From: a virus
Strand: one strand, 5' to 3'
IMG/VR virus record: IMGVR_UViG_3300046171_000231
Span: 62,001 to 126,000 of that record
DNA length: 64,000 bases
Positions within the stretch are counted from its first letter, which is position 1, and the number at the start of each line of letters is the position of its first letter. A program made the position numbers and the translations under genes. A model generated the notes under the pieces. It searched no databases. It was given only the letters and a program-made list of their open reading frames with translations, and had not been told where the DNA came from. Positions 1 through 64,000 of this stretch are shown here, one piece after another.

Positions 1-4
1 TCTC

Positions 5-301
5 CTATACGATTACCCAAGTACCGTCAAGGGTCATCACTGTGTTAAGTGATACAGGTCCTGCATTCAATGCATTTACACCAGTAGTTATATAATAACC
101 ACCCGAACGACTTAAATTATTACTGAATAATAATGAACCATCACCAATATACAAACCGACTAATGAACTTGCAGCACCGACTAAAGTGGTGTTCAATTCT
201 AAATCGTTGGTTGCAATACCGACTGTTCCTTTATTATCTACAACAAGTCCATCTCCTGTGGAGTTAAGGTGTTGTACTTTGTTTACTTTTAATGTGCTCA
301 T
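5..301 (-). CDS. Short fibre-like structural protein
   Basis: A complete 98-residue reading frame. It begins MSTLKVNKVQ, the same N-terminal style (short beta segment, 'KVNKI/V') found on the longer fibre genes of this cluster, and ends in a G/T/V-rich segment ('LNAGPVSLNTVMTLDGTW'). The same ending type ('AGPI/VxxN') closes the genes at 1613-2725 and 9129-10472. It looks like a stand-alone fibre tip or a minimal fibre. The start follows the stop of the gene upstream by two bases (taatcATG), so translation is probably coupled. The virion role is inferred from neighbours. Confidence 0.6.
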   Translation of the reverse strand: MSTLKVNKVQHLNSTGDGLVVDNKGTVGIATNDLELNTTLVGAASSLVGLYIGDGSLLFSNNLSRSGGYYITTGVNALNAGPVSLNTVMTLDGTWVIV

Positions 302-303
302 GA

Positions 304-982
304 TTAACTTGTGCTGTATGCAGTAAAACTGTAACGACCAGTTGCAAAATTAACTCCTGCCCATCCATAAAATCTAATGGTAGTTAGATTATTTCCAGAT
401 AAGTCCAAAGCACACATTGCTTTTAAGTAACCTGTTTGAGTGCGTCTATGTGAATCTATCTGAACTATCCAGTAGTTAGTAGCAGAAGAAGACTCAAAAG
501 AAGCAAATACTTCTCCTGTGTCACTGGAGGCATTTAAATTATAATATCCAAATCGTATTTCATTCTGAGCAGTTTGATATCTTCCTGCAGTACTACCCCC
601 ATATGAAACTTCAGTAAAATTATATTTACCACCAGAGGTAATCATTCCAGCAGTTGTTCCTACCTGAAAAGAAGGAGTTCCACTGGCACTCATTGATATA
701 TTATGTCCAACAAAATCAACTTTATAACAATTAGCTGGTAATGTAAAGTCATAAGAACTACCACCACTAATATCAGCATTAACGGATCTTGTTACTATTA
801 AATTACCTTGCGTATTTGAAACTGAGGCAAAACTAAGTGCACCACTGCCATCCGTGACCATAGCTTGCCCAGAAGCTCCCGTCGGCACCAGGTAACTTGA
901 AAGTTTTACTTGCAGCTAAAGTATCAGGTGTTGTTAACTTGACCTTATTACCATTTGAATGTGTAAGATTTAGTTCGCTCAT
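304..982 (-). CDS. Tail-fibre tip protein (one frameshift)
   Basis: Reconstructed 225-residue protein. The start at 982 (MSELNLTHSNG) overlaps the upstream stop as ATGA. The frame runs through 'TFKLPGADGS', shifts by one base near 873-874, and continues 'SGQAMVTDGSGALSF', a phage-fibre signature. Removing one T of a TT pair (minus strand) restores the frame. The last ~165 residues ('SYDFTLPANCYKVDFVGHNIS' to 'FTAYSTS') are clearly homologous to the C-terminus of the gene at 20317-21898, so this is a duplicated distal domain, probably receptor-binding or a globular tip. Confidence 0.7.
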
Positions 983-1590
983 CCTTTAACCTCCATGGCT
1001 GTAATGTAACTTATATGACTGTTATCATTATCCCCATTTTCATTACCGTTTTGTTGACGATTTAAAGCTATAGAAGTGTTAGTAGCCATCGCAGTAATTT
1101 TATAAGTATGCGAACTTGTATCACCAGCCGTTTCCATATAAAAAACTGGAGTAGTTTGAGTATCCCAAGCACTTCTACCACAAGAAAGTCCAGATGTAGA
1201 CCTTGTAGCACTACCTACGGATTGACCAATAGCACCTGAAAGAACACTACCATCTTTATAAAGAAATACATGAACGTCACCTCCACTACCTTCTCCAATA
1301 CTAATAGTACCCATTATAAGTATTTTATTACTAGCACTAGATGCTTGTATAGCTACTTCTGGTCCACTAGTAAATTGATCGGCAAGTTTTTGTTCTTGAC
1401 TGTTTTCTATACCGCCTTGTACTTGAATTATTGAACCAGAGGGCAATGCAGAAGACGTTATCGCACCACTTGATAACTTTGCACTTGTTACTGCATTTGA
1501 TGCTAATGTATCTGCATCCACAGATCCATCTGGCAGTCCACCGACTGCTAATCCTGTTATACTTCCGTCTCCGTTAATAGTTACTGGCAT
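979..1590 (-). CDS. Tail-fibre protein
   Basis: An intact 203-residue protein. The N-terminus MPVTINGDGSITGLAVGGLP and the segment 'DADTLASNAVTSAKLSSGAI' are typical of phage fibre collagen-like or triple-beta shafts. The C-terminal half ('NKILIMGTISIGEGSGGDVH' to 'ISYITAMEV') resembles a compact beta-sandwich tip. The stop overlaps the next start as ATGA. Function as an adhesin is inferred from sequence style and location. Confidence 0.65.
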   Translation of the reverse strand: MPVTINGDGSITGLAVGGLPDGSVDADTLASNAVTSAKLSSGAITSSALPSGSIIQVQGGIENSQEQKLADQFTSGPEVAIQASSASNKILIMGTISIGEGSGGDVHVFLYKDGSVLSGAIGQSVGSATRSTSGLSCGRSAWDTQTTPVFYMETAGDTSSHTYKITAMATNTSIALNRQQNGNENGDNDNSHISYITAMEVKG

Positions 1591-1612
1591 AAGATTATTT
1601 CCTCATCAATAT

Positions 1613-2725
1613 TTATACGATAGTCCAAGAACATCCTGATGGAACAGTGACTGCAATTCCAGCATTAATTGCAATTGGTCCTGCACTCATCGCATTCTTT
1701 GTTGAAGTAACTTGATAGTTGACTGCCACTGCCTTATCATTTTCAAAGAAGACCGTGTTTGTTGATGCACCACCAACAGGAGCACCAGCAGGTAGATTTG
1801 ATAAACTTGAACCATCACCACTGAAAGATGTTGCAGTTAATATTCCAGTTACGACAGCTCCCGTTTGTGTGGTTTCAAATTTCTTGGCATTATCCCAGTA
1901 CAATTCTACACCACTGTCAGGTAATACTTTTAATCCAACATCGGTATCTTTGGGCTTTATAATTATAGGTACTGCACCATTACTCTGTAAAATATTCTCA
2001 TAAGGTGTGCCATCGTGATAAATTTTAAAGTCTAAAAAATTACCACAATAAATTTTATTTTCATCAGCAGTATAAGAACTATCTGCCATCTTTATATTGT
2101 GCGTATTTGACTCTAAATCACCGCCTAGCTGTGGTGAAGTATCAGAGACTAAATCCGTATCAATACCAGTTAAATTAGCACCACTACCAGAAAAACTTGA
2201 TGCAGTTACAATACCTGCAAAATTTGCACCACCAGTAATACTAAGAGTTGCTCCGATACCTATGGCAGCTGAAGGATTACCAACCTCGAATCTACCATTA
2301 TGTGTTCGTGCTACTTTTGAACCTGCACTATACAATATGACACAATCTACTGTTGTTTCTAATCTCTCAGCACTATATGGTCCTCCTGTTATAAAGAAAG
2401 AACTAGTTGTTCCAACACCAATTTCTAAATCACCAGCAGAACTTTTTATTCTGGTAGGATGTGTATCTAAACATATTTCACCAGAGAATGTTGATACTCC
2501 AGCAACACTTAAATTATCTAAGTTTGTATGACCATCTACATCTATATCCCCATTGATATCTAATGGACTGGCGAATGTTGAAACACCAGCAATGTTCAGT
2601 GCATTTAATCCACTTATCTCTGTACAAGTTACAATTCCAGATACAATGATACCTGTGTCTGTGTACTCAACAGTACTCAGACCCGCACGGTTTGCAATTT
2701 TATTAACTCGTATCTCGGATGACAT
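1613..2725 (-). CDS. Tail-fibre protein with shared modules
   Basis: An intact 370-residue protein starting MSSEIRVNKIANRAG, the N-terminal signature (S-x-I-R-x-N-x-I) also seen in the genes at 2920 and 5056. It carries the recurring modules 'DVDGHTNLDNLSVAGVSTF' and 'TASSFSGSGANLTGID'. A ~75-residue block ('THPTRIKSSAGDLEIGVG' to 'ARTHNGRFEVGNP') is nearly repeated in the giant gene at 23825-28176. A late promoter box lies at 2741-2748, 15 bases before the ATG. Confidence 0.75.
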   Translation of the reverse strand: MSSEIRVNKIANRAGLSTVEYTDTGIIVSGIVTCTEISGLNALNIAGVSTFASPLDINGDIDVDGHTNLDNLSVAGVSTFSGEICLDTHPTRIKSSAGDLEIGVGTTSSFFITGGPYSAERLETTVDCVILYSAGSKVARTHNGRFEVGNPSAAIGIGATLSITGGANFAGIVTASSFSGSGANLTGIDTDLVSDTSPQLGGDLESNTHNIKMADSSYTADENKIYCGNFLDFKIYHDGTPYENILQSNGAVPIIIKPKDTDVGLKVLPDSGVELYWDNAKKFETTQTGAVVTGILTATSFSGDGSSLSNLPAGAPVGGASTNTVFFENDKAVAVNYQVTSTKNAMSAGPIAINAGIAVTVPSGCSWTIV

Positions 2726-2740
2726 TTATATCTTTTTGAT

Positions 2741-2748
2741 TATTTATT
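2741..2748 (-). promoter_or_regulatory. T4-type late promoter box
   Basis: The minus strand reads AATAAATA followed by ATCAAAAA, directly ahead of the fibre gene starting at 2725. It matches the cyanophage NATAAATA late-promoter consensus. Confidence 0.6.
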
Positions 2749-2761
2749 AATTAACTATAAG

Positions 2762-2923
2762 TTAATCTGCCTCTGCTGGTGTATTTCCAGCAGCGACCCA
2801 TTCAAGATATTCTTGATAGAATCTATTATCTGGATCTTTAGGTATTATCATACCTTTTTCAGCAAGGATGTAATTTGTTTCATTTCCATCCTCATCTTTC
2901 ATTTTTTTGTAAGAATAAGTCAT
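2762..2923 (-). CDS. Small fibre-associated protein (53 aa)
   Basis: A short frame (MTYSYKKMKDEDG to NTPAEAD) that starts within the stop of the upstream fibre gene (ATGA at 2920-2923). The body 'KGMIIPKDPDNRFYQEYLEW' resembles small proteins that follow fibre genes in T4-like cyanophages, possibly assembly factors. It is acidic and has no membrane segment. Function is not established. Confidence 0.6.
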   Translation of the reverse strand: MTYSYKKMKDEDGNETNYILAEKGMIIPKDPDNRFYQEYLEWVAAGNTPAEAD

Positions 2924-4620
2924 AATTCTGCGTCTACTGTGTAAGCTAGGATACCAAAACCATTACCTGATCCAGATGTGCCATAGCTGTCTTCAATGTG
3001 TCTGAGGAAAAAACCTTTGGTTCTTACTTCTGTTGTATTGTTATTCCAGTCAACTTGTTGACTTCCAACTGCAACCTGTTCTATGTGAATATCACCTTGA
3101 TTAGTTGACCCATAAATTGTAAGAGTCGGAGACGCTCTCATTTCAACCTCAAATCTTTCAGTGAAATCATAGTAAGAGTTATGTTTACTAAAACTATGTA
3201 CACCGTCACCAGCGTACCAAGAAGATACTGCTAATGTATAATTAGTTCCACGGTTTGAATCTGTTGAACGTTGGTAATAGCGTTTGCATTTAAGTAAAGT
3301 TGTGCTTATGTCTTCATGTTTAAAGTCACTCGCTGTGCCAGTAGTGGTTGGTTCTAATTGTACTCCTGTTAACATCCATTCATTTGATGTTGAGTCTGTA
3401 AAATTAACTTGTCCAGTTGCACTTGAAGGATCTGTTGAACCTCTCCAAGCAGTATTTAAAGTTCCACCTTGTACTGCTGAACCAGCAACTAACCAGAATT
3501 GAATTTCTAAGGAACTACCATTATCAAATCCAAATTCACCAGTCGTATCAGCAGGAAAATCTATTGTATATCTGTTCCAATTAGTATTTGATACTGTATA
3601 AGAACCAGAGACATCTCTGTTATTATCACGATCATGTAATTCAACAATATATGTTCCACTTTTATTACATTTTACATAAAAAGATAAAGTGAATCTTTTA
3701 GCACCGCTTGTTCCTTTTGCAAACGGAGCTAAATTAAATCCCTCAATTTTATGAAACAATTTTACTTCTTCATTACTTGCGATTGAAGTATCTGCTGTTG
3801 TACAGTTTACTCTATAACTTTGATGAAAACCATCAGGTGAATCTCCTGAGTGTCTAATTCTAAATGCTGCTGAACTATTTTGATAATAAAAGTACCATCT
3901 GTCTAAATGATAACCAGAAGAAGTTACACTAGTAAAATCAGTAGCTCTTTGTGAGACAAGCATTTCACCATTTATTATCGCATTATATGAGGCTGCAGCA
4001 CTAATACCAGTTAAGTTTGCACCACTACCACTGAAACTTGTTGCTGTTACAATACCAGATGAATTAATACCTTTTCCAGTGGCCATTTTTATGTCGCCAG
4101 TGGTATTTACAGTTCCAGCATTACTAACTCCAAAAGTTCTAGTATCTGAGTTATTCGTTATTAATAATATATCTTCATCATCAATACCTCCACCTCTACC
4201 ACTTGCCCTCAATTTTAAAACAGCACCTTGAGTTGCAGCACCAGAGGTGTTAATAAATTCAACAATAGGAGAAGCACTATTTCCTGTGAGACTTAATTTT
4301 GTTCCATTATAAGTTAAATTTGCTTCACCATTTAAGTTAACACCACTACCACCAGTGATTACTCTGTTGTCGGCATTGTTTGCTATGGTTACTTGTGTTG
4401 GCAATGAAGTTAAGTTGGCACCACTTCCTACAAAACTTGTTGCAGTCACAACACCAGCGATGCTTACATTATCTGCATTTAAATGTCCGTCTACATCTAA
4501 ATCACCATTTAAATCTAATGTAGTGACTGTGGTAACTCCAGATACAATAAGACCCTTCTCAACGGTAGGTGATCCATCCGCTAATTGATTAGTTATTTTA
4601 TTGGCTCTTATTCTGGACAT
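2920..4620 (-). CDS. Tail-fibre protein with carbohydrate-binding-like C-terminus
   Basis: An intact 566-residue fibre. The N-terminus MSRIRANKITNQLADG matches the gene at 5056. The shaft contains 'DVDGHLNADNVSIAGVVTAT' and 'TATSFSGSGANLTGI' modules. From about residue 215 it switches to 'YNAIINGEMLVSQRATDF' and 'YHLDRWYFYYQN', a globular beta-sandwich domain whose counterpart ('IINGAMQVCQR', 'YHTDRFK') is in the gene at 13587-15713. Such domains in phage fibres are usually jelly-roll or carbohydrate-binding folds; this is an inference. A late promoter box lies at 4634-4641. Confidence 0.75.
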   Translation of the reverse strand: MSRIRANKITNQLADGSPTVEKGLIVSGVTTVTTLDLNGDLDVDGHLNADNVSIAGVVTATSFVGSGANLTSLPTQVTIANNADNRVITGGSGVNLNGEANLTYNGTKLSLTGNSASPIVEFINTSGAATQGAVLKLRASGRGGGIDDEDILLITNNSDTRTFGVSNAGTVNTTGDIKMATGKGINSSGIVTATSFSGSGANLTGISAAASYNAIINGEMLVSQRATDFTSVTSSGYHLDRWYFYYQNSSAAFRIRHSGDSPDGFHQSYRVNCTTADTSIASNEEVKLFHKIEGFNLAPFAKGTSGAKRFTLSFYVKCNKSGTYIVELHDRDNNRDVSGSYTVSNTNWNRYTIDFPADTTGEFGFDNGSSLEIQFWLVAGSAVQGGTLNTAWRGSTDPSSATGQVNFTDSTSNEWMLTGVQLEPTTTGTASDFKHEDISTTLLKCKRYYQRSTDSNRGTNYTLAVSSWYAGDGVHSFSKHNSYYDFTERFEVEMRASPTLTIYGSTNQGDIHIEQVAVGSQQVDWNNNTTEVRTKGFFLRHIEDSYGTSGSGNGFGILAYTVDAEL

Positions 4621-4633
4621 ATTGCTTTTTGAT

Positions 4634-4641
4634 TATTTATG
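4634..4641 (-). promoter_or_regulatory. T4-type late promoter box
   Basis: The minus strand reads CATAAATA followed by ATCAAAAAGCAAT and then the ATG at 4620. The predicted leader is only about 8 bases and has no Shine-Dalgarno. Confidence 0.6.
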
Positions 4642-5053
4642 ATGGTTCAGTTGGCCAAGTAACTGATGAATCATCAAGATAACCTTGTTCATTTAAACTT
4701 GGATTTGCACTTGATGGAAGATCTCTAAGTGCTTGACGATATGTTTCATATGATGTTTTAATTCCAACAGGAACATCACCTAATTGAGACCAATCAGTTT
4801 CAGTAAGTTTAATATTTCTTACCACTCTTAATTCATTCATCGGAAATTTTGTTTGCAAGTCATCATACTTTGCCTTGAAAGTTGCCCAGTCTTTAGATGG
4901 TGTACTAAGAATTGATTCATTAGTATCTGTTGTAATTCCAACAACCTCTTGACATTTTGATAAGTAAGTAGATTCATCTACAATACCTTCATCAAATCTA
5001 AATTGTGTGATGCCAATACCTATAAGTGTTTGTTGTATTATGTGTTCGTACAT
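4637..5053 (-). CDS. Putative tail-fibre assembly chaperone
   Basis: A 138-residue protein. I place the start at 5053 (MYEHIIQQTL), just after the upstream stop. The C-terminal 'VVRNIKLTETDWSQLGD' and 'YETYRQALRDLP' match the widespread phage tail-assembly chaperone type, in which an R-N-x-x-L-x-x-T-D-W segment is followed by a Y-R-Q-A-L-R-D motif. It lies between two fibre genes, which fits a dedicated folding or attachment factor. It has no signal peptide or membrane segment. Confidence 0.7.
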   Translation of the reverse strand: MYEHIIQQTLIGIGITQFRFDEGIVDESTYLSKCQEVVGITTDTNESILSTPSKDWATFKAKYDDLQTKFPMNELRVVRNIKLTETDWSQLGDVPVGIKTSYETYRQALRDLPSSANPSLNEQGYLDDSSVTWPTEPS

Positions 5054-5055
5054 GA

Positions 5056-6756
5056 TTAACCTTTCTCGTATTCCCAAACTTGGAGTATGTTTTGACTATG
5101 ATGATACCATTGTAAACCCACACTTGTAAAGTCCACTAGACCTTGAGTTTTCAAACTAATTGAAGTTCCAGCACATTCAAAACTACCCATCAGGTGAACT
5201 GTACGATGATGTCTCGATAGTCCACTACCTCCAGTATAGCTTCGACCATCCATATTACCCATAATACGCTCGTTTGCAATCACAGTAGTCCAACTTCCAC
5301 CACCTTCTTGTTTTTGAATTCTCCACATCGCATCACCATTGCTATTAGCATCAGAACCCTGCCAACATTGTGATTGATGGTGTATCACAATCAGATTACC
5401 TGCTTTTTTAGGAGTATAACTTGACAGTATTGTCCTTAGATCAGTATAGGAATTAGAAGTAATGCTTACACCAGTAAAGGTAGCATACGTAGAATAATTT
5501 ACAAGTGGATAGAAATGGTTTCCACTTGTATATAGTTTACCATCAGATCCGATGCGAAATCTTTCTGTTGTTGTTCCACTTGAAGGTGAAGTATAAAATG
5601 CAAGATCTCCAATTGAATCAGTGGATGTACGATGATGTAATATTGCTGCACCCACATGAGTATCATCTGAAGTATTCGCAAATGCAATACCAATTTTTGA
5701 AGTGTTGCTATTTGTTTGTGATCTAATTACAAGATGATAATTATTTTTATCTGATACATCACTTTCTGCTGTGAGATCCTTATCAAGCAATAATAAACCA
5801 GTGCTAGTTTCTACAGTTCCGATGGAAATTTTTCCATCTGGATTAATACGCATCTTTGGCACTTTGCCATTCAAGTTATCGGTATTACCACCACTAGTTC
5901 CTCCAACATCCGTAAGGAAATCTATTTTATTTTGACCATTACCTGCATCAGTACCAATAACTAGTCTATCACCGCCAGCTTCATATCCAAATAAAGCAAG
6001 ACCACTTCCGTGACTATGTGCTATGAATAATGCATCACCATTATTACTACCACCATCAGCAGCAACTCCAATATAATTAGAAATTGAATCAAGGAAGTTT
6101 AAAGGAAAACTATTATCTCCAGCTTCTATATTACCGCCCTTAATATGTAAATCACCAGCAGTATCAAGTCGCATTTTTTCGGCACTAACAGCATTAGTAC
6201 CACCACCAATATGGAAAGATAAATCTTTATTAAGTCCTGTTCCAATAGAAGTTAAGTTTGATTTGTGTTGTATATTAAAATCAGCATTGACATTATTTGT
6301 CGTATTTAAAGCTACTCTATAAGCTGAAGAATTATCTTCTACACCTATTTCAACAGTTCTTTCAGTACCAACAATATCAACATCATAAACTGAGGAGGTA
6401 GTACCTTTTAATATTGTACCATTTGCAGTAATTTGCCCACTAAAAGTATGAATTCCAGTATGAATCGCACCAGATGCTTGTGCCTGAATCTTTACGTTAC
6501 CACCAGAATCCTTGATTGCAGTTGCATCAATACCAGTTAAGTTTGCACCACTTCCTACAAAACTTGTCGCAGTAACAACACCTGTTACATTAATATTCGT
6601 AGCTTGATGTTGAATAGAAGTTGTAATACCAGTAAGATTTAAATTATTAATACTTCCTGTGACTGTAGTAACTCCAGCTATAACTAATCCATGAGAAACG
6701 GTAGGTGCTCCGTTTGCCATTCTGTTTGTTATAAGATTAGTTCTTATTCTGGACAT
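5056..6756 (-). CDS. Tail-fibre protein
   Basis: An intact 566-residue protein with N-terminus MSRIRTNLITNRMANG. The shaft is rich in G/N/T repeats and contains 'TATSFVGSGANLTGID' and 'DSGGNVKIQAQASGA', the latter repeated in the gene at 11364. A middle region ('RFRIGSDGKLYTSGNHFYP') is the usual register shared by phage fibre shafts. The last ~140 residues ('STYATFTGVSITSNSYTDL' to 'VWEYEKG') form a separate beta-rich head, likely the receptor-binding tip. A late promoter box lies at 6770-6777. Confidence 0.75.
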   Translation of the reverse strand: MSRIRTNLITNRMANGAPTVSHGLVIAGVTTVTGSINNLNLTGITTSIQHQATNINVTGVVTATSFVGSGANLTGIDATAIKDSGGNVKIQAQASGAIHTGIHTFSGQITANGTILKGTTSSVYDVDIVGTERTVEIGVEDNSSAYRVALNTTNNVNADFNIQHKSNLTSIGTGLNKDLSFHIGGGTNAVSAEKMRLDTAGDLHIKGGNIEAGDNSFPLNFLDSISNYIGVAADGGSNNGDALFIAHSHGSGLALFGYEAGGDRLVIGTDAGNGQNKIDFLTDVGGTSGGNTDNLNGKVPKMRINPDGKISIGTVETSTGLLLLDKDLTAESDVSDKNNYHLVIRSQTNSNTSKIGIAFANTSDDTHVGAAILHHRTSTDSIGDLAFYTSPSSGTTTERFRIGSDGKLYTSGNHFYPLVNYSTYATFTGVSITSNSYTDLRTILSSYTPKKAGNLIVIHHQSQCWQGSDANSNGDAMWRIQKQEGGGSWTTVIANERIMGNMDGRSYTGGSGLSRHHRTVHLMGSFECAGTSISLKTQGLVDFTSVGLQWYHHSQNILQVWEYEKG

Positions 6757-6769
6757 ATTGCTTTTTGAT

Positions 6770-6777
6770 TATTTATG
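6770..6777 (-). promoter_or_regulatory. T4-type late promoter box
   Basis: The minus strand reads CATAAATA followed by ATCAAAAAGCAAT and the ATG at 6756. The context is essentially identical to the box at 4634. Confidence 0.6.
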
Positions 6778-6780
6778 ATG

Positions 6781-9117
6781 TTATACTCCGAACCGACCAC
6801 GATCAAGTTCAAAGTGATTCTTGATTTCTGTTGCTGATAATGCACGATTATATATTCTTACAACAGCGATCTTACCATCCCATCTTTCATAGTCATCTCC
6901 TCTTGATGCAATAGCAAATCCAGCCGTACTAACTACTGCTAGAGAACTTCCAGCACTTGCAGAGTTAGCAAATGCACCATTGATATACCACCTATTCACA
7001 TTATTACCACTGTCATACTGCCATACATGATGATGCCAAGTTTTATCAGGGAAATTTTGTCCAGTAATATTACCACTACCAGCACCAACTCCACTATTAT
7101 TATAATGGAACTGACCATCTGGATCAGCAATCATATTAAATTGATTTGGAAATCCACTTCCATATCTTGATACTATCACCTCTCTACCAGCACCGTCATA
7201 CCAAATCCAAGATTCAATTGTCATAGATGGGGTATTTAATACTTCTGCTATATTTGGAGATCCACCTGCTCCTCCTGCAATCTGTACTCTACCTTCGTTT
7301 GACACACAATCTAAGTACCCACCACGTCCTACTCTATAGTTAAATGAACCACCGTTTACAGTCATTGGTGTATTACTACTACTACTTGTCCAATCTGTTG
7401 TTGAATGTGCCAAAGCAGCAGATAAATTAGCTGAGTTTGCTATACCACCATTATCACTATATCCAGTTAATCTTCCAAAGTCACAGTCAAATATTAATCC
7501 ACTTCCACTTCCTTGAGAATATTGATTGATCACTCCCTTAATATTGAATGTTCCTGCTCCTTGAGAATGAGAGGAATCTGTAGTGTTGGTTATAGTACCA
7601 TATTCATTAATTCGCATCGCTTCATATGCGACTGCACCATGTTTTCTTACATCAAATCCTAAACATCCATCATAATCACCATCACCAGTATTTGCTTTAA
7701 ATCCTCTAATACCAGCAAAGATTGCTTGGGATGTTTTTCCTGATGTATGATGTCCTTGGAATACTATTCCACCAGTGGGAGTTGCATTATAATCAGCATT
7801 ATCTTTTAAAAATATTTGACCTTTTGCTGTCCCTTCACCCAAATCAGCAGCATATATTTGTAGAGCACTAGTTGCACTGGTAGTATTAATACCAATTCTA
7901 CCGTTTGAAATGATGCGAAGTCTTTCATATAAACCAGCATAAAATATTTGATCTACACCTGAACCTCCATAATGAACCATATCCTCAGAGGCATCCAACT
8001 GAATATATGCCAATTGACTACCAGCATTATAAAATCTTACACCAGCACCACCAGAAGCACTTTTATCTAAAACAAATTGAGCATTATTATTTGCATTTCC
8101 CTTATTTACCCAAATATACTCATCAGATTGAATGCGAAGTTTCTCATTCCCCTCTGTCGTAAATTTTATATGACCATCAGAACCTGTATCAATAGTTTCG
8201 ACTTCTGTATTTCCTTCAAATATTTTATCAGCAACAATTCCAGTTAATTGTGATCCATCACCACGATATGATGTTGCTGTTATAATTCCAGCATTACCTA
8301 AATGAATATTACTTCCTACACTTACAAAATCATCTACGTCTACACCTGAACGTGCTGTTATGATTCCGATAGAATCTATATTTGTTACATCTTCATATGT
8401 TATTGTGCCACCGATTGATAGTCCACCTGTGATAGTGGTCATTCCAGATATTACAACACCATTCTGAATTGTTGTTGCACCATTTGCTGCTGCGTTTGAT
8501 ATTGAATTAACTCTGATTCTACCTGCACTTGCACCACCACCAAAGGTTCCAAAGTCTGCAAGTCCTAAAACGTCAGGTATTAAATCATCTCCTTCAGCAA
8601 CGATTAAATCAGCACTACCATCAACTTTGATATCTGCATACTGTGTATATGCTTTTGATGCGGATGCAGGAACATCAACAGTCACAGAAGATGGTACACC
8701 AAGAACCTGATTGGTGTAATACATCTTGTTAAGTGGACTTGATGCAGTCGCACTTAATGCAGTTCCTAATCCAGCAGGTAGATTTGTTAAGTCTGATCCA
8801 TCTCCTACAAAACTTGTTGCTGTTATAACACCTGCGTTTCCTAATTTTATATTACTACCTACATCTACAAAATCATCTACATCAGCATATGCTACATTAA
8901 GACCAGCTGAGTGTAAATCAGATGTGCCTGTTTTGAAATTAGATGCTGAAGATATACCAGTTGTATTAACGTGGTTATGAATATGAATATTACCTGCGTG
9001 ATCTAATTTTAAAGCTTCACTTGTATCGTTTATATGCAGCGTAAATTGATTATCAATCCCCGTTGGAGTGGTGATACTCGTGATACCTGATATACTTTTT
9101 TGACTAATCTGTGACAT
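6781..9117 (-). CDS. Tail fibre with C-terminal LamG-like lectin domain
   Basis: An intact 778-residue fibre starting MSQISQKSISGI. It has repeated shaft modules ('DVDDFVSVGSNIHLGNAG', 'GGTITYEDVTNIDSIGII'). The last ~160 residues ('PSMTIESWIWYDGAGREVIV', 'WHHHVWQYDSGNNVNRWYI', 'KIAVVRIYNRALSATEIKNH') are a concanavalin A/LamG-like jelly roll, recognisable from the W-H-H-x-x-x-x-Y and I-Y-N-R-A-L-S-x-x-E-I signatures. Such domains bind carbohydrate, so this fibre is a good candidate for recognising host surface sugar. The sugar specificity cannot be read from sequence. Confidence 0.8.
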   Translation of the reverse strand: MSQISQKSISGITSITTPTGIDNQFTLHINDTSEALKLDHAGNIHIHNHVNTTGISSASNFKTGTSDLHSAGLNVAYADVDDFVDVGSNIKLGNAGVITATSFVGDGSDLTNLPAGLGTALSATASSPLNKMYYTNQVLGVPSSVTVDVPASASKAYTQYADIKVDGSADLIVAEGDDLIPDVLGLADFGTFGGGASAGRIRVNSISNAAANGATTIQNGVVISGMTTITGGLSIGGTITYEDVTNIDSIGIITARSGVDVDDFVSVGSNIHLGNAGIITATSYRGDGSQLTGIVADKIFEGNTEVETIDTGSDGHIKFTTEGNEKLRIQSDEYIWVNKGNANNNAQFVLDKSASGGAGVRFYNAGSQLAYIQLDASEDMVHYGGSGVDQIFYAGLYERLRIISNGRIGINTTSATSALQIYAADLGEGTAKGQIFLKDNADYNATPTGGIVFQGHHTSGKTSQAIFAGIRGFKANTGDGDYDGCLGFDVRKHGAVAYEAMRINEYGTITNTTDSSHSQGAGTFNIKGVINQYSQGSGSGLIFDCDFGRLTGYSDNGGIANSANLSAALAHSTTDWTSSSSNTPMTVNGGSFNYRVGRGGYLDCVSNEGRVQIAGGAGGSPNIAEVLNTPSMTIESWIWYDGAGREVIVSRYGSGFPNQFNMIADPDGQFHYNNSGVGAGSGNITGQNFPDKTWHHHVWQYDSGNNVNRWYINGAFANSASAGSSLAVVSTAGFAIASRGDDYERWDGKIAVVRIYNRALSATEIKNHFELDRGRFGV

Positions 9118-9124
9118 ATTTTTA

Positions 9125-9132
9125 TTTATTAG
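9125..9132 (-). promoter_or_regulatory. T4-type late promoter box
   Basis: The minus strand reads AATAAATA followed by AAAAT and the ATG at 9117. The box overlaps the stop of the gene upstream. Confidence 0.55.
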
Positions 9133-10472
9133 ACGACAACATAATTACCGTCAATGAAGAGATTACCATTTATAGTAACTGGACCTGCCATCAGACCATT
9201 AAATGCAGTTCCAATATAATGATTATCATTTAAAGTATTATCGTGAATTATCATTCCATTACTTATATACATTCCTTTTGCCATACCATTACTTACAGCA
9301 AAACTATTTCCCTGTCCTGTATGATGATGACACCAGTAATAAAGTAATGCAGGTGCATCAGCAGGTATCGTCCATACAACTTGACGGACTGTAGCAGCAT
9401 TAAATCCACTTACATACTGTGCCATTGTTTTATTGACACCATCTAATTTATATGTAACACCTGTAATATAATGACCGTGACTATTGTGATCACCGCCAGG
9501 TCCGAGACTGAACATCAATGGATGATTTGCACCACCATATACTTCATTACTATTATCAGACTGGTCAAAGGTATAGGTATGACGTTTATTAATTTCAAAC
9601 AATGCAGGTTTCTCAACTCCATCTAAGTAAAATACTCCTGTTGATTGACCTCCAACTGTATCTGTTCCGACTGTGACAGTGATTGTTGTGTCGATAGATG
9701 ATGCACCGATACCTTGCAAATCATTATCATCAAGACTACTCGTATGAACACCAATTGATTTATTGGTTGCGATACCAGCAGTGTATGTACTCCAAGTTCC
9801 ACCAGCACCAGCTCCACCACCACCTGCAATACTAATATCTACTGTGGTTCCATTGACTGCAAATGTATTACCAGTTCCTACAAAATTAAGTTGAGTAATA
9901 CCAGCACCAATCTGAGTTCCTGCAGATTGAATACCAACTTCAGAAGCACCACTGAATAATGTTGCTGTTGCAACTCCAGCAATACTTACATTATCAAGAT
10001 TAGTATGTCCATCTACATCTAATTCTACAAAGTCACCATCACCTTTAAATGTTGTGGCAGTGATAACACCTGCATTTCCTAATTTTATATTACTTCCTAC
10101 ATCTAAAAAGTCATCTACATCTACACCTGACCTTGCTGTGATGATACCAAGTGAATCAACATTCTTTACATCTTCATATGTTAAGACTCCACCAACAGTA
10201 ACATTACCTGAAAAGTTTGCAGTAGATCCAGATATTGCCCCAGTAAAAGACGAAACACCAGCAACGGTCATTCCTGCATTTATATCAACAGCGTATGTGT
10301 TGAATGTTGCAGCAGTTCCAGTAATTATATTATCTGTGGACGCTATACCAGTAAGCCCAGCACCATCACCTACAAAGGATACTGCAGTAATAATACCTGT
10401 AGATTTTATATTATGACTGTTTATATTGGATGCGGTATGAATACCTGGACCAAGTATCCGTGTAAATGCCAT
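9129..10472 (-). CDS. Tail fibre with cupredoxin-like domain
   Basis: An intact 447-residue protein. The shaft carries 'GGVLTYEDVKNVDSLGIITA' and 'VDGHTNLDNVSIAGVATA'. From about residue 255, 'VTVGTDTVGGQSTGVFYLDG', 'GGANHPLMFSLG' and 'LLYYWCHHHTGQGNSF' form a cupredoxin-like beta sandwich with a His and a Cys-x2-His, but with no clear axial Met. A near-identical block is in the giant gene at 23825-28176, also at DNA level (9303-9340 versus 26818-26857). It ends with the 'GPVTINGNLFIDGNYVVV' tip seen elsewhere in the cluster. Confidence 0.75.
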   Translation of the reverse strand: MAFTRILGPGIHTASNINSHNIKSTGIITAVSFVGDGAGLTGIASTDNIITGTAATFNTYAVDINAGMTVAGVSSFTGAISGSTANFSGNVTVGGVLTYEDVKNVDSLGIITARSGVDVDDFLDVGSNIKLGNAGVITATTFKGDGDFVELDVDGHTNLDNVSIAGVATATLFSGASEVGIQSAGTQIGAGITQLNFVGTGNTFAVNGTTVDISIAGGGGAGAGGTWSTYTAGIATNKSIGVHTSSLDDNDLQGIGASSIDTTITVTVGTDTVGGQSTGVFYLDGVEKPALFEINKRHTYTFDQSDNSNEVYGGANHPLMFSLGPGGDHNSHGHYITGVTYKLDGVNKTMAQYVSGFNAATVRQVVWTIPADAPALLYYWCHHHTGQGNSFAVSNGMAKGMYISNGMIIHDNTLNDNHYIGTAFNGLMAGPVTINGNLFIDGNYVVV

Positions 10473-10486
10473 TATTGCTTTTTAGT

Positions 10487-10494
10487 TATTTATG
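10487..10494 (-). promoter_or_regulatory. T4-type late promoter box
   Basis: The minus strand reads CATAAATA followed by ACTAAAAAGCAATA and the ATG at 10472. Confidence 0.6.
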
Positions 10495-10846
10495 ATGGTT
10501 TAGGGTATTTTGCTTTTACAGGATCGACTATATCGGTCTTCCACTTGTCTATACCGTGGTGATAGATATAGTCAAGTTGCTCAGCTAATGGAGGATAGAT
10601 ACCTTCTGTAGTAGCAACACCGTCTACCATCTGACCTGTTCTTTGTTCTTTATAAAGTTCTTGATTTTTAATTCTTGTTACTTCTGCTAATACCTGTTCT
10701 TTTGTTGGAATTTTACTTTCGTCAGATAAGTTACCATCACCAATTAACCATTTAACATTTTCATATTCATCATCCCCCTCCACATAAAAGAAAAGTCCAC
10801 CACAAAGGTTTTCACATGCTTGTAAAAAAGTGCTTGTTCCGTTCAT
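10490..10846 (-). CDS. Putative fibre-assembly protein
   Basis: A 118-residue protein. The start at 10846 (MNGTSTFLQACEN) overlaps the upstream stop as ATGA. The C-terminus 'YPPLAEQLDYIYHHGIDKW' followed by 'VKAKYPKPS' is the recurrent Y-P-x-L-x-E-Q-x-D signature of small proteins next to phage fibre genes. The gene at 13224-13583 has the same ending style ('YPSLEEQQDMQYW', 'IKAKYPKSQ'). Both probably serve their adjacent fibre as chaperone or attachment factors. No enzymatic motif is seen. Confidence 0.65.
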   Translation of the reverse strand: MNGTSTFLQACENLCGGLFFYVEGDDEYENVKWLIGDGNLSDESKIPTKEQVLAEVTRIKNQELYKEQRTGQMVDGVATTEGIYPPLAEQLDYIYHHGIDKWKTDIVDPVKAKYPKPS

Positions 10847-11364
10847 AAATTCATCTCCCAAATTGATAAACTTGATCCACCCATACTGTTTTCAATTCTT
10901 TGATCATCACTAGCATTAGGATTTAATATATTAAAAGGTCTGTCACTATTTCCGTTTGCAGTTCTATGACCTACTAATACATTTGTACTTCCAGTTCCTG
11001 TTGCATTTGTTACACTGCCAGATATTACCATCATCTTATAATAACTAACATCAGTATATTGATAATGAACAATTGGATAACCACTTCCTACACCACCACT
11101 TGTAACGAGGCTACCATTATATGTTCCTCCCACTTTAAGATTCATAGTAATCGCACCAGCATTATTACCCCAACAAGCAATAAATCCTTGAAATACTAGT
11201 GTGGAAGAAGATAATTTTTTATCAAAACTACCAAAATCACAAGTAACAATTTCATTATTACTAGCGGAATTGGTGAGACTCCTTCGAGTAGTATTTTTTA
11301 ATCTTGTATAGTGAACTACATGAGCAGCTCTATGTTGTCCTTCATCACTAAAATAAAGACTCAT
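10843..11364 (-). CDS. Fibre distal-tip-like protein
   Basis: An intact 173-residue protein (MSLYFSDEGQHRAAHVVHYT to SIWEMNL). It has no shaft repeats and appears to be an isolated beta-rich head domain: 'TLVFQGFIACWGNNAGAITM', 'PIVHYQYTDVSYYKMMVISG'. Start and stop are coupled to neighbours by TAATG and ATGA overlaps. A receptor-binding tip encoded separately from its shaft is the most economical reading. Confidence 0.6.
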   Translation of the reverse strand: MSLYFSDEGQHRAAHVVHYTRLKNTTRRSLTNSASNNEIVTCDFGSFDKKLSSSTLVFQGFIACWGNNAGAITMNLKVGGTYNGSLVTSGGVGSGYPIVHYQYTDVSYYKMMVISGSVTNATGTGSTNVLVGHRTANGNSDRPFNILNPNASDDQRIENSMGGSSLSIWEMNL

Positions 11365-13205
11365 TATAAAACCTCCTCCATCTTGATTTTGAATTTTTTA
11401 CCACTTCGATTATTTATCATATACACATCACTTTCACCCTCTTGTATTGTCCAGTCACCCCAAGTATTATCTATACTATTTGTTGAACCTTCATTAGATA
11501 AGTTAAGGTCATTTGTGTATATGTTTCTCCAACGCATTGAAGAAGTACCTAAGTCATAAGTATTATTAGCTACTGGTGCCCAATGCCCATCACTTTGTAA
11601 TTGACATCTAACTGTATTATTAGTGGCAGAATTTTAATTGACTAGCAACTGTATTATTAATGTAAGCATTACTTCCGTCATAATACATTTGTAACTGGTT
11701 TGCTGAACCAGACATAAATCTGGCAGTGTTATCACCAAAGTTAATATTATTCCCTGCTGTTAATAGCTCCATGTTACTTGCACTCCATAACTTAGTGTTT
11801 CAAGCTTTTTACTTCCATTGAAATATAACTCAACGGCCCCGTCACCTATTAATTTTATCCCGTTGTCCGAACCTTGTGGTCGTATGTAAATATCATTTCC
11901 AGAATTGATATACATATCAACACCAGAACCGTTATCTATAACTAGATTTCCAGTATCGTTTTCTAGGTATGAATTAGATCCGTTATGAAATATTCTTAAA
12001 TCTCCACCAGATTTATTACCAATAGTAACACCATTTGAATTACCATCTGGAAAAGAAGCTTTACCTGTTGATATAAGATTACCTTGAACTTCTAATTGAC
12101 CATTGCTTTTAAGTTTTAACTTATCTACATAACTTCCAGAAATATTACTTTTGAATGTTAAATCATTCTCATCTTGTTCAGATTGTATTTTCCAACCATC
12201 TCCATTATCATCACCTTGGTCGGCAATTAAATTTAATGACGCAGGAGTTGCTTCACCAGCTCTAACAAATAAATTTGAACCATTCCATTGTAGTTCCGAC
12301 TCACCTTGCAATTCGTTAGCTGTTCCAGTTCCAGTAATAATATAATTATTTGTATTGCTGTTTATTGTTGTACTTGTTACTGCTGCAAAGGTTGAGTCAC
12401 CTCTCAAGAATGTAGATGAACTTGCAGTTCCAGATCCTAATCTTGCGGTGGGAACTGTTCCTGATGCTAAATCAGATGCATCAAGGTTTGTTAGATTAGC
12501 ACCACTGATTGCAGGTAAAGCACCTGAAAGTTTTGACGCAGTTAATGTAGATATTCTAGCATCAGCAACTGTACCAGTTAGTTGACCAGCAGGTAAACTC
12601 GTTAGGTTTGCTCCTGAACCAGTAAAAGAAGTTGCGGTAACAACACCTGCATTTCCCAATTTAATATTACTACCAACCTCTGCACCTGAACTAAAAGTAT
12701 GAATACCAGTGTACATTGCACCCGATGCCTGTGCTTGTATCTTTACATTACCACCAGAATCTTTAATGGCAGTTGCATCAATACCAGTTAAGGCAGCACC
12801 ACTACCTACAAAACTTGTTGCTGTTATGACACCAGCATTACCTAATTTTATATTACTTCCTACATCTAAAAAGTCATCAACATCGAGTGCTGGTGCAGTG
12901 ATTATACCAACTGAATCTATATTAGTTACATCTTCATATGTTAATGTACCAGCGATTGAAACATTACCTGAAAAAGTTCCATCAACTGCAGTAACATTTC
13001 CTGAAAAAGATCCACCAGTTGCAGTTATAATACCTGTAGATTTGATATTATGAGCTTCAATTAGATTAGAATGGATTGTTGTTACACCAATATTAAATGA
13101 TGTAGCAGTGGTAGTGATACCAGTAAAATCGGCATTATTACCCACCCAGTTGGTGTCTGTCGCAACACCAGGTCCAGTTATCTTTGTGAGTCTACTTAAT
13201 ACCAT
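11364..13205 (-). CDS. Long tail-fibre protein (two frameshifts)
   Basis: Reconstructed ~613-residue fibre. The main frame runs from 13205 to about 11765 and ends 'KKLETLSYGVQVT'. One missing base near 11765-11772 and one extra A in an AAAA run near 11630-11636 lead into 'ELLTAGNNINFGDNTARF', then 'NTYDLGTSSMRWRNIYTNDL' and 'WTIQEGESDVYMINNRSGKK', a very common phage-fibre C-terminus. Shaft modules include 'LTYEDVTNIDSVGIITAPAL', 'TATSFVGSGAALTGIDATAI' and two 'RISTLTASKLSGALPAISGA'-type blocks. The stop at 11364 overlaps the next start (TAATG), supporting this as the true end. Confidence 0.75.
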
Positions 13206-13220
13206 TTATATTTTTTTAGT

Positions 13221-13228
13221 TATTTATT
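13221..13228 (-). promoter_or_regulatory. T4-type late promoter box
   Basis: The minus strand reads AATAAATA followed by ACTAAAAAAATATAA and the ATG at 13205. Confidence 0.6.
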
Positions 13229-13583
13229 GAGGAATGAATGTGTTTATACCAACCACCCAACTAGGAACTACTGTAGTAACAACTCCTACTTGTGATTTTG
13301 GATATTTTGCCTTGATTTCTGCAATCTTATCTTTCCAAGTTGTTGTTCCATTCACTGCATCCCAATACTGCATATCCTGTTGTTCTTCTAAACTTGGATA
13401 CTCTGCAGCACGAGCATCAGAGTAATCAACTGTTGTAACCGTATCAATACCCACCACACAAGTTGTACCGATTCCTACAACATCTGCTTTGAATAGTTGA
13501 TAATCTAAATTACCTTCAGATACTGGTATGAATGCACCATCAGAAAGTCTTTTAATTGTTGTGTCGTCTAAAAATTTATACAT
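13224..13583 (-). CDS. Putative fibre-assembly protein
   Basis: A 119-residue protein (MYKFLDDTTIKRLSDGAFIP). The middle 'AAEYPSLEEQQDMQYWDAV' and 'IAEIKAKYPKSQ' are the fibre-chaperone-like signature shared with the gene at 10490-10846. It lies between two long fibre genes and has no signal peptide or membrane segment. The role is inferred from position. Confidence 0.65.
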   Translation of the reverse strand: MYKFLDDTTIKRLSDGAFIPVSEGNLDYQLFKADVVGIGTTCVVGIDTVTTVDYSDARAAEYPSLEEQQDMQYWDAVNGTTTWKDKIAEIKAKYPKSQVGVVTTVVPSWVVGINTFIPQ

Positions 13584-13586
13584 TTT

Positions 13587-15713
13587 TTAAATCTCCGCAG
13601 TTGCTGTGTGTCTCCATTCATAAAATCTTTCAGTTCCACTCATGTAAGCGTTATAGCCTTGTCTACTTGCAGCAGATGCACTAAGCGATCCGGCTCCCTG
13701 AAAATTGGAAAAAGATATAGTTGGTGTATCTCTCATTTCTGTTATAAATCTTACAGGAAATTGTCTACCAGATACATTACCACTATTCCAAGACGCTCTA
13801 GTACTTATATCTTTTTGGAAATAACGTTGGCAACGTGCGAGTTCATCACCATAACTAACGTGTTCATATGGCGTGGCAGATCCTACTTCAAACTGAACGC
13901 CAGTTAGGTTCATGTAGTTATTTGTACTACTCATAAAATTGGGTTGATTGGTTGAGCAGTATTGAACAGAAGATGTGGTGTGCCAAGAATTTAAAGTAGA
14001 TGTACGCCTGTCTGATTGTATTGCTAACGCCCATTGAACTCTAAGACCACCAGCGTTCCAAGTACCAGAAGTATCGCCAGGAACAGTAATTGTTTTCTTT
14101 TCCCAAGTATTAGCAGCACTTATAGTATATTCAGCAACAAAACATCTAGTACCTTGCGTATCGTTAAATAGAGAAGCACTATAAGTTCCTGTTAAGTTAG
14201 ATTTTATCCAAAAAGATAAAGTACAACTTTTTGCATAACTCTCGCCATAATTTAAGTGTTGTATATTTTTATCTTCAATTACATGACTAACAAATGTCAA
14301 TCCATCTATTGATGAGTCTGCTGTTACACATTTTATTCTTAAAGAATATTTATAACCTTCTGGGTAGTTTTGCTGCCATTCCAGTCCAAGAATACCACCA
14401 TTACCATTATAACCTTTAAAACGATCTGTATGATAAGTATGAGTAGAACCACTAAGGTTGTTCATAGATGCTAGAGCAAATCTTTGGCAAACTTGCATAG
14501 CTCCGTTGATTATTAAATTTCTATGTGATAATTGTCCCACTGTTGGAACAAATTCAGTAGCAGTAGCAATACCAGTCACATTCATATTACCACCTGCGTC
14601 GATGCGAACTCTTTCAGTTCCACCGTTTGTTCCATTTGTAGAGAATTTGATATAATTATCACCATGATTATATGCTACTGAACCTGCTTCAGCAGTACTA
14701 TCTTTAAACATTATAACTGATGTTGCAAAATCATTACTTGTTTCTAGTATTAATTCAGAATCAGAATTAGCATTTGCTTCGGCAGCGTGAACTGTTAGTT
14801 GTGCGTCACCAGTTGCTCCACCATTAAAAGTTAAGTTTGCTTCACCAGTAATAGCAGAAGCACTAGTCGTTGTTACAACTCTATTATCTGCACCATTTGT
14901 TAATGTTGGTCCTGCACCTGTTAACCCACTACCATCTCCAACAAAACTTGTTGCAGTTATAATACCAGTTGCATTTATATTTCCTACAGGAGATATTGTA
15001 ACTGCTGCTCCTACAGTAACATTTCCTTCTGCTGATACACGAAGTTTTTCAGTTGAACCATCTTTGTTTAAGAATCTAGTTAATGTGCTTTCAATATCTA
15101 ATGAACCAGAATCGTTTGTATTTCTTAATCTTGATTTAGCACCTGATGATGTATGAATTAATATCATATCAGATGCATCACCAAATACTAAATTTTGATC
15201 ATCGAGAAAATTTTGACCGTGACTTAAATTTCCAAATAAAGTTGATTTTGCAACAGCTTCTAAAGTATTTGCGGTATTAGAACCCATAATAACTTTATTT
15301 GCTGCATTATTGTTTATTGTTGTTCCCGAAATTGTTGACCAAGACGCTGCACTTCCTGAACCACCACTTGTTAATACTTGTCCTGATGTTCCATAGTTTG
15401 CACCACCGATTCCTAACTGTCCACCATTTCCTACTCTAAATTTTTCACTACCACTTATCTGTAGAAGTAAATGAGATGTTGAGTTTACATTACCAGTAAC
15501 ATTTCCAATTAAAGTTGTTGCAGTTATAATACCAGCGTTACCAAGTTGTATTGTACTTCCTACGTCTATATGATTTGCAGTGTGTTTTGTTGTTACATCA
15601 AATTGTGTAGCGGTCATCACACCTACTACATTAAATCCTGATATTGAATCTAATACACCATCAGATGCTAATATCTTATCGTTATTATTCTGTCCACTGA
15701 TGGTTATTGCCAT
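13587..15713 (-). CDS. Tail fibre with beta-sandwich C-terminus
   Basis: An intact 708-residue protein starting MAITISGQNNNDKIL. Shaft repeats include 'TATSFVGDGSGLTGAG' and 'YGTSGQVLTSGGSGSAASWS', the latter also in the giant gene at 23825-28176. From about residue 395, 'LSHRNLIINGAMQVCQR' and 'YHTDRFKGYNGNGG' start a domain homologous to that of the gene at 2920-4620, with 'FWIKSNLTGTYSASLFND' resembling carbohydrate-binding beta sandwiches. Likely an adhesin. A late promoter box lies at 15731-15738. Confidence 0.75.
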   Translation of the reverse strand: MAITISGQNNNDKILASDGVLDSISGFNVVGVMTATQFDVTTKHTANHIDVGSTIQLGNAGIITATTLIGNVTGNVNSTSHLLLQISGSEKFRVGNGGQLGIGGANYGTSGQVLTSGGSGSAASWSTISGTTINNNAANKVIMGSNTANTLEAVAKSTLFGNLSHGQNFLDDQNLVFGDASDMILIHTSSGAKSRLRNTNDSGSLDIESTLTRFLNKDGSTEKLRVSAEGNVTVGAAVTISPVGNINATGIITATSFVGDGSGLTGAGPTLTNGADNRVVTTTSASAITGEANLTFNGGATGDAQLTVHAAEANANSDSELILETSNDFATSVIMFKDSTAEAGSVAYNHGDNYIKFSTNGTNGGTERVRIDAGGNMNVTGIATATEFVPTVGQLSHRNLIINGAMQVCQRFALASMNNLSGSTHTYHTDRFKGYNGNGGILGLEWQQNYPEGYKYSLRIKCVTADSSIDGLTFVSHVIEDKNIQHLNYGESYAKSCTLSFWIKSNLTGTYSASLFNDTQGTRCFVAEYTISAANTWEKKTITVPGDTSGTWNAGGLRVQWALAIQSDRRTSTLNSWHTTSSVQYCSTNQPNFMSSTNNYMNLTGVQFEVGSATPYEHVSYGDELARCQRYFQKDISTRASWNSGNVSGRQFPVRFITEMRDTPTISFSNFQGAGSLSASAASRQGYNAYMSGTERFYEWRHTATAEI

Positions 15714-15730
15714 TTACACAATTTTTTAGT

Positions 15731-15738
15731 TATTTATA
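15731..15738 (-). promoter_or_regulatory. T4-type late promoter box (perfect TATAAATA)
   Basis: The minus strand reads TATAAATA followed by ACTAAAAAATTGTGTAA and the ATG at 15713. The box overlaps the stop of the upstream oxygenase gene. Confidence 0.65.
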
Positions 15739-16228
15739 TTTTAATTCCACCAAAATTTCCAATACCTCTATCATATAAAAAGATAACAGTATATCTTGGT
15801 TTGACCACTGGTTCGACCCAATGTAATAAATCAGTCGGATATTCTTTAGCCCAACCTGCTACATTCTTAGAGAATCCACCTTCATAACTTAAACCCTCTT
15901 CAGAATCTTCAAGATGTAATGTAGTAAAGTATGCAGGTCCGTGGTCATCACAATGTTTTGGAATCCAGTCACCTACATCATACTTATTAATTACTATTTT
16001 TGATAAAGGTAATGGTTTCTTCGGAGAAATCTTTACTAAATCAACAAGTAAATCTTTTGGTAATGATGTATCACCTACACATTGATAAGATCCAATCTCG
16101 TGATTCTCTACTCCTCGAATAGGTCTGAATGTTGAACGATCAAGATAGTAAGCATCATCTAATAAATCTAATCTATCTCTTAATGAATGTGCTTCTTCTA
16201 CTTCAATTAGTTTATATTCATGCACCAT
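15734..16228 (-). CDS. 2OG-Fe(II) oxygenase (prolyl-hydroxylase-like)
   Basis: An intact 164-residue protein. It shows an H-x-D iron motif (His92, Asp94 in 'PKHCDDHG'), a distal His136 ('LLHWVEP') and Arg145 in 'KPRYTVIFLYD', which would bind 2-oxoglutarate. Length and order fit the small prolyl-4-hydroxylase-like oxygenases common in cyanophages. It sits inside the fibre cluster and overlaps the upstream gene by 11 bases. It may hydroxylate Pro, Lys or Asn in a fibre or a host protein; the substrate is not deducible. Confidence 0.8.
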   Translation of the reverse strand: MVHEYKLIEVEEAHSLRDRLDLLDDAYYLDRSTFRPIRGVENHEIGSYQCVGDTSLPKDLLVDLVKISPKKPLPLSKIVINKYDVGDWIPKHCDDHGPAYFTTLHLEDSEEGLSYEGGFSKNVAGWAKEYPTDLLHWVEPVVKPRYTVIFLYDRGIGNFGGIKI

Positions 16229-16736
16229 AAGTTGCTAACTTCCAAGTCGGAACCATATTAACATTCCATAAATTATCCTGAGTGCTAGTCTCTGTTTCAT
16301 AAGTATATGTTCCATCAAACAATAAAGCATCTCCTTTATCTACATTATATTTTGTACCATTTAATATTAGATGATTGCCATCATTCAATGAAATTGAAAG
16401 AAAAGATCCAATCGCCCTGACTGGTTCATTCAAACCAATCTTTGCTGGATCACTTGGTGTGGTTGGATATAAGATACCAGTGTTTGCAGGTATTTTCATA
16501 AAGGTTGAAACTAGGTATGAACTCAAAACTTCACTTGTGATATAAGTTTTCCAAGCTGTCTTAAGTGATTCGGGATATGAATAATATCTTAAAATTTTAT
16601 ATGAAGAAACTTGATTACCACCTGCATCACTATTACGATATTCCTTTCCAGCAGCATCTGGTAGTGTTGGTAATGCTGCCACCATAGCGTCACAATTATT
16701 TGTAGTAAGATAACCTGTGCGTTTAATTATTGTCAT
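16218..16736 (-). CDS. Unknown protein in fibre cluster
   Basis: An intact 172-residue protein (MTIIKRTGYLTTNNCDAMVA). The segment 'YNVDKGDALLFDGTYTYETE' has the turn-G-D-A-L-L-F pattern of a double-stranded beta-helix fold, so a degenerate oxygenase or cupin relative is possible. I do not see a convincing H-x-D...H triad. It is coupled to the oxygenase downstream and may work with it. Confidence 0.5.
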   Translation of the reverse strand: MTIIKRTGYLTTNNCDAMVAALPTLPDAAGKEYRNSDAGGNQVSSYKILRYYSYPESLKTAWKTYITSEVLSSYLVSTFMKIPANTGILYPTTPSDPAKIGLNEPVRAIGSFLSISLNDGNHLILNGTKYNVDKGDALLFDGTYTYETETSTQDNLWNVNMVPTWKLATYGA

Positions 16737-16737
16737 T

Positions 16738-17319
16738 TTACCTATCTGAAATCATATTAATACCAGAAAGATCATTTTCTGATTTAATCTCTTCGGAGAC
16801 TCCACCTGCCATTTTAGCATTTACATCATTTCTTACTGTGGTTTTATCTTTATATGTCCAGTTTGGATCATTTTGATAAGAATCTTTATACTTACCATTC
16901 AAATCTCTTACTTCATCAATATATTCTTTCATCGCATTGAAACTTGCTTTTTGATCGTCAGTTAAAGATGAAGCATCTAATAATAATTTCATCATATCAA
17001 TAACGTGATTCAACTGATGATGATAATTATATTTCTTACGAATATGAATTCCTGCAGTGGTATCAAGATCAAGTTCAGATGCTATTCTTGGTCTAGTTGC
17101 TTTGTTTTGCACTGAACCTGAATCAAAATCACCAACATATTCATGTGTTTCAGGATTAAATGTCTCTAACTTACCTTTACAATACTTGGTATTCACTTTA
17201 TCAAGATGTGAACCAATCATTTTTGCCACAAGAGCACCTGACAACTTATTAAAAATAAGTGTCTGAGGTTGTTCTATATTTTCCTCTTTAAGTAAATCGT
17301 CGAATTGTTGTGGATACAT
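16738..17319 (-). CDS. Conserved-type hypothetical protein
   Basis: An intact 193-residue protein (MYPQQFDDLLKEENIEQPQT) behind a good ribosome site (GAGGAG). It is soluble and charged, with a predicted helical stretch around residues 95-140 ('HHQLNHVIDMMKLLLDASSL'). I recognise no family. Its place between the fibre gene at 17337 and two small genes suggests a virion or assembly role. Confidence 0.55.
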   Translation of the reverse strand: MYPQQFDDLLKEENIEQPQTLIFNKLSGALVAKMIGSHLDKVNTKYCKGKLETFNPETHEYVGDFDSGSVQNKATRPRIASELDLDTTAGIHIRKKYNYHHQLNHVIDMMKLLLDASSLTDDQKASFNAMKEYIDEVRDLNGKYKDSYQNDPNWTYKDKTTVRNDVNAKMAGGVSEEIKSENDLSGINMISDR

Positions 17320-17336
17320 TTTAACTCCTCTTCATA

Positions 17337-19734
17337 CTATGTGGAATCTGCTCCAGCCCAATAAATTGAACCGCTGCTATTTTTAATCCATAAAGTTTTT
17401 CTATCTTCGTTACCAGATGCGGTATTATTGTTTACCCAGTAAGAGTATACACGATTCCATCTAACAACGAACATAGTATTATTAGGGACACTGACTGCAC
17501 TAGTTGCCCAGTTTCTTGCTGTGTCTCTATCACCAGCGTTGCCTTGTCCGTACACATCTATGTATAATACAGTAGCAGTGCTTGGTTTGTTAGTCAAGTT
17601 ATTGTAATCACGATACCAGCTACCATGATTACCGTCCAATAAATCAGAATCAAGTCCACTTCCTGAACCATCATTACCAGAAGTCCAGACTGTGGCTTCA
17701 CTACCATCAGCATGCCATTTTAATCCACTAGTACCACCTCTAAGAATAATGTAATCATTTTGTTGTTGATTAACTATGTAAAAAGCATCATCACTAGCAC
17801 TAAATTGTAAATATGCTCTATCAGTTGTACCTTCTCTAAATCTGATGTAAGGACTAGATGAACCTTGTAATATTATATGTTCGTCTGTACCAGTGTTTAC
17901 AACTAGTTGACCATTCATTGTGTCATTAGTATCTGACCTTACAAAGTTAGCACCATGAATACCATCGACAGTATCAGCATCTAATCCTGTTCCAGATCCA
18001 TCATTACCTGAGTTCCAGATAACATTACCATTAATATAACAGTCACCATTACCACTTCCTTGTACAGATATTCCACCACTTGTTTGTCCTCCACCATATA
18101 TTCTTGTATGTCCACTATTCGCATTTCCGTAACCAATATACATTCCATCATCTGAACCACCAGACTCATTTCGCATCACTCTTGCATTTAAATAGGAATC
18201 GTTTGATGATAAAGTCAAGTTTTGTGCCTGAACCCAACTGAAGTGTTGTACCATCAAAAGTTAAATTAGATTCTGCAGTTGCAGTTCCATCACCATCAGA
18301 TGTTAAGACTCGATTATTTGAATCACCTGCTATTGAATTGATTGCAACTGTAACTGTCTTAAATGTATTATCACCAGCTAAGAATGTACCACTATTCTTT
18401 GTTCCACTATCTCCAAGACGAGCAATCGGTACTGTACCAGATGAAAGGTTTGTTGCATTTAAACTACTTAAACCTGAACCACTTCCTGAAAATACTGATG
18501 CGGATAAAGTATTTGTTGCGTAATTAAATGTGAGTTGAGGATCAGTTTTAGCACTAATCATCGTACCACTTGTTAGGTTGGTAAGTACAACTCTTTCAGT
18601 TCCAGAAGATGCACTACTTAATGAAGCACCTGTGTTTGTAAGATTCGCTCCATCTCCTACAAATGATGTTGCTGTAACAATGCCTTGAAATTCTGCTCCT
18701 GCTTTTGCAACAATATCACCACTATTAAAAATAGTTGCACCTGCACCAATTGGAGTATCAGCACCAAGAACGTTTACACCTGCAATTTCAATACCTACAT
18801 TATGTAAGTTAGATGTTCCTGTTTTAAATTGAAGTGCAGTTGATATACCAGTCGCTTTTGTGTTACCAGTAATATCAAGATGACCAGTTCCAGTAATCGA
18901 CTTATTTAATAAATCTAAGTTACCACCAAGTTGAGGACTTGTATCACTTACAAGCTCTGCAAGAACAGCAACCGTTGCCACACCAGCAGCACCAGTGCTT
19001 GCAATTACACTTAATCCACTTGAACCACTAAAGTCAAGTGAGGATATACTACCAGCAGTACCAACAACAGTGCCATCTGGACCTTTAACTGTAAGACCAC
19101 CAATCGCACCAGTTCCTGCAGCAGTGATTCCAGATAAATTAGAACCATCTCCATAGAATACACCAGCAGTCACAATACCAGTAAAGACTGCTGCTCCTGA
19201 ATTATAAATTGTAGAACCAGAACCTATTGGAGTATCAGCACCAAGAACATTGATACCTGCAATTTCAATACCTATACTATGTAAATTAGAAGTTCCTGTT
19301 TTAACTGTTGTTTCATCTATAACAACTGTTCCAGTTCCAATTGATAAAATACCTGTTACTCTTGCATCACCATTTACAATTAAATCAGTTGTGGCACCAC
19401 CAACAACAACATCTCCAATTGTTGTGACACCTGATATACTTACATTATCTAAATTTGTATGTCCATCTACATCTAAATCTACAAAATCTCCTGTCGCAGC
19501 TGTTACGATACCTACGATTGAAACACCAGCACCGACATGAATATCTTTCTGTGCTGTTATAATACCAACTGAATCTATACTTGTTACGTCTTCATAAGTC
19601 AGTACACCACCGACTGACAAATTACCACTTACATCCGCATCTCCATTAACATCTAATCCAGTTGCGGTGATAATGCCAGTTTGATAATCTTCATTGGGTT
19701 TGATGACACCCTTTGTAATTCGGGTCAATCCCAT
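17337..19734 (-). CDS. Long tail-fibre protein (one frameshift)
   Basis: Reconstructed 798-residue protein. The N-terminal frame (MGLTRITKGVIKPNEDYQTG) runs to 'LTFDGTTLQL'. One extra G in a GGG run (plus-strand CCC at 18233-18235) shifts into 'VQAQNLTLSSNDSYLNARVM'. The N-terminal part has 'GGVLTYEDVTSIDSVGIITA' and 'VDGHTNLDNVSISGV' modules. The C-terminal part has 'WNSGNDGSGTGLDADTVDGI' type repeats typical of long phage fibres and ends in an aromatic head ('NTMFVVRWNRVYSYWVNN'). Confidence 0.75.
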
Positions 19735-19735
19735 C

Positions 19736-20062
19736 TTATGTAATCTCCATTATAGTAAGAGTTGCATCTACACTATTATTTGTATCACTATCGACTGTTA
19801 TAGTATCTGCTGTTTCTAATACTACCTTATTTCCTGACATAAATTCAAGAGATGATCCTTGAGGTATTGGAGCATTTTTTAATAATTTAACATCGTCAGT
19901 TGATGGTCTTGTAATTCCAACTCCTACAAGACAACCTGAACCAGAAGTATTTGCAAGTGTGATACCAATTACAACAGTTGTAGTTGCACTCGGAACAACA
20001 TAAACATTTTGAGTTGTAATACCAACGTTCGCTTTTGTTTTTAATTTAAAGGTATTTGCCAT
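19736..20062 (-). CDS. Small structural-type protein (108 aa)
   Basis: An intact protein starting MANTFKLKTKANVGITTQNV. The rest is beta-rich ('IGITLANTSGSGCLVGVGIT', 'VLETADTITVDSDTNNSVDA'). Similar ~100-residue proteins lie between fibre and baseplate genes in cyanomyoviruses, where they are thought to be virion components. It ends only two bases before the start of the long fibre downstream. Confidence 0.6.
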   Translation of the reverse strand: MANTFKLKTKANVGITTQNVYVVPSATTTVVIGITLANTSGSGCLVGVGITRPSTDDVKLLKNAPIPQGSSLEFMSGNKVVLETADTITVDSDTNNSVDATLTIMEIT

Positions 20063-20069
20063 TTTGTTA

Positions 20070-20297
20070 TTATCCTAGTGCGATTGCAAGTGCTGTAGCA
20101 TCAGCTAGTGTTGCAGCAGGATTACCATTTGTATTTATGGTGCCTGTAATATTAGCATCTCCCTGAACATACAATGCATAATTTCCTTGAGGTGCTGTCG
20201 TATTAATTCCAACAGAGTTTGCAATACCAACCTGTGCAGTTGTATCGTTTACATTTACTAACGAATTAAATTGTGATGCTTCTCTGTTCTTAGCCAT
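20070..20297 (-). CDS. Short fibre-type protein (75 aa)
   Basis: An intact frame: MAKNREASQFNSLVNVNDTT to ATALAIALG. The core 'GNYALYVQGDANITGTINTN' is a single fibre-shaft module, so this is either a minimal fibre protein or the remnant N-terminus of a longer one. It has its own late promoter box at 20311-20318. Confidence 0.6.
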   Translation of the reverse strand: MAKNREASQFNSLVNVNDTTAQVGIANSVGINTTAPQGNYALYVQGDANITGTINTNGNPAATLADATALAIALG

Positions 20298-20310
20298 ATT
20301 TCTTTTTAGT

Positions 20311-20318
20311 TATTTATT
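20311..20318 (-). promoter_or_regulatory. T4-type late promoter box
   Basis: The minus strand reads AATAAATA followed by ACTAAAAAGAAAT and the ATG at 20297. Confidence 0.6.
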
Positions 20319-21898
20319 AACTTGTACAGTATGCAGTCCAACTAAAACGACCCGTATCAAATCCTGTTCCATATGGAAAGAATCTTATTGTTGTTAAAGC
20401 ATTTCCACCTAAATCAGGAACACCCATTACAAACATATTTCCACTTTGTGTTCGTCTGTTTGCCATTCCATGAAATATCCACATATTAGAAGCTGAAGAT
20501 GATGAAAATGTCATAAAAATTTCACCTGTATCACTACCTGCATTTAAGTTAGTATCAAAAGCATCTATCTGATTTTTACTTCCTTCATAAGCATTACCTG
20601 TTCCACTTTTTGTATAATTATAATTACCACTTGCAAGAATCCCTGCGGAAGTTCCTAATCTGAAAGCAGGAGAACCAGATCCACTTGTAGAAATATTATG
20701 CCCAACAAAATCAACTTTGTAACAGTTCGCAGGAAGAGTAAAATCGTAACTCCCACCTCCTGATAGAGGACCAGCATTTGTTGTTCGATGAACTAATACT
20801 CCATTTGTTGAAGTTGTAACACCAACGTTCATTTCATTACCACCCGCACCTCTTAAATAGATGTTTCCAACCATATTACTATGGAGAGTACATATGTAAT
20901 ATAATTGTGCAGGTGCATCTAGTTCTGGAGTAAAGAACTGAACTCCATTTTGATCACCAGTAACACCAGCGGTATATGCGGAACCACCAGTTGTCAAACG
21001 GAACTGAAATGGGTGTGCTGAACCAGTAGTATTATTAAAACGATATTTCTGCCCTCGAATCAAATATAAATCTGGATCATCTGCAGAAGCTATCTACACC
21101 TCCACCACTAAATCTATATGCTGACGAACCATTTGCAGTCACAGTAAAATTAACGACTGGTGCCTTCATCAGGGTGCTGGTATATTAGTTAAGCTTGCAC
21201 CACTGATTGCTGGTAATGCACCTGAAAGTTTTCGATGCAGTAAGTGTTGAAATTCTTGCGTCAGCAACAGTTCCTGATGCAATATTTGATCCATTAAGAT
21301 TGGTAAGATTAGCACCACTGATTGCTGGCAATGCACCAGATAATTTAGATGCAGTAAGTGTAGATATTCTTGCATCGGCAACTGTGCCAGTAAGTTGACC
21401 AGCGGGTAAACTGGTTAAGTTTGCACCACCTCCACTAAATGAACCTGCGGTAAACAAGTTTGTATTTGGATTGTAAGTTAGTCCTGTATCAGTTTCTGCT
21501 CCTTGAGATCCAGAAGCACCGTCTGAGAATAATGGATATACAGTTTCGTTCGCAGTATTATTTGCAGTTACAGTAATGTTTGTTGCAGTTGTAGCAGTAC
21601 CTGTGATTCCACCTGCAGCTGATATTGCACCTGCAAAGAATGAAGTTCCTCCAGTTACACTTAACCCACTTCTCGCTGTTACAACACCTACTGAATCTAT
21701 ATTAGTTACGTCTTCATATGTTAATGTTCCACCAACAGAAACATTTCCAGTCACAGAAAGAGTTCCACCAATGCTGACGTTTGTACTTATCGCAACATTG
21801 TTGGCATTTAAATTTAAATTGTTAGGACTTGTAATCGTCGGTGTGCCTGAAGCACCAATCAGATTAACCTCCTTTACACCAAAACCCTTCTCTGCCAT
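20317..21898 (-). CDS. Tail fibre with type-1-copper-like cupredoxin domain (three frameshifts)
   Basis: Reconstructed 526-residue protein. The N-terminal shaft starts MAEKGFGVKEVNLIGASG. Shifts lie in an AAAA run near 21229-21232, a CCC run near 21171-21173 and a TT pair near 21085. Correcting them links 'TASKLSGALPAISGASLTNI' to 'KAPVVNFTVTANGSSAYRFS' and then 'DDPDLYLIRGQKYRFNN'. The middle domain contains 'SAHPFQFRL' and 'LYYICTLHSNMVGNIYL', i.e. His plus Cys-x2-His-x2-Met, the ligand set of a type-1 copper site. The C-terminal ~160 residues are homologous to the gene at 304-982. Confidence 0.75.
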
Positions 21899-21911
21899 AT
21901 GACTTTTTGAT

Positions 21912-21919
21912 TATTTATG
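21912..21919 (-). promoter_or_regulatory. T4-type late promoter box
   Basis: The minus strand reads CATAAATA followed by ATCAAAAAGTCAT and the ATG at 21898. Confidence 0.6.
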
Positions 21920-23825
21920 ATTGTTTGAATGATATACCAGTGACTTCAACACCAGAAATTTTCACTTCGGCATCTGATGCAGTCGGATCATAGATGACAC
22001 GATTCGCTGCACCACGATTATTATAAGCCTCTCTCCAGTATTCATTATCATTATCAGTTGGATATGGATTTGCCCATTCCGTATTTGGAAGCATTTGTGA
22101 TGCTTGCGTTTTAATAAAATCTTTCACCTCTGCTGACGTTGCACTTGGTTTTGATTCAAGAAATAATGCAACGACTCCAGCAACAACTGGAGATGCTGCT
22201 GATGTCCCATTAAAATATCGATCAACAAAACTAGAATTATATCTTGAAAAATTAACTTCCGTTCCCAGTTGATCACCATTCGCTGCTCTCATACCAGCAG
22301 ACAATGTTTCATCTGCAGGTGCCCATACATCAACACCTGGTCCGTTATTAGAATAAGATGCCTTTCTTTCTTGATAATTAGATTCAATATAATCATCCAT
22401 AGCTCCAACACAAACTGCTGGATGATAGTCTGTAGTTGTATTGTATCCAATATTTGCAGGATGAATCCAATTACGATGACCTGATGGTACAGTTCCACTT
22501 ACTCCTGAACCAGGTATACCTGCTCGATTGTCAGCACCATTCAAAGTTGTGAGATAATCATTTAAATGAGGATCACTTAAACCAAGACCTAATCTTTGGT
22601 TACTATTTCCAGCAGAAGTAACGTATATTACACCTGCATTTACCATTTCATCACCTGCTGTTTCAGTTGAATTTGATCTTGACGATGTTGCAAACTGACG
22701 ATTATAAGTTGTACCTGATCTCAATCCATATGCCATACCTTGAACACCTGAACTACCCATATTATAACCAGTGAAATTACCTGTTGAACCTTTAAAACTA
22801 TAATAAACTTGAGTTCCTGAATTAAAACCAGCAAAGTATCCCCAACTTCCATTTACAACTGTAGGATTTTTACGACCCGCAGTAACAGGTTTATTTTGAT
22901 GAAAGATTTTCATAATATCGTAACTTGCTTCAATACCCATACTTGTAGGAGATGCAATCGCACTCATATTCCATATATTAGATTCAAAAGCAAGACCAAA
23001 ATTTTTACCAGCAGACAGTCCAGCACATCCAGTACCGTGAGAACTTGTCATTGTATGTGATGTACCACCAATACCAAGTGTATTTGCAACAGTATAATTA
23101 TCAGGAATTGCAACAGTACCGACTGAAGAAAATGAACCTGAACGACTGCTTGAATTTTCCCACCAAGCGTGTGCTGATGCAGTTGTAATACCTGTTCGAC
23201 CATCAGGTTTTGTATATGTGTGACTATTTGATGTGAAGTAACTTGGATCAATATAATATGGACCGTCTAGAACTACATCTCTCACTCTTGACTTACCATC
23301 ATCATCTAAAAATTCAGGATGATATTGCATAATACCTGAGTCTTGTATAACAACATCAACATTTTTACCAGTCAAACTAAAACTTAAATCATCATTAATG
23401 ACTGCTGCATCACCAGTAACATTTGGCCAACTCTTTCCATTTGTTGTTACACCAACTCTCTTCGTTGCCCAGTTTGTACGATTTTCCTCTGCTGATGTTG
23501 CTGATATAGAAAAAGCAGAAGTTGATAAGTTACGATATATTTTTACGTTCTTACGAAATCTTTTTGTATCAGGTTCTGGTTCTGGATATGAAAAACGATA
23601 ATCAGATGGAGATAATTCTATCCACTTGACTTGAGGGTGAGTCGATATTCCAGTTGCTTCATCGTGTGTTAACCAATAAGTACCACGAGTTGGACTATGT
23701 TCTTTTGTATCAGAGCAAGTTACCTTACGGTCAGGAATACCATCTTCATTTGAATCAACTATTAATACGTTGTGAATTGTATTCCAATACTCAGGACTTG
23801 TAACAGCAAGAGTATATTTGAACAT
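21915..23825 (-). CDS. Subtilisin-like serine protease (S8) in the fibre cluster
   Basis: An intact 636-residue protein. The S8 triad is visible: Asp162 ('VVIQDSGI'), His263 ('SSHGTGCAGL') and a Ser in 'NGTSAASPVVAGVVALFLES' near residue 545. The oxyanion Asn lies in 'PTVVNGSWGYFAGF'. The first ~150 residues could be a propeptide or a virion-binding domain; there is no signal peptide. The start at 23825 overlaps the stop of the giant fibre gene upstream. A role in fibre maturation or in digesting host surface protein is inferred. Confidence 0.85.
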   Translation of the reverse strand: MFKYTLAVTSPEYWNTIHNVLIVDSNEDGIPDRKVTCSDTKEHSPTRGTYWLTHDEATGISTHPQVKWIELSPSDYRFSYPEPEPDTKRFRKNVKIYRNLSTSAFSISATSAEENRTNWATKRVGVTTNGKSWPNVTGDAAVINDDLSFSLTGKNVDVVIQDSGIMQYHPEFLDDDGKSRVRDVVLDGPYYIDPSYFTSNSHTYTKPDGRTGITTASAHAWWENSSSRSGSFSSVGTVAIPDNYTVANTLGIGGTSHTMTSSHGTGCAGLSAGKNFGLAFESNIWNMSAIASPTSMGIEASYDIMKIFHQNKPVTAGRKNPTVVNGSWGYFAGFNSGTQVYYSFKGSTGNFTGYNMGSSGVQGMAYGLRSGTTYNRQFATSSRSNSTETAGDEMVNAGVIYVTSAGNSNQRLGLGLSDPHLNDYLTTLNGADNRAGIPGSGVSGTVPSGHRNWIHPANIGYNTTTDYHPAVCVGAMDDYIESNYQERKASYSNNGPGVDVWAPADETLSAGMRAANGDQLGTEVNFSRYNSSFVDRYFNGTSAASPVVAGVVALFLESKPSATSAEVKDFIKTQASQMLPNTEWANPYPTDNDNEYWREAYNNRGAANRVIYDPTASDAEVKISGVEVTGISFKQS

Positions 23826-26800
23826 TACATAACCTCACGTTTTATCTTATAGGTTGTAGAACCAGAAACTCCAGTTTCAGGAGTTGCTCTCAATAATATA
23901 TTACCACTACTGATTGTTGCATCACATTGAACTAATAATGATGAACTAAACATCACTGCAAACTGTGTTGAGTGAATTGTTGTGCCATCTCTCATTGCTA
24001 GTAGTTTTTGTGATTGGAAATCACTTCCATTCTTAATGTATATTGTATACTCAACAACTAAATCATTTGCACTATATCCAGTGCAGTGTATTAATGGTTG
24101 CAGGAGTTCCAGCACTTGCATTGAACGTTCCTGAAAGATTAGTTGTAATACCAACATCAGTTCCAGCTGATATAGTTGTCCAAGATGCTGCAGCTCCAGA
24201 ACCACCACTGGTTAATACTTGACCTGATGTACCATAGTTTTCACCTAGTAATCCAATATCACCATCTTTACCAATACGGAATCTTTCAATAGTAGATCCA
24301 CCTTGCATTGTCCTGAAGATATGATCACTATATGAAGTTCCCCCAGAATAATATGCAGTATCACCACCACCTCCACCTGAATATTATTTTAGATGAACCA
24401 TATATTGCATTACTATTAAATACAACTCCACCAGCACCAACTGATAATTGATAAGTAGTTGTTATGCCAGATACATTTAGTTTTTGAACATTAAACTGAC
24501 TTGTTGATACACCAACAGTTACTGAACCACCAGATATTGCAGATACATCTATTATCTCTCCAAAGTTTATTGTCCCTGCAGTTCCAACTGTGTTACCATT
24601 ATTTTTAATTACAACACCAGAACCTGATGCGGTAATACCTGTTAATCCTGAACCATCACCAATAATCGCACCACCAACATAAAGGTTCTTCGCAACACCA
24701 ACACCACCATCTACAACTAATGCACCAGTAGTTGTGCTTGATGATTGTGTCTCACTATTCAATTCAAGACTTGTTGCAGTGACAATACCTGTACCACCAA
24801 ACAAAGCGTTACCAGTAACACCAAATGTTGCACCTACACCTATATTAGCTTGTGGATTTCCAATCTCAAATCTTCCATTATGTGTTCTTGCTACCTTTGT
24901 ACCATCACTGTATAGGATAACACAATCTGCTGTAGTTTCAAATCTCTCACTTGTGTAAGGACCACCTGTAATAAAGAATGAACTTGTATTACCTACACCA
25001 ATTGTTAAGTCTCCAGCAGTGCTTTTAATACGAGTTGGATGCGTATCGAATACCACTTCACCAGAAAAAGTAGTAACACCAGCAATAGAAACATTATCAA
25101 GATTAGTATGTCCGTCTACGTCAATATCAGCATTGACATCTACGTTTCCATTAAATGTTGAGATACCAGATACATCTAGTTTGTTTACATTGAATTGACT
25201 TGTATTAACTCCAGCAGATATACCAGTAAGTTGTGAACCATCACCAGTATAAGCTGTAGCAGCAACTGTTCCCGTTACTGTCACACCCGTGTTTGAAGTT
25301 TCTAATTTTTTAGCATTATTAAAGTTGAGTTCAACACTTCCACCGTTTGTAAATTTAGCAAGTGTGGTTCCACCACCATTACTCTTAATACTTACAACAC
25401 CACCACCACTTGCGTTAATATCAGCAATAGTCAACGCACCTGATGCAGATATCGCTGCAGTATTCACAGTGCCAGCAAATGTTGTCACACCAGCGACATT
25501 GACATTATCTAAGTTTGTATGACCGTCAACATCTATCTCAACAAAATCACCATTACCTTTGAATGTTAAAGCAGTTACAATACCAATACTACCAAGTTGA
25601 ATATTACTTCCAACCTCTATGAAATCATCAACATCTATATTTGTAAGTGTAGATACACCTGTAACGACTAAAGTATTCGCACGAGTTTCAGCTGTTGAAC
25701 CTCCACCAGCAGATCCAGTTATTGTTACAATACCAGCCGATATAGGTGATACAGATAAATTATCACCAAAGTTAATTGTTCCAGCAGTACCAACAGTCGA
25801 ATTACTATCCTTTATGACTACACCTGAACCTTCAGCAATAATACCAGTTAATGCTGAACCATCTCCTTTAAATTGTGTCGCAGTAACAACACCAGAAATA
25901 TTTGCACCACCTGTTCCTGTGATAAATTTATTGAATAAATCTAAATTACCACCAAGTTGGGGTGATAAATCTTCGACAAGATTTCCAATACCATAAGCAC
26001 CACCACCAGCAGACACAGTATTGTATGAAACGATTTCGACTATATCTCCTACAAATGAACCGACTGCTAATACAACAGATGTACCATTAGTTGCAGTAAA
26101 TTCAGCATCAGTTAATTTAACACCATTGATATAGACATCAACATAGTTTACATTGTATGAGAAACTAAATGAAGTTTGTCCAGCAGATGCTGTAAATGTT
26201 TGTCTAGTTCTTATTGATGGGAATGATGCCCACTCAACTCCAGTTCCAGTTGTCTTTAAATAATTTCCATTTGTTCCAGCAGATCCACCAGCGGTTATCG
26301 TGCTATTGAATCTTGTGTTTGCAGCAAAGGTAGTGACTCCTGCAACAGAAACATTATCTAAGTTTGTATGTCCGTCTACATCTAATTCTACAAAGTCACC
26401 ATCACCTACAAATGTATTACCATGAAAATTAGTTCCAGTAACAACACCAGCGATAGAAACGTTATCTAAGTTTGTATGACCATCTACATTTAAGTCTTGA
26501 GTAACAGTTGCAAAACCAGATATGCTAACATTGTCAAGATTAGTATGACCATCTACATCTATATCACCATTTAAATCTATTCCTGTAGCAACTATTGATG
26601 CAGTATTTACTGTTCCAGAAAAAGTTGTAACACCAGCAACACTAAGATTATCTAAGTTAGTATGTCCATCTACATCTAAATCTCCATTTAAATCTATGCC
26701 TGTGGCAGTTACACTAGTGGCAGTTAAAATACCAATATTATAAACTTCAGTTCCTAATCCTGTGACACCAAATTTATTCTTATTAACTAATTCAAGATAT

Positions 26801-28176
26801 GCACCATCACTTAATGAGAAACTATTTCCCTGTCCTGTGTGATGATGACACCAGTAATATAAAGTTGCGGGTGCGTTTGCAGGTACTTTCCATTCGACTG
26901 TTCGTGACGTAGCAGCCACAAAACCACTGACATATTCAGCCATGGTTTTGGCAACACCATCTAACTTATAAGTGATGCCTGTCATATAATGACCGTGACC
27001 GTTATGATCACCACCTGCACCAGTACTGAACATTAATGGATGTGCACCAGCACCACCATAAGAAGCGTTAGTTGAATTTGATTGGTCGAAGATATAAGTT
27101 GTATTTCTGATTATAGGAAATAGAGGTGGTTTCTCTGTACCATTAAAATAGAATACACCAGTTGATTGTCCACCTACTGTATCAGTTCCGACTGTAACAG
27201 TAACCGTGGCACCCATATTATGTGAGAAATATGCCTTACCGTTTGCGTGTACGTGAGCAAATAATCCGTGATAATCAGTTGAATTCGGAAGATCTGTAAT
27301 ATCAGAATATAAAGATGGTACTTTGTTCTGACCTGATAGTGCTTCTATTACACCACCAGTAACTCTCATACCTGAACCAGCAGTTACAATTCCAACAGCA
27401 GAAACACCAGCACCAACGTGAATATCTTTATTTGCAGTTATAATACCAACAGAATCAATATTTGATACATCCTCATAAGTTAATGTGCCAGCAATTGAAA
27501 CATTACCATTAAATATTGCATCTCCTGTGAATGTAGAAATACCACCTACACTTAAATTTCTCTCTACAAATAAATCTTTATATGAAAATGTAGAGATACC
27601 AGATGTTGGTGCACCAGTCTGTCCAATATATCTGTAACCTACAATGTATATGTTTGTATCAGTAACACCACTGGGAACACTTGTGTCATTAAAGTTTAGA
27701 ACACCAGCAGAATAATCAAAGAACCAACCATCGTTTGCACCTGAACCAGCAGCAGATAATGCAACACCACCAGAATTTGGATCTCCTTTATATACTTTAA
27801 TTAAATAACTTGCACCAAATTGAGTATCAATCCAGTTCGTTAATCTTGTAGATGATGCATTACCATAAGTTGTATAAGCAATATAAGCACGTTGACCAGA
27901 ACTTGTAGCATCTGCTGTCATTCTTAACCCAGAGCTACCAGCAAGATATACCTTAACTTGATTCGTGTCTGAACCTGGTGGTGTTGCAGGAATTGAACTA
28001 CTCTCATTCCATAGTGCACCATTTGCAATAATCAGAGGTGATGGTATCGCTTCAGCGAAGGGTTGCTTTCCAGTACCACTTATTGCACCAGTTCCCACGA
28101 CAGAACCTGTCTTGGTTTTGGTAAAACCAATTTTCTTTAACAGAAAGTCAATCTTTTGTTGGTCGGTTACTGCCAC
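23825..28176 (-). CDS. Giant modular tail-fibre/structural protein (two frameshifts)
   Basis: Reconstructed ~1449-residue protein with a GTG start at 28176 (MAVTDQQKIDFLLKKIGFTK). An N-terminal attachment-like region of about 190 residues ends 'YIVGYRYIGQTG'. It is followed by at least seven 'DVDGHTNLDNVSIAGVTTF'-type repeats, a cupredoxin-like block ('LYYWCHHHTGQGNSF') and the 'THPTRIKSTAGDL' block shared with 1613-2725. Shifts near 24385 and near 24085-24095 lead into 'RFRIGKDGDIGLLGENYGTS' and a C-terminal head ('DLVVEYTIYIKNGSDFQSQK' to 'YKIKREVM'). It is the longest gene here and probably the main fibre. Confidence 0.75.
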
Positions 28177-28186
28177 TTAATTACCC

Positions 28187-30052
28187 CTATCCTGTGAATC
28201 TGACTGTTGAAATCGACTGTCCAGAAGTCAATTTAAATCGAACCAAAATTTTGTTGTTACCGTTTGATGATGATTCTTCACCAAACACACAAGTAAATGT
28301 GCCACTTGACCCTGACATTACTGTACCAAAGGCACATCCATTGTCAGCGTTATTCGGATTACCAGCACCAGAATAAGCATCAAACATATCTGCCCATCCA
28401 TTTGTGTTACTCAATCCTGTTGTCCAAGTTGAGTTCTCTGGAAGACAAACAAAACAACCTGCATAAGTTCCAGTCACCACAATATCCATTTGAGATACAG
28501 CAGCTCTAGTTAGAAGAACTTGGAAATATTGTGTACCACTTCTTCCAGAAGAATAGTTAGGACCTACTGGCAGATATGATGTGTAGTTAGTTACATCATG
28601 TCTTAGTGTTCCACCTCTTACAATTGCTTCATAAACAGCAGGTGTTGCACTTGCATTGAAAGTGGATGATATAGGTGAAGGTGTATCACCTGTAGCACCT
28701 GCATTGACTCTGATTCCATTTCCAGAACCAGTTCCTAAAGAAGAAATAAGTATATTATCTTCGTCTACCTGTGATGTTGTTGCTGATGTTCCCATAATGT
28801 TTACTGCTGTTGAATAACTAACTCGATTATTATTATCAGATCCGTAAGGTGTCACAACATCCATTCGAGTGAAATGATTTGATGTAATTGTATTATGAAT
28901 ATTATTTGGATAAGTTGATATAAGTGTTGTAGCACCTGTGCCAACTGCATAATTTCTCGCTGGTGGATGTGTACCAGTTGCACCACTTATAAGCATATTG
29001 TTGAAATACTTATGACCAGAATTAGTAAATCCTGTAGTTGCACCATCAGAATTGATTAATTTGTAGTTACTGTATAAGTACATATCACCTGTTGCATTTG
29101 TAACTGTAGCAACGTATGTAAATGTGTTTGCAGAATTATTTGTATAATGTGGAACTCCAGATGAATATGAAACAACGTGTGATGAACTCGGTGGAGTTGT
29201 TACACCACTGAATGCAATCGTAGGTGCACCGACTGTACTTGGGTCTTCATACCAGAATACTTCTGATGTATTTGCAGAACCGTGATTAATATATGCCTTA
29301 TTATAACCATCAGGTGATGCTGCATTTAATATTCTGACATCATATACCTGATAAAATGCTGCGTCTATACCACTATTTCTTGTTGATAGTGATGCATCTT
29401 TGTTATCACTTATGACTAATGCACCTGATGTTGCATTATTTGTACCTGTATCTAATGTTGATGTTCCAACTCCGACTGCATTTACATATGCTGTGACTGT
29501 TCCATTATCACCTGGTCCGACATCACCTATAGTATTAGATGTGATTGTACTATCTGAATTTCTTGTATATCCACTTCCTGCTGATGGTGCTGAACCACCT
29601 GTATTATTAGTTGGTGTGAATCCCTGACACAAATATCTTGTACCATTTGTACCTGTGAGAGATAAACTTAATCCATTGAATGTATCAGGTGCAGGAGGAA
29701 CTAACTTACCTAATATAAAATTAAGTTCGTTGATTGAATCTTTTGTATGATCTGAATTACTTATTGTAAACGCTCCCGACTTAAATCCACCTGCAGGAGT
29801 TCCGATTACTTGATTACCGTGATATGAAGTGGCAGTTACAATTCCATTATAGTTTATTGACCCACCACCATAGTTCTCTATCCAAGGGGTGAGTAGTGCG
29901 ACAGTTGTTCCTATTCCGACACCTTGAGTGTCTCTTTCTGCGAATAGATGACCATCATAAAAATTAATTGCTAGTTCTCCGATCTGCATATCGTCTAAAC
30001 CAGGACGCTTGCCTGTGACTGCAGACCTTTTTAACTTAAAAGGAGTTGCCAT
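28187..30052 (-). CDS. Structural protein, fibre/baseplate type
   Basis: An intact 621-residue protein. The N-terminus 'PFKLKRSAVTGKRPGLDDMQ' with 'IGELAINFYDGHLFAERDTQ' is the classic phage-fibre attachment signature (K-R-S...G-E-L-A-x-N-x-x-D-G). The middle holds one 'IVTATSYHGNQVIG' module and a long Ser/Thr/Asn-rich body ('SYSSGVPHYTNNSANTFTY'). The C-terminus ('KILVRFKLTSGQSISTVRFT') is compact and beta-rich. It is the first fibre gene transcribed in this block. Confidence 0.7.
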   Translation of the reverse strand: MATPFKLKRSAVTGKRPGLDDMQIGELAINFYDGHLFAERDTQGVGIGTTVALLTPWIENYGGGSINYNGIVTATSYHGNQVIGTPAGGFKSGAFTISNSDHTKDSINELNFILGKLVPPAPDTFNGLSLSLTGTNGTRYLCQGFTPTNNTGGSAPSAGSGYTRNSDSTITSNTIGDVGPGDNGTVTAYVNAVGVGTSTLDTGTNNATSGALVISDNKDASLSTRNSGIDAAFYQVYDVRILNAASPDGYNKAYINHGSANTSEVFWYEDPSTVGAPTIAFSGVTTPPSSSHVVSYSSGVPHYTNNSANTFTYVATVTNATGDMYLYSNYKLINSDGATTGFTNSGHKYFNNMLISGATGTHPPARNYAVGTGATTLISTYPNNIHNTITSNHFTRMDVVTPYGSDNNNRVSYSTAVNIMGTSATTSQVDEDNILISSLGTGSGNGIRVNAGATGDTPSPISSTFNASATPAVYEAIVRGGTLRHDVTNYTSYLPVGPNYSSGRSGTQYFQVLLTRAAVSQMDIVVTGTYAGCFVCLPENSTWTTGLSNTNGWADMFDAYSGAGNPNNADNGCAFGTVMSGSSGTFTCVFGEESSSNGNNKILVRFKLTSGQSISTVRFTG

Positions 30053-30059
30053 TTATATA

Positions 30060-30091
30060 CGGTATTTACCGATGTATGCAGTATATACTGC
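30060..30091. repeat. Two inverted repeats in the leader of the 28187-30052 gene
   Basis: CGGTATTTACCG (30060-30071, stem CGGTA/TACCG) and the perfect 14-base palindrome GCAGTATATACTGC (30078-30091). They lie between the late promoter box at 30097-30104 and the ATG at 30052, so both would be in the 5' leader or act as protein-binding sites on DNA. Confidence 0.6.
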
Positions 30092-30096
30092 TGAGT

Positions 30097-30104
30097 TATT
30101 TATT
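30097..30104 (-). promoter_or_regulatory. T4-type late promoter box
   Basis: The minus strand reads AATAAATA followed by ACTCAGCAG. It precedes the leader of the structural gene starting at 30052. Confidence 0.6.
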
Positions 30105-30475
30105 CAAGTAGCGTTATTCCTTCTCGGACGATACTGAAATAAGTCTGTTGGTGGATCTGGTTCCATCCATTCTCTAATCTTTTGGTATTTCTCATATGAG
30201 AAAAACTCTTGATTTAAGTACCACTCTTCCCAAGGTTGATGTCCTTTACTATGATTACAGCTAGAACAACAACAGACTACATTTTTTGTAAAGTCTGTTC
30301 CACCCTTTGATCTGGGAACAACGTGATCCATTGTCAAATTATTACCATCACCACAATAAGCACATCTAAAGTGCCATTTCTCTTTTACGTCTTTCCTCCA
30401 TAATCTTTTTGCTTCTGCTGAACTTGTTGTCTGTAAGTTGAAAACATACGCTTTAGAAGAATGGAGAATGCTCAT
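30104..30475 (-). CDS. HNH endonuclease
   Basis: A 123-residue protein. Zinc-binding pairs C38-x2-C41 ('FRCAYCGDG') and C70-x2-C73 ('CCSSCN') flank the HNH core 'MDHVVPRSKGG' (Asp50-His51) and 'TKNVV'. This is the usual size and layout of free-standing phage HNH nucleases, which act as homing endonucleases or DNA-nicking enzymes. It lies directly downstream of psbD, a common site for homing nucleases in cyanophages. No intron is seen in either photosystem gene. Confidence 0.85.
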   Translation of the reverse strand: MSILHSSKAYVFNLQTTSSAEAKRLWRKDVKEKWHFRCAYCGDGNNLTMDHVVPRSKGGTDFTKNVVCCCSSCNHSKGHQPWEEWYLNQEFFSYEKYQKIREWMEPDPPTDLFQYRPRRNNAT

Positions 30476-30525
30476 AAACTATTGTGAGTTATTTTTATTT
30501 AGGAAATAAAAAAAAGTCTAAAGGG

Positions 30526-30557
30526 CAAAAAAATACCCCGAAATTTTTTCCGAGGTA
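30526..30557 (-). terminator. Rho-independent terminator after psbD
   Basis: On the minus strand, stem TACCTCG/CGGGGTA (30551-30557 with 30534-30540) is followed by a run of seven T. It lies about 26 bases past the psbD stop. Confidence 0.75.
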
Positions 30558-30582
30558 AATGTAATTAAATACTGATTTTAGT

Positions 30583-31660
30583 TTAGAGTGCATTACCACG
30601 AGGTAATACTTCCTCTGGGAACACGAAGTTCTCGTGTGGTTGGTCTACAGATGACATCCAAGCTCTCATACCTTCATTTAAAAGAATATTCTTTGTATAG
30701 AAAGTTTCAAACTCTGGGTCTTCTGCTGCTCTTATCTCTTGAGATACAAAATCGTATGCTCTTAAGTTAAGTGCAAGACCTACAATACCGATTGATGATG
30801 TCCACATACCCATCACAGGTACGAACAACATAAGGAAGTGTAAGAATCTTTTGTTTGAGAAAGCAACACCAAATATCTGTGACCAGAATCTGTTTGCTGT
30901 AATCATACTGATAAGTTTCTTCTTCCTGTGTAGGGTCAAATGCTCTGAATGTAGAACTCTGAACCTTACCATCAGTATAGACTGAAGTGTCTTCATACAA
31001 AGTGTTCTGTACTGTTGCACCGTGAATGGCACAGAGTAATGCTCCACCTAATATACCTGCTACACCCATCATATGAAATGGATTTAGAGTTATGTTGTGG
31101 AAACCTTGTATGAATAAGATATAACGAAAGATTGCTGCGACACCAAATGAAGGTGCGAAGAACCAACTATGCTGCCCTAGTGGGTAGATTAAAAAGATGC
31201 TAGTGAAGACTGCTATAACTGCTGAGAATGCGAGTGCGTTGTAAGGACGAATCCCAACAAGACCTGCAATTTCAAACTGTCTTAACATAAACCCTATGAG
31301 TCCGAACACACCGTGAAGTGCAACGAAGTTCCAGAGTCCACCGAGTTGTAACCAACGAACGAATGAACCTTGTGCCTCTGGTCCCCAAAGGAACATAAGA
31401 CTATGACCCATTGCATCACCAGGTGTTGACACTGCTGCTGTTAAGAAGTTTGCTCCTTCAAGATATGAAGATGCAATACCGTGTGTATACCAACTAGTAA
31501 CGAAAGTAGTTCCAACGAACCAACCTCCGATAGAAAGGTAAGCACAAGGTAAAAGTATAAGACCAGACCATCCGATAAACACGAAACGATCTCTCTTTAA
31601 CCAGTCATCAAGAACATCAAACCAACCCCTTGTAGGTGCTTGTAAAGTAGATGCTACCAT
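30583..31660 (-). CDS. psbD: Photosystem II D2 protein (one frameshift)
   Basis: Reconstructed 358-residue D2 reaction-centre protein; host D2 is about 352. It begins [20 protein letters not shown] and shows five hydrophobic helices, including '[20 protein letters not shown]' and the chlorophyll and iron-ligand region '[20 protein letters not shown]'. It ends '[18 protein letters not shown]'. After 'DPTQEEETY' the frame shifts at about 30910 by one extra base and resumes '[20 protein letters not shown]'. Everything else is perfect D2, so this is probably a sequencing indel. It replenishes D2 in infected cells and sits behind psbA, with a terminator between them. Confidence 0.95.
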
Positions 31661-31671
31661 TAATTTTTCCT

Positions 31672-31697
31672 ATGAAAAAGGGGTCTTGCGACCCCTT
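31672..31697 (-). terminator. Rho-independent terminator between psbA and psbD
   Basis: A perfect 8-bp hairpin on the minus strand (AAGGGGTC, loop GCAA, GACCCCTT) followed by T-run bases, only about 22 bases past the psbA stop. psbD starts 12 bases further and has no promoter of its own that I can see, so psbD would be expressed by read-through. Confidence 0.85.
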
Positions 31698-31718
31698 GAG
31701 TTGTTTTGGGTTAAGTAA

Positions 31719-32808
31719 TTAACCAATTGCAGGTGCTGTTAAAGCAACTGTTGTAGACTCAGCAGATGCTAGGTCTAATGGGAAGTTGTGTGCATTTCTT
31801 TCGTGCATTACTTCCATTCCTAAGTTTGCTCTGTTTAAAACATCGCCCCATGTTGGTACAATTTTACCATTAGCGTCTACTACAGACTGGTTGAAGTTGA
31901 AACCGTTTAGGTTGAATGCCATTGTACAGATACCCATTGAGGTTAACCATACACAGACTACTGGGAATACAGCAAGGAAGAAGTGTAAACTTCTTGAGTT
32001 GTTGAATGAAGCATACTGGAAGATAAGTCTACCGAAAGTAACCGTGTGCTGCCACGATATTATATGTTTCTTCTTCTTGTCCGAACTTATAGCCGTAGTT
32101 TTGACTTTCTGTTTCTGTAGTTTCTCTAATTAAAGAAGATGTAACTAAGCTACCGTGCATTGCACTGAAAAGACTACCACCGAACATACCTGCAACACCA
32201 GCCATATGGAATGGGTGCATTAGTATATTGTGCTCTGCTTGGAACACGAACATAAAGTTGAACGTACCTGAGATACCTAGTGGCATTCCGTCTGAGAAAG
32301 AACCCTGTCCGAAAGGATACACTAAGAATACTGCAAATGCTGCAGATACAGGTGCTGAATATGCTACACATATCCAAGGTCTCATACCTAATCTGTATGA
32401 TAGTTCCCACTGTCTGCCCATGTAAGCAGAGATTCCGATTAGGAAGTGGAAAATAACTAACTGGTAAGGACCACCGTTATATAACCATTCGTCTACTGTT
32501 GCTGCTTCCCAGATTGGGTAGAAGTGTAGACCGATAGCGTTTGATGAAGGAACAACTGCACCAGAGATGATGTTGTTACCATACAAGAAAGAACCCGCTA
32601 CTGGTTCTCTGATTCCGTCGATATCGACTGGAGGTGCTGCAATGAATGCAACGATGAAACATGCTGCTGCTGCGAGTAAGCATGGAATCATTAGGACACC
32701 AAACCAACCAACGTAGATTCTGTTGTTTGTTGATGTTACCCATTCGCAGAACTGTGGCCAGCCTGCTAGTAGACCTTGCTGTCTACCTTGTTTTGAAAGA
32801 GTTGTCAT
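31719..32808 (-). CDS. psbA: Photosystem II D1 protein (one frameshift)
   Basis: Reconstructed 362-residue D1; host D1 is 358-360. It starts [20 protein letters not shown]. Tyr161 and Asp170 lie in '[18 protein letters not shown]', the His215 region is '[20 protein letters not shown]', and the Mn-binding C-terminus is '[17 protein letters not shown]'. At 32035-32037 an AAA run (plus strand) holds one extra base, breaking '[19 protein letters not shown]'. The residues on both sides are universally conserved, so an indel error is likely. No group I intron is present. A long structured leader and two late promoter boxes precede it. Function: replacement of photodamaged D1 during infection. Confidence 0.97.
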
Positions 32809-32984
32809 TAGTAAGACGTTTGTAAATAGGGCAACAGGGAAGTTGCGATATTTATTTCCAGTAATCCCTCACTACTGGATAGAAAGACGAAGTATTATAC
32901 TGCCTATAGGTCTTGGTTTGAGAGCAGTTTGTAGTCAGGGTTACGATTGTTTCGAGTCCTTTCTAATGGTGAGGAAACCCTCAC
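32809..32984 (-). ncRNA. Structured 5' leader of psbA (PhotoRC-like candidate)
   Basis: About 176 bases between the late promoter and the ATG. A hairpin GTGAGG-GTTT-CCTCAC (32969-32984) would be at the extreme 5' end of the RNA. Then comes a 27-base block (32936-32962) shared with the porin leader, a 5-bp ACTGC/GCAGT stem, and a hairpin CCAGTA/TACTGG (32858-32878). Its loop repeats the GTGAGGG heptamer, so CCTCAC could pair with either copy. RNA motifs named PhotoRC-I and PhotoRC-II are known ahead of psbA in marine cyanobacteria and phages; I cannot test the match here. Confidence 0.6.
32849..32856 (-). promoter_or_regulatory. Second late promoter box close to psbA
   Basis: The minus strand reads AATAAATA, about 40 bases before the psbA ATG and downstream of the structured leader. 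It would give a short, unstructured transcript. Confidence 0.4.
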
Positions 32985-32989
32985 TTCTT

Positions 32990-32997
32990 TATTTATA
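32990..32997 (-). promoter_or_regulatory. Late promoter of psbA (perfect TATAAATA)
   Basis: TATAAATA on the minus strand, with the expected start site about 6 bases downstream, exactly at the first base of the 5' hairpin. Confidence 0.65.
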
Positions 32998-33036
32998 TTA
33001 ACAAAACTTTACAGAAAAGTCAATAAGTATAAATAC

Positions 33037-33507
33037 TCAATTAAAATGATATGTTACTTCATTACTAGGCACATACCCACGCATACCACAAGATAAACAA
33101 ATACGAGGTACAGTGCTTGATATTCCCATATGCTCTAGACCTTTCTTAATAAAAATTGTATCACCAGCTTTTAATACAACAGGTTCCATATCCTCAACGA
33201 CATATGATATCTCACCTTCCAAGCATAAAATCAAAACATTAGTTGGGTCTGTATGTGCACCAATCCCTTCTGATGCACCAAGTGAAGAGAATATTTGAAT
33301 ATCTTGAAGAAAATATTTAAGATATTTTTTAAAACAATTCTTAATTTTTTGGGGGAATTCTTCAATATCAATATAACTTGTTTTAATTGTTCCACGCTCA
33401 TACTCATAAACTACGTACTCATCTGAATCATTATACAGATTTGGAAATGTAGATTTAGGTTCTTCCCCATGATTTTTTATTAGTTCAATTACTTCTTCCC
33501 AGTACAT
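33037..33507 (-). CDS. Cupin/JmjC-like protein
   Basis: A 156-residue protein. The C-terminal half is a double-stranded beta-helix: 'GIGAHTDPTNVLILCLEGEI' supplies His85-x-Asp87, and 'KAGDTIFIKKGLEHMGIS' supplies His126. This gives the 2-His-1-carboxylate iron motif of JmjC-type hydroxylases or metal cupins. It has no signal peptide. It lies between psbA and the small membrane proteins, in an AT-repeat-rich context. Substrate unknown; it could be a hydroxylase of host or phage protein or a small-molecule dioxygenase. Confidence 0.65.
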   Translation of the reverse strand: MYWEEVIELIKNHGEEPKSTFPNLYNDSDEYVVYEYERGTIKTSYIDIEEFPQKIKNCFKKYLKYFLQDIQIFSSLGASEGIGAHTDPTNVLILCLEGEISYVVEDMEPVVLKAGDTIFIKKGLEHMGISSTVPRICLSCGMRGYVPSNEVTYHFN

Positions 33508-33527
33508 AATAATATAATATAATAATT

Positions 33528-33641
33528 TTATATATCTGTCTCTTCCATCATTGTTGACATCATTACTACGAAAAGTGTGGTTAATAACACTGTTCCCGAA
33601 AATATTGCTATAAACATCTCTAAAGTCTGATAATAGTTCAT
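33528..33641 (-). CDS. 37-residue membrane protein
   Basis: A short frame MNYYQTLEMFIAIFSGTVLL... with one clear transmembrane helix (about residues 9-29) and an acidic tail 'MEETDI'. The start overlaps the upstream stop (ATGA at 33638-33641), which supports it as real. Unknown function. Its place beside hli and psbA suggests a thylakoid-related role, but this is speculation. Confidence 0.5.
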   Translation of the reverse strand: MNYYQTLEMFIAIFSGTVLLTTLFVVMMSTMMEETDI

Positions 33642-33739
33642 ACGTTTAATGTGTGGGCATTGATATAAGAAAATGATATCATTGCAGGGATGACCCAGCT
33701 AAACGGTAAAAACATTCTTATTTTTTCTTTTTGTTTCAT
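33638..33739 (-). CDS. 33-residue peptide gene
   Basis: MKQKEKIRMFLPFSWVIPAM... : a basic N-terminus and one hydrophobic segment. Both ends are coupled to neighbours by ATGA overlaps, the main evidence that it is translated. No family recognised. Confidence 0.45.
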   Translation of the reverse strand: MKQKEKIRMFLPFSWVIPAMISFSYINAHTLNV

Positions 33740-33849
33740 AATAGACCTACTGATCCTGCGGTTATTCCTACGACCATAAAAAAACCAAACTCCACCAAGT
33801 CTCTTGTACCTGGTGGAATAGAATTGACTATAGTGGACAAGAGTATCAT
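33736..33849 (-). CDS. 37-residue membrane protein
   Basis: MILLSTIVNSIPPGTRDLVE then a hydrophobic helix 'FGFFMVVGITAGSVGLL'. Both ends overlap neighbours as ATGA. Small proteins of this style occur beside hli genes in cyanophages. Function unknown. Confidence 0.5.
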   Translation of the reverse strand: MILLSTIVNSIPPGTRDLVEFGFFMVVGITAGSVGLL

Positions 33850-33923
33850 GAATATATGAACCCTAAACCACCTGTTGCTGTGTATGCGACTGCACACAAA
33901 AATACTACTCTGCTAATAATCAT
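33846..33923 (-). CDS. 25-residue membrane peptide
   Basis: MIISRVVFLCAVAYTATGGL plus five residues, a single hydrophobic helix, behind a GGGAG ribosome site. TAATG and ATGA couplings on both sides. Its size resembles single-helix photosystem or cytochrome b6f subunits, but I cannot assign it. Confidence 0.45.
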   Translation of the reverse strand: MIISRVVFLCAVAYTATGGLGFIYS

Positions 33924-34096
33924 TATGCTCCCTGATAAACTGGTGTCATAACTCCACCTCCTTCATCATCATCGTCATCGTCATCTACTAAACGTAAAAA
34001 ATATTCAATAGCGACTAGAGCACTCACTGGATAGAAACACCATAGTATTGCTTTCCAAATTGGAAATGATTGTGCAGCGATGTTGAATTCTCCCAT
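33923..34096 (-). CDS. 57-residue membrane protein with acidic run
   Basis: MGEFNIAAQSFPIWKAILWC, one transmembrane helix (about residues 13-33), then seven consecutive Asp residues and a Gly-rich end. It ends in a TAATG overlap with the next peptide gene. Function unknown. Confidence 0.5.
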   Translation of the reverse strand: MGEFNIAAQSFPIWKAILWCFYPVSALVAIEYFLRLVDDDDDDDEGGGVMTPVYQGA

Positions 34097-34138
34097 AACT
34101 TAAAGTTTTGTTACAATAGTATTTAGTTTTGTAAAGTT

Positions 34139-34228
34139 TTAAGCAAATACACTTGTGAATGTACTTGTTCCCAATGCCAACATAAAGATGTATGGCACGA
34201 CTTTAAATGGCACTGGATGTCTCTTCAT
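34139..34228 (-). CDS. 29-residue membrane peptide
   Basis: MKRHPVPFKVVPYIFMLALG plus nine residues. A basic N-terminus then a hydrophobic segment. The start is coupled to the last hli gene by TAATG. Low-information peptide; supported by coupling only. Confidence 0.4.
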   Translation of the reverse strand: MKRHPVPFKVVPYIFMLALGTSTFTSVFA

Positions 34229-34362
34229 TACACGAAACCTGGAATGATTTGACCTGTTGTTAGGTAAGCACCTAATCCTGCTACAATGCCGAGCATTGCT
34301 AATCTACCGTTAAGTTTCTCGGCAACTAGCTTTTCTTTTTCGATTGGTTTTGGTGTTGTCAT
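34228..34362 (-). CDS. hli: High-light-inducible protein
   Basis: A 44-residue single-helix protein. It holds the chlorophyll-binding signature E-x-x-N-G-R-x-A-M-x-G ('EKLNGRLAMLGIVAG') and ends 'TTGQIIPGFV'. Hli proteins bind chlorophyll and carotenoid in the thylakoid and protect photosystem II during assembly and light stress. I chose the ATG at 34362 because it overlaps the upstream hli stop (TAATG). It is the last of four tandem hli genes. Confidence 0.9.
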   Translation of the reverse strand: MTTPKPIEKEKLVAEKLNGRLAMLGIVAGLGAYLTTGQIIPGFV

Positions 34363-34514
34363 TAAAAAATACCTGGTATGATTTGTCCTGTTGTTGCGTA
34401 TGCACCGACTGCTGCTACGAAACCTAGCATTGCTGCCCATCCGTTAAATCTTTCTGCTTCTGGAGTCATGAGTTTTTCCTCTTTGTTGATTGTGAATTGT
34501 GTGTTGAGTTTCAT
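34362..34514 (-). CDS. hli: High-light-inducible protein
   Basis: A 50-residue protein with the Hli core 'EAERFNGWAAMLGFVAAVGA' and the terminal 'TTGQIIPGIF'. The usual Arg of N-G-R is Trp here (N-G-W). Two starts are possible: 34514 (MKLNTQFTINKEEK...) and an internal ATG at 34469 with a better ribosome site (GAGGAA). The internal start would give a 35-residue protein still holding the whole core. The stop overlaps the next hli start. Confidence 0.85.
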   Translation of the reverse strand: MKLNTQFTINKEEKLMTPEAERFNGWAAMLGFVAAVGAYATTGQIIPGIF

Positions 34515-34517
34515 TTT

Positions 34518-34643
34518 TTAAAAGAAACCTGGTGCTATCCATCCGAATAGACCGTAGTTGACTGTGCCGATTACTAAACCGAGCATTGCGAGACGACCAT
34601 TAATCTTCTCTGCGTATCTCCAATATGAGTGCTGATGATCCAT
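34518..34643 (-). CDS. hli: High-light-inducible protein
   Basis: 41 residues: MDHQHSYWRYAEKINGRLAM, with the core E-K-I-N-G-R-L-A-M-L-G. Its C-terminus 'NYGLFGWIAPGFF' differs from the other three, so it is a distinct Hli type. The start is coupled to the upstream hli stop by TAATG. Confidence 0.9.
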   Translation of the reverse strand: MDHQHSYWRYAEKINGRLAMLGLVIGTVNYGLFGWIAPGFF

Positions 34644-34840
34644 TAGAAGATACCTGGTATGATTTGACCTGTAGTGATGTACGCACCTAATAGTGCAACA
34701 AAACCAATCATCGCCCAACGACCATTTACTTTCTCAGCATTCTGAGGATATCCGTCATAGGAAGCACTTTCGTCGATATAAGGTCTTGTTTCAGTTGGGA
34801 AAGCGTTTTGTCTTCCACCTGATTCGGTTGTAACTGTCAT
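34643..34840 (-). CDS. hli: High-light-inducible protein, first of four
   Basis: 65 residues with a polar N-terminal extension (MTVTTESGGRQNAFPTETRP) and the core 'AEKVNGRWAMIGFVALLGAY' ending 'TTGQIIPGIF'. It is the first gene after the sigma70-like promoter at 34865-34893 and heads a chain of TAATG-coupled hli genes. Confidence 0.92.
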   Translation of the reverse strand: MTVTTESGGRQNAFPTETRPYIDESASYDGYPQNAEKVNGRWAMIGFVALLGAYITTGQIIPGIF

Positions 34841-34864
34841 TGAATTATTAATTTATGTAACAAT

Positions 34865-34893
34865 ATTATATAGTAAATATAAAATTTTGTCAA
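34865..34893 (-). promoter_or_regulatory. Perfect sigma70-type promoter of the hli operon
   Basis: On the minus strand TTGACA (34888-34893), a 17-base spacer and TATAAT (34865-34870): both hexamers match consensus exactly. This points to transcription by unmodified host RNA polymerase, i.e. early expression. The AT-rich 34841-34970 interval holds no gene. Confidence 0.85.
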
Positions 34894-34970
34894 GAAACTT
34901 TACAATTAAATGCCGATCCCAGTCAAGAAACCCTGATATAATTATTAAAAAATTATTAAGAATATAAGTT

Positions 34971-35504
34971 TTACTTATTAATCAATGGATTATAAACAAT
35001 ATTTCCAACAACCATACACCTTCCATCAGACTTGTTTGGTAGAGTATAATGATTTCTATGTGAATGAAAGAAAACTATTCTACCTGGTACGGGTTCTATC
35101 TCTTCTTCATCTAAGATAAAAGGAGAGGAACCCTCTGGTGCAGAGACACAATAATTAAATGACAGAGCATATGGAAAGTGATTATGTTTAGTTACATATT
35201 GCCCTTTATCATAATGTATTCCCCAACACTGATTAATTTCAAATCCTCCTCTATCAAAAGTAGCAGCACCATAATCTTTACTACTCCCTCCTCCACTAAC
35301 ATGAAAAGCAGCCTCAGGAATACAAGCATTAATCCAATATAGTAATATATCAATATCCTTTATACCTTTTTTATGAAGTCTCCAATCAGTTTTTCTTCCA
35401 CCTCCCATCACAGTTTCTTCTACATTAAAATTATTACAAACCGTATTATATAAAAATGGATTTATTTGTTCTCCTTGCCAGTAGTCCTCAGTATAGAAAT
35501 TCAT
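34971..35504 (-). CDS. Putative 2OG-Fe(II) oxygenase
   Basis: 177 residues. 'VTKHNHFPYALSFNYCVSAP' (His107/His109) followed by 'EIEPVPGRIVFFHSHRNHY' (distal His) matches the putative 2OG-Fe(II) oxygenase family in which H-x-H...S-x-x-Y precedes a P-G-x-x-x-x-F segment. It is the last gene of the sugar operon. Likely role: hydroxylation of a protein or glycan; substrate unknown. Confidence 0.65.
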   Translation of the reverse strand: MNFYTEDYWQGEQINPFLYNTVCNNFNVEETVMGGGRKTDWRLHKKGIKDIDILLYWINACIPEAAFHVSGGGSSKDYGAATFDRGGFEINQCWGIHYDKGQYVTKHNHFPYALSFNYCVSAPEGSSPFILDEEEIEPVPGRIVFFHSHRNHYTLPNKSDGRCMVVGNIVYNPLINK

Positions 35505-36286
35505 TATTTGTTTTCAAAACCTGGTGGAACACGATTAAAATACGGATCATAATCAAACATCTTATCCCAATCTTCGATGTTAGTTGAAGAGCATCTCCAG
35601 AATTGCCATATACCTTCGTAACTTGATTTATGAAATACATGAATGTGTATATCGTGTATTGATGAACCGAGTTCAAGCTTGTAAAGAAATAAAGGTATTG
35701 CGAATGTATTGCCAGAATTGTATATTAAATCATCTGCAACTGCTCTCGGTTTTGAACCTTGATCGAGTTTATACTTATCACCACGACAATGTAATCTTAC
35801 AAGTTTCTCTGCGTGATGTCTTGTAATTAAATAGCAAGCAGTTGAAAAGTCATTTATAAATCTACGATGCAACTGTGCATATACAGTGGCAGGGTTGATG
35901 ATTGCTAATTGAATGACATCATAATCATAAGGAATCTTTGAGTAAAAATCTTTCCACGTAAATCCCCAATGAAGTACTGTAGATATATCACAATCATCTT
36001 CCATCATCAAAGCACAAGGTGCATCAGTTTCAAGGAACATCTTCATTGCTTTTAAATGTGAGGTAGTACATCCTACTTCACTTGATGACATTCCATCAGG
36101 GTATGTTCCTTTTAATATGTCACTTAAATCATCTTCACGACCATCATATGCAGATACACGGGTATAATTTTCGATATCCCATTCCTTAAGCATATTCTCG
36201 GCAGATTCCCATCTTTCTGGTTCACCATCAAGATTAATACAATAGACTGGAGGAAGTCCTTTTAATTTGTATTTTGCCTTATTCAT
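35504..36286 (-). CDS. Family 25 glycosyltransferase
   Basis: 260 residues. 'PVYCINLDGEPERWESAENM' at the N-terminus, 'SEVGCTTSHLKAMKMFLETD' and 'CALMMEDDCDIS' are the hallmarks of GT25 (LOS galactosyltransferase/procollagen-type), with E-D-D as the metal/nucleotide-sugar site. Probably transfers galactose or glucose from a UDP sugar to LPS. It overlaps the upstream epimerase by 4 bases. Confidence 0.8.
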   Translation of the reverse strand: MNKAKYKLKGLPPVYCINLDGEPERWESAENMLKEWDIENYTRVSAYDGREDDLSDILKGTYPDGMSSSEVGCTTSHLKAMKMFLETDAPCALMMEDDCDISTVLHWGFTWKDFYSKIPYDYDVIQLAIINPATVYAQLHRRFINDFSTACYLITRHHAEKLVRLHCRGDKYKLDQGSKPRAVADDLIYNSGNTFAIPLFLYKLELGSSIHDIHIHVFHKSSYEGIWQFWRCSSTNIEDWDKMFDYDPYFNRVPPGFENK

Positions 36287-37179
36287 AGTTGTGTTTTAAT
36301 CCACTCCTCTACATTCATTTCGGGTTTCCAAGCAAATGTTTTTTGTATCTTATCAATGTTAGCCAAACTGTTTCTTGCCTCTCCAATTCTTGGTGGTATA
36401 TTAATTGTATCATCAGATATGAAAGATGCAATCTCATTCACTGAATAATTCTTACCAGACCCTACATTATATACTTGACCATATGCATCATCATCTGGAT
36501 TTGATATTGCTGCCATTACATTTGCGTTTGCTACATCTTTCACATATATGTAATCCCTTCTCTGTTCCCCGTCACCAACGATTGTCAGTGGTTCACCTGC
36601 TGCTTTCTGTCTTAAAAATATACCTGTCACAGGAGCATACTGACCCTTTCTGGGTGCTCTTTCACCAAAGACATTAAAGTATCGGAATACAATTGTCTTA
36701 AGTCCGTAGAGGTCTGTATACATCTTACATAACTTCTCACCTGCAATCTTTGATACTGAATATGGATTTAAACAATCATCTGGTTGTGTCTCAATATTGG
36801 GTGCTTCATTCAATCCGTAACCTGATGATGTTGATGAATATAATACTTTCTTCGCTCCAACTTCTCTTGCACATTGTAATACATTACAAGTTCCTATCGT
36901 ATTAATATTGAGTGCATTTACTGGATTCTCAATCGCAGGTCCGATTCTTGCTTCTGCTGCAAGATGAAAAACATAATCAGCACCAGTAAATGCATTCTTA
37001 AGTCCTTTATAATCTGTGATATCGATATCTACATTTAAAGTATCTTTTCTCCAATGAAAGTTATCATTGTCAGAATATTCATTATCGATCACAATAACCA
37101 TATGATCTAATCTTTTAAGTTCTTCAACGATGTGTGACCCGATAAAGCCAGCACCACCAGTAACGATTGAAATTGTCAT
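36283..37179 (-). CDS. UDP-sugar 4-epimerase-like SDR
   Basis: 298 residues. NAD-binding 'TGGAGFIGSHIVEEL', catalytic 'SSTSSGYG' and Tyr-x3-Lys in 'NPYSVSKIAGEKL', then 'FRYFNVFGERAPRKGQYAPV' which is typical of UDP-glucose/GlcNAc 4-epimerases (GalE/WbpP type). Such an enzyme supplies UDP-Gal or UDP-GalNAc, the donors used by family 6 transferases such as the one two genes upstream (37801-38497). Exact substrate is inferred. Confidence 0.75.
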   Translation of the reverse strand: MTISIVTGGAGFIGSHIVEELKRLDHMVIVIDNEYSDNDNFHWRKDTLNVDIDITDYKGLKNAFTGADYVFHLAAEARIGPAIENPVNALNINTIGTCNVLQCAREVGAKKVLYSSTSSGYGLNEAPNIETQPDDCLNPYSVSKIAGEKLCKMYTDLYGLKTIVFRYFNVFGERAPRKGQYAPVTGIFLRQKAAGEPLTIVGDGEQRRDYIYVKDVANANVMAAISNPDDDAYGQVYNVGSGKNYSVNEIASFISDDTINIPPRIGEARNSLANIDKIQKTFAWKPEMNVEEWIKTQL

Positions 37180-37817
37180 TAATATAAAACGGTTGGTTTC
37201 CAGAAATTACGATTTGGTTGTATCACTTCAATTGTAGGATATGAAGTCAAAGATTGATCTGTACCATTAGAACTGGTTTGATAAAACAAAGGGTCATCAA
37301 ATGCATAGACATTATAGTATCTTTGTATTTCAGCGAAACCAATATCTTGATGTTGTGCAGTATCAAAAGATTGATGTGCAATCTTGCTACAGAGAGAAAC
37401 ATATTCCTCATCTAAGTATAGCACAGAATGAGCACTCAGCATATTATATATTCTCAAAAGACCACCGTTCAATTCTTCATATTGAACGCAAGGACCAGAG
37501 TGAGAATTCATCCTACCCCAAGATGAGATGCCAAGATAAACTGCGTCAGAGTCATCAGGTACATCAATAATAGTTCTAAAGTTTTTTGTTTTGCAATCAT
37601 CTTCAAATATAATAAAAGGTGGTTCTACTTCGTTCAATGCTTTGTAGTGAGAGTAAGAACAACCTGCTAATGGTCTGTCTGGTGTATACTCACCATCTAT
37701 ACGAATGATATTTTCAAATCCACATTCGTCTAATACATCTACAATACTATTCTTTTTCTCAACATCTTGTTGAAGATTGATATAGACAGCAGGTATTTCT
37801 CTAAGATCTAAGTTCAT
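37179..37817 (-). CDS. GT25-like glycosyltransferase
   Basis: 212 residues. 'IPAVYINLQQDVEKKNSIVD', 'LAGCSYSHYKALNEV' and 'PFIIFEDDCKTK' follow the GT25 pattern (I-N-L...G-C-x-x-S-H...E-D-D). It is shorter than typical GT25 enzymes but has all three landmarks. Acceptor unknown. The ATG overlaps the end of the family 6 transferase gene. Confidence 0.7.
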   Translation of the reverse strand: MNLDLREIPAVYINLQQDVEKKNSIVDVLDECGFENIIRIDGEYTPDRPLAGCSYSHYKALNEVEPPFIIFEDDCKTKNFRTIIDVPDDSDAVYLGISSWGRMNSHSGPCVQYEELNGGLLRIYNMLSAHSVLYLDEEYVSLCSKIAHQSFDTAQHQDIGFAEIQRYYNVYAFDDPLFYQTSSNGTDQSLTSYPTIEVIQPNRNFWKPTVLY

Positions 37818-38497
37818 TGTGGTCTTTCTTCAATGCAATAATTTTAGCATCATAAGGATACTCGGAGTTATACATTTGCTCCTCTGCAAAACAATATGAT
37901 GGTGTCAATGATTTAGTTGGTGGATTATCTATCAGGTAACGATTCATCTGTGATTCATCGTGCCATAATGCAATAACATCATTCTCTAAATCTTTTGTGA
38001 CTCTATCGGCAAGTATCTCTGCCATTTCTAAAAATCTTTTTGTTGAACCACCATTGAATCCACCTGCATAATATAACTCACCTTCTTCACCTGGTGGTAC
38101 ATATGCAAGTGACTTTGGATTACGGTCATATGTTCTCTGCTCTTTTGGATAGAATGATTGATATGGATGCATAGTTGCAACTAAATCATCTAATACTTCA
38201 TCACCAACCTTATCTACGATTCCCATATCTACATCAAAGTAGTAACAGTAATCAAACTGTGAAATATAATCTTTCTCTTTTACAAAGTAATTGTATCTCT
38301 TTGAGTGTTGGCATTGGCCAAGGTTCGTGGTCAATTTGAGATACCTTAATATTATCTGATGTTTCTACATCGTGTTCAGTAAATAATAAACCTTGTATCT
38401 CGTGACCATTGAGAAACTTCTCTTCAATATTATCATACAATCTTTCTACAAATTGTATGTACTTATTAGTTGCAATAGTCAGAATAAGAATTTTCAT
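37801..38497 (-). CDS. Family 6 (ABO blood-group-type) glycosyltransferase (one frameshift)
   Basis: Reconstructed 231-residue catalytic domain. The start MKILILTIATNKYIQF at 38497 overlaps the upstream stop (ATGA). The frame shifts at 38300-38302 (one extra A in AAA) between 'WPMPTLK' and 'RYNYFVKEKDYIS'. GT6 landmarks: D-V-D at 88-90 ('YCYYFDVDMGIVDKVG'), 'LYYAGGFNGG' (141-150), 'ALWHDESQMNRYL' (176-188) and 'PPTKSLTPSYCFAEE' (192-206). GT6 enzymes transfer Gal or GalNAc alpha1,3 to galactosides. The literature reports a cyanophage homologue; commensal bacterial members replace D-x-D with N-x-N, whereas this one keeps D-x-D. Confidence 0.9.
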
Positions 38498-39354
38498 CTT
38501 AATATATCTAATAAAGTTTTGACAGAGCATTCAAAGGATAGATTGTCCTTAATAAATGCTTTTGGATCATATTCGTCTAGTGTAGCATAAAATTTAGAAA
38601 ATGTCACATTCAGTTCATCTATGTTAAAAAATACTTCTCCACATCTCTCATCCCAATAAGGTATCGATGTTGCAGGAACTCTGTATGCTTCTCCTTGGTC
38701 TAACCATTCTTTAATATCCCAAGCAATAATCGGAACTCCCATTGACATAATCTCTTGAACTGCAATACCCTGACTTTCTGTACCATTAATAAGGAAACAG
38801 AACTTTGCTTGATTAACTAAATCCTTAAAACCATCTTCACCATATCCACCATACTCTACCATTTTATATGTAAGATTTTTACTATCTAAAAATTGCTTGA
38901 CTGTATCTAGTTCTTTCTGCTCTCTTCTCTTGAAATATATCAGACAATCATATGTAATATCTCTTTCATTATTAAATGTCTCAATACCAACTGGCCAGAC
39001 TGATAACTTATTCTCTGGTAAATTAAATTTATTGATAAACTTATCTTTGACCCATTGAGATGGTGCAATCATCTTTTTGTAATAATCCTGATGTTCGATT
39101 AGAAACTGTCCATAGGTATCAAACAACCAAACCTGTGGTCCAATAATACAAGTATCAAGTTCTATTTTAGAATGTTTTTCGTGTGCAATATCATTATATT
39201 GTAATAGAAAATTATGTTCGTACTTCTCTTCATTGATAGCATAATCGATCTTCTCTTGGTCTAAACTCATCAATAGATTTTTTACAACCTTATGAGGACC
39301 ATTCATTGTTTGAGTATGACCCCAATATGATTCAGAATAATATAAGTTTATCAT
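38494..39354 (-). CDS. GT4-like glycosyltransferase
   Basis: 286 residues from the ATG at 39354 (MINLYYSESYWGHTQTMNGP), which overlaps the NUDIX stop as ATGA. 'TESQGIAVQEIMSMGVPIIA' is the E-x7-E-like nucleotide-sugar site of GT-B/GT4 enzymes. The N-terminal half lacks a clear G-G-x-x sugar motif. Likely a retaining sugar transferase in surface glycan assembly. Confidence 0.65.
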   Translation of the reverse strand: MINLYYSESYWGHTQTMNGPHKVVKNLLMSLDQEKIDYAINEEKYEHNFLLQYNDIAHEKHSKIELDTCIIGPQVWLFDTYGQFLIEHQDYYKKMIAPSQWVKDKFINKFNLPENKLSVWPVGIETFNNERDITYDCLIYFKRREQKELDTVKQFLDSKNLTYKMVEYGGYGEDGFKDLVNQAKFCFLINGTESQGIAVQEIMSMGVPIIAWDIKEWLDQGEAYRVPATSIPYWDERCGEVFFNIDELNVTFSKFYATLDEYDPKAFIKDNLSFECSVKTLLDILR

Positions 39355-39771
39355 AACCAAGTAGTTTGTTTTAGCATTTCTTCTGGAAGTTTATCAGTCC
39401 AAATGTAATCAGTATGTTTATTATCTATCTTTGGTTCAAACATCTTTTTGACAGGAACAATATGTAAGAGTGTAGGTGTATGAGTTGCCCTTGCATCTGG
39501 AACATCTGGAAAAATATAATTAGAATATCCGATAATTTTAAATTCAGAAAAACTTTGACCTATCTCTTGCATCATAACTCTTTCTGGCTAACTCTGCCAT
39601 TGTTTCTTTATATCTTAATCTACCACCAACTACCCAGTATACATCTTTAACTGGTTCTTCTTTCCTTTTAATTAATAGATATTTTTTCTCAGCAAAAATT
39701 AAAAAGTCTGCACAGAAAACTGGCATCGTTTTTATTATCTTTTGATACTCTTCTTCTGGTATAAAAGTCAT
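39351..39771 (-). CDS. GDP-mannose-hydrolase-like NUDIX protein (one frameshift)
   Basis: Reconstructed 139-residue protein starting MTFIPEEEYQKIIKTMPV. The NUDIX box G-x5-E-x7-R-x-x-x-x-E-x-G spans 'GGRLRYKETMAELA' and 'RVMMQEIG'. Removing one A of an AAA run (plus-strand 39581-39583) joins the halves exactly. The N-terminal layout ('PVFCADFLIF', 'LLIKRKEEPVKDVYWVVGG') is that of Gmm, GDP-mannose mannosyl hydrolase, which regulates GDP-mannose/GDP-fucose pools. This fits the Gmd/Fcl genes of the same operon. Confidence 0.8.
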
Positions 39772-40568
39772 ACCCAAGTCCAGTCACTAAACTCCATATC
39801 TTTTACAGATTTACCTGCACAACTATCAGCAAACCAATTACTTGGAGCAACAACTTTTTCACTATCACCTAACCAAGCTCCCCACCAAGAGAATGATGAG
39901 TTTGCAATAATATGATAATCACATTTTGTCATCAAACACAAATCAATATCTGCATCATTACCTTCAGATATCATCACACTATCATCAGCAAAGAGTTCTT
40001 GTTCTTGACACCATTTCGGGTCATCTGAAAATACAAGTATCTGAACATTTTTATCAAACAACTTTAATGCATCTTCATAATAACTCATCGGTTGTAATGG
40101 ATGATTATTATTCACAGTATAATCTGTTCTTCTGATATGTAATGATACAACTTTATTTCCGCTAATTGACTCATACATCTCATTACATAATGATTCTACT
40201 TCATCAGAAAACTTAAAATCATTCTTGATTTCATCTTTTACATGTTCAAAATATTTTGGTGATTGATAGTAACCAAAGAAGTCAACATTATCAGGACAAG
40301 ACCTAAAAAGTTCTTCATCAAACTCGTGCATCCTTTCTTGTAGAATAGGATTCTTTGATATCTGAATATTATTCTTACTTATATTTTCAAATACGTTGTA
40401 GATATTCAGAGGTGATTCTTTTACTAATGGATCATTTTGTCCAAAGACTTGCTCTGGTGGAATACTAAATTCATATCCACGATTTCTTGCAATACCTTTT
40501 AACGATGCATATTGAAACATCTGATTTGCAAGTCTTCCAAGATTACCAATGTTATTAAAACTAATCAT
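39768..40568 (-). CDS. Family 11 alpha-1,2-fucosyltransferase
   Basis: 266 intact residues. GT11 landmarks: N-terminal 'GNLGRLANQMFQYASLKG' (8-25), the GDP-fucose-binding 'SLHIRRTDY' (142-150), 'LVFSDDPKWCQ' and 'ANSSFSWWGAWLG' (222-234). GT11 enzymes add alpha-1,2-fucose to galactose from GDP-L-fucose. The donor is made by gmd and fcl in the same operon. Confidence 0.92.
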   Translation of the reverse strand: MISFNNIGNLGRLANQMFQYASLKGIARNRGYEFSIPPEQVFGQNDPLVKESPLNIYNVFENISKNNIQISKNPILQERMHEFDEELFRSCPDNVDFFGYYQSPKYFEHVKDEIKNDFKFSDEVESLCNEMYESISGNKVVSLHIRRTDYTVNNNHPLQPMSYYEDALKLFDKNVQILVFSDDPKWCQEQELFADDSVMISEGNDADIDLCLMTKCDYHIIANSSFSWWGAWLGDSEKVVAPSNWFADSCAGKSVKDMEFSDWTWV

Positions 40569-41304
40569 ATTCTCCGTAAACCTTTCCGTTAATTGTGTTG
40601 TAAATTTGTGTTTTTAATTTTGTGCTTGAATAGTCGTGATTACGACTTAACCAAACAATTTCAATAGATAAATCTTTTCCTGTATAACTACCATCCATAT
40701 AATCAGTTCCTAAGAAACGAATATGATAATCTTTTAGATAATGATGAAATGTTTCTTCTGCTTGATAAACTACAACATCATCAACATATTTAATAGCGTG
40801 TAGTATTTCTTTTCGATCTTCTACAGTCTGGACTGGTTTTAATTTATTCGGTCTTGCCATTGATGGGTCTTCGTGTAATGCAACTGTTAGATGATTACAA
40901 TGTTCTTTTGCTTCCTTAAACATTCTTATATAACCAGGATGTATTACATCAAAGTTACCTGCAATAATACCTTTCTTTGGTGGAACAGTTTTCTTCCACT
41001 CCTCTACATTAATACCTTTATCATCTATAAACAAATCTGCAGTTGGTTTATGAAACATAGGCTCAATCTCGTGATACTTATAACCCCAACGATCTAACTG
41101 CTCTCTTGTTAATTGAGTCCAATCTTTACCAGAACCTCTTCCTCTTGCAGTCATCATAATAATAGTATGACCTTCATCATAAAGACGATTGACTTGCTCA
41201 ATCATAAAAGGATAAGGTTGTGAATCCCAATACCTTACATTATGACCATCTGGATCACTTGGAGTTTCACATAAAGTCCCATCTATATCAAAACAATATT
41301 TCAT
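40561..41304 (-). CDS. HAD phosphatase fused to a nucleotidyltransferase
   Basis: 247 residues from the ATG at 41304 (MKYCFDIDGTLCETPSDPDG), which overlaps the isomerase stop (ATGA). Residues 1-105: HAD domain with D-x-D-G-T ('FDIDGTLCE'), 'IIMMTARGRGSG' and 'ADLFIDDKG'. Residues about 115-240: cytidylyltransferase-like fold with 'GIIAGNFDVIHPGYIRMFKE' (H-x-G-H relative, here H-P-G-Y) and 'EDRKEILHAIKYVDDVVVYQ', as in HldE/TagD. With the adjacent isomerase and kinase it could remove a phosphate from heptose 1,7-bisphosphate and activate the 1-phosphate. The fusion is unusual. Confidence 0.75.
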   Translation of the reverse strand: MKYCFDIDGTLCETPSDPDGHNVRYWDSQPYPFMIEQVNRLYDEGHTIIMMTARGRGSGKDWTQLTREQLDRWGYKYHEIEPMFHKPTADLFIDDKGINVEEWKKTVPPKKGIIAGNFDVIHPGYIRMFKEAKEHCNHLTVALHEDPSMARPNKLKPVQTVEDRKEILHAIKYVDDVVVYQAEETFHHYLKDYHIRFLGTDYMDGSYTGKDLSIEIVWLSRNHDYSSTKLKTQIYNTINGKVYGEYD

Positions 41305-41804
41305 ATAACTCCGTGAAGAAAAATCTGATGGACACACTCAACAACCCCATAACTATCACTGTTAATATGATAGTTCCAAAGTGCATTTTTTGCAACTGTT
41401 TTTATTGTATTATCAATCTTAAATCCTGTTAGAACTCCATAATCAGTTTCAGTTTCTTCGCACCAATTCAAACAGTTCAACATATTAGGTGACTCACCAC
41501 CAGAACTCATAATAATTACGAGAGTATCTTTCTCAACATAATACTCTAAGAACTTTTCATATGCGTGATCATATCCAAAATCATTTGATAACATTGTTAT
41601 CATTGATGGGTCGGATAACACTGATACTTTCTTACCATTAAACTTCATATAATCTTGAGATATATGAGATGCAACAGAGTTGCTACCACCATTTCCTAAA
41701 ATTATAATTCTTGGATGTGTATAATATTCTTTCTGAAACTTGAAGAACTCAACTTCCATATGAGCAGATTCAAGAGTTTTAACATACTCTTCAAAAGGAT
41801 TCAT
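41301..41804 (-). CDS. gmhA: SIS-domain sedoheptulose-7-phosphate isomerase
   Basis: 167 residues. 'IIILGNGGSNSVASHISQDY' and 'LVIIMSSGGESPNMLNCLNW' are the two phosphosugar-binding loops of GmhA-type SIS isomerases, with 'VVECVHQIFLHGVI' at the end in the usual H-x2-H-like helix. It would convert sedoheptulose 7-phosphate to D-glycero-manno-heptose 7-phosphate, the first step of nucleotide-heptose synthesis. Overlaps on both sides with kinase and fusion genes. Confidence 0.8.
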   Translation of the reverse strand: MNPFEEYVKTLESAHMEVEFFKFQKEYYTHPRIIILGNGGSNSVASHISQDYMKFNGKKVSVLSDPSMITMLSNDFGYDHAYEKFLEYYVEKDTLVIIMSSGGESPNMLNCLNWCEETETDYGVLTGFKIDNTIKTVAKNALWNYHINSDSYGVVECVHQIFLHGVI

Positions 41805-42748
41805 AATTCTTTTCCAGTTACACCTTTAGTTTCTACATCTATTTTAACATAATCAAACGGAATATTCAACTGTCCCTTTTTAGAAAATGTTAGAAAGAAA
41901 CCACCATTACCCGCACCACATAATTTATGTGCAATCACAGATTTATTTTCAATTAATTCTTCATCCATTTGTTTTATCCAATTGTTCTTTAATATTGTAG
42001 ATGATGTATTTTTCTTCAATATCCAACTATCATTCATTAGATTTAAAAAATCATCATAATTTTTTTTATAGAAAGCATCGTGTGCAATTTCAACAGCCTC
42101 TAGTAATGGTCTTGATTTTTCAATATTCGCAGTTACATCTTTCAAAACTTTTTTAGAATTTCTTGTCACACCAGTAAAGATTAAATGTGCGTCAAACTCA
42201 CGAAATAAATCAGAGTTCATAAAATTATATTTGACAATACCACCTCTCTTAAATTCAATTCTTTTAAATCCACCTACACCACAACCATATGGATCTTGAT
42301 AACCACAATAAGGATTCATAATTAATTCTAAACGATATGCCATTTCACATATTTCAACATCAGTCATCGGTGTTTTATAATACATCGTAAGACATTTGAG
42401 TAAACTAATAATGTAAGATGATGAAGATGCAAGACCACTTCCTTGTGAGTATGCATCACTGGTCATTGAAACATTTACGGGTGGTGTTCTAAAATAATCA
42501 AGAACTATTCGTATTAATTCATTTTTAATTTTACGAACATCAGTTACCTCTTCTCTCTTTGAGTAATTAATAATATATTTTCCACCTTGATTATTATAAC
42601 CTAACTTATCTTCGTGTAATGTGATATAAGTTTTAAGACTACACGCAAAACTAATTACAGAACCGTATCCATATCTTTCTACAAAGACAGGATTATCTGT
42701 TGAACCACCAAATAAAGATACTCGTAAAGGACAAGATGAAATAAACAT
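41801..42748 (-). CDS. hddA: GHMP kinase, heptose-7-phosphate kinase type
   Basis: 315 residues. It starts with 'SCPLRVSLFGGSTDNPVFVE', a GHMP N-terminus, and has the ATP loop 'YSQGSGLASSSSYIISLLKC' (G-x-G-L-A-S-S-S) and the C-terminal 'KLCGAGNGGFFLTFS'. It matches D-glycero-D-manno-heptose 7-phosphate kinase (HddA) in layout and length. Step 2 of the module with gmhA. Some related kinases act on fucose or galactose, so specificity rests partly on context. Confidence 0.8.
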   Translation of the reverse strand: MFISSCPLRVSLFGGSTDNPVFVERYGYGSVISFACSLKTYITLHEDKLGYNNQGGKYIINYSKREEVTDVRKIKNELIRIVLDYFRTPPVNVSMTSDAYSQGSGLASSSSYIISLLKCLTMYYKTPMTDVEICEMAYRLELIMNPYCGYQDPYGCGVGGFKRIEFKRGGIVKYNFMNSDLFREFDAHLIFTGVTRNSKKVLKDVTANIEKSRPLLEAVEIAHDAFYKKNYDDFLNLMNDSWILKKNTSSTILKNNWIKQMDEELIENKSVIAHKLCGAGNGGFFLTFSKKGQLNIPFDYVKIDVETKGVTGKEL

Positions 42749-43854
42749 TATGATACATCCCTCAATACATTTAACTCTTCCATTTTTTTACTACAGTATT
42801 CGATTATATTATCAATCGAAGAGGCAGAGTTTAACCACTCCTTATATTCAACAATACTATCATATATTGTTCTGCTTGGTTTCCAACCTAGACTTTCAAG
42901 TTTAGATATATCAGACCATATGTGTCTTGTATCTCCAAATCGATATTTGCCACAAGGTTTTGGTTCATAATCTTGAACACCAAATACTTCTGCAACTGTT
43001 TCTGCAAAATGTTTAACTGTAATCGGTGCACCTCCACCTACATTAAACATCTCATAATTGGCACGATCATCTTCTAATACTAGAAGGTTTGCATCAACTA
43101 CATCGTGAATGTTTACAAAGTCTCTGATTTGATTTCCATCTTCATATATCTGTGGTTCTTTACCTTGATGAAATGCAAGACAAAAAATACGACAAGCACC
43201 ACTATAAGCATTATAAAAACTTTGTCTTGAACCTTGTACGATTGAATATCTCATCGCAACTGAAGGTATACCATATCTCTTTCCTAATTGTAATGCAAAC
43301 ATTTCCTCTGCAATCTTACTCATTCCATACGGGTTCTGTGGATTTGATATTCTTTCTGGTGTTCTTGCACAATATATCTCTTTACCCTCTGGTGGTCTAG
43401 GCTCCCATATTCCTTTCTTTAAATCTTCCTCTAATCTCATATCTGGTAATAATTCATTACCATCAGAGTCAAGATATAATCCTTCTCCTAGTGTTGCTTG
43501 ACTACTTGCAACAATAACTTTTTGTATTGGTAACTTATGTCTTAAAATTATCTCGTATATGCTTGCAGTTGATGATACATTTACATCAACAAACTTTGAA
43601 AAGTAAGGTAAGTAATCCTGAAACGCAGCAAAATGAAAGATATAATCTACATCTTTCATCGCTTGTAGTAATATATTATGATCTGTTACACTTCCTGATA
43701 TCAGTTCAATACGTTCATCAAGATATTCTGGTTTATTTTTATGGACAGGTACTTCTAATGAATCAAGAACTTTAACATCATAACCTTTCTGTAGTAGTCT
43801 ATCAGCAGTATGAGATCCAATGAATCCTGCTCCACCTGTAATCAATACTTTCAT
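42748..43854 (-). CDS. NAD-dependent sugar epimerase/dehydratase (extended SDR)
   Basis: 368 residues. Rossmann motif 'LITGGAGFIGSHTADRLL', catalytic 'VASSQATLGEG' and Tyr-x3-Lys in 'NPYGMSKIAEEMF'. It contains an insertion ('DGNELLPDMRLEEDLKKGIW') between the active-site Ser and Tyr. Acts on a nucleotide-sugar; closest in style to GalE/GME relatives. Its position next to the heptose genes suggests it edits the activated heptose or another donor. Confidence 0.7.
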   Translation of the reverse strand: MKVLITGGAGFIGSHTADRLLQKGYDVKVLDSLEVPVHKNKPEYLDERIELISGSVTDHNILLQAMKDVDYIFHFAAFQDYLPYFSKFVDVNVSSTASIYEIILRHKLPIQKVIVASSQATLGEGLYLDSDGNELLPDMRLEEDLKKGIWEPRPPEGKEIYCARTPERISNPQNPYGMSKIAEEMFALQLGKRYGIPSVAMRYSIVQGSRQSFYNAYSGACRIFCLAFHQGKEPQIYEDGNQIRDFVNIHDVVDANLLVLEDDRANYEMFNVGGGAPITVKHFAETVAEVFGVQDYEPKPCGKYRFGDTRHIWSDISKLESLGWKPSRTIYDSIVEYKEWLNSASSIDNIIEYCSKKMEELNVLRDVS

Positions 43855-44486
43855 TTTTTAATTGCAATAAATCCCTTACTCCTGCCTGGTGGGTCAGTAA
43901 GTATATAATCATTATAGAACTCAAACTCCCAATTGGCAAGTGTTTCACTCCACCATTCAGGTGGTCTAATATTCCAACACTCACGATGATAAAAATCACC
44001 CCAAGGTTCAGAGCAAGCAAGAACAGAACCTACAGGTGCAATCTTATCAATAGTTTTTATGATACCTAAAACATCATCATCTTCAAGATGAGCAAGGCAG
44101 CACATTGTAGAAAAGAATGTTGGTTTAGTTAATTTTAATTTTGATATTTCTTCTTCAGCAAATCCATTAACATATTTTACTTTTTTATTATCAGGATATA
44201 TTTTCTTTGCAATTTCAATTGCTTCTCCAGATGGTTCGATTGCGTACACCTTTTTATATTTTCTTTGCTCTACCAAATAGTTTGCAAACCATCCTGTACC
44301 AGATCCAATATCAACACCAGAAGTAAGTTCATACTTATCTAATGCATCACCGTGCGGTATATCTTCTTGATATAAAAATTTAAAATCATTACTATTATGT
44401 TCTAGGTGTGCTCTCTTTTCTTTTTCAAAAGCATCATCAAGAACATAGTTTTTATTATGTTGATTCAAAGAGTCAACGTTAGGCAC
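43851..44486 (-). CDS. Class I SAM-dependent methyltransferase
   Basis: 211 residues. Motif I 'GVDIGSGTGWFANYLVEQ', then 'YAIEPSGEAIEIAKKIY' and 'FFSTMCCLAHLEDDDVLGII'. It probably methylates a sugar of the surface glycan. It overlaps both neighbours by 4-8 bases. Confidence 0.75.
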   Translation of the reverse strand: MPNVDSLNQHNKNYVLDDAFEKEKRAHLEHNSNDFKFLYQEDIPHGDALDKYELTSGVDIGSGTGWFANYLVEQRKYKKVYAIEPSGEAIEIAKKIYPDNKKVKYVNGFAEEEISKLKLTKPTFFSTMCCLAHLEDDDVLGIIKTIDKIAPVGSVLACSEPWGDFYHRECWNIRPPEWWSETLANWEFEFYNDYILTDPPGRSKGFIAIKK

Positions 44487-45580
44487 TTGCAGCCTCCCGA
44501 TACAATTCCATAAACCTACTTATAATAGATGGCACATCGTATATTTCTCTATATCTTTTCTCTGCGTTTAATTTACAAACAACGTAGTAATTTTTATTAC
44601 ACATTAAATTTTTCATTGCTTCAGAATATTCTTGATAATCTTCAACAACTTCACCTGCATCACCTATCTGCTCTTTCTGTCCCATACTTGGTGCGGTATG
44701 ACTTATCATAGGTAAATGATGTGATAGTCCTTCAATAATTGAACTTGAACATTGTTCACCATCAGACCTTCCGTGTGCATAAACATTCAGTGTATTTAAA
44801 AACTTATGAATCAAATTTATATCACTTGTCGTATCTAAAAATTTAACATTCTTTAGTTGATAATCTTTTGCTTGTTTACGATGATTTGTACTACCACCTA
44901 AAATTAAAAATGCAGTATCATCACTTTGTATTTCTTCGTATGCATCTAATGGCATTGGTGAAAAGATATGCATATCGTTTCTTTGATGCATACCAAATAC
45001 AAACTTATCTTCCCATCCAAACTCTTCAATGTAAGATGTTGTATCATACTCTGGAACTTCAACAGGAACAGGAATAATTACACCTCTCTGTGGACTACCA
45101 CCTGCCTGTACCCATTTAGATTTTTGTTCTTGAGATATTAAAACTGTGCGATAGACATTAGCTTTGTCTTCACCCATACCTGCAAGATGAATACTATCAA
45201 TAATAGGTGTCTTATTAATATGAATGAATGGATATTCTGGATGTCCAGAACGACCAGTTTGTATTACATCATAATTATCTTCATTAAAAAAATCAAAGAA
45301 ATTAGTATTCACCCAATCGTGAGTTGGTTTAGTTACATCTTTAAATTCAACATCAAACTTGATTAGATTTACACCGTGAGATTTTGTATACTCAACTCTT
45401 GATTCATCGGTATCAAGATGTTTAAAATCTGAACCAATATAAGGTGCAGCATCACAATAAAAGAAAGTCAACTTGAAACTCATCTTTTGGTAAATGTGCA
45501 GCAATAGTTTGTAGATACTTTTCGGTTCCACCATTTGCCATACCACCAAATTTTATAAACGCAACTTTAATTTTTTCCAT
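44479..45580 (-). CDS. Glycosyltransferase, GT4-like (one frameshift)
   Basis: Reconstructed 366-residue protein. The true start is 45580 (MEKIKVAFIKFGGMANGGTE), with the sugar-binding G-G-M-A-N-G-G-T-E loop. One extra base in an AAAA run near 45460 (plus strand) breaks 'FQVDFL|YCDAAPY'. The C-terminal domain has 'GRSDGEQCSSSIIEGLSHHL', the GT4 E-x7-E type donor site. It ends by overlapping the methyltransferase start and begins 14 bases inside the upstream GT2 gene. Confidence 0.8.
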
Positions 45581-46469
45581 TTAATCTATCTCTCAATTGT
45601 GGGATGTGCCATACATTTAAATCCTTGAAGTATTCTACCCCATATTCATCAAAATGTCTATAGATGTCTGGTAGTAGGTTCTTTCTCATAAAATATTTCT
45701 CATTCCATTCTGGGTCAAAGTTAGGTATATCTGGGAGTGGAATATTCTCAATCCATTCTTCTGGCATCTGTGTCATACCTACATTATCCTCTAGCATAGT
45801 GATACTATACTTATTATTGATTTCGTGTATTGCTCCTTGACCTTTTTGAACAAGTTCTCCTATCTGACACCAAGCTTGTTTTAATTGGAAATTGTTATAG
45901 AAACTAAACTGATAATGTAGTACAGCACCGTGTTCTAATTCTAAAGTTCTTTGTGTTTCATCTGTATTGGGTCCTATAGTTCTACCTTCACACATATATC
46001 CATAGTTGTAATCTAATGAAGTATCATCACGAACAATAAAATCTTTAAAGTTATTACTCCAAACTGTGTAATCATTTCTAAAATGAGTACAACTTTTCCA
46101 GAGTGCTAACCATTGCATTCTAACTTTTTCACCTGGTTCTAATTGTTCCATTATTTCTCTCGCAATTGGAACAAAATTGGATGTAAAAGTTTCATCAGCA
46201 TCAAGACAAACAAAGTGTGTACCACCTGCTTCACGACCATAGTTAAAAAGATGTTGACGAATCAAACCACAAGTCCATCCACCCTTTAGTTTTTCAGTAT
46301 CATCATATCCTTTGACAATCACTCCTGCATCTTCCATAATCTTACGGGAGTTATCTGTTGAGTGGTCATCAACAGCAATTATTTCATCACATATCGGTTT
46401 AACATTTGATAAGTATGTTGGAAGAAAATACTCTTCATTTTTAAATGGTATTAGTCCAATTACTTTCAT
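45567..46469 (-). CDS. Family 2 glycosyltransferase
   Basis: 300 residues. GT2 N-terminus 'IPFKNEEYFLPTYLSNVKPI' with 'DEIIAVDDHSTDNSRKIMED' and the D-x-D-like 'FVCLDADETFTSNF'. Inverting GT-A fold. Part of the glycan operon; acceptor unknown. ATGA-coupled to the gene upstream. Confidence 0.85.
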   Translation of the reverse strand: MKVIGLIPFKNEEYFLPTYLSNVKPICDEIIAVDDHSTDNSRKIMEDAGVIVKGYDDTEKLKGGWTCGLIRQHLFNYGREAGGTHFVCLDADETFTSNFVPIAREIMEQLEPGEKVRMQWLALWKSCTHFRNDYTVWSNNFKDFIVRDDTSLDYNYGYMCEGRTIGPNTDETQRTLELEHGAVLHYQFSFYNNFQLKQAWCQIGELVQKGQGAIHEINNKYSITMLEDNVGMTQMPEEWIENIPLPDIPNFDPEWNEKYFMRKNLLPDIYRHFDEYGVEYFKDLNVWHIPQLRDRLNGKN

Positions 46470-47092
46470 TTTAAATACACTCCAAAACCTGTATCATTAT
46501 GTGCCCATTCAGTTACATCATACTTATAAGTATAGTCTAACTCTGTATGAAATCTCCACTTCGTGCGACCAGGCATAGATGGACGTATATCATCAACTAA
46601 CATTACACAATCATCTTTCATATATTGTTTCCATACTATTAACTCTGACAATACTTGTTCATAAGTATGAATAGTATCTAAAAATATCATTGAGATGCTT
46701 TTCTTTTCAAAAGTTTTTGATACTCTTTCAGAATCTAAAGCATCAAAATCATTGAGTATATGAACTCTAGAGTCATTCTTTATCTTATCATTTACAAAAC
46801 GAACGTCATCTACAATATCTAATGTATAGAACTCACTGTTAGGTTGAAGTGCATCATAAATGGAGAGTATTCCAAGTCCTTCACGATTACCTAATTCAAC
46901 AATAGTTCCTTCAATATTAGATGTGAGGTTATGTAATAAAGAAAAGTATCCATGATTTCCATCCTTATTAAATATGAAAACATTGTAGACATTATCATTA
47001 CGAATTAAATCTGCAAGTGATTCATCATTCCATTTGATATATGGACTACTCTGAGTTTCAGAAATTATTTTTTCAAGTGTTGTGTGATTCAT
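46466..47092 (-). CDS. Methyltransferase of the MT24 / CmcI-like type
   Basis: 208 residues. 'GTIVELGNREGLGILSIYDA' (motif I), 'EFYTLDIVDD' and 'KKSISMIFLDTIHTYEQVLS' with 'CVMLVDDIRP' match the SAM-dependent methyltransferase 24 family, where D-x-x-H-x-Y-x-x-V is diagnostic. Such enzymes in glycan clusters usually methylate sugars. Coupled to both GT2 neighbours. Confidence 0.75.
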   Translation of the reverse strand: MNHTTLEKIISETQSSPYIKWNDESLADLIRNDNVYNVFIFNKDGNHGYFSLLHNLTSNIEGTIVELGNREGLGILSIYDALQPNSEFYTLDIVDDVRFVNDKIKNDSRVHILNDFDALDSERVSKTFEKKSISMIFLDTIHTYEQVLSELIVWKQYMKDDCVMLVDDIRPSMPGRTKWRFHTELDYTYKYDVTEWAHNDTGFGVYLK

Positions 47093-47865
47093 CTAAAATT
47101 AGAAACAGGAATTTTTTCTTCATCAACAATTATATTTCCCACATCATATGCTCTTGTATATGGTACAAGATGAGGATCTAAAACTCTTATGTTATAACGA
47201 AGTTCAATTACTGTTCTTTCAATTGGCTGTTTACTATCAGGTTTTGTGCTTTGACCTAATCCTTCATTAAGATAATAACCAAGATTTATTGGTAGATGTA
47301 AACCTTTAGCATTGAAAGCAAGTCTTAATGCTAAATCATAATCAGCACCTTGAACTAACTGTTCATCAAATACACCAGACTTTTCAAGTAATGATTTACG
47401 AAACATAAAGTATGGACCTAAAATCATACCTGTTTTAAGTTCATCTTCTCTTCCTGTCTCATCAACATATTGTCCTTCTGTACTACCAAATCTAGGAACT
47501 ATAACATAATTACCATATACAAAATCAACATCAGGATTTTCATCCAATGCCTTTGCCATCACTTCAATTGAATCTGGTGTTCTTAAATCATCTACATTCC
47601 AAATACAAAGATAATCACCTGTTGCATATTCAATACAACGATTCATAGATGTACCAATAGGGTCAACACCTTCTACTTTAATATGTAAAATATTATCATA
47701 CTCTTCATTATATTCTTCGACCAGTTTAACTTCTTCATCTGAAGGGTCATTGTGGTCTAAAACAATCTCTAAATCTTTATGAGTTTGTGTGGAAAGATTA
47801 TCTAAAAAACCCTTCATATACTTGCTCATATTATAGCAAGGAGTAATGGTGCTTACTTTAGTCAT
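47089..47865 (-). CDS. Family 2 glycosyltransferase
   Basis: 258 residues. 'STITPCYNMSKYMKGFLDNL', 'EIVLDHNDPSDEEVKLVEEY' and D-x-D-like 'YLCIWNVDDLRTPDSIEVMA' are GT2 landmarks. 'FMFRKSLLEKSGVFDEQLVQ' is the usual acceptor-side helix. Acceptor unknown. Confidence 0.85.
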   Translation of the reverse strand: MTKVSTITPCYNMSKYMKGFLDNLSTQTHKDLEIVLDHNDPSDEEVKLVEEYNEEYDNILHIKVEGVDPIGTSMNRCIEYATGDYLCIWNVDDLRTPDSIEVMAKALDENPDVDFVYGNYVIVPRFGSTEGQYVDETGREDELKTGMILGPYFMFRKSLLEKSGVFDEQLVQGADYDLALRLAFNAKGLHLPINLGYYLNEGLGQSTKPDSKQPIERTVIELRYNIRVLDPHLVPYTRAYDVGNIIVDEEKIPVSNFR

Positions 47866-48706
47866 AATTTTTTTTCATTGCTTCAAATACTTTTGCAATG
47901 CCAGTTTCTAAATCAGTTTTTGGAGACCAGTATTTTTCAATGAAACGGTCTGCTTCATTTCTTTTATCAAGTTGAACAGAGTCACTTGCTTGACCTGGTA
48001 GAATATTAATTGGTTTACCAATTAATTTAAATTCATTTTCTATTATTATAGCAACTTCACGAATAGATGTATAGTCAAAGTTAGTGATATGTAACGGGTC
48101 GTTAGCATAGAACTCATCATAATTTTTCATTACAGCTTCTAGTCCTTCACAACAATCTTCTGCGTATAAAAACTGTCTAACTTCTTCACCATCTGTCATC
48201 ATCTCAAAGTCACCTTCTTCAAATCCTTTTCTAATAAAGTCTGTGATTACGTGTGCTTTATCGTGGTCTTTTTCAATACCATATACATTCCAGAACTTTA
48301 CGATTAATCCACCAAGTGATTCAGTATATAATTCACCGACTCTTTTCAAAGTTCCATATGGTGAGTAACTCATATTACTCATTTGAGATGATGCGAATAC
48401 AAATGGTTTATCATATTCTTGTAGAAGACCAAATGCATTTGCCATCAATCTTGTATTGTTATTCACAAAATCAAATGTATGCTGATACTTTTTAAGATAC
48501 CTAGAACCACCTACATCAAACGCAAGAAAGAAAACAAAGTCACTTTCCATAATCGCATTGCGAAGATATGTATTAGGAATGTGAGTCATATCCTGATGCT
48601 CACCATTTACCATATCAAACTCTCTTACAATATGTCCTTTCTTTGAAAGATACTCTGAAAGATATGCACCGATTTGACCACTTGAACCTAAAACGGTTAT
48701 TATCAT
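47858..48706 (-). CDS. NAD-dependent sugar epimerase/reductase (SDR)
   Basis: 282 residues from the ATG at 48706 (MIITVLGSSGQIGAYLSEYL), which overlaps the upstream stop (ATGA). The Rossmann G-x-x-G-x-I-G is present, and 'SYSPYGTLKRVGELYTESLG' supplies Tyr-x3-Lys ('YGTLK'). 'FWNVYGIEKDHDKAHVITDF' and 'EGDFEMMTDGEEVRQFLYAE' follow the NAD-sugar-epimerase layout. Substrate unknown. Confidence 0.7.
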   Translation of the reverse strand: MIITVLGSSGQIGAYLSEYLSKKGHIVREFDMVNGEHQDMTHIPNTYLRNAIMESDFVFFLAFDVGGSRYLKKYQHTFDFVNNNTRLMANAFGLLQEYDKPFVFASSQMSNMSYSPYGTLKRVGELYTESLGGLIVKFWNVYGIEKDHDKAHVITDFIRKGFEEGDFEMMTDGEEVRQFLYAEDCCEGLEAVMKNYDEFYANDPLHITNFDYTSIREVAIIIENEFKLIGKPINILPGQASDSVQLDKRNEADRFIEKYWSPKTDLETGIAKVFEAMKKNYD

Positions 48707-49752
48707 TGATCCATCCATTTCATAAACCTACTAAATGGATTTAATTTAGGTTCAACAACCTCTTCTACTACTGGTTTATTTCCCATCTGATTCTCATTTA
48801 TCCAGTCATATGTTTTCTTAATACCTTCTTCAAGTGTCATTGTATAATTCCAATCTAACTTCTCTTTAATTAAATCGTTATTTGAATTACGACCACGAAC
48901 ACCTAACGGACCTTCAATATGATTTCTTCTCTACTTTTTTATCTGCTGCCTTTGCTGCAATATCTACAAGTCCATTGATAGATACCATTTCTTCTGAACC
49001 TATATTCACAGGACCAGTAAAGTCTGATTGAACTAATCTATAGGTTGCTTCGACGCATTCATCAACGAACAAGAAGGAACGAGTTTGTAAGCCATCTCCC
49101 CACACCTCAATAGTTCCACCTTCCTGTGGGAGTTCAGCAACTTTGCGACAGATTGCTGCAGGAGCTTTTTCTCTTCCACCTGTCCAAGTTCCTTCGGGAC
49201 CGAAGATATTATGATATCTGGCAATGCGAACAGGAACATCGTAGTTACGATGATAAGAAAGGTATAACCTTTCAGAGAAAAGTTTTTCCCAACCATATTC
49301 TGAATCTGGATTGGCAGGGTAGGCAGTATCTTCACGGCAGTCTGGTGTGTTTGGGTCTAGTTGATTATGCTCTGGGTACATACACGCAGAGGATGAAAAG
49401 AATATCTTTGGTTTATAATCTTTGACGTTTCTAAGTATGTTTAGATTGAATGACTTGCAGAGTTATTCATTACATCTGCATCGTGTTCTCCTGTAAAAAT
49501 ATATCCTGCTCCACCCATATCAGCAGCAAACTGATATATCTCATCAAACTCTATATTAGTTACATCTTTGCAAAATGCTTGGTCTGTTAAATCACCAGTT
49601 AGAAATTCATCTGCTTCTGTTCCAGAAAAATCTGGTTCTTTTACATCTGCACCTCTTACCCAGTATCCTTCTAACTTGAGTTTCCTTACCATATGACTTC
49701 CGATGAAGCCACCTGCACCACAAACAAGTGCTTTTTTAGTTTCAGTTTCCAT
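48703..49752 (-). CDS. GDP-mannose 3,5-epimerase-like SDR (two frameshifts)
   Basis: Reconstructed 349-residue protein. 'VCGAGGFIGSHMVRKLKLEG' and 'AADMGGAGYIFTGEHDADVM' (the A-A-D-M-G-G motif of GDP-mannose epimerases) lie in the first part. A missing base near 49456 leads to 'KSFNLNILRNVKDYKPKIFF', 'SSSACMYPEHNQLDPNTPD', 'RYHNIFGPEGTWTGGREKAP' and 'WGDGLQTRSFLFVDECVEAT', all GME landmarks. An extra A near 48923-48925 leads to the end 'NPFSRFMKWMDQ' at 48703. GME makes GDP-L-galactose/gulose from GDP-mannose. Confidence 0.8.
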
Positions 49753-49769
49753 AATCTATTTCACTCCTT

Positions 49770-50708
49770 TTATATAGAACGTAAATTAGACTCGTTATTT
49801 TTCATCCACTCATAGGTAGATTCAAGTCCTTCTCGTAAACTAATCTTCGGTTCCCATCCCAAAGATTTCATTTTATCTACATTCAAAACCTTTCTTGGAG
49901 TTCCATTTGGTTTTGATGTATCCCATTCATAATCGTTCTTATATCCAGTAACTTCAACTATCATCTCTGCAAGTTCTTTGATTGTTACATCTTCTCCTGT
50001 TCCAATATTAATTATCTCTTCACTGTCATATCTTTCCATACAAACTAATAATGCTGCTGCTAAATCATCAACGTGTAGAAATTCTCTTTTTGCAGAACCA
50101 TCACCCCATAGTTTTACAACCCAATGCTTACTCTTTTCTAATGAACCGTGAAACTTTGAAAGTAAAGATGGTAGAACGTGTCCATAATTATGATCAAAAT
50201 TATCATTCGGTCCGTATAAATTAGTCGGCATTACTGCGATTCGCATTCAAACCATACTGTTTACGATATGCCTGACACATTTTGATACCTGCAATTTTAG
50301 CGATTGCATATGCATCATTGCTTGGTTCTAGATAACCTGATAGTAATTGGTCTTCTGTGATTGGTTGCTTTGCTAACTTTGGATAAATGCAAGAAGAACC
50401 TAGAAATAGTAACTTTCGAACACCAACCATTGCTGCACAACTGATAACATTTGATTGAATCATCAGATTCTCATATATGAAATCAGCAGGATAATCAGCG
50501 TTACCACCAATACCACCTACCTTTGCTGCTGCAAGAAAGACATACTCTGGTTGTTCCATCATAAAGAACATCTTAACATCTTTCTGGTCAGTCAAATCAC
50601 ATTGAAAACGACTCACAGGTTATGATGTTTGTAAAACCTTGAGATTCTAAATGACGAACGATTGCAGAACCAACTAGTCCGTTATGTCCTGCAACAAATA
50701 TTTTTGAA

Positions 50709-50719
<11 letters not shown>
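49770..50719 (-). CDS. fcl: GDP-L-fucose synthase (two frameshifts)
   Basis: Reconstructed 315-residue protein from the ATG at 50719, which overlaps the gmd stop by 11 bases. '[20 protein letters not shown]', '[20 protein letters not shown]', catalytic '[19 protein letters not shown]' and Tyr-x3-Lys in '[20 protein letters not shown]' identify GDP-4-keto-6-deoxymannose epimerase/reductase. An extra base near 50618-50619 (before '[11 protein letters not shown]') and one at 50240-50241 (in '[13 protein letters not shown]') break it. It completes GDP-L-fucose for the GT11 enzyme. Confidence 0.93.
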
Positions 50720-51727
<1,008 letters not shown>

Positions 51728-51752
51728 ATAATAAAGTATAAAGTATTAATTG

Positions 51753-52091
51753 TCAATCTCTCCCGTGGTCATCTTCAAACCTTTCAATGTCATCCTCTTC
51801 AAGATAAGGACCACTTTGAACCTCAATGATTTTAAGTGGTATCTTGCCAGGATTTGACAAACGATGCTTACATCCCAGAGGAATGTATGTGCTTTGGTTC
51901 TCACCAATCAACTGTCTTGCATCATTTAATTGAACTTCTGCTGTTCCACTGACAACAATCCAATGCTCTGTTCGATGGTGATGCTTCTGAAGGGATAATC
52001 TATGACCTGGTTTAACTTCAATGTTTTTGACTTTAAATCTATCACCTTGATCAATTACTTCATACCAACCCCAAGGTCGTTCTTCCTTCAT
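51753..52091 (-). CDS. Mannose-6-phosphate-isomerase-type cupin
   Basis: 112 residues. '[20 protein letters not shown]', '[20 protein letters not shown]' and '[20 protein letters not shown]' are the type II phosphomannose isomerase cupin (C-terminal domain of ManC/AlgA) as a stand-alone protein. It would make mannose 6-phosphate from fructose 6-phosphate, feeding GDP-mannose. No phosphomannomutase or guanylyltransferase is in the window; the host presumably supplies these. Confidence 0.85.
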
Positions 52092-52291
52092 TTCTTAAAG
52101 TACTTGTTTATCATATCAATTTGATCTTGATACTTTGCAATCATATCAAGTTCTTGTTCGATTGCTTCAACTATATTTGAGTGCTCACCAATCCCTGCAG
52201 GATTAGTTAGATACACTTCTACGTTTGCAACGTGTTTTTGTATGTCACCTTGAGCGTGGGCTAAAAGTGCTTTGATTAGTTGTTCTCTCAT
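52088..52291 (-). CDS. Small conserved-type protein (67 aa)
   Basis: [20 protein letters not shown] to '[11 protein letters not shown]'. I place the start at 52291, where ATG overlaps the stop of the preceding small gene (ATGA). Soluble and mostly helical. The stop overlaps the cupin start. No family recognised; similar small proteins recur near sugar genes of T4-like cyanophages. Confidence 0.65.
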
Positions 52292-52508
52292 TCTTTTACG
52301 TAACAGGGTACTCCTTCTGGGTCTAACCATTTTGTATACTCAAGGTCTTCGATACACATATCGAATTGAATTGAGTTATCACAAAGGTACATATCAGTAT
52401 ACCTCTCAGTATATGTATTGTACTTTTGAATACGGTAATCTGGTTGACCGTTCTCTAATTTCCTTTCGTAACAAAGCGATAGGGATACCTTTCAAGAATA
52501 ACATCCAT
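52288..52508 (-). CDS. Small conserved-type protein (73 aa, one frameshift)
   Basis: Reconstructed from MDVILERYPYRF, a one-base gap near 52473-52475 (a TTT on the minus strand probably should be TTTT), then 'CYERKLENGQPDYRIQKYNT' and 'IQFDMCIEDLEYTKWLDPEG', ending 'VPCYVKE'. It ends in an ATGA overlap with the next gene, supporting this frame. First gene of the sugar operon. Function unknown. Confidence 0.6.
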
Positions 52509-52532
52509 GATGTTTCATAATAATATACTACT

Positions 52533-52560
52533 ATTATACACCATAATACTGTCTAGTCAA
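52533..52560 (-). promoter_or_regulatory. Sigma70-type promoter of the sugar operon
   Basis: On the minus strand TTGACT (52555-52560), a 16-base spacer and TATAAT (52533-52538), 24 bases before the first ATG of the operon. Predicts early/host-polymerase transcription of the whole 35-52.5 kb block. Confidence 0.7.
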
Positions 52561-52568
52561 GCAAAAAG

Positions 52569-52856
52569 TTATATATTTTCTCCTCTATATGCAGGGATAT
52601 CTCCGTCATCATCATCTTCATCTTCATCAAATTCTTCTGGTGTAAATACTAATAACTCCTCTCCTGTCTTTACACCTTCCATCTCTGGATGTGGTGCTGG
52701 CATCTTATATGGTTTCATTGCATCGCCATATGATTTGACAGGTTTCTTATCCATCTCTGATAATGTACTTGTCATCATCTTAAACATAAACGCAAAGGTA
52801 GCAGCAAATAGTGCTACAAAAAACACAAGATAGATAAAAATTAGAGTATCATTCAT
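52569..52856 (-). CDS. Small membrane protein with acidic tail
   Basis: 95 residues. One N-terminal transmembrane helix ('LIFIYLVFFVALFAATFAFM', residues 5-24) followed by a polar, Pro-rich region and an acidic run 'EEFDEDEDDDDGDIPA'. The start overlaps the upstream stop (ATGA). No function known. Confidence 0.65.
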   Translation of the reverse strand: MNDTLIFIYLVFFVALFAATFAFMFKMMTSTLSEMDKKPVKSYGDAMKPYKMPAPHPEMEGVKTGEELLVFTPEEFDEDEDDDDGDIPAYRGENI

Positions 52857-53239
52857 CGATGAAATATTTTTTGAATAGGAACTTGTCGTATTCTATCTAT
52901 AACATCAGTCTCTACCTTATCTGCAATCCTCTCCAAGATATTAACATCTAAATCCATGAATGGTGGAACGATTCCTAACACTCTTAACAAACCATCTACA
53001 AACAAAGCAAGAGCAGTGAATCCTAGAATCATACTGAGAACTGTAGCATCACGATTATGCTTTGCCATTGACTCTTCATCAATCTTCCGTGCTTCATCTA
53101 CTGCTTCTTTAACAGCATCAGAAATTAATTCATCTACTTCATCTTTGGTGTAGGTGTACTTTCTTATCTTCTCCTCCGTGACTGTTCTCTCTACAGGAAC
53201 GTCGGACAAAGGAAACTCTGTGATTAGTGCTTTGAACAT
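52853..53239 (-). CDS. Helical protein with one membrane segment
   Basis: 128 residues. A charged helical region ('YTKDEVDELISDAVKEAVDE') precedes a hydrophobic segment ('ATVLSMILGFTALALFVDGL', about residues 66-85). Coupled to the small membrane protein downstream, so the two may form a complex. No family assigned. Confidence 0.6.
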   Translation of the reverse strand: MFKALITEFPLSDVPVERTVTEEKIRKYTYTKDEVDELISDAVKEAVDEARKIDEESMAKHNRDATVLSMILGFTALALFVDGLLRVLGIVPPFMDLDVNILERIADKVETDVIDRIRQVPIQKIFHR

Positions 53240-53272
53240 ATCGGATTGCTTTTTATTATGTATTATATCATA

Positions 53273-53419
53273 TCATCTCGTAACCACCACTATATGGTCG
53301 TTTCGCCATTTTTTTGTCTGTTTCTCCTGTAAGTCAGCAATCTTCTTGAGGGTTTCCTGACTTTTCTTAATTTCGTCTATCTTTTTTTGAACTTCATCGA
53401 GTTCCTTTTTGATATCCAT
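53273..53419 (-). CDS. 48-residue coiled-coil peptide
   Basis: MDIKKELDEVQKKIDEIKKS followed by 'QETLKKIADLQEKQTKKWRN': regular heptad spacing and high charge, a clear coiled coil. Too short for most gene finders, but ATG, length and composition are convincing. Function unknown. Confidence 0.5.
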   Translation of the reverse strand: MDIKKELDEVQKKIDEIKKSQETLKKIADLQEKQTKKWRNDHIVVVTR

Positions 53420-53495
53420 TCGTCTCTAAAATGCTTCCCTTATGACCTCCTCACGTATAGAAAAGAGTGGTGAGTTCTGGTCTAAGTGTAATTAT

Positions 53496-53663
53496 TTAGC
53501 GGACTTCAAAGTCTAACTTGCGTATTTTACGCTTACTACGCTCTTCTTGCCACTCAATTTGCTCTGTAGATAACCCACTTCTTTCATTCACAGAGTAGGT
53601 ATTTAACATAATAACTTGCCCTAAATCAACAGCAGATATCACATCCCCTTTGATGGTTGTCAT
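53496..53663 (-). CDS. 55-residue small protein
   Basis: MTTIKGDVISAVDLGQVIML to 'RKIRKLDFEVR'. The start overlaps the stop of the zinc-ribbon peptide (ATGA at 53660-53663). The C-terminal half is basic and helical. Unknown function. Confidence 0.5.
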   Translation of the reverse strand: MTTIKGDVISAVDLGQVIMLNTYSVNERSGLSTEQIEWQEERSKRKIRKLDFEVR

Positions 53664-53758
53664 ATTTCACAACCACAACAAACTGATTTTCCTGCAGCAG
53701 CCTTTATCTCTTTTCCACAAGGTCTACACCTTACTCTTATTGGTTCCATCTTTAACAT
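53660..53758 (-). CDS. 32-residue zinc-ribbon-like peptide
   Basis: MLKMEPIRVRCRPCGKEIKA to 'CCGCEI'. C-x2-C and C-C-x-C spaced by about 11 residues could bind zinc. Coupled to the next gene by ATGA. Unknown function. Confidence 0.5.
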   Translation of the reverse strand: MLKMEPIRVRCRPCGKEIKAAAGKSVCCGCEI

Positions 53759-53795
53759 TCTAACCTTTGCTTCATTCACTTGTTTTTATTATATA

Positions 53796-53951
53796 TTATT
53801 TTAAATCTATTTGCCTACACACCATATAAGTTTTTATCGCCTTACAGGAGAATGCTTTCTCTTTACTTAATAAAAAAATGATAGAGGTCAGTTGAACCAA
53901 AATGGCAACTGGAACCACTACCTTTAAAATTATCTTTGCTTTACTAGTCAT
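53796..53951 (-). CDS. 51-residue membrane peptide
   Basis: MTSKAKIILKVVVPVAILVQ then 'LTSIIFLLSKEKAFSCKAIK'. One long hydrophobic helix after a basic start. No coupling evidence, so confidence is modest. Confidence 0.35.
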   Translation of the reverse strand: MTSKAKIILKVVVPVAILVQLTSIIFLLSKEKAFSCKAIKTYMVCRQIDLK

Positions 53952-53981
53952 CACAAAATGTTACGATATCATAACTATATA

Positions 53982-54125
53982 TCACCAATCATCTTCCATT
54001 TCTATTTGCTGTACAGGACAAGGTGGTGCTGTTCTGTGATAATTAACGTGTAGCAACTCTATGAACACAAGAGCACAAACCAATATCATATTGATCTGAA
54101 ACAACGGATGCTTGAGTAAATTCAT
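53982..54125 (-). CDS. 47-residue membrane peptide
   Basis: MNLLKHPLFQINMILVCALV, one transmembrane helix, then 'NYHRTAPPCPVQQIEMEDDW'. It starts just after the porin-like gene's terminator. Unknown function. Confidence 0.45.
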   Translation of the reverse strand: MNLLKHPLFQINMILVCALVFIELLHVNYHRTAPPCPVQQIEMEDDW

Positions 54126-54130
54126 TATAT

Positions 54131-54161
54131 AAAAAAAGACCCCTACTATGTAGAGGTCTTT
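54131..54161 (-). terminator. Rho-independent terminator after the porin-like gene
   Basis: A 12-bp hairpin on the minus strand (AAAGACCTCTAC, loop ATA, GTAGGGGTCTTT; one G-T pair) followed by a T run. Confidence 0.88.
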
Positions 54162-54180
54162 GTAAAGTCGTTACTTTAAT

Positions 54181-54540
54181 TTAGAAAACGAACTTAACAC
54201 CTGCTTTAGCAGAGAAGTCAACATCGTCACTAGGAGTTGTTACACCAGAGATTTCTCCGTAGAACTTATCATAAGAACCACCAAGGTATCCAATGAATTC
54301 TACATCACCGAACTCATCAGAAGTTTCTGTATGAGTTACTGTTGGACCACCAGAAACGTACCAACCGATTCCTGACTCTGTTGCTCCCTCATATCCAACT
54401 ACTGCTTCAAGACCACCAGATGTATATGCTCCATCAGGATATGATCCACTTGCTTCCAAATTAACGTATGGACCAGCAAAGGCTGCACCTGCGAATAGGA
54501 AAGGGGTTGCTGCTACTGCAGCGATTGTTGATTTAATCAT
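54181..54540 (-). CDS. Porin-like outer membrane protein
   Basis: 119 residues. Signal peptide MIKSTIAAVAATPFLFAGAA, probably cut after 'GAAFA'. The mature part alternates hydrophobic and polar residues in short beta strands ('YVNLEASGSYPDGAYTSGGL', 'GWYVSGGPTVTHTE', 'FSAKAGVKFVF') and ends in Phe, as outer-membrane beta-barrels do. At about 100 mature residues it would form a small barrel. It has its own late promoter, a structured leader and a strong terminator, implying high independent expression. Confidence 0.75.
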   Translation of the reverse strand: MIKSTIAAVAATPFLFAGAAFAGPYVNLEASGSYPDGAYTSGGLEAVVGYEGATESGIGWYVSGGPTVTHTETSDEFGDVEFIGYLGGSYDKFYGEISGVTTPSDDVDFSAKAGVKFVF

Positions 54541-54652
54541 TTTTGTTTATAGTATCTCGCTAGGCATTAAAAAACCTGCGGATGGAAATTCTTTCGACTA
54601 GAATTTTACATTCTACGCAGGGTTACGATCTTTCGAGTCCTTTGTTCTATGT
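54541..54652 (-). ncRNA. Structured 5' leader of the porin-like gene
   Basis: About 112 bases between the late promoter and the ATG. Near its 5' end is the 26-base block (54618-54643) also found in the psbA leader. Stem CCTGCG/CGCAGG (54616-54621 with 54575-54580) encloses a 6-bp hairpin TAGAAT/ATTCTA (54599-54615) and is followed by TTTTTT, resembling a terminator inside the leader. This layout suggests attenuation. Confidence 0.55.
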
Positions 54653-54657
54653 AATGG

Positions 54658-54665
54658 TATTTATT
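54658..54665 (-). promoter_or_regulatory. T4-type late promoter box
   Basis: The minus strand reads AATAAATA about 118 bases before the porin-like ATG. The shared leader block starts roughly nine bases after the predicted start site. Confidence 0.6.
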
Positions 54666-54705
54666 GTAACACAAGGTTGAGATCGTGTCAAGTGTGTTGA
54701 TTTCT

Positions 54706-55353
54706 TTACCTTTTGACCTTTGCCCAATCCATATCGAAGAGGTACAAACCCTTGTCTGTGAGAACGTGATTGTACATTTTCTCAAAGATAGATGGTGGCA
54801 TTGTGACTACATGAGCACCTGCACCAAATGAATCTGATACTGTTTTGACATCTCTTACAGATGCTGCAAGTATCTCTGTCTTTCTTATACCCTGTATTGT
54901 ATACACATCACTAATCTGGTCAATCAACTCAATACCATCAAATGAATTATCATCAACTCTACCTACAAATGGTGAGACATACTTTGCACCTGCCTTTGCA
55001 GCAAGTATTGCTTGTGCTGCTGAAAATATAAGAGTCACATTAACATTCACTAAATCTCTTGATAACCTCTTACATACTTTTAATCCGTCAGGAGTGCAAG
55101 GAACTTTGATAGTTGCGTTCTTTCCAAACTTACGAGAAAGACGAGTACCTTCAAGATACATTGCATCAAAGTCACCAACGACTTCCATACTGATATCATC
55201 AATACCCATATCAATCAATTGTTGGTATACTTCTTCTGGGTCTCGACCACTCTTCATAATCAGAGTTGGATTTGTTGTGATACCATCGATCAAATCAGTC
55301 TGAAAGTGTTTTTCTATCAATTCTGTATCAGCGGTATCCAAAAATAACTTCAT
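54706..55353 (-). CDS. talC: Transaldolase (TalC type)
   Basis: 215 intact residues: MKLFLDTADTELIEKHFQTD, 'LIDGITTNPTLIMKSGRDPE', the Schiff-base Lys in 'NATIKVPCTPDGLKV', then 'VNVTLIFSAAQAILAAKAGA' and 'YVSPFVGRVDD'. Short TalC/FSA-type transaldolase of the pentose phosphate pathway, a standard cyanophage auxiliary gene that favours ribose and NADPH supply for nucleotide synthesis. Promoter-like TATACT (55376-55381) and TTTGCA lie upstream. Confidence 0.95.
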   Translation of the reverse strand: MKLFLDTADTELIEKHFQTDLIDGITTNPTLIMKSGRDPEEVYQQLIDMGIDDISMEVVGDFDAMYLEGTRLSRKFGKNATIKVPCTPDGLKVCKRLSRDLVNVNVTLIFSAAQAILAAKAGAKYVSPFVGRVDDNSFDGIELIDQISDVYTIQGIRKTEILAASVRDVKTVSDSFGAGAHVVTMPPSIFEKMYNHVLTDKGLYLFDMDWAKVKR

Positions 55354-55390
55354 AGTGTCTCATAACTGTACATACAGTATAACACATATT

Positions 55391-55421
55391 TTTAGTTTGC
55401 AAACCATAAGTTTTAGTTTGC
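55391..55421. repeat. Direct repeat and palindrome between divergent genes
   Basis: TTTAGTTTGC occurs at 55391-55400 and 55412-55421, 21 bases apart (two helical turns). The first copy overlaps the palindrome GTTTGCAAAC (55395-55404) at the talC promoter -35 position. It has the layout of an operator controlling both talC and the plus-strand genes. Confidence 0.45.
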
Positions 55422-55455
55422 TAAATAAAGCTACATCAAATAGGTAGAATTACCA

Positions 55456-56007
55456 ATGAAAAAACTATTACCTATATTATTATTGTTTGGATTTGGCACT
55501 GCAGTTAATGCTGGTGGAATGACAACTCGACATCAAACTAGTCTTCAACAAGTTCAGACACCAACTATAACACAGTCCCAGAGAACTGGTAATTCATATT
55601 CAGTTTCTGGAAACAATGTGAGTACATCATACACATATTGTTCTGCTGATTGTAGTGGAACTCCAACAAACACTACCGTAACAGGTGGAGTTGCAAGGAT
55701 TAGTTATACTTCAACTGGTGCAACAACTATGACCGATATCAGTGCAGCTCAAGGTGTAGTTAATACAGGAACAACTAGTAGTCCAGTCTATCAGTCCACT
55801 GGTACTTTTAGTTTTGCAAATTCTTACACTCAAGGAGATGCGACAGATTCAACAGGAACTAACACGACAGTAACAGCAGGTGCAACAGGTGCTTCAGCAG
55901 CACCAGGTACAGTTACCAGTGGTCACACAGTAACTCTTGCTGGAAGTCAAACTTCTGGAACAACAGTAACTGGTCAGTTCATATCTGAAGTTACCGTGTT
56001 CAATTAA
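55456..56007 (+). CDS. Secreted Ser/Thr-rich protein 1
   Basis: 183 residues with a signal peptide (MKKLLPILLLFGFGTAVNAG). The mature part is rich in Thr, Ser, Gly and Asn ('TNTTVTAGATGASAAPGTVT'), with one Cys pair ('SYTYCSADCSGT'). It has the look of a beta-solenoid or amyloid-like surface protein. First of three plus-strand genes opposed to all neighbours. Function unknown; either a surface modifier of the host or a periplasmic component. Confidence 0.7.
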   Translation: MKKLLPILLLFGFGTAVNAGGMTTRHQTSLQQVQTPTITQSQRTGNSYSVSGNNVSTSYTYCSADCSGTPTNTTVTGGVARISYTSTGATTMTDISAAQGVVNTGTTSSPVYQSTGTFSFANSYTQGDATDSTGTNTTVTAGATGASAAPGTVTSGHTVTLAGSQTSGTTVTGQFISEVTVFN

Positions 56008-56022
56008 CATTTTTGTGCTATA

Positions 56023-56466
56023 ATGAAAAGATATAGTTTACTATTACTTCTTTTTAGCACAATACCTTCGGTATACGCTGTGCCCGTGGTCCCTAATTTT
56101 ACGCAGGGCTCGATGACCTCGAACACTACGACAAGCACAACGGTGACTGAAACGATCAATAGTATGGACTACAATACTGGTTGGCAGTATTCAGTAACGG
56201 GAACAAACGTAACTGCAGATGGTTCATTATCACCTACAGGTGCTGGTTCAGTAACAAGCACGAATGTAACATTAGATGGAGTGACTTCGCAATGGAACGG
56301 TTTGAATTTAGAAAACAGACCTCAATTTACACAAACAAACAACGGGGTAGGAAGTTTCCAATTCACGGAAACATATCATGGCCCAGGCTTGTCAAATCAC
56401 ACAATAATACAAAGAACAACAACAATAAATTCAGTCACAGACACAACTTCAACCTTCACACAATAA
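56023..56466 (+). CDS. Secreted Ser/Thr-rich protein 2
   Basis: 147 residues with a signal peptide (MKRYSLLLLLFSTIPSVYAV). The mature part shares the Thr/Asn-rich beta style of the gene upstream ('MTSNTTTSTTVTETINSMDY', 'HTIIQRTTTINSVTDTTST'). It starts 15 bases after the previous stop, so it is in the same transcript. Unknown function. Confidence 0.7.
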   Translation: MKRYSLLLLLFSTIPSVYAVPVVPNFTQGSMTSNTTTSTTVTETINSMDYNTGWQYSVTGTNVTADGSLSPTGAGSVTSTNVTLDGVTSQWNGLNLENRPQFTQTNNGVGSFQFTETYHGPGLSNHTIIQRTTTINSVTDTTSTFTQ

Positions 56467-56476
56467 CGAGGAAATT

Positions 56477-57170
56477 ATGTTTATTACTTGCTACAACTGC
56501 GGTTTCAGTCCCTGCATATGCAGAAGTGGGGGGTATAAGTGCCACAGCAAATCCAATCGCAAATAGTTCTGGCTCAGTTACCAATCAAGCTATACAAGTT
56601 TTACAAGGACCGTATATAACTAACACATATGGTAATGGCATACAGTGTCAAAGTGCTACCATGAACATTACTCCATACTTAACAGGAACAGGAAATTTTA
56701 AGCGTCCATTTGAGCACACATATCAAGATCCAGTATATGATATGTCAGATTTAAATGATGATGGAGTATTAGACAATCCAGGTCAAATTTTATATTATGT
56801 TCCAACAAGAACAGGACAACAAGAAGTTTATAATATATCAGGTGGTCTATCAGCAACTTGGTCAAGACCATTGGATAAAGAAGCAAGAGAGAAGTGTATG
56901 GAGGCAGCAGCAACACAAATATCATATCAACAACAGATAACTGCGAATAAGAGATTAGACTTTGAACTAGCCAGACTTAAAAATTGTGGAGAACTAATGA
57001 AAGCTGGAGTTATGTTTCATCCAAAGTCACCATATCATGCTGTATGTGCTGATGTAGTATTGGTAAATCCACCAGGTGTTGTAGAACAACATACACACGA
57101 AATATCAACAAAACCACCAATCAGTAATGACGCAGGTGTTTTAAAAGAAATATCTATAGGTAATAATTAA
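56477..57170 (+). CDS. Secreted protein 3 (one frameshift at start)
   Basis: Reconstructed 230-residue protein. An ideal ribosome site (GAGGA) precedes ATG at 56477. One extra T right after it (TTT should be TT) hides the frame; corrected it reads MLLLATTAVSVPAYAE, a signal peptide. The mature part has 'SGSVTNQAIQVLQGPYITNT', 'CQSATMNITPYLTGTGNFKR', 'YQDPVYDMSDLNDDGVLDNP' (a calcium-loop-like D-x-N-D-D-G) and a helical region with two Cys. Its end overlaps the convergent gene at 57167 by four bases. Function unknown. Confidence 0.7.
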
Positions 57171-57940
57171 TTCTTTTTCTTAATTGGGGGAAGTCCTTTC
57201 TTTTCACGATACTTATTTGTTTTAATTTCTGATAGAGAAGGTCTACTAATTTTCTTACCTAATTTTTTCTTGATAGTATCTGTAATCTTTTTAATTATAG
57301 GTTTGACTATTCTCAATATTAATGGTGTTGCAGCAGCACCTGCAGTTGCAATTACTGCGACTGCGAGTGTTGTAGATGCTTGATTTGCAGAGGGAAGGAA
57401 TTTTTCGGCTGCAGTAGTTGGTTCATATAAGGTTATACAGGTTTTTCCATCAGCACTCAATTCGTGACCAATGACCTTTTCATCACCTGCTTGTGTTAAG
57501 TCACCAACTCTTAATTGACCAGGACCAGGACAAGGCACTTCTTCTTCACCACCTAAATCTCCTGTAGGTGGAACTTCTGGTGGGTCAACATCTGGTGGTG
57601 GTGGAACAACTGGAACTGGTGCTTCTCTTGTAATTATTAACTGCTCTGGTTCATAATTCATTGCGTCATATGATGGTATAGTTGCATCACAGACTATCAT
57701 TGCACGATCAGGATCTTGATCTACAAGATTTTTATCTTTCGGCAAACCAGATACATGCATTCGATTATCTTGGTGTGCTTTCACACAACCAGGCATATTA
57801 ATTATTGGATTACCTATATTCAATACCACAGGTGGAACTAAATGATCTACACTACGTTCTACATTCTGCCAATTTGGTACAAAAACATTAGGTATTCTAA
57901 TATTATTATTATAAATTGGTTGTATGTGAGGTATTGTCAC
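57167..57940 (-). CDS. Proline-rich protein with C-terminal membrane segment
   Basis: 257 residues with a GTG start that overlaps the upstream stop (GTGA). A long N-terminal domain, then a Pro-rich linker ('PVVPPPPDVDPPEVPPTGDL') around residues 110-130, a hydrophobic stretch ('TTLAVAVIATAGAAATPLIL', about 191-210) and a very basic tail ('KKITDTIKKKLGKK'). May span the envelope. No family recognised. Confidence 0.6.
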   Translation of the reverse strand: MTIPHIQPIYNNNIRIPNVFVPNWQNVERSVDHLVPPVVLNIGNPIINMPGCVKAHQDNRMHVSGLPKDKNLVDQDPDRAMIVCDATIPSYDAMNYEPEQLIITREAPVPVVPPPPDVDPPEVPPTGDLGGEEEVPCPGPGQLRVGDLTQAGDEKVIGHELSADGKTCITLYEPTTAAEKFLPSANQASTTLAVAVIATAGAAATPLILRIVKPIIKKITDTIKKKLGKKISRPSLSEIKTNKYREKKGLPPIKKKN

Positions 57941-58137
57941 TTAATAACACCACCAGATTGTTTAGGCATCACAACTTTTATCTGTTTGTAAACCTCCTCA
58001 ACAATAGTATCTTTAATAAACTTTCTATTTTCATTAAATCTTTTTTCTGCATTTAACCATACATATGAAGTAGCAACAATAACAAGACCATTAAGTAATA
58101 AAGATACACCTATTCCAATTTTAATAAAGATTTTCAT
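57937..58137 (-). CDS. Small membrane protein (66 aa)
   Basis: MKIFIKIGIGVSLLLNGLVI, an N-terminal transmembrane helix, then a charged helix 'RFNENRKFIKDTIVEEVYKQ'. Coupled on both sides (ATGA upstream, GTGA downstream). Single N-terminal anchor plus helix would also fit an inner-membrane spanin, but this is speculative. Confidence 0.6.
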   Translation of the reverse strand: MKIFIKIGIGVSLLLNGLVIVATSYVWLNAEKRFNENRKFIKDTIVEEVYKQIKVVMPKQSGGVIK

Positions 58138-58397
58138 TTTTTAGTTACATTTTCAATAAGATACTTTTGATTTTCTCCTGCCTTTTCCATTGAATATAAA
58201 GCAAAAGATTTAGTCATTGCTAGTGCTAATAAATGATGAATATTTTTACCATCGTCATCAGTTAATTCATTACCCATAGTTGCAACAACTCCTACAATCA
58301 ATCCTAGTTCTACTAGAACAACAAGGAAAATAAGTTTCATTGCCCATTTTCCTGTCTCAAAAAATCTTTTGATTTGGTCTCCAATAAATTTTTTCAC
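58134..58397 (-). CDS. Small membrane protein (87 aa, GTG start)
   Basis: Start chosen at GTG 58397 (VKKFIGDQIKRFFETGKWAM) because it overlaps the upstream TGA and has a GGAG ribosome site. One transmembrane helix ('LIFLVVLVELGLIVGVVATM'), then a soluble tail ending 'YLIENVTKK'. Unknown function. Confidence 0.6.
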   Translation of the reverse strand: MKKFIGDQIKRFFETGKWAMKLIFLVVLVELGLIVGVVATMGNELTDDDGKNIHHLLALAMTKSFALYSMEKAGENQKYLIENVTKK

Positions 58398-58567
58398 AGT
58401 AGTATAGCTCCTATGATAAATCCTTTTGCAAATGTAATACAAAGCATTTGATAATCAGTCAAGTTGAACTTTTCCTGTATCCACTTTGTTTTTTTCTTAT
58501 CCCACTCTTTCAAATGATATAAACGATGAACTATTGGATTCATCTTTTCGTGATCGTTGCAAGACAT
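58394..58567 (-). CDS. 57-residue small protein
   Basis: MSCNDHEKMNPIVHRLYHLK to 'ITFAKGFIIGAILL'. A charged N-terminal half, then a short hydrophobic end. Its TGA overlaps the next GTG start. Too short for most predictions but well supported by coupling. Confidence 0.55.
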   Translation of the reverse strand: MSCNDHEKMNPIVHRLYHLKEWDKKKTKWIQEKFNLTDYQMLCITFAKGFIIGAILL

Positions 58568-58571
58568 TTTT

Positions 58572-59039
58572 TTAACCCTCGTTTAGTGTACCGAATGACC
58601 TACGAATCTCACGTAGTGCTTCAAGATTCATATCCTTTGTTCCTCCATCATAAGCATGTGCATACCCTTCAGTAATCATCTGCTCGTTAAGAGAAACTGT
58701 TTCTTCATTTATATATAACCATCCAAGAAGACGACCATACTTACCAGTACCACCGACAAGTTCAGTTCTAACAGTGAGTTCATCACCATCACCTGCAATA
58801 GTATCTTCTAATTTTTTCTTTAACCAGTTAGTAGCATCTATTCCTAATGCCTTCTCTTCTAAATTTCTAGTCCTCTTCTCTGGGGTGTCCACTCCAGCAA
58901 TTCTTACTCGTTCTTTTTTGAATAAATCGAATCCAAGATCTATAGTGACATCTATCGTATCTCCGTCGAGTACTCTATCAATTGATACGACTCTAAAGTT
59001 GTAGCAACTCTTCCGACTTGGTGGAACCATTGCTCCCAT
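58572..59039 (-). CDS. Staphylococcal-nuclease-like thermonuclease
   Basis: 155 residues. The active-site series is complete: 'RVLDGDTIDVTID', Arg46 and Asp51-Thr52-Pro-Glu54 in 'VRIAGVDTPEKR', and 'GKYGRLLGWLYI'. This is the Ca-dependent SNase (OB-fold) family that cleaves DNA and RNA. No signal peptide is visible, so it probably acts in the cytoplasm, e.g. in host DNA breakdown. A TATAAATA box lies at 59070-59077 inside the upstream gene. Confidence 0.85.
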   Translation of the reverse strand: MGAMVPPSRKSCYNFRVVSIDRVLDGDTIDVTIDLGFDLFKKERVRIAGVDTPEKRTRNLEEKALGIDATNWLKKKLEDTIAGDGDELTVRTELVGGTGKYGRLLGWLYINEETVSLNEQMITEGYAHAYDGGTKDMNLEALREIRRSFGTLNEG

Positions 59040-59364
59040 TTTCTTGCTCCCAAAAATTATCTAGTGCATTATTTATAGCATCACCAGGTTTTGTTGCAGT
59101 TTGCTCAATTCTACCTTTATTCATATTTCTTTGAAACATCATTTGCATTTGATGCCAGTGCATTGGTTCGTAGATATCAATCTCTCCTTTTAATTCTTCT
59201 CTTGGTATAAGTGGTCTTGGTACAAGTATTAAATCTCTTTCATCAGGACAATTAGCAGGTGAACCATCTAAAGGAAGACTACAAGCATGTGCAGGTGGGT
59301 CAGTTATAGGTGCTGTACCACACATCGTTAAAAAGAATATTGGAATTATTGCTAACTTATTCAT
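58993..59364 (-). CDS. Putative lipoprotein
   Basis: 123 residues. N-terminal signal with lipobox L-T-M-C at residues 12-15 ('IPIFFLTMCGTAPI'), then a polar secreted part with three more Cys. The length suits a small outer-membrane lipoprotein, possibly an outer spanin. It overlaps the nuclease gene by 47 bases. Confidence 0.6.
   Translation of the reverse strand: MNKLAIIPIFFLTMCGTAPITDPPAHACSLPLDGSPANCPDERDLILVPRPLIPREELKGEIDIYEPMHWHQMQMMFQRNMNKGRIEQTATKPGDAINNALDNFWEQENGSNGSTKSEELLQL
59070..59077 (-). promoter_or_regulatory. Late promoter box for the nuclease gene
   Basis: A perfect TATAAATA on the minus strand, 31 bases before the nuclease ATG, followed by a GGGAG ribosome site. Confidence 0.5.
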
Positions 59365-59473
59365 TTGGAAAGAAATGGTCGTATCTAATTATGTAGTATA
59401 TCATTATTGTAACACATACTAATAATATTGCAACCATTATAACAATCGACCAAGTAACCGTTTGAGCTGCCAT
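59357..59473 (-). CDS. 38-residue membrane peptide
   Basis: MAAQTVTWSIVIMVAILLVC then 'VTIMIYYIIRYDHFFPNE'. One long transmembrane helix. Its end overlaps the lipoprotein start, consistent with a small envelope gene set. Confidence 0.5.
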   Translation of the reverse strand: MAAQTVTWSIVIMVAILLVCVTIMIYYIIRYDHFFPNE

Positions 59474-59535
59474 AGTTTAATTCCTCCACCATTTTCGTTT
59501 GCGTCTTCAGGTAAAATTTCTTTGAACCGATGCAT
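59437..59535 (-). CDS. 32-residue peptide (tentative)
   Basis: MHRFKEILPEDANENGGGIK and a basic end. The start overlaps the upstream stop (TAATG). It overlaps the following membrane peptide by 37 bases in another frame, so it may be only a leader or chance frame. Confidence 0.3.
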   Translation of the reverse strand: MHRFKEILPEDANENGGGIKLWQLKRLLGRLL

Positions 59536-59780
59536 TAGATACCTTGGTCTTTATATCGAGAGTAAAACTCTTTTAATGATGATTGACATTGACCTTTGTT
59601 TTCGGTATCTGGGTCTTCATATCCTTTAATTCTTTTCCATTCATTATGTAATGCACCTAATAACCACGCTTGAGAAAGACTATGGGGTCCGTTCTCTAAT
59701 AGTTCAAGATGTCGTTTGTTATTACAAAAGTTTTTAGCGTAGTCCTCTCTCCAATTTGAATCGTCATATGTCTTTTCCAT
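59535..59780 (-). CDS. Small soluble protein (81 aa)
   Basis: Start at 59780 (MEKTYDDSNWREDYAKNFCN), where ATG overlaps the upstream stop (TAATG). The body 'SLSQAWLLGALHNEWKRIKG' is helical. No family recognised. Confidence 0.55.
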   Translation of the reverse strand: MEKTYDDSNWREDYAKNFCNNKRHLELLENGPHSLSQAWLLGALHNEWKRIKGYEDPDTENKGQCQSSLKEFYSRYKDQGI

Positions 59781-60046
59781 TATAGTCCTTCGCTCCAAAA
59801 GTTATCTACAGGGGTGATATTTCTTGCAACAAAATATAAACCAAGATTAGTTAAAAACCAGAAGGCATTTATAATCCAAGTGTTTCTCCAAAGATACTTT
59901 CGATTGTATTCTACAATATAGATATTTCTTTCATTATCACCTTTCTTAACTATCTGCTCTAATATTAATGCAACTACAAAACCGATTGCGTAGATGTAAA
60001 AGATAAAATTTAGAAAGCTAGATGAAAGTAGTAAAAGAGAAATCAT
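59780..60046 (-). CDS. Two-helix membrane protein (88 aa)
   Basis: MISLLLLSSSFLNFIFYIYA starts a first membrane segment; 'WIINAFWFLTNLGLYFVARN' is a second. Between them is a basic loop. A late promoter box (AATAAATA, 60068-60075) precedes it. Its size and topology fit holin-like or unknown membrane proteins. Confidence 0.55.
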   Translation of the reverse strand: MISLLLLSSSFLNFIFYIYAIGFVVALILEQIVKKGDNERNIYIVEYNRKYLWRNTWIINAFWFLTNLGLYFVARNITPVDNFWSEGL

Positions 60047-60067
60047 TAAATTGTTACGAGGTCATAA

Positions 60068-60075
60068 TATTTATT
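60068..60075 (-). promoter_or_regulatory. T4-type late promoter box
   Basis: AATAAATA on the minus strand, 22 bases before the ATG at 60046. Confidence 0.45.
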
Positions 60076-60081
60076 ATATCA

Positions 60082-60582
60082 TCAAACCATAGACATTGCA
60101 AGTTGCAATTCTCTTGCGTGTTTCAATTCATCCTCTGCTATCTCTGCAATTTTTGTATCCTCTGGATGATATGCAGAGTATTTCACATAAGTTTCATATG
60201 CATGTTTCTCAATCTTCATATTGATATCGTACGCATCTACTGGACTAGCGAAGTAGTAAGCAACCATAATCCAATAGTAAAGAAGAACCAAGTGTTTAGC
60301 GAAGAATCTATCGATCCAATACTCATTACCTCCACGAGTTTCCATCTCTTCCAAGTGTTCTGTTTCATTTAATGCCTGATAGAAGTGTTCTTTCATCAAG
60401 TATATATGATCCTCTCCTCGAAGTCCAAGACTTTCACGGAAATGTAATACACTGATAAATGAGAAGTATGGTGCCCTTGCAATTACTTCAAGAACCCAGA
60501 ATCTTTGGAAGTCTCTACCTCGATAGAGAAAATCCAAGATGTAGATTGTAAGGTCTAAAACCGATGTGTTAAATTTTTTCAT
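60082..60582 (-). CDS. ptoX: Plastoquinol terminal oxidase
   Basis: 166 residues from the ATG at 60582 (MKKFNTSVLDLTIYILDFLY), which overlaps the upstream stop (ATGA). It has the di-iron carboxylate set of PTOX/AOX: Glu32 in 'LEVIARAPYFSF', Glu73-x2-His76 in 'NETEHLEEM', Glu125/His127 in 'IEKHAYETY' and Glu152-x2-His155 in 'DELKHARELQ'. It oxidises plastoquinol with O2 and relieves over-reduction of the photosynthetic chain, complementing the phage psbA/psbD/hli. Confidence 0.92.
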   Translation of the reverse strand: MKKFNTSVLDLTIYILDFLYRGRDFQRFWVLEVIARAPYFSFISVLHFRESLGLRGEDHIYLMKEHFYQALNETEHLEEMETRGGNEYWIDRFFAKHLVLLYYWIMVAYYFASPVDAYDINMKIEKHAYETYVKYSAYHPEDTKIAEIAEDELKHARELQLAMSMV

Positions 60583-60683
60583 ACAAGTATGGGGTGTGCC
60601 CAAGCATAGTTTGGATAGAACCATAGTGCGGTTCCAATAGTCGCAAAAATTACTAACGTTGCTCTTATAGGTAGATTTTTCAT
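60579..60683 (-). CDS. 34-residue membrane peptide ahead of PTOX
   Basis: MKNLPIRATLVIFATIGTAL then 'WFYPNYAWAHPILV'. One transmembrane helix. ATGA overlaps at both ends put it in the same operon as ptoX. It could be an accessory subunit or membrane anchor, but no function is known. Confidence 0.55.
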   Translation of the reverse strand: MKNLPIRATLVIFATIGTALWFYPNYAWAHPILV

Positions 60684-60841
60684 TTTATCTCCGTAATTTT
60701 ATTCAAAGAAAAAGGATGCTCGTGTAGATACGGAACATCCTCTCTTGCGTGTTTTACTGCTTCAAAAGCGTCTGTGGCATATTCGCCTATTTCGTGATAC
60801 TCATTTAGCTGGTCGTGCCAACCAAGTGTGTAGTGGGACAT
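60680..60841 (-). CDS. 53-residue small soluble protein
   Basis: MSHYTLGWHDQLNEYHEIGE to 'FSLNKITEIK'. Acidic and His-rich. The stop overlaps the next start (ATGA), and a ribosome site (CTGGAG) precedes it. First gene of the ptoX operon. Similar small proteins recur in cyanophages; function unknown. Confidence 0.6.
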   Translation of the reverse strand: MSHYTLGWHDQLNEYHEIGEYATDAFEAVKHAREDVPYLHEHPFSLNKITEIK

Positions 60842-60922
60842 GATAGTTTCAACTCCAGTACGTTATTATTTAGTATAGCAACTAGGTATAAATACGCATT
60901 GATGTGTGGACTCCCACACCTA

Positions 60923-61096
60923 TCAGACTCTTTTTCTTTTTATCTTAATAATTGACATACCTACCATTAAACCTACAACCATACCTAGAGTTGCGACTGC
61001 AACACTTGTGCTGAATACTAATTCAGTTGGAACTAATGGTTGTGATTCCCAAGTGCCTGGTAGTGTATACACTGATGGGTTTGACGCAAAAATCAT
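60923..61096 (-). CDS. 57-residue membrane protein
   Basis: MIFASNPSVYTLPGTWESQP, then one transmembrane helix ('VAVATLGMVVGLMVGMSIIK') and a basic end 'KIKRKRV'. I prefer this minus-strand frame to the longer plus-strand one because strand, start and amino-acid content fit the neighbours. It resembles small single-helix thylakoid proteins but cannot be assigned. A 6-bp hairpin (GTGTGG/CCACAC) lies just past the stop. Confidence 0.6.
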   Translation of the reverse strand: MIFASNPSVYTLPGTWESQPLVPTELVFSTSVAVATLGMVVGLMVGMSIIKIKRKRV

Positions 61097-61155
61097 TTTT
61101 CTTTTCTTTTCTCTATGTATATTATAGCACTAAAAAATATCTTGACAACTATATC

Positions 61156-61695
61156 TTACTTAATAATATCTTCTAGTTTAAATAATGAAACAAATTCAAT
61201 TTCATTATTATCCCATACTTTATGGTCTTCCTGTCTATCAACGATTGCAACGACACGATTTACGATATAACCTGATTCTCTTAAAACATTTACTGCTTTA
61301 ATTGCACTACTACCTGTAGTGGTCACATCTTCTAATACTGTAACGATTGACCCCTTTGGTGGTTTATTACCTTCAATGACTTCTTTTGTTCCATATCCTT
61401 TTGGATTCTTTCTTACAATCAGTGCATCAATATGTTTACCAGAGTAGTATGCTTTCTGTGCAATACCACATACTAATGGGTCAGCACCGAGTGTAAGTCC
61501 ACCAACTGCTACAGATTCATTCTCAACGTGCTCTATCATTAAATGTGAGCATAGTGCATTTCCTTCACAAGACAAAGTAACAGGTTTACAATTAATATAA
61601 TGATCTGATTCTTTACCAGATGACAAAGTAAATTTACCGTTCTTATATGCTCTTTCTTTCAAGAGATTGAGTAATGTTTTTCTATGATTTTCCAT
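61156..61695 (-). CDS. pyrE: Orotate phosphoribosyltransferase
   Basis: 179 intact residues. The PRPP motif 'IVTVLEDVTTTGSSAIKAVN' is clear, plus 'GKFTLSSGKESDHYINCKPV' and 'VGGLTLGADPLVCGIAQKAY'. It makes orotidine 5'-phosphate from orotate and PRPP in de novo pyrimidine synthesis, so it would channel PRPP into nucleotides alongside TalC. Confidence 0.95.
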   Translation of the reverse strand: MENHRKTLLNLLKERAYKNGKFTLSSGKESDHYINCKPVTLSCEGNALCSHLMIEHVENESVAVGGLTLGADPLVCGIAQKAYYSGKHIDALIVRKNPKGYGTKEVIEGNKPPKGSIVTVLEDVTTTGSSAIKAVNVLRESGYIVNRVVAIVDRQEDHKVWDNNEIEFVSLFKLEDIIK

Positions 61696-61730
61696 AGTCT
61701 TATTCTATCAGAAAAAAATTATTTTTGCAA

Positions 61731-62285
61731 CTAACAGTTTTTATTTAAGTCTTCTGCCATACCACCACCTATTTCTGCACCTTGATTACCACTAAACATT
61801 GTTACCCAACCAGCAGCAACCCAACCAATAATGGGAATATTAGCAACGCTAGGAGCAACACTAGCACCAACGCTGGAACCCACGAGTCTTCCTGTGTTTT
61901 CTGCTCCTCCGATTGCTTTGATGCAAGCTTCTGATTTTTTATTTCCTTCTGTGACTGTGATTGGTTTATTGTGTACTGCACCGTCCATCGTGTATTGCTC
62001 AACGACTTTAACTTTGTTGTTAGCCAATCCAAGAAAGCCACCCTTCGTATTGCTATCCCTTTCCACACGCATCACTTTTGGATCGTTTGCTTTATAACTT
62101 ATCTTATATCCATTATGTCCAACTTCTGCTTCATATGATGTATAAGGACCAACTGGTAAGTTGATACTTGGTAATTTACTTTGACGATTTGATAAAGAAC
62201 CTATCATACCAATGTGAGATAATCCAATAAGTCCACCTAATCCCAAGGCGAACCATCTACCCCATTTCACTTCTTTCTTTTCCAT
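61731..62285 (-). CDS. Membrane-anchored protein with Gly-rich end
   Basis: 184 residues. Basic N-terminus and one helix ('GRWFALGLGGLIGLSHIGMI'), a soluble beta-rich middle ('YTSYEAEVGHNGYKISYKAN'), and a Gly/Ala-rich hydrophobic C-terminal region ('GASVAPSVANIPIIGWVAAG') that may insert in membranes. The start overlaps the upstream stop (TAATG). No family recognised. Confidence 0.6.
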   Translation of the reverse strand: MEKKEVKWGRWFALGLGGLIGLSHIGMIGSLSNRQSKLPSINLPVGPYTSYEAEVGHNGYKISYKANDPKVMRVERDSNTKGGFLGLANNKVKVVEQYTMDGAVHNKPITVTEGNKKSEACIKAIGGAENTGRLVGSSVGASVAPSVANIPIIGWVAAGWVTMFSGNQGAEIGGGMAEDLNKNC

Positions 62286-62698
62286 TATTTTTTAGGTGGT
62301 ACTTGTGGTGCAAGAACCATAGGTGCTTGCTCAATTCTGATTGTTTGTGCTGGTGCTGTATTTGCTGCTTTCTCGATTAATATTTCCATATCTTTCTTTG
62401 ATATGTTTGCTCCCCCGCCACCAGATCCATCTTTCTTCTTACCTCCTGCTTGGACACCGAAGGTAGCTAAAGTTCCTGTAAAAATCGAAGCTATGAAAGT
62501 TGGATCAATTTTTTCTCCTTGCTCATATCCTGGTATTTTAACGTAGTTTAAAGTTAATATTCCTGCAGACCAAGTGAGCACTGCCAATCTAATAATTGTA
62601 GAGAGGAATGCCATTTGCTCGTCTTTATCATCTATTGTCTCTTTAAGTTTACCTAGAGGACCTTTAGGTTTTACTTCTTCTTTCTTTGCTTCAGCCAT
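62285..62698 (-). CDS. Membrane protein (137 aa)
   Basis: A Lys/Glu-rich N-terminus, two hydrophobic segments ('FLSTIIRLAVLTWSAGILTL' and 'FIASIFTGTLATFGVQA'), a Gly-rich linker and an Ala/Pro-rich tail. Two close helices and a charged tail would fit a holin-like role, but this is only topology. Coupled to the next gene. Confidence 0.6.
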   Translation of the reverse strand: MAEAKKEEVKPKGPLGKLKETIDDKDEQMAFLSTIIRLAVLTWSAGILTLNYVKIPGYEQGEKIDPTFIASIFTGTLATFGVQAGGKKKDGSGGGGANISKKDMEILIEKAANTAPAQTIRIEQAPMVLAPQVPPKK

Positions 62699-62737
62699 GG
62701 GATCAATATGTCTATATTATATATAGACGCTTAATCC

Positions 62738-63001
62738 TTAGAAACCTAATGGTATTGGTGACATAGGTGATGCAGCAGGTGCGTCTGGTGTTGATGGTGA
62801 TGGTAAACCTAGACTACCTCCACCTAAACCACCAAGGTCTCCAAGACTACCAAGTTTATCGGTGACTGCTTCCATTACCTTGCCTTTGACGTTTTCGATA
62901 ATCGCATCCTTGCGTATGAATACGTAACCGCCAAGACCAACAACGGTGAGAGATATAACACCACTTGCAATAGCGATTCCATTTACTATCTTTTGTAACA
63001 T
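62738..63001 (-). CDS. Small membrane protein (87 aa)
   Basis: MLQKIVNGIAIASGVISLTV, one N-terminal transmembrane helix, a charged helix ('KDAIIENVKGKVMEAVTDKL') and a Gly/Pro/Ser-rich end. Probably co-transcribed with the two membrane genes downstream. Unknown function. Confidence 0.6.
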   Translation of the reverse strand: MLQKIVNGIAIASGVISLTVVGLGGYVFIRKDAIIENVKGKVMEAVTDKLGSLGDLGGLGGGSLGLPSPSTPDAPAASPMSPIPLGF

Positions 63002-63021
63002 AATTCTATTTACTCAACAAA

Positions 63022-64000
63022 TTATATAGACAAACTTTTAATGAGTTCTTTATATGAAAGAAAAGAAGTATTTGTAAAGGTTGTGTGCAATTCACTGGAT
63101 ATCTCTTTAACTTCTTCATAAAGATTCATTTCAGATAAAAAATTATGACACTCTTGTTTTGTTAAATGATTTAATCCAAGTAAAGTATGTCCCCATAGTC
63201 CTATTCCAGAACAACCATATAATTGAGGTAAGTCTTCAAAAAATAATCCTCTTACTTTCAGAAGACTAATAATTTTTTTATTGTAGTCAGTTAGGAGTTA
63301 CTCTACTGTCACGACTATAATGAATATTAATAAAATTTTTAAAATCCTCAATCAAATTATCAATATGTTTATTATAAATGGATATGACATTAGGATTTAA
63401 TGTTCTATCTTTAGTTTCTCTAATACATCTTTGACATAAGATATCAATTTGAACTAATGTAAGATGAATATTAGTTGCTTGTAATGGCTCTAAAAAATGA
63501 TATGCAAGACCTAAAGAAATCACATTTTGGTTCCATGATTTTTTTAACTTGCCAGAATCAAATTTAAATGATTTTAATATTTCAGCATCTGGATAGTTAG
63601 ATTTAATTTCATCTACCACATTATTTCCCCATTCATCACAACTTACATATCCACATCCTATTCTTTCTTGAGTTGGTATCTGCCAACACCATCCTAAATT
63701 TAATTTATCTGCCTTCGTCACCATACTAACACTATGTTTTCTAGTAAAAGTCGTAACAGAATTCATTGGTAAGTTATCTTTAAATGATACCCAATCTGAT
63801 TTCTCTGAAAATATTCTACTATATCCTGTACAATCAATAAAAATATCACCCTCTATGATATGATTACTACAAATTATTTTTGATACTTTACCAGTTTCAT
63901 CTCTTTTAATTTTAGATACTGTATCTGAAATATACTTAATATTTTTTCTTTTTAATGATTTATTCTTTAGATATTGAATTGTTAATTTATTATCTAAGTG
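63022..64000 (-). CDS. Tryptophan halogenase-like flavoprotein (partial, one frameshift)
   Basis: The 5' part is cut by the window edge; the frame is open to 64000. Visible: 'GDIFIDCTGYSRIFSEKSDW', 'LGWCWQIPTQERIGCGYVSC' (the W-x-W-x-I-P motif), 'SGKLKKSWNQNVISLGLAYH' and 'FLEPLQATNIHL', all diagnostic of FAD-dependent tryptophan halogenases. A stop at 63287 appears after 'NIHYSRDSRV'. One extra base near 63294-63298 would restore 'LLTDYNKKIISLLKVRGLFF' and 'CSGIGLWGHTLLGLN' to a stop at 63022. A prnA-like gene is known in the T4-like cyanophage P-SSM2. Substrate unknown. Confidence 0.85.

Follow-up and report, generated by a model that had tools for sequence, protein, structure and literature searches.

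Comparison of cyanophage psbA leaders points to a pseudoknot core in an extended PhotoRC-II RNA

The phage psbA gene is a classic virus-borne photosynthesis gene, and little is known of its post-transcriptional control. The copy considered here lies in a stretch of 64,000 nucleotides (the window), which is a portion of a virus record of 235,761 bases (G000). Its open reading frame runs from 32808 to 32029 on the minus strand, beginning with the start codon at 32808-32806, and all the elements of its leader (Table 1) are found on the same strand. The region is the psbA leader of a Prochlorococcus-type cyanomyovirus; the nearest isolate, and the nearest annotated relative, is Prochlorococcus phage P-HM2, whose leader is 91.2% identical. 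The psbA (32808-31719) and psbD (31660-30583) frames, both on the minus strand, are each frameshifted, the window psbA carrying one extra base compared with an intact relative that is 93% identical (L002); the frameshifts reflect either sequencing error or decay. Just downstream of psbD, a gene for an HNH endonuclease (PF14279) is located at 30475-30107 on the minus strand, which recalls the homing endonucleases near cyanophage psbA. In the P-HM2 record (L360, 617-751), a hypothetical protein of 44 amino acids has been annotated within the psbA leader RNA; it is probably no gene, since the length of the leader varies among relatives.

Table 1. Elements of the psbA leader, in window positions, from the promoter to the start codon
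Feature	Position	Strand	Basis
Composite promoter: TTGACT (33023-33018), 17 nt, TAATAT (33000-32995), overlapped by the late box TATAAATA (32997-32990)	32990-33023	-	sequence; relatives
P0, hairpin at the expected 5' end: GTGAGG-GTTT-CCTCAC	32969-32984	-	pair probability 0.985; putative start site
Pa block GGACTCGAAACAATCGTAACCC, common to the psbA and Phage_OMP leaders of the window	32938-32959	-	in 44 of 176 psbA leaders
PhotoRC-II (RF01717) match	32844-32943	-	62.8 bits, gathering score 39
Hairpin 1, stem S1: ACTGCT (32928-32923) with GGCAGT (32904-32899)	32899-32928	-	relatives
Pseudoknot helix S2: AAGAC (32914-32910, hairpin-1 loop) with GTCTT (32888-32884, linker)	32884-32914	-	relatives; alignments A1 and A2
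P2, hairpin 2: CCAGTA/TACTGG, loop GTGAGGGAT	32858-32878	-	Rfam model; 100% of cells paired in A2
K, proposed loop-loop contact: AGGGA (32869-32865) with TCCCT (32840-32836)	32836-32869	-	complementarity
P3o, outer helix: TAAAT (32854-32850) with ATTTA (32827-32823)	32823-32854	-	centre-pair covariation
P3, third hairpin: GCAAC-TTCCCT-GTTGC, 22 nt before AUG	32831-32846	-	relatives
Pre-start element CGTCTTACTA and psbA ATG	32806-32818	-	sequence; related CGTCCTC before ATG in many host psbA genes

The original prediction, which was made from the letters of the window, had described a structured psbA leader, and all the sequence elements that it named were found at the positions it gave. The structure matches PhotoRC-II over the full length of the Rfam model (1-96), with its two hairpins, its conserved AACC.AGACCUA and AGGG loops, and its location ahead of psbA in DNA of marine or phage origin. 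Folded as a whole, the 179-nt leader has an energy of -43.8 kcal/mol (z -3.23), and none of 200 shuffled sequences did equally well. PhotoRC-II was described by Weinberg et al. (2010), and the leader of the window shares with it the position, hairpins 1 and 2, and the conserved segments AACC[GA]AGACCUA and GUCU.UCAUA. The Rfam model, however, consists of two nested hairpins and stops before P3, whereas the leader extends beyond it by S2, P3 with P3o, a complementarity between loops 2 and 3, a fixed spacing to AUG, and P0. The CaCoFold study of Rivas (2020; PMC7657543) counts RF01717 among the families whose alignments hold more covarying pairs than had been annotated; the specific pairs are given in the supplement, and S2 may be among them. 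Since this extra covariation has already been reported, we present the wider architecture as a revision and extension of the model of a known RNA, and claim no new family. No published description of a pseudoknot in PhotoRC-II was found in a literature search that stopped short of that supplement and of Additional File 1 of Weinberg et al.

For comparison, leaders were gathered from IMG/VR by three psbA scans and one pattern scan, and from ten isolate records. From 294 psbA starts, 106 repeats and three leaders that were too short were removed, leaving 185 distinct leaders; 76 loci gave no psbA start. A pattern for the hairpin-1 loop, ACC[AG][AG]G[AG][CT], is carried by 176 of these leaders and absent from nine, and most of the 176 are of a long form, the remaining 23 being of a short form. 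As leaders were picked by this pattern, the conservation of the loop letters is partly a product of selection; the linker strand that pairs in S2 is free of it. Alignments A1 and A2 hold 45 and 70 leaders, respectively, hand-picked from 152 long references, and A2 was drawn from class-A leaders, odd or hard-to-align ones being excluded. Counts based on P3 cover 147 of the 153 long leaders in which P2 was parsed (the automatic choice of P2 is visibly wrong in L043, L067, L155, L157 and L209), and those on pairing with the 5' hairpin cover the 119 long leaders in which this hairpin was detected and a late box is present.

Stem S1 could be parsed in all 176 leaders, with 60 distinct pairs of strands, and its mean Watson-Crick run is 5.11, compared with 3.99 (maximum 4.14) for swapped strands. 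Inside the loop of hairpin 1, the five bases that follow AACC are complementary to the linker, and this S2 complement is full (five of five) in 175 of the 176 distinct leaders, across eight types of the loop strand S2a (GAGAC in 87 leaders, AAGAC in 64, GAGAT in 10, AGGAC in 7, GAGGC in 4, GGGAC in 2, AAGAT and GGGAT in one each), with GGGAC opposite GTCTC in L169 as the sole exception. On a tree of psbA coding sequences (173 leaders), S2 underwent 45 two-sided changes (26, 8, 3 and 8 at pairs 1, 2, 4 and 5) and a single one-sided change, a count in which choosing the partner for best complementarity favours pairing, and which psbA recombination may inflate. The MAFFT alignments A1 and A2, which were built without use of pairing, both have 100% of the S2 cells paired. 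Across A2, 96.2% of the cells are paired, compared with 88.0% after shuffling and 30-51% after sliding, and 154 cells are changed on both sides, compared with 36.3; A1 agrees. The geometry is that of a compact H-type pseudoknot, S1 being mostly 5-8 bp and L2 mostly 2-7 nt long. The 23 short-form leaders keep the pseudoknot and lack hairpins 2 and 3 (the P2/P3 domain), and in all 23 of them S2 ends 30-37 nt before AUG. Comparison of the leaders identifies the predicted H-type pseudoknot S1/S2 as the constant core of the psbA leader RNA. The original prediction had also proposed a pseudoknot; the kind of structure was right, and the partners are those of S2 instead of CCTCAC and GTGAGGG. The CGTCTT before AUG was considered as an alternative partner for S2a; GTCTT at that place accompanies AAGAC in 38 leaders, and GAGAC as well in ten. 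RF01717 was detected in only two of 20 short-form loci (L057 and L073), even at E<=0.01, and the current model therefore misses most of the short-form members.

The long-form leaders have a further hairpin between P2 and the start codon. In A2, two-sided changes are found at four of the five pairs of P3, and between the end of the helix and AUG there are 18-25 nt in 141 of 147 leaders. Its outer part, P3o, reads UAAAU/AUUUA in the window and UAAGU/ACUUA in most relatives; the centre pair is GC in 54 and AU in 15 of the 70 A2 sequences, with one gap and no exception, and the psbA tree has nine two-sided changes in P3o and no one-sided change. The longest Watson-Crick run of P3o is 4.80 on average over the 147 leaders, against 3.99 (maximum 4.17) for swapped strands. 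On this comparative evidence, a predicted third hairpin in two parts, P3 and P3o, extends the structure beyond the Rfam model. The AGGG of loop 2 and the CCCU of loop 3 can form at least four Watson-Crick pairs in 123 of the 147 leaders, compared with a mean of 41 and a maximum of 55 for shuffled sequences, and a kissing contact between the two loops is possible. Covariation at K is almost nil (L011 and L045 only, both being A-C in the A2 columns) and, as the two loops hardly vary, it cannot prove the contact.

There are also reasons against simply trusting this structure model. A home-made, R-scape-like scan against a tree null (E<0.05) flagged one pair in class A and five in class B, of which five belong to P2 and one is non-canonical, and it flagged neither S2 nor P3 in the MAFFT alignments, which are visibly misaligned. 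Moreover, the unconstrained minimum-energy fold of the window's leader favours a clade-specific helix between Pa (GUAACCCUGACUAC) and P2, giving P2 a probability of 0.335; among 124 folded leaders, 102 have a P2 probability higher than 0.5. The Pa-P2 helix itself was rejected, since its mean duplex energy in 44 leaders (-11.78) is close to that of swapped strands (-11.54, best swap -12.62), and it is thus not conserved.

Upstream of the structured region, the late box fits, at about -10, the T4-type late promoter consensus NATAAATA (PMC2984593). It is overlapped by sigma70-like elements, and the psbA promoter, which had been taken for a purely late one, is by its sequence a composite sigma70/late promoter whose register is common to most relatives. 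Sufficient upstream DNA was available for 172 leaders. TTGAC and the late box occur together in 122 of them (106 with a spacing of 26 and nine with 27), TTGAC alone in 32, the box alone in 12, and neither in six. A composite promoter agrees with the report that psbA of P-HM2 belongs to the middle genes (PMC5082946), and in S-PM2, early and late promoters have been reported to overlap at middle genes (PMC2984593).

P0 begins five bases beyond the late box, and very few shuffled versions of its 45 nt score as well (p=0.01). T4-type late spacing, which we take to apply here, together with this distance, would place the start of the RNA at the first G of the hairpin. A promoter-proximal 5' hairpin, as the original prediction had it, is present in most relatives: of the 134 leaders that have a late box, 110 carry one with a score of at least 9, usually 3-9 nt beyond the box, with 77 distinct stems among them. 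Other late boxes in the window mostly lack such a hairpin, p<=0.05 being reached at only four of 26, two of which lie in the psbA leader.

In the original prediction, the arm CCTCAC could pair with the GTGAGG of its own hairpin or, alternatively, with the loop copy in P2, and a second late promoter (AATAAATA, 32856-32849) would yield an RNA free of this control. The alternative pairing does exist in the window and in five close relatives (P-HM2, L002, L242, L259 and L356), where arm and loop match over 6 bp with a duplex energy of -8.0 kcal/mol. These six, a single clade, are all the cases found among the 119 comparable leaders; GTGAGG occurs in loop 2 of 32 of them, and only six of the 32 have CCTCAC in the 5' hairpin. 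There is no clear excess over arms swapped between leaders, of which 4.1% match over at least 6 bp, and forcing the pairing costs 6.8 kcal/mol (-37.2 versus -44.0). Only 11 long leaders out of 153 have the second box, and it is part of the RNA helix P3o. We have accordingly dropped both the switch as a conserved feature and the second promoter, and regard control of this kind as most improbable; covariation in homologous leaders, the test that the original prediction had set itself, went against the switch and in favour of the other helices. Through GTGAGG, the leader might also be targeted by a small RNA of the host, for example Yfr1 or Yfr10, whose conserved motif we take to be complementary to it. 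The window has GTGAGG in both P0 and loop 2, and Yfr2 pulled down the host psbA in MED4 (PMC6778093); however, given that loop 2 carries the motif in only the 32 leaders mentioned and that its conserved part is AGGG, we hold this explanation to be very unlikely.

The reading that we favour, as the somewhat more probable one, is that the extended PhotoRC-II is a cis-acting leader that stabilises the psbA mRNA and gates the access of ribosomes, a well-supported structure to which a conjectural mechanism is attached. Transcripts from the composite promoter would start at P0 or a few bases from it, and P0 may then shield the mRNA from 5'-end-dependent decay where the RNase E activity of the host may be high; infection by P-SSP7, a phage of a different type, is reported to raise host RNase E (PMC9692554). 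The pseudoknot and the pair of hairpins P2 and P3, perhaps held together by the AGGG/CCCU contact, could form a compact domain set against the ribosome landing site, and with the domain at a fixed distance from that site, the opening of P3o would set initiation, such that the folding and opening of this weak helix may determine the level of psbA translation. A passive leader, whose helices would serve just for mRNA stability and an unobstructed start region, without regulation, is a less probable explanation, to which we give a small but real chance: the 5' hairpin is kept as a shape with many different stems and the start region lies outside the helices, but the exact spacing to AUG and the conserved unpaired bases exceed what a stability hairpin needs.

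A third reading would make the pseudoknot, with its invariant unpaired ACC and its conserved UCAUA flank, the aptamer of a riboswitch or an ion or redox sensor, in which a metabolite or ion would draw P2 and P3 together through AGGG/CCCU and thereby open or close P3o, gating psbA translation. Small H-type two-stem pseudoknots are known from the preQ1 and SAM-II riboswitches, and the leader resembles these in shape and in its place before a start codon. The ACC is invariant in all 45 leaders of A1, partly by selection as the search pattern contains it, and the compact geometry and constant spacing to AUG would suit such a device; the fold of a would-be aptamer is conserved, and an expression platform is suggested by the AUG spacing only. 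On the other hand, a table in Weinberg et al. (PMC2864571) rates a switch function of PhotoRC-II as unlikely, no ligand is known, and the sample consists of psbA leaders only, and we consider this reading improbable. If it were true, the phage would adjust the synthesis of D1 directly to the host's state in a light-driven infected cell. For the favoured cis-acting leader, the pseudoknot conserved in nearly all leaders and the fixed spacing to AUG offer exact base pairs to mutate, and an old computer-predicted motif becomes a candidate control element that can be put to the test.

PhotoRC-I (RF01716) is the motif of host cyanobacteria, and by eye host psbA leaders share with the phage leaders a GUCUC/GAGAC complementarity and CGUCCUC before AUG; in the hosts, in contrast, the strands form a local hairpin and stand in the opposite order. 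PhotoRC-I gave no match in the three host loci scanned. As to a host origin of the RNA, RF01717 was found in none of three sequences and none of 300 family genomes, a search with a silent control and stricter filters by which absence is not shown. Among 80 psbA loci taken from the genome collection, only L431 has the pseudoknot; this locus is labelled Euryarchaeota, and its leader is phage-like.

The outer stem of Pa has a mean of 3.95 in psbA leaders, against 3.66 (maximum 3.98) for swapped strands, and is without covariation support. The same block, GGACTCGAAA.ATCGTAACC, opens a second leader in the window (54665-54541, minus strand); this leader precedes an open reading frame (54540-54181, minus strand) for a cyanophage outer-membrane-like protein (Phage_OMP, PF24653). 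No Rfam family matched the Phage_OMP leader at gathering score in the four loci tested. Its block is shared by the window and 71 distinct relatives, and in 68 of these 72 a terminator-like stem CCCTG/CAGGG followed by a T-run is located between the promoter and the gene; the leader is a candidate attenuator. Among the related contigs, a manA RNA (RF01745, 110 bits) was found at L071 2852-3052, near psbA on the same contig, and a cyano_tmRNA (RF01851, 132 bits) at L239 859-550 on the minus strand, next to tRNA genes in a cyanophage contig.

Follow-up and report, generated by a model that had tools for sequence, protein, structure and literature searches.

The 64,000-nt stretch of DNA analysed here (hereafter the window) comprises positions 62,001 to 126,000 of the IMG/VR virus record IMGVR_UViG_3300046171_000231, an ocean cyanophage. 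The three leaders discussed below, with the genes that follow them, lie on its minus strand. The psbA gene for D1 (31719..32808) is interrupted by a frameshift near position 32030. A second gene (54181..54540), which a preliminary description of this DNA called porin-like, matches the families Phage_OMP (PF24653), phrog_417 and T4-GC241/PhCOG173 and is called OMP below. This gene, also listed as DUF680/PhCOG173, has proposed links to phosphate limitation and mutates when phage S-TIM4 adapts to Synechococcus WH8102 (PMC6224464). A third gene (60680..60841) encodes a 53-aa homologue of T4-GC224 (phrog_8866), and the gene for a plastoquinol terminal oxidase (PTOX) resides downstream of it (60082..60624; AOX PF01786, 2e-10; phrog_4235, 1e-91).

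The psbA and OMP leaders contain nearly identical blocks of 26-27 bases, which read AAAGGACTCGAAA-CA-ATCGTAACCCTG at 32936-32962 (psbA) and AAAGGACTCGAAA-G-ATCGTAACCCTG at 54618-54643 (OMP), with the central spot of one or two bases as the sole difference. This likeness had already been reported in the preliminary description; its positions are confirmed, and it does not arise by chance. No match with three or fewer mismatches arises in 100 dinucleotide shuffles of the window, and just two near-exact copies, those in the psbA and OMP leaders, are present in the whole 235,761-nt record. The claim that there is no third copy stands for nearly identical sequence, but it does not extend to structure, as a structure-preserving copy is located at 60826-60864 (minus strand).

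Compensatory base changes establish, at the level of sequence comparison, that the shared block is the core of an RNA stem-loop, here termed P0, whose nature becomes evident from variant leaders. In P0, the outer helix is separated by a small internal loop from a GG(N)/CC helix, which is followed by an asymmetric internal loop of 2-3 nt, a YGA/UCR helix and an apical loop with the sequence AANNA or AANA in the copies detected. The spot at which the two blocks differ lies in this apical loop. Among relatives of the psbA leader, the outer helix exhibits the compensatory sets UAG/CUA, UAC/GUA and UGC/GCA. In alignment A3, 18 cells with double changes were counted versus 7.1 after shuffling (0/500 shuffles reach 18; controls with slid pairing are lower), and in alignment A4, which spans all three gene contexts, 46 were counted versus 23.5 (0/500; slid controls at most 16), where alignments A3-A5 consist of hand-picked diverse sequences and the structures were chosen on the same sequences. 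For OMP copies alone, outer-helix covariation is little above that of shuffles, and the proof by covariation comes mainly from the psbA and GC224 copies.

Two covariance models were used, of which R1 excludes any GC224 sequence and R2 covers all three contexts. R1 assigns 53.4 bits to the psbA site (32929..32967) and 51.9 bits to the OMP site (54611..54648), the latter also being supported by covariation on A3 and A4 and by the predicted fold. The R2 scores are 45.1 (psbA), 42.4 (OMP) and 41.7 bits (GC224), which are not independent values since the window sites sat in the training set of this model; the next-best site reaches 11.9 bits. No family was matched by P0 itself in Rfam scans, and our literature search found no description of either P0 or the OMP leader RNA. 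A long-range CUCG/CGAG pairing between the block and the leader end was considered and dropped, because the block variants GGGATCG and GGCCCG break it.

The third P0 (60826..60864) was detected as a 10.5-bit match of R1 and by a structural scan, and the predicted fold agrees with it. This copy encloses both the Shine-Dalgarno sequence (GGAG, 60853-60856) and the start codon (60839-60841) of GC224. Relative to the other copies, GC224-type P0 carries a U-A in place of C-G at the inner pair (CG in 13 sequences and UA in 11); at the third position, GGG/CCC changes to GGA/UCC. Outside the window, R1 found P0 ahead of other genes in P-SSM2 (weakly, E 0.26) and in another IMG/VR record, G009 (E 2e-6). 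The P-SSM2 copy lies at the start of T4-GC224, with petE downstream. Independent R2 matches include the GC224 genes of P-RSM4, P-SSM7 and P-SSM3. In P-RSM4, the GC224 start region and P0 are overlapped on the opposite strand by an annotated tRNA-Met. In G009, a block-like P0 directly precedes a short ORF that resembles the signal peptide of plastocyanin but lacks the mature protein, and a similar 34-aa ORF occurs between GC224 and PTOX in the window (60579-60683).

At least 282 unique copies of GC224-type P0 were found in collection scans. The GC224 ORF reads from all 269 copies with enough downstream sequence among the matches listed (257 by pattern, 12 by eye). Among the listed copies with at least 1200 nt downstream (196), 52 are followed by petE and 52 by PTOX (7 by both), and 99, about half, by neither within 1.7 kb. 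A search for the petE-associated motif yielded 79 of 120 loci among the matches listed that carry GGGAUUGAAANNAUC-AUG-CCCC or GGAGUUGAAANNAUC-AUG-UCCC behind late boxes (at two of these loci a block-like form instead); these petE-selected loci provide the fairer test of GGG/CCC versus GGA/UCC pairing, as the collection scans fixed those letters. Because the GC224 gene of P-RSM1 has an ordinary ribosome-binding site and lacks P0, the hairpin is not a by-product of GC224 coding.

In the psbA leader, P0 is positioned between a 5' hairpin (GUGAGG/CCUCAC, 32969..32984, seen in the sequence and in the predicted fold) and a PhotoRC-II RNA (RF01717, 32844..32943; cmscan 62.8 bits, gathering threshold 39), a known element that the preliminary description had overlooked. 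The last 8 nt of the block, at its 3' end, fall within the PhotoRC-II model, and P0 is located 5' of the model. An extra hairpin downstream of PhotoRC-II (32809-32860, minus strand), outside the Rfam model, seems to covary, with GCAAC/GUUGC and GCAUC/GAUGC stems in relatives and CCCU in its loop. Within psbA itself, the frameshift corresponds to one extra T in GGTTACTTTCGG (32029-32033, minus strand; HGYF|GR). A similar frameshift is present in psbD between 30767 and 31047, and both are likely sequencing or assembly errors. An ORF judged by eye to be HNH-type endonuclease-like (30104-30475, minus strand) adjoins psbD.

Covariation and predicted folding indicate that the OMP leader is itself a structured RNA, new to description, composed of P0, a GUCG-loop hairpin and a U-loop hairpin, and these three elements recur in the predicted fold of the window leader. 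Across 184 leaders, the GUCG-loop hairpin (P2, 54586..54606) takes 91 different stem sequences and its GUCG never varies; the stems were counted around this anchor, as the register of the MAFFT alignment shifts between leaders. The U-loop hairpin (H2, 54558..54580; CGCAGG-U6-...-CCUAGCG) pairs CGCAG with CUGCG, exhibits the compensatory sets UGCUG/CAGCA, UGCGG/CCGCA and CGUAG/UUACG, and yields 13 double-change cells versus 2.6 after shuffling (0/500). In a set of 191 unique OMP leaders, 162 belong to the P0 type and 22 have another 5' hairpin containing CUCAAnUACU; both types carry P2 and H2. In the remaining 7 neither is found by pattern; at least one of these carries a variant form of P0, and two seem unrelated. 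No Rfam match was obtained for the OMP leader, and PhotoRC-II is absent from OMP and GC224 leaders at relaxed thresholds, with one match per genome, at psbA, in the records checked. A small upstream ORF in the linker (AUG-UAA) was discarded as a candidate since it is not conserved across leaders. In S-SCSM1 and P-SSM2, a second OMP-like gene precedes pstS, and its upstream region is devoid of P0 and of the OMP leader RNA.

The preliminary description had proposed that the OMP leader carries a terminator-like element. Its parts are indeed present (CCTGCG at 54616-54621, CGCAGG at 54575-54580 and six T at 54569-54574), and an RNA cut at the U-run folds into the CCTGCG/CGCAGG stem. However, this stem competes with P0 and H2, and in the full leader it has a pairing probability of 0.07 versus 0.92 for H2. 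Furthermore, the stem is broken without compensation in relatives (CCTTTG/CGCAAG and others), and other OMP leaders do not have its 5' half. CGCAGG covaries instead with a downstream CUUGCG, and the U-run forms the loop of the conserved H2, a loop that is U-rich in P0-type leaders. We therefore reject the terminator as a conserved fold of the OMP leader, on the basis of stem decay and H2 covariation, and regard an intrinsic terminator or attenuator at this site as highly improbable. Given the fold of the cut RNA, a transient role of the CCTGCG/CGCAGG stem in the nascent RNA is conceivable.

The block pattern is found in at least 120 IMG/VR contigs. At the loci examined, the genes downstream of P0 are OMP (212) and psbA (25), along with 2 chance matches, where the retrieval of OMP loci was biased to relatives of the window gene. 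Across all loci and genomes searched, block-type P0 always precedes OMP or, in a minority of phages, psbA. A covariance-model search of the kind proposed in the preliminary description recovered GC224 as a third target. Rather than being scattered at random sites, P0 occurs in whole phage genomes at psbA, OMP and GC224 only (with one record placing it at an ORF resembling a petE signal), and P0-bearing isolate genomes contain one to three sites each at these genes. Among PhotoRC-II leaders fetched independently of the block, 7 of 105 carry P0 (it is absent from about 93%). PhotoRC-II is present in 18 of 19 isolate or reference phage genomes, whereas P0 adjacent to psbA is seen only in P-HM1, P-HM2 and MED4-213 in addition to the window, and these three are Eurybiavirus phages, the only ones with it among the isolates tested. 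In P-HM2, P0 is present at all three genes.

A host origin of P0 was rejected, as the hairpin was not found in the host chromosomes searched. In bacterial and archaeal genomes, the block turned up twice: a Prochlorococcus SAG has it on a phage contig, and a MAG with the label Euryarchaeota has it on a single contig. When 121 host-family genomes were searched with the model, one further match only was obtained, which falls by chance inside dnaK. The MAG contig (PAZU01000056.1) carries a cyanophage OMP gene with a P0-type leader, and the Euryarchaeota-labelled bin probably contains a phage contig.

Each P0 of the window is preceded by a late promoter or promoter-like box. The NATAAATA box, described as the cyanophage late promoter (PMC2984593), is exact at psbA (TATAAATA, 32990..32997) and at OMP (AATAAATA, 54658..54665), as the preliminary description had seen. 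The GC224 leader has a late-promoter-like box (ACTAAATA, 60867..60874), whose assignment draws on its sequence and on box enrichment ahead of P0. With a slightly looser box pattern in relatives, the 60 nt ahead of P0 contain a late box in 137/210 OMP, 44/64 GC224 and 18/25 psbA leaders (65-72%) versus 4.7% of control positions. The spacing between box and P0 is tight, mostly 10-17 nt for OMP, 10-12 nt for GC224 and 29-34 nt for psbA. The distance from P0 to the start codon is about 100-120 nt in OMP and psbA.

These comparisons show that P0, as judged from its sequence, is a conserved RNA hairpin, found specifically on a small number of late phage messages, that behaves as a module independent of what else the leader contains. 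The same hairpin is mounted on unrelated leaders, namely the PhotoRC-II RNA, the GUCG/U-loop RNA and a bare ribosome-binding site. The proposal that two unrelated genes share one RNA element holds in that psbA and OMP both carry P0 behind late promoters, but a further target, GC224-PTOX, had been missed. The occurrence of P0 on three unlinked late messages suggests joint control of host-helper genes via one RNA signal. Specifically, P0 would act in cis near the 5' end of the late mRNAs for psbA, OMP and GC224-PTOX/petE, and one trans-acting factor, from phage or host, would determine how well these messages are translated or how long they persist late in infection. At GC224, binding or folding of P0 could block or gate initiation directly because the hairpin holds the ribosome-binding site and the start codon. 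At OMP and psbA, P0 would be a 5' module joined to other structured leader RNA, where effects via stability or neighbouring RNA domains are also conceivable, and because the start codons are about 100-120 nt away, one repression mechanism is not obvious for all three messages. We infer the recognition factor, its action, the direction of regulation and the co-regulation of these messages. Two of the three targets, psbA and PTOX or petE, serve photosynthetic electron flow. Against a shared operator stand OMP, which is not a photosynthesis protein, the small share of PhotoRC-II leaders (7 of 105) that include P0, the scant outer-helix covariation among OMP copies alone, and the listed GC224 copies, about half of the long ones, that have neither petE nor PTOX nearby.

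Because P0 is 5'-proximal and far from the OMP and psbA start codons, we lean only somewhat towards a common operator for one trans-acting factor, and we leave a smaller but real chance to a pure stability element, that is, a 5'-terminal hairpin that protects the mRNA from rapid 5'-end-dependent decay through the host degradosome and needs no dedicated binding protein. The latter reading gains from the short distance between late box and P0 (10-17 nt at OMP and GC224, 29-34 nt at psbA) and from other OMP and psbA leaders that have unrelated 5' hairpins at the same place. For infection by cyanophage P-SSP7, a published study reports a rise in host RNase E and a shielding of the phage transcripts through antisense RNA (PMC9692554). 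However, the internal loop, the loop sequence and the YGA/UCR pairs are kept across three genes, none of which a pure stability hairpin needs to have fixed; moreover, the psbA 5' end is already capped by the GUGAGG hairpin, and the GC224 start codon lies inside the stem.

P0 could alternatively be a nascent-RNA signal to RNA polymerase on late transcripts, through put-like antitermination or pausing. Its 5'-proximal position directly behind late promoters would suit such a signal, as would the OMP U-run downstream of a stem able to form before the H2 arm is made, and GC224 exhibits a weak fold likeness to the RNA polymerase inhibitor T7 Gp2 (Foldseek E 0.36). That match is not significant, though, and the terminator-like stem is unconserved, being absent from OMP leaders of types B and C, and no terminator was identified for psbA or GC224, which makes this reading very unlikely. 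Least credible, to the point of being barely tenable, is that shared ancestry alone accounts for the pattern, in which case the end of a leader of GC224 or OMP type would have been copied to a site upstream of psbA, where it lingers without function. The restriction of psbA P0 to a minority clade (three Eurybiavirus phages among the isolates tested) is compatible with such copying, but the psbA copies differ by compensatory changes and have thus been kept as structure.

Returning to the common operator, a narrower version casts a dedicated RNA-binding protein of the phage as the regulator, perhaps GC224 itself in an autogenous role; by recognising P0, it would control D1, PTOX or plastocyanin, and OMP together late in infection. 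We consider this version unlikely, and the role of GC224 as regulator is speculation. GC224 is predicted to fold into a 53-residue beta-beta-alpha-alpha-beta structure (pLDDT 95), for which the structure search returned no significant match; T7 Gp2 and small ribosomal proteins are among the nearest entries (E above 0.07). The idea of GC224 as a known RNA binder was set aside, given no Pfam match, no PDB sequence relative and no significant fold match. Through psbA, PTOX and petE, cyanophages alter the photosynthesis of the ocean cyanobacteria that they infect, and to our knowledge little is established about how a phage coordinates these genes post-transcriptionally. If the narrower version is true, the P0 messages would form a post-transcriptional regulon of auxiliary metabolic genes. 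One hairpin on three late messages offers a testable handle, for which nature supplies many variants with compensatory changes. For one phage clade, the findings also add a part to the known layout of the psbA leader with PhotoRC-II, and they provide OMP, a gene that is common but unexplained, with a new structured RNA in its leader.

Several known systems resemble P0 in part. PhotoRC-II (RF01717; Weinberg et al. 2010, PMC2864571) is a structured leader of cyanophage psbA, of which the window leader is a member, whereas P0 also occurs at OMP and GC224, where PhotoRC-II is lacking. The manA and wcaG RNA motifs (PMC2864571) are likewise structured RNAs of T4-like cyanophages and occupy the leaders of metabolic genes derived from hosts, although these families differ from P0. 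The gp43 and RegA operators of T4 and RB69 (PMC3014915) are RNA sites near the start codons of several T4-like phage mRNAs, and this geometry is found at GC224, where the Shine-Dalgarno sequence and AUG are inside the hairpin, but not at OMP or psbA. For gp43, the operator is a hairpin with a UAAC-type loop, situated ahead of the ribosome-binding site (PMC3014915), whereas P0 has AANNA or AANA in the loop and resides on late messages. Finally, RNA-level control of psbA has been proposed for CfrI of S-PM2 (PMC2984593), which is an antisense RNA, whereas P0 is a hairpin of the 5' leader.
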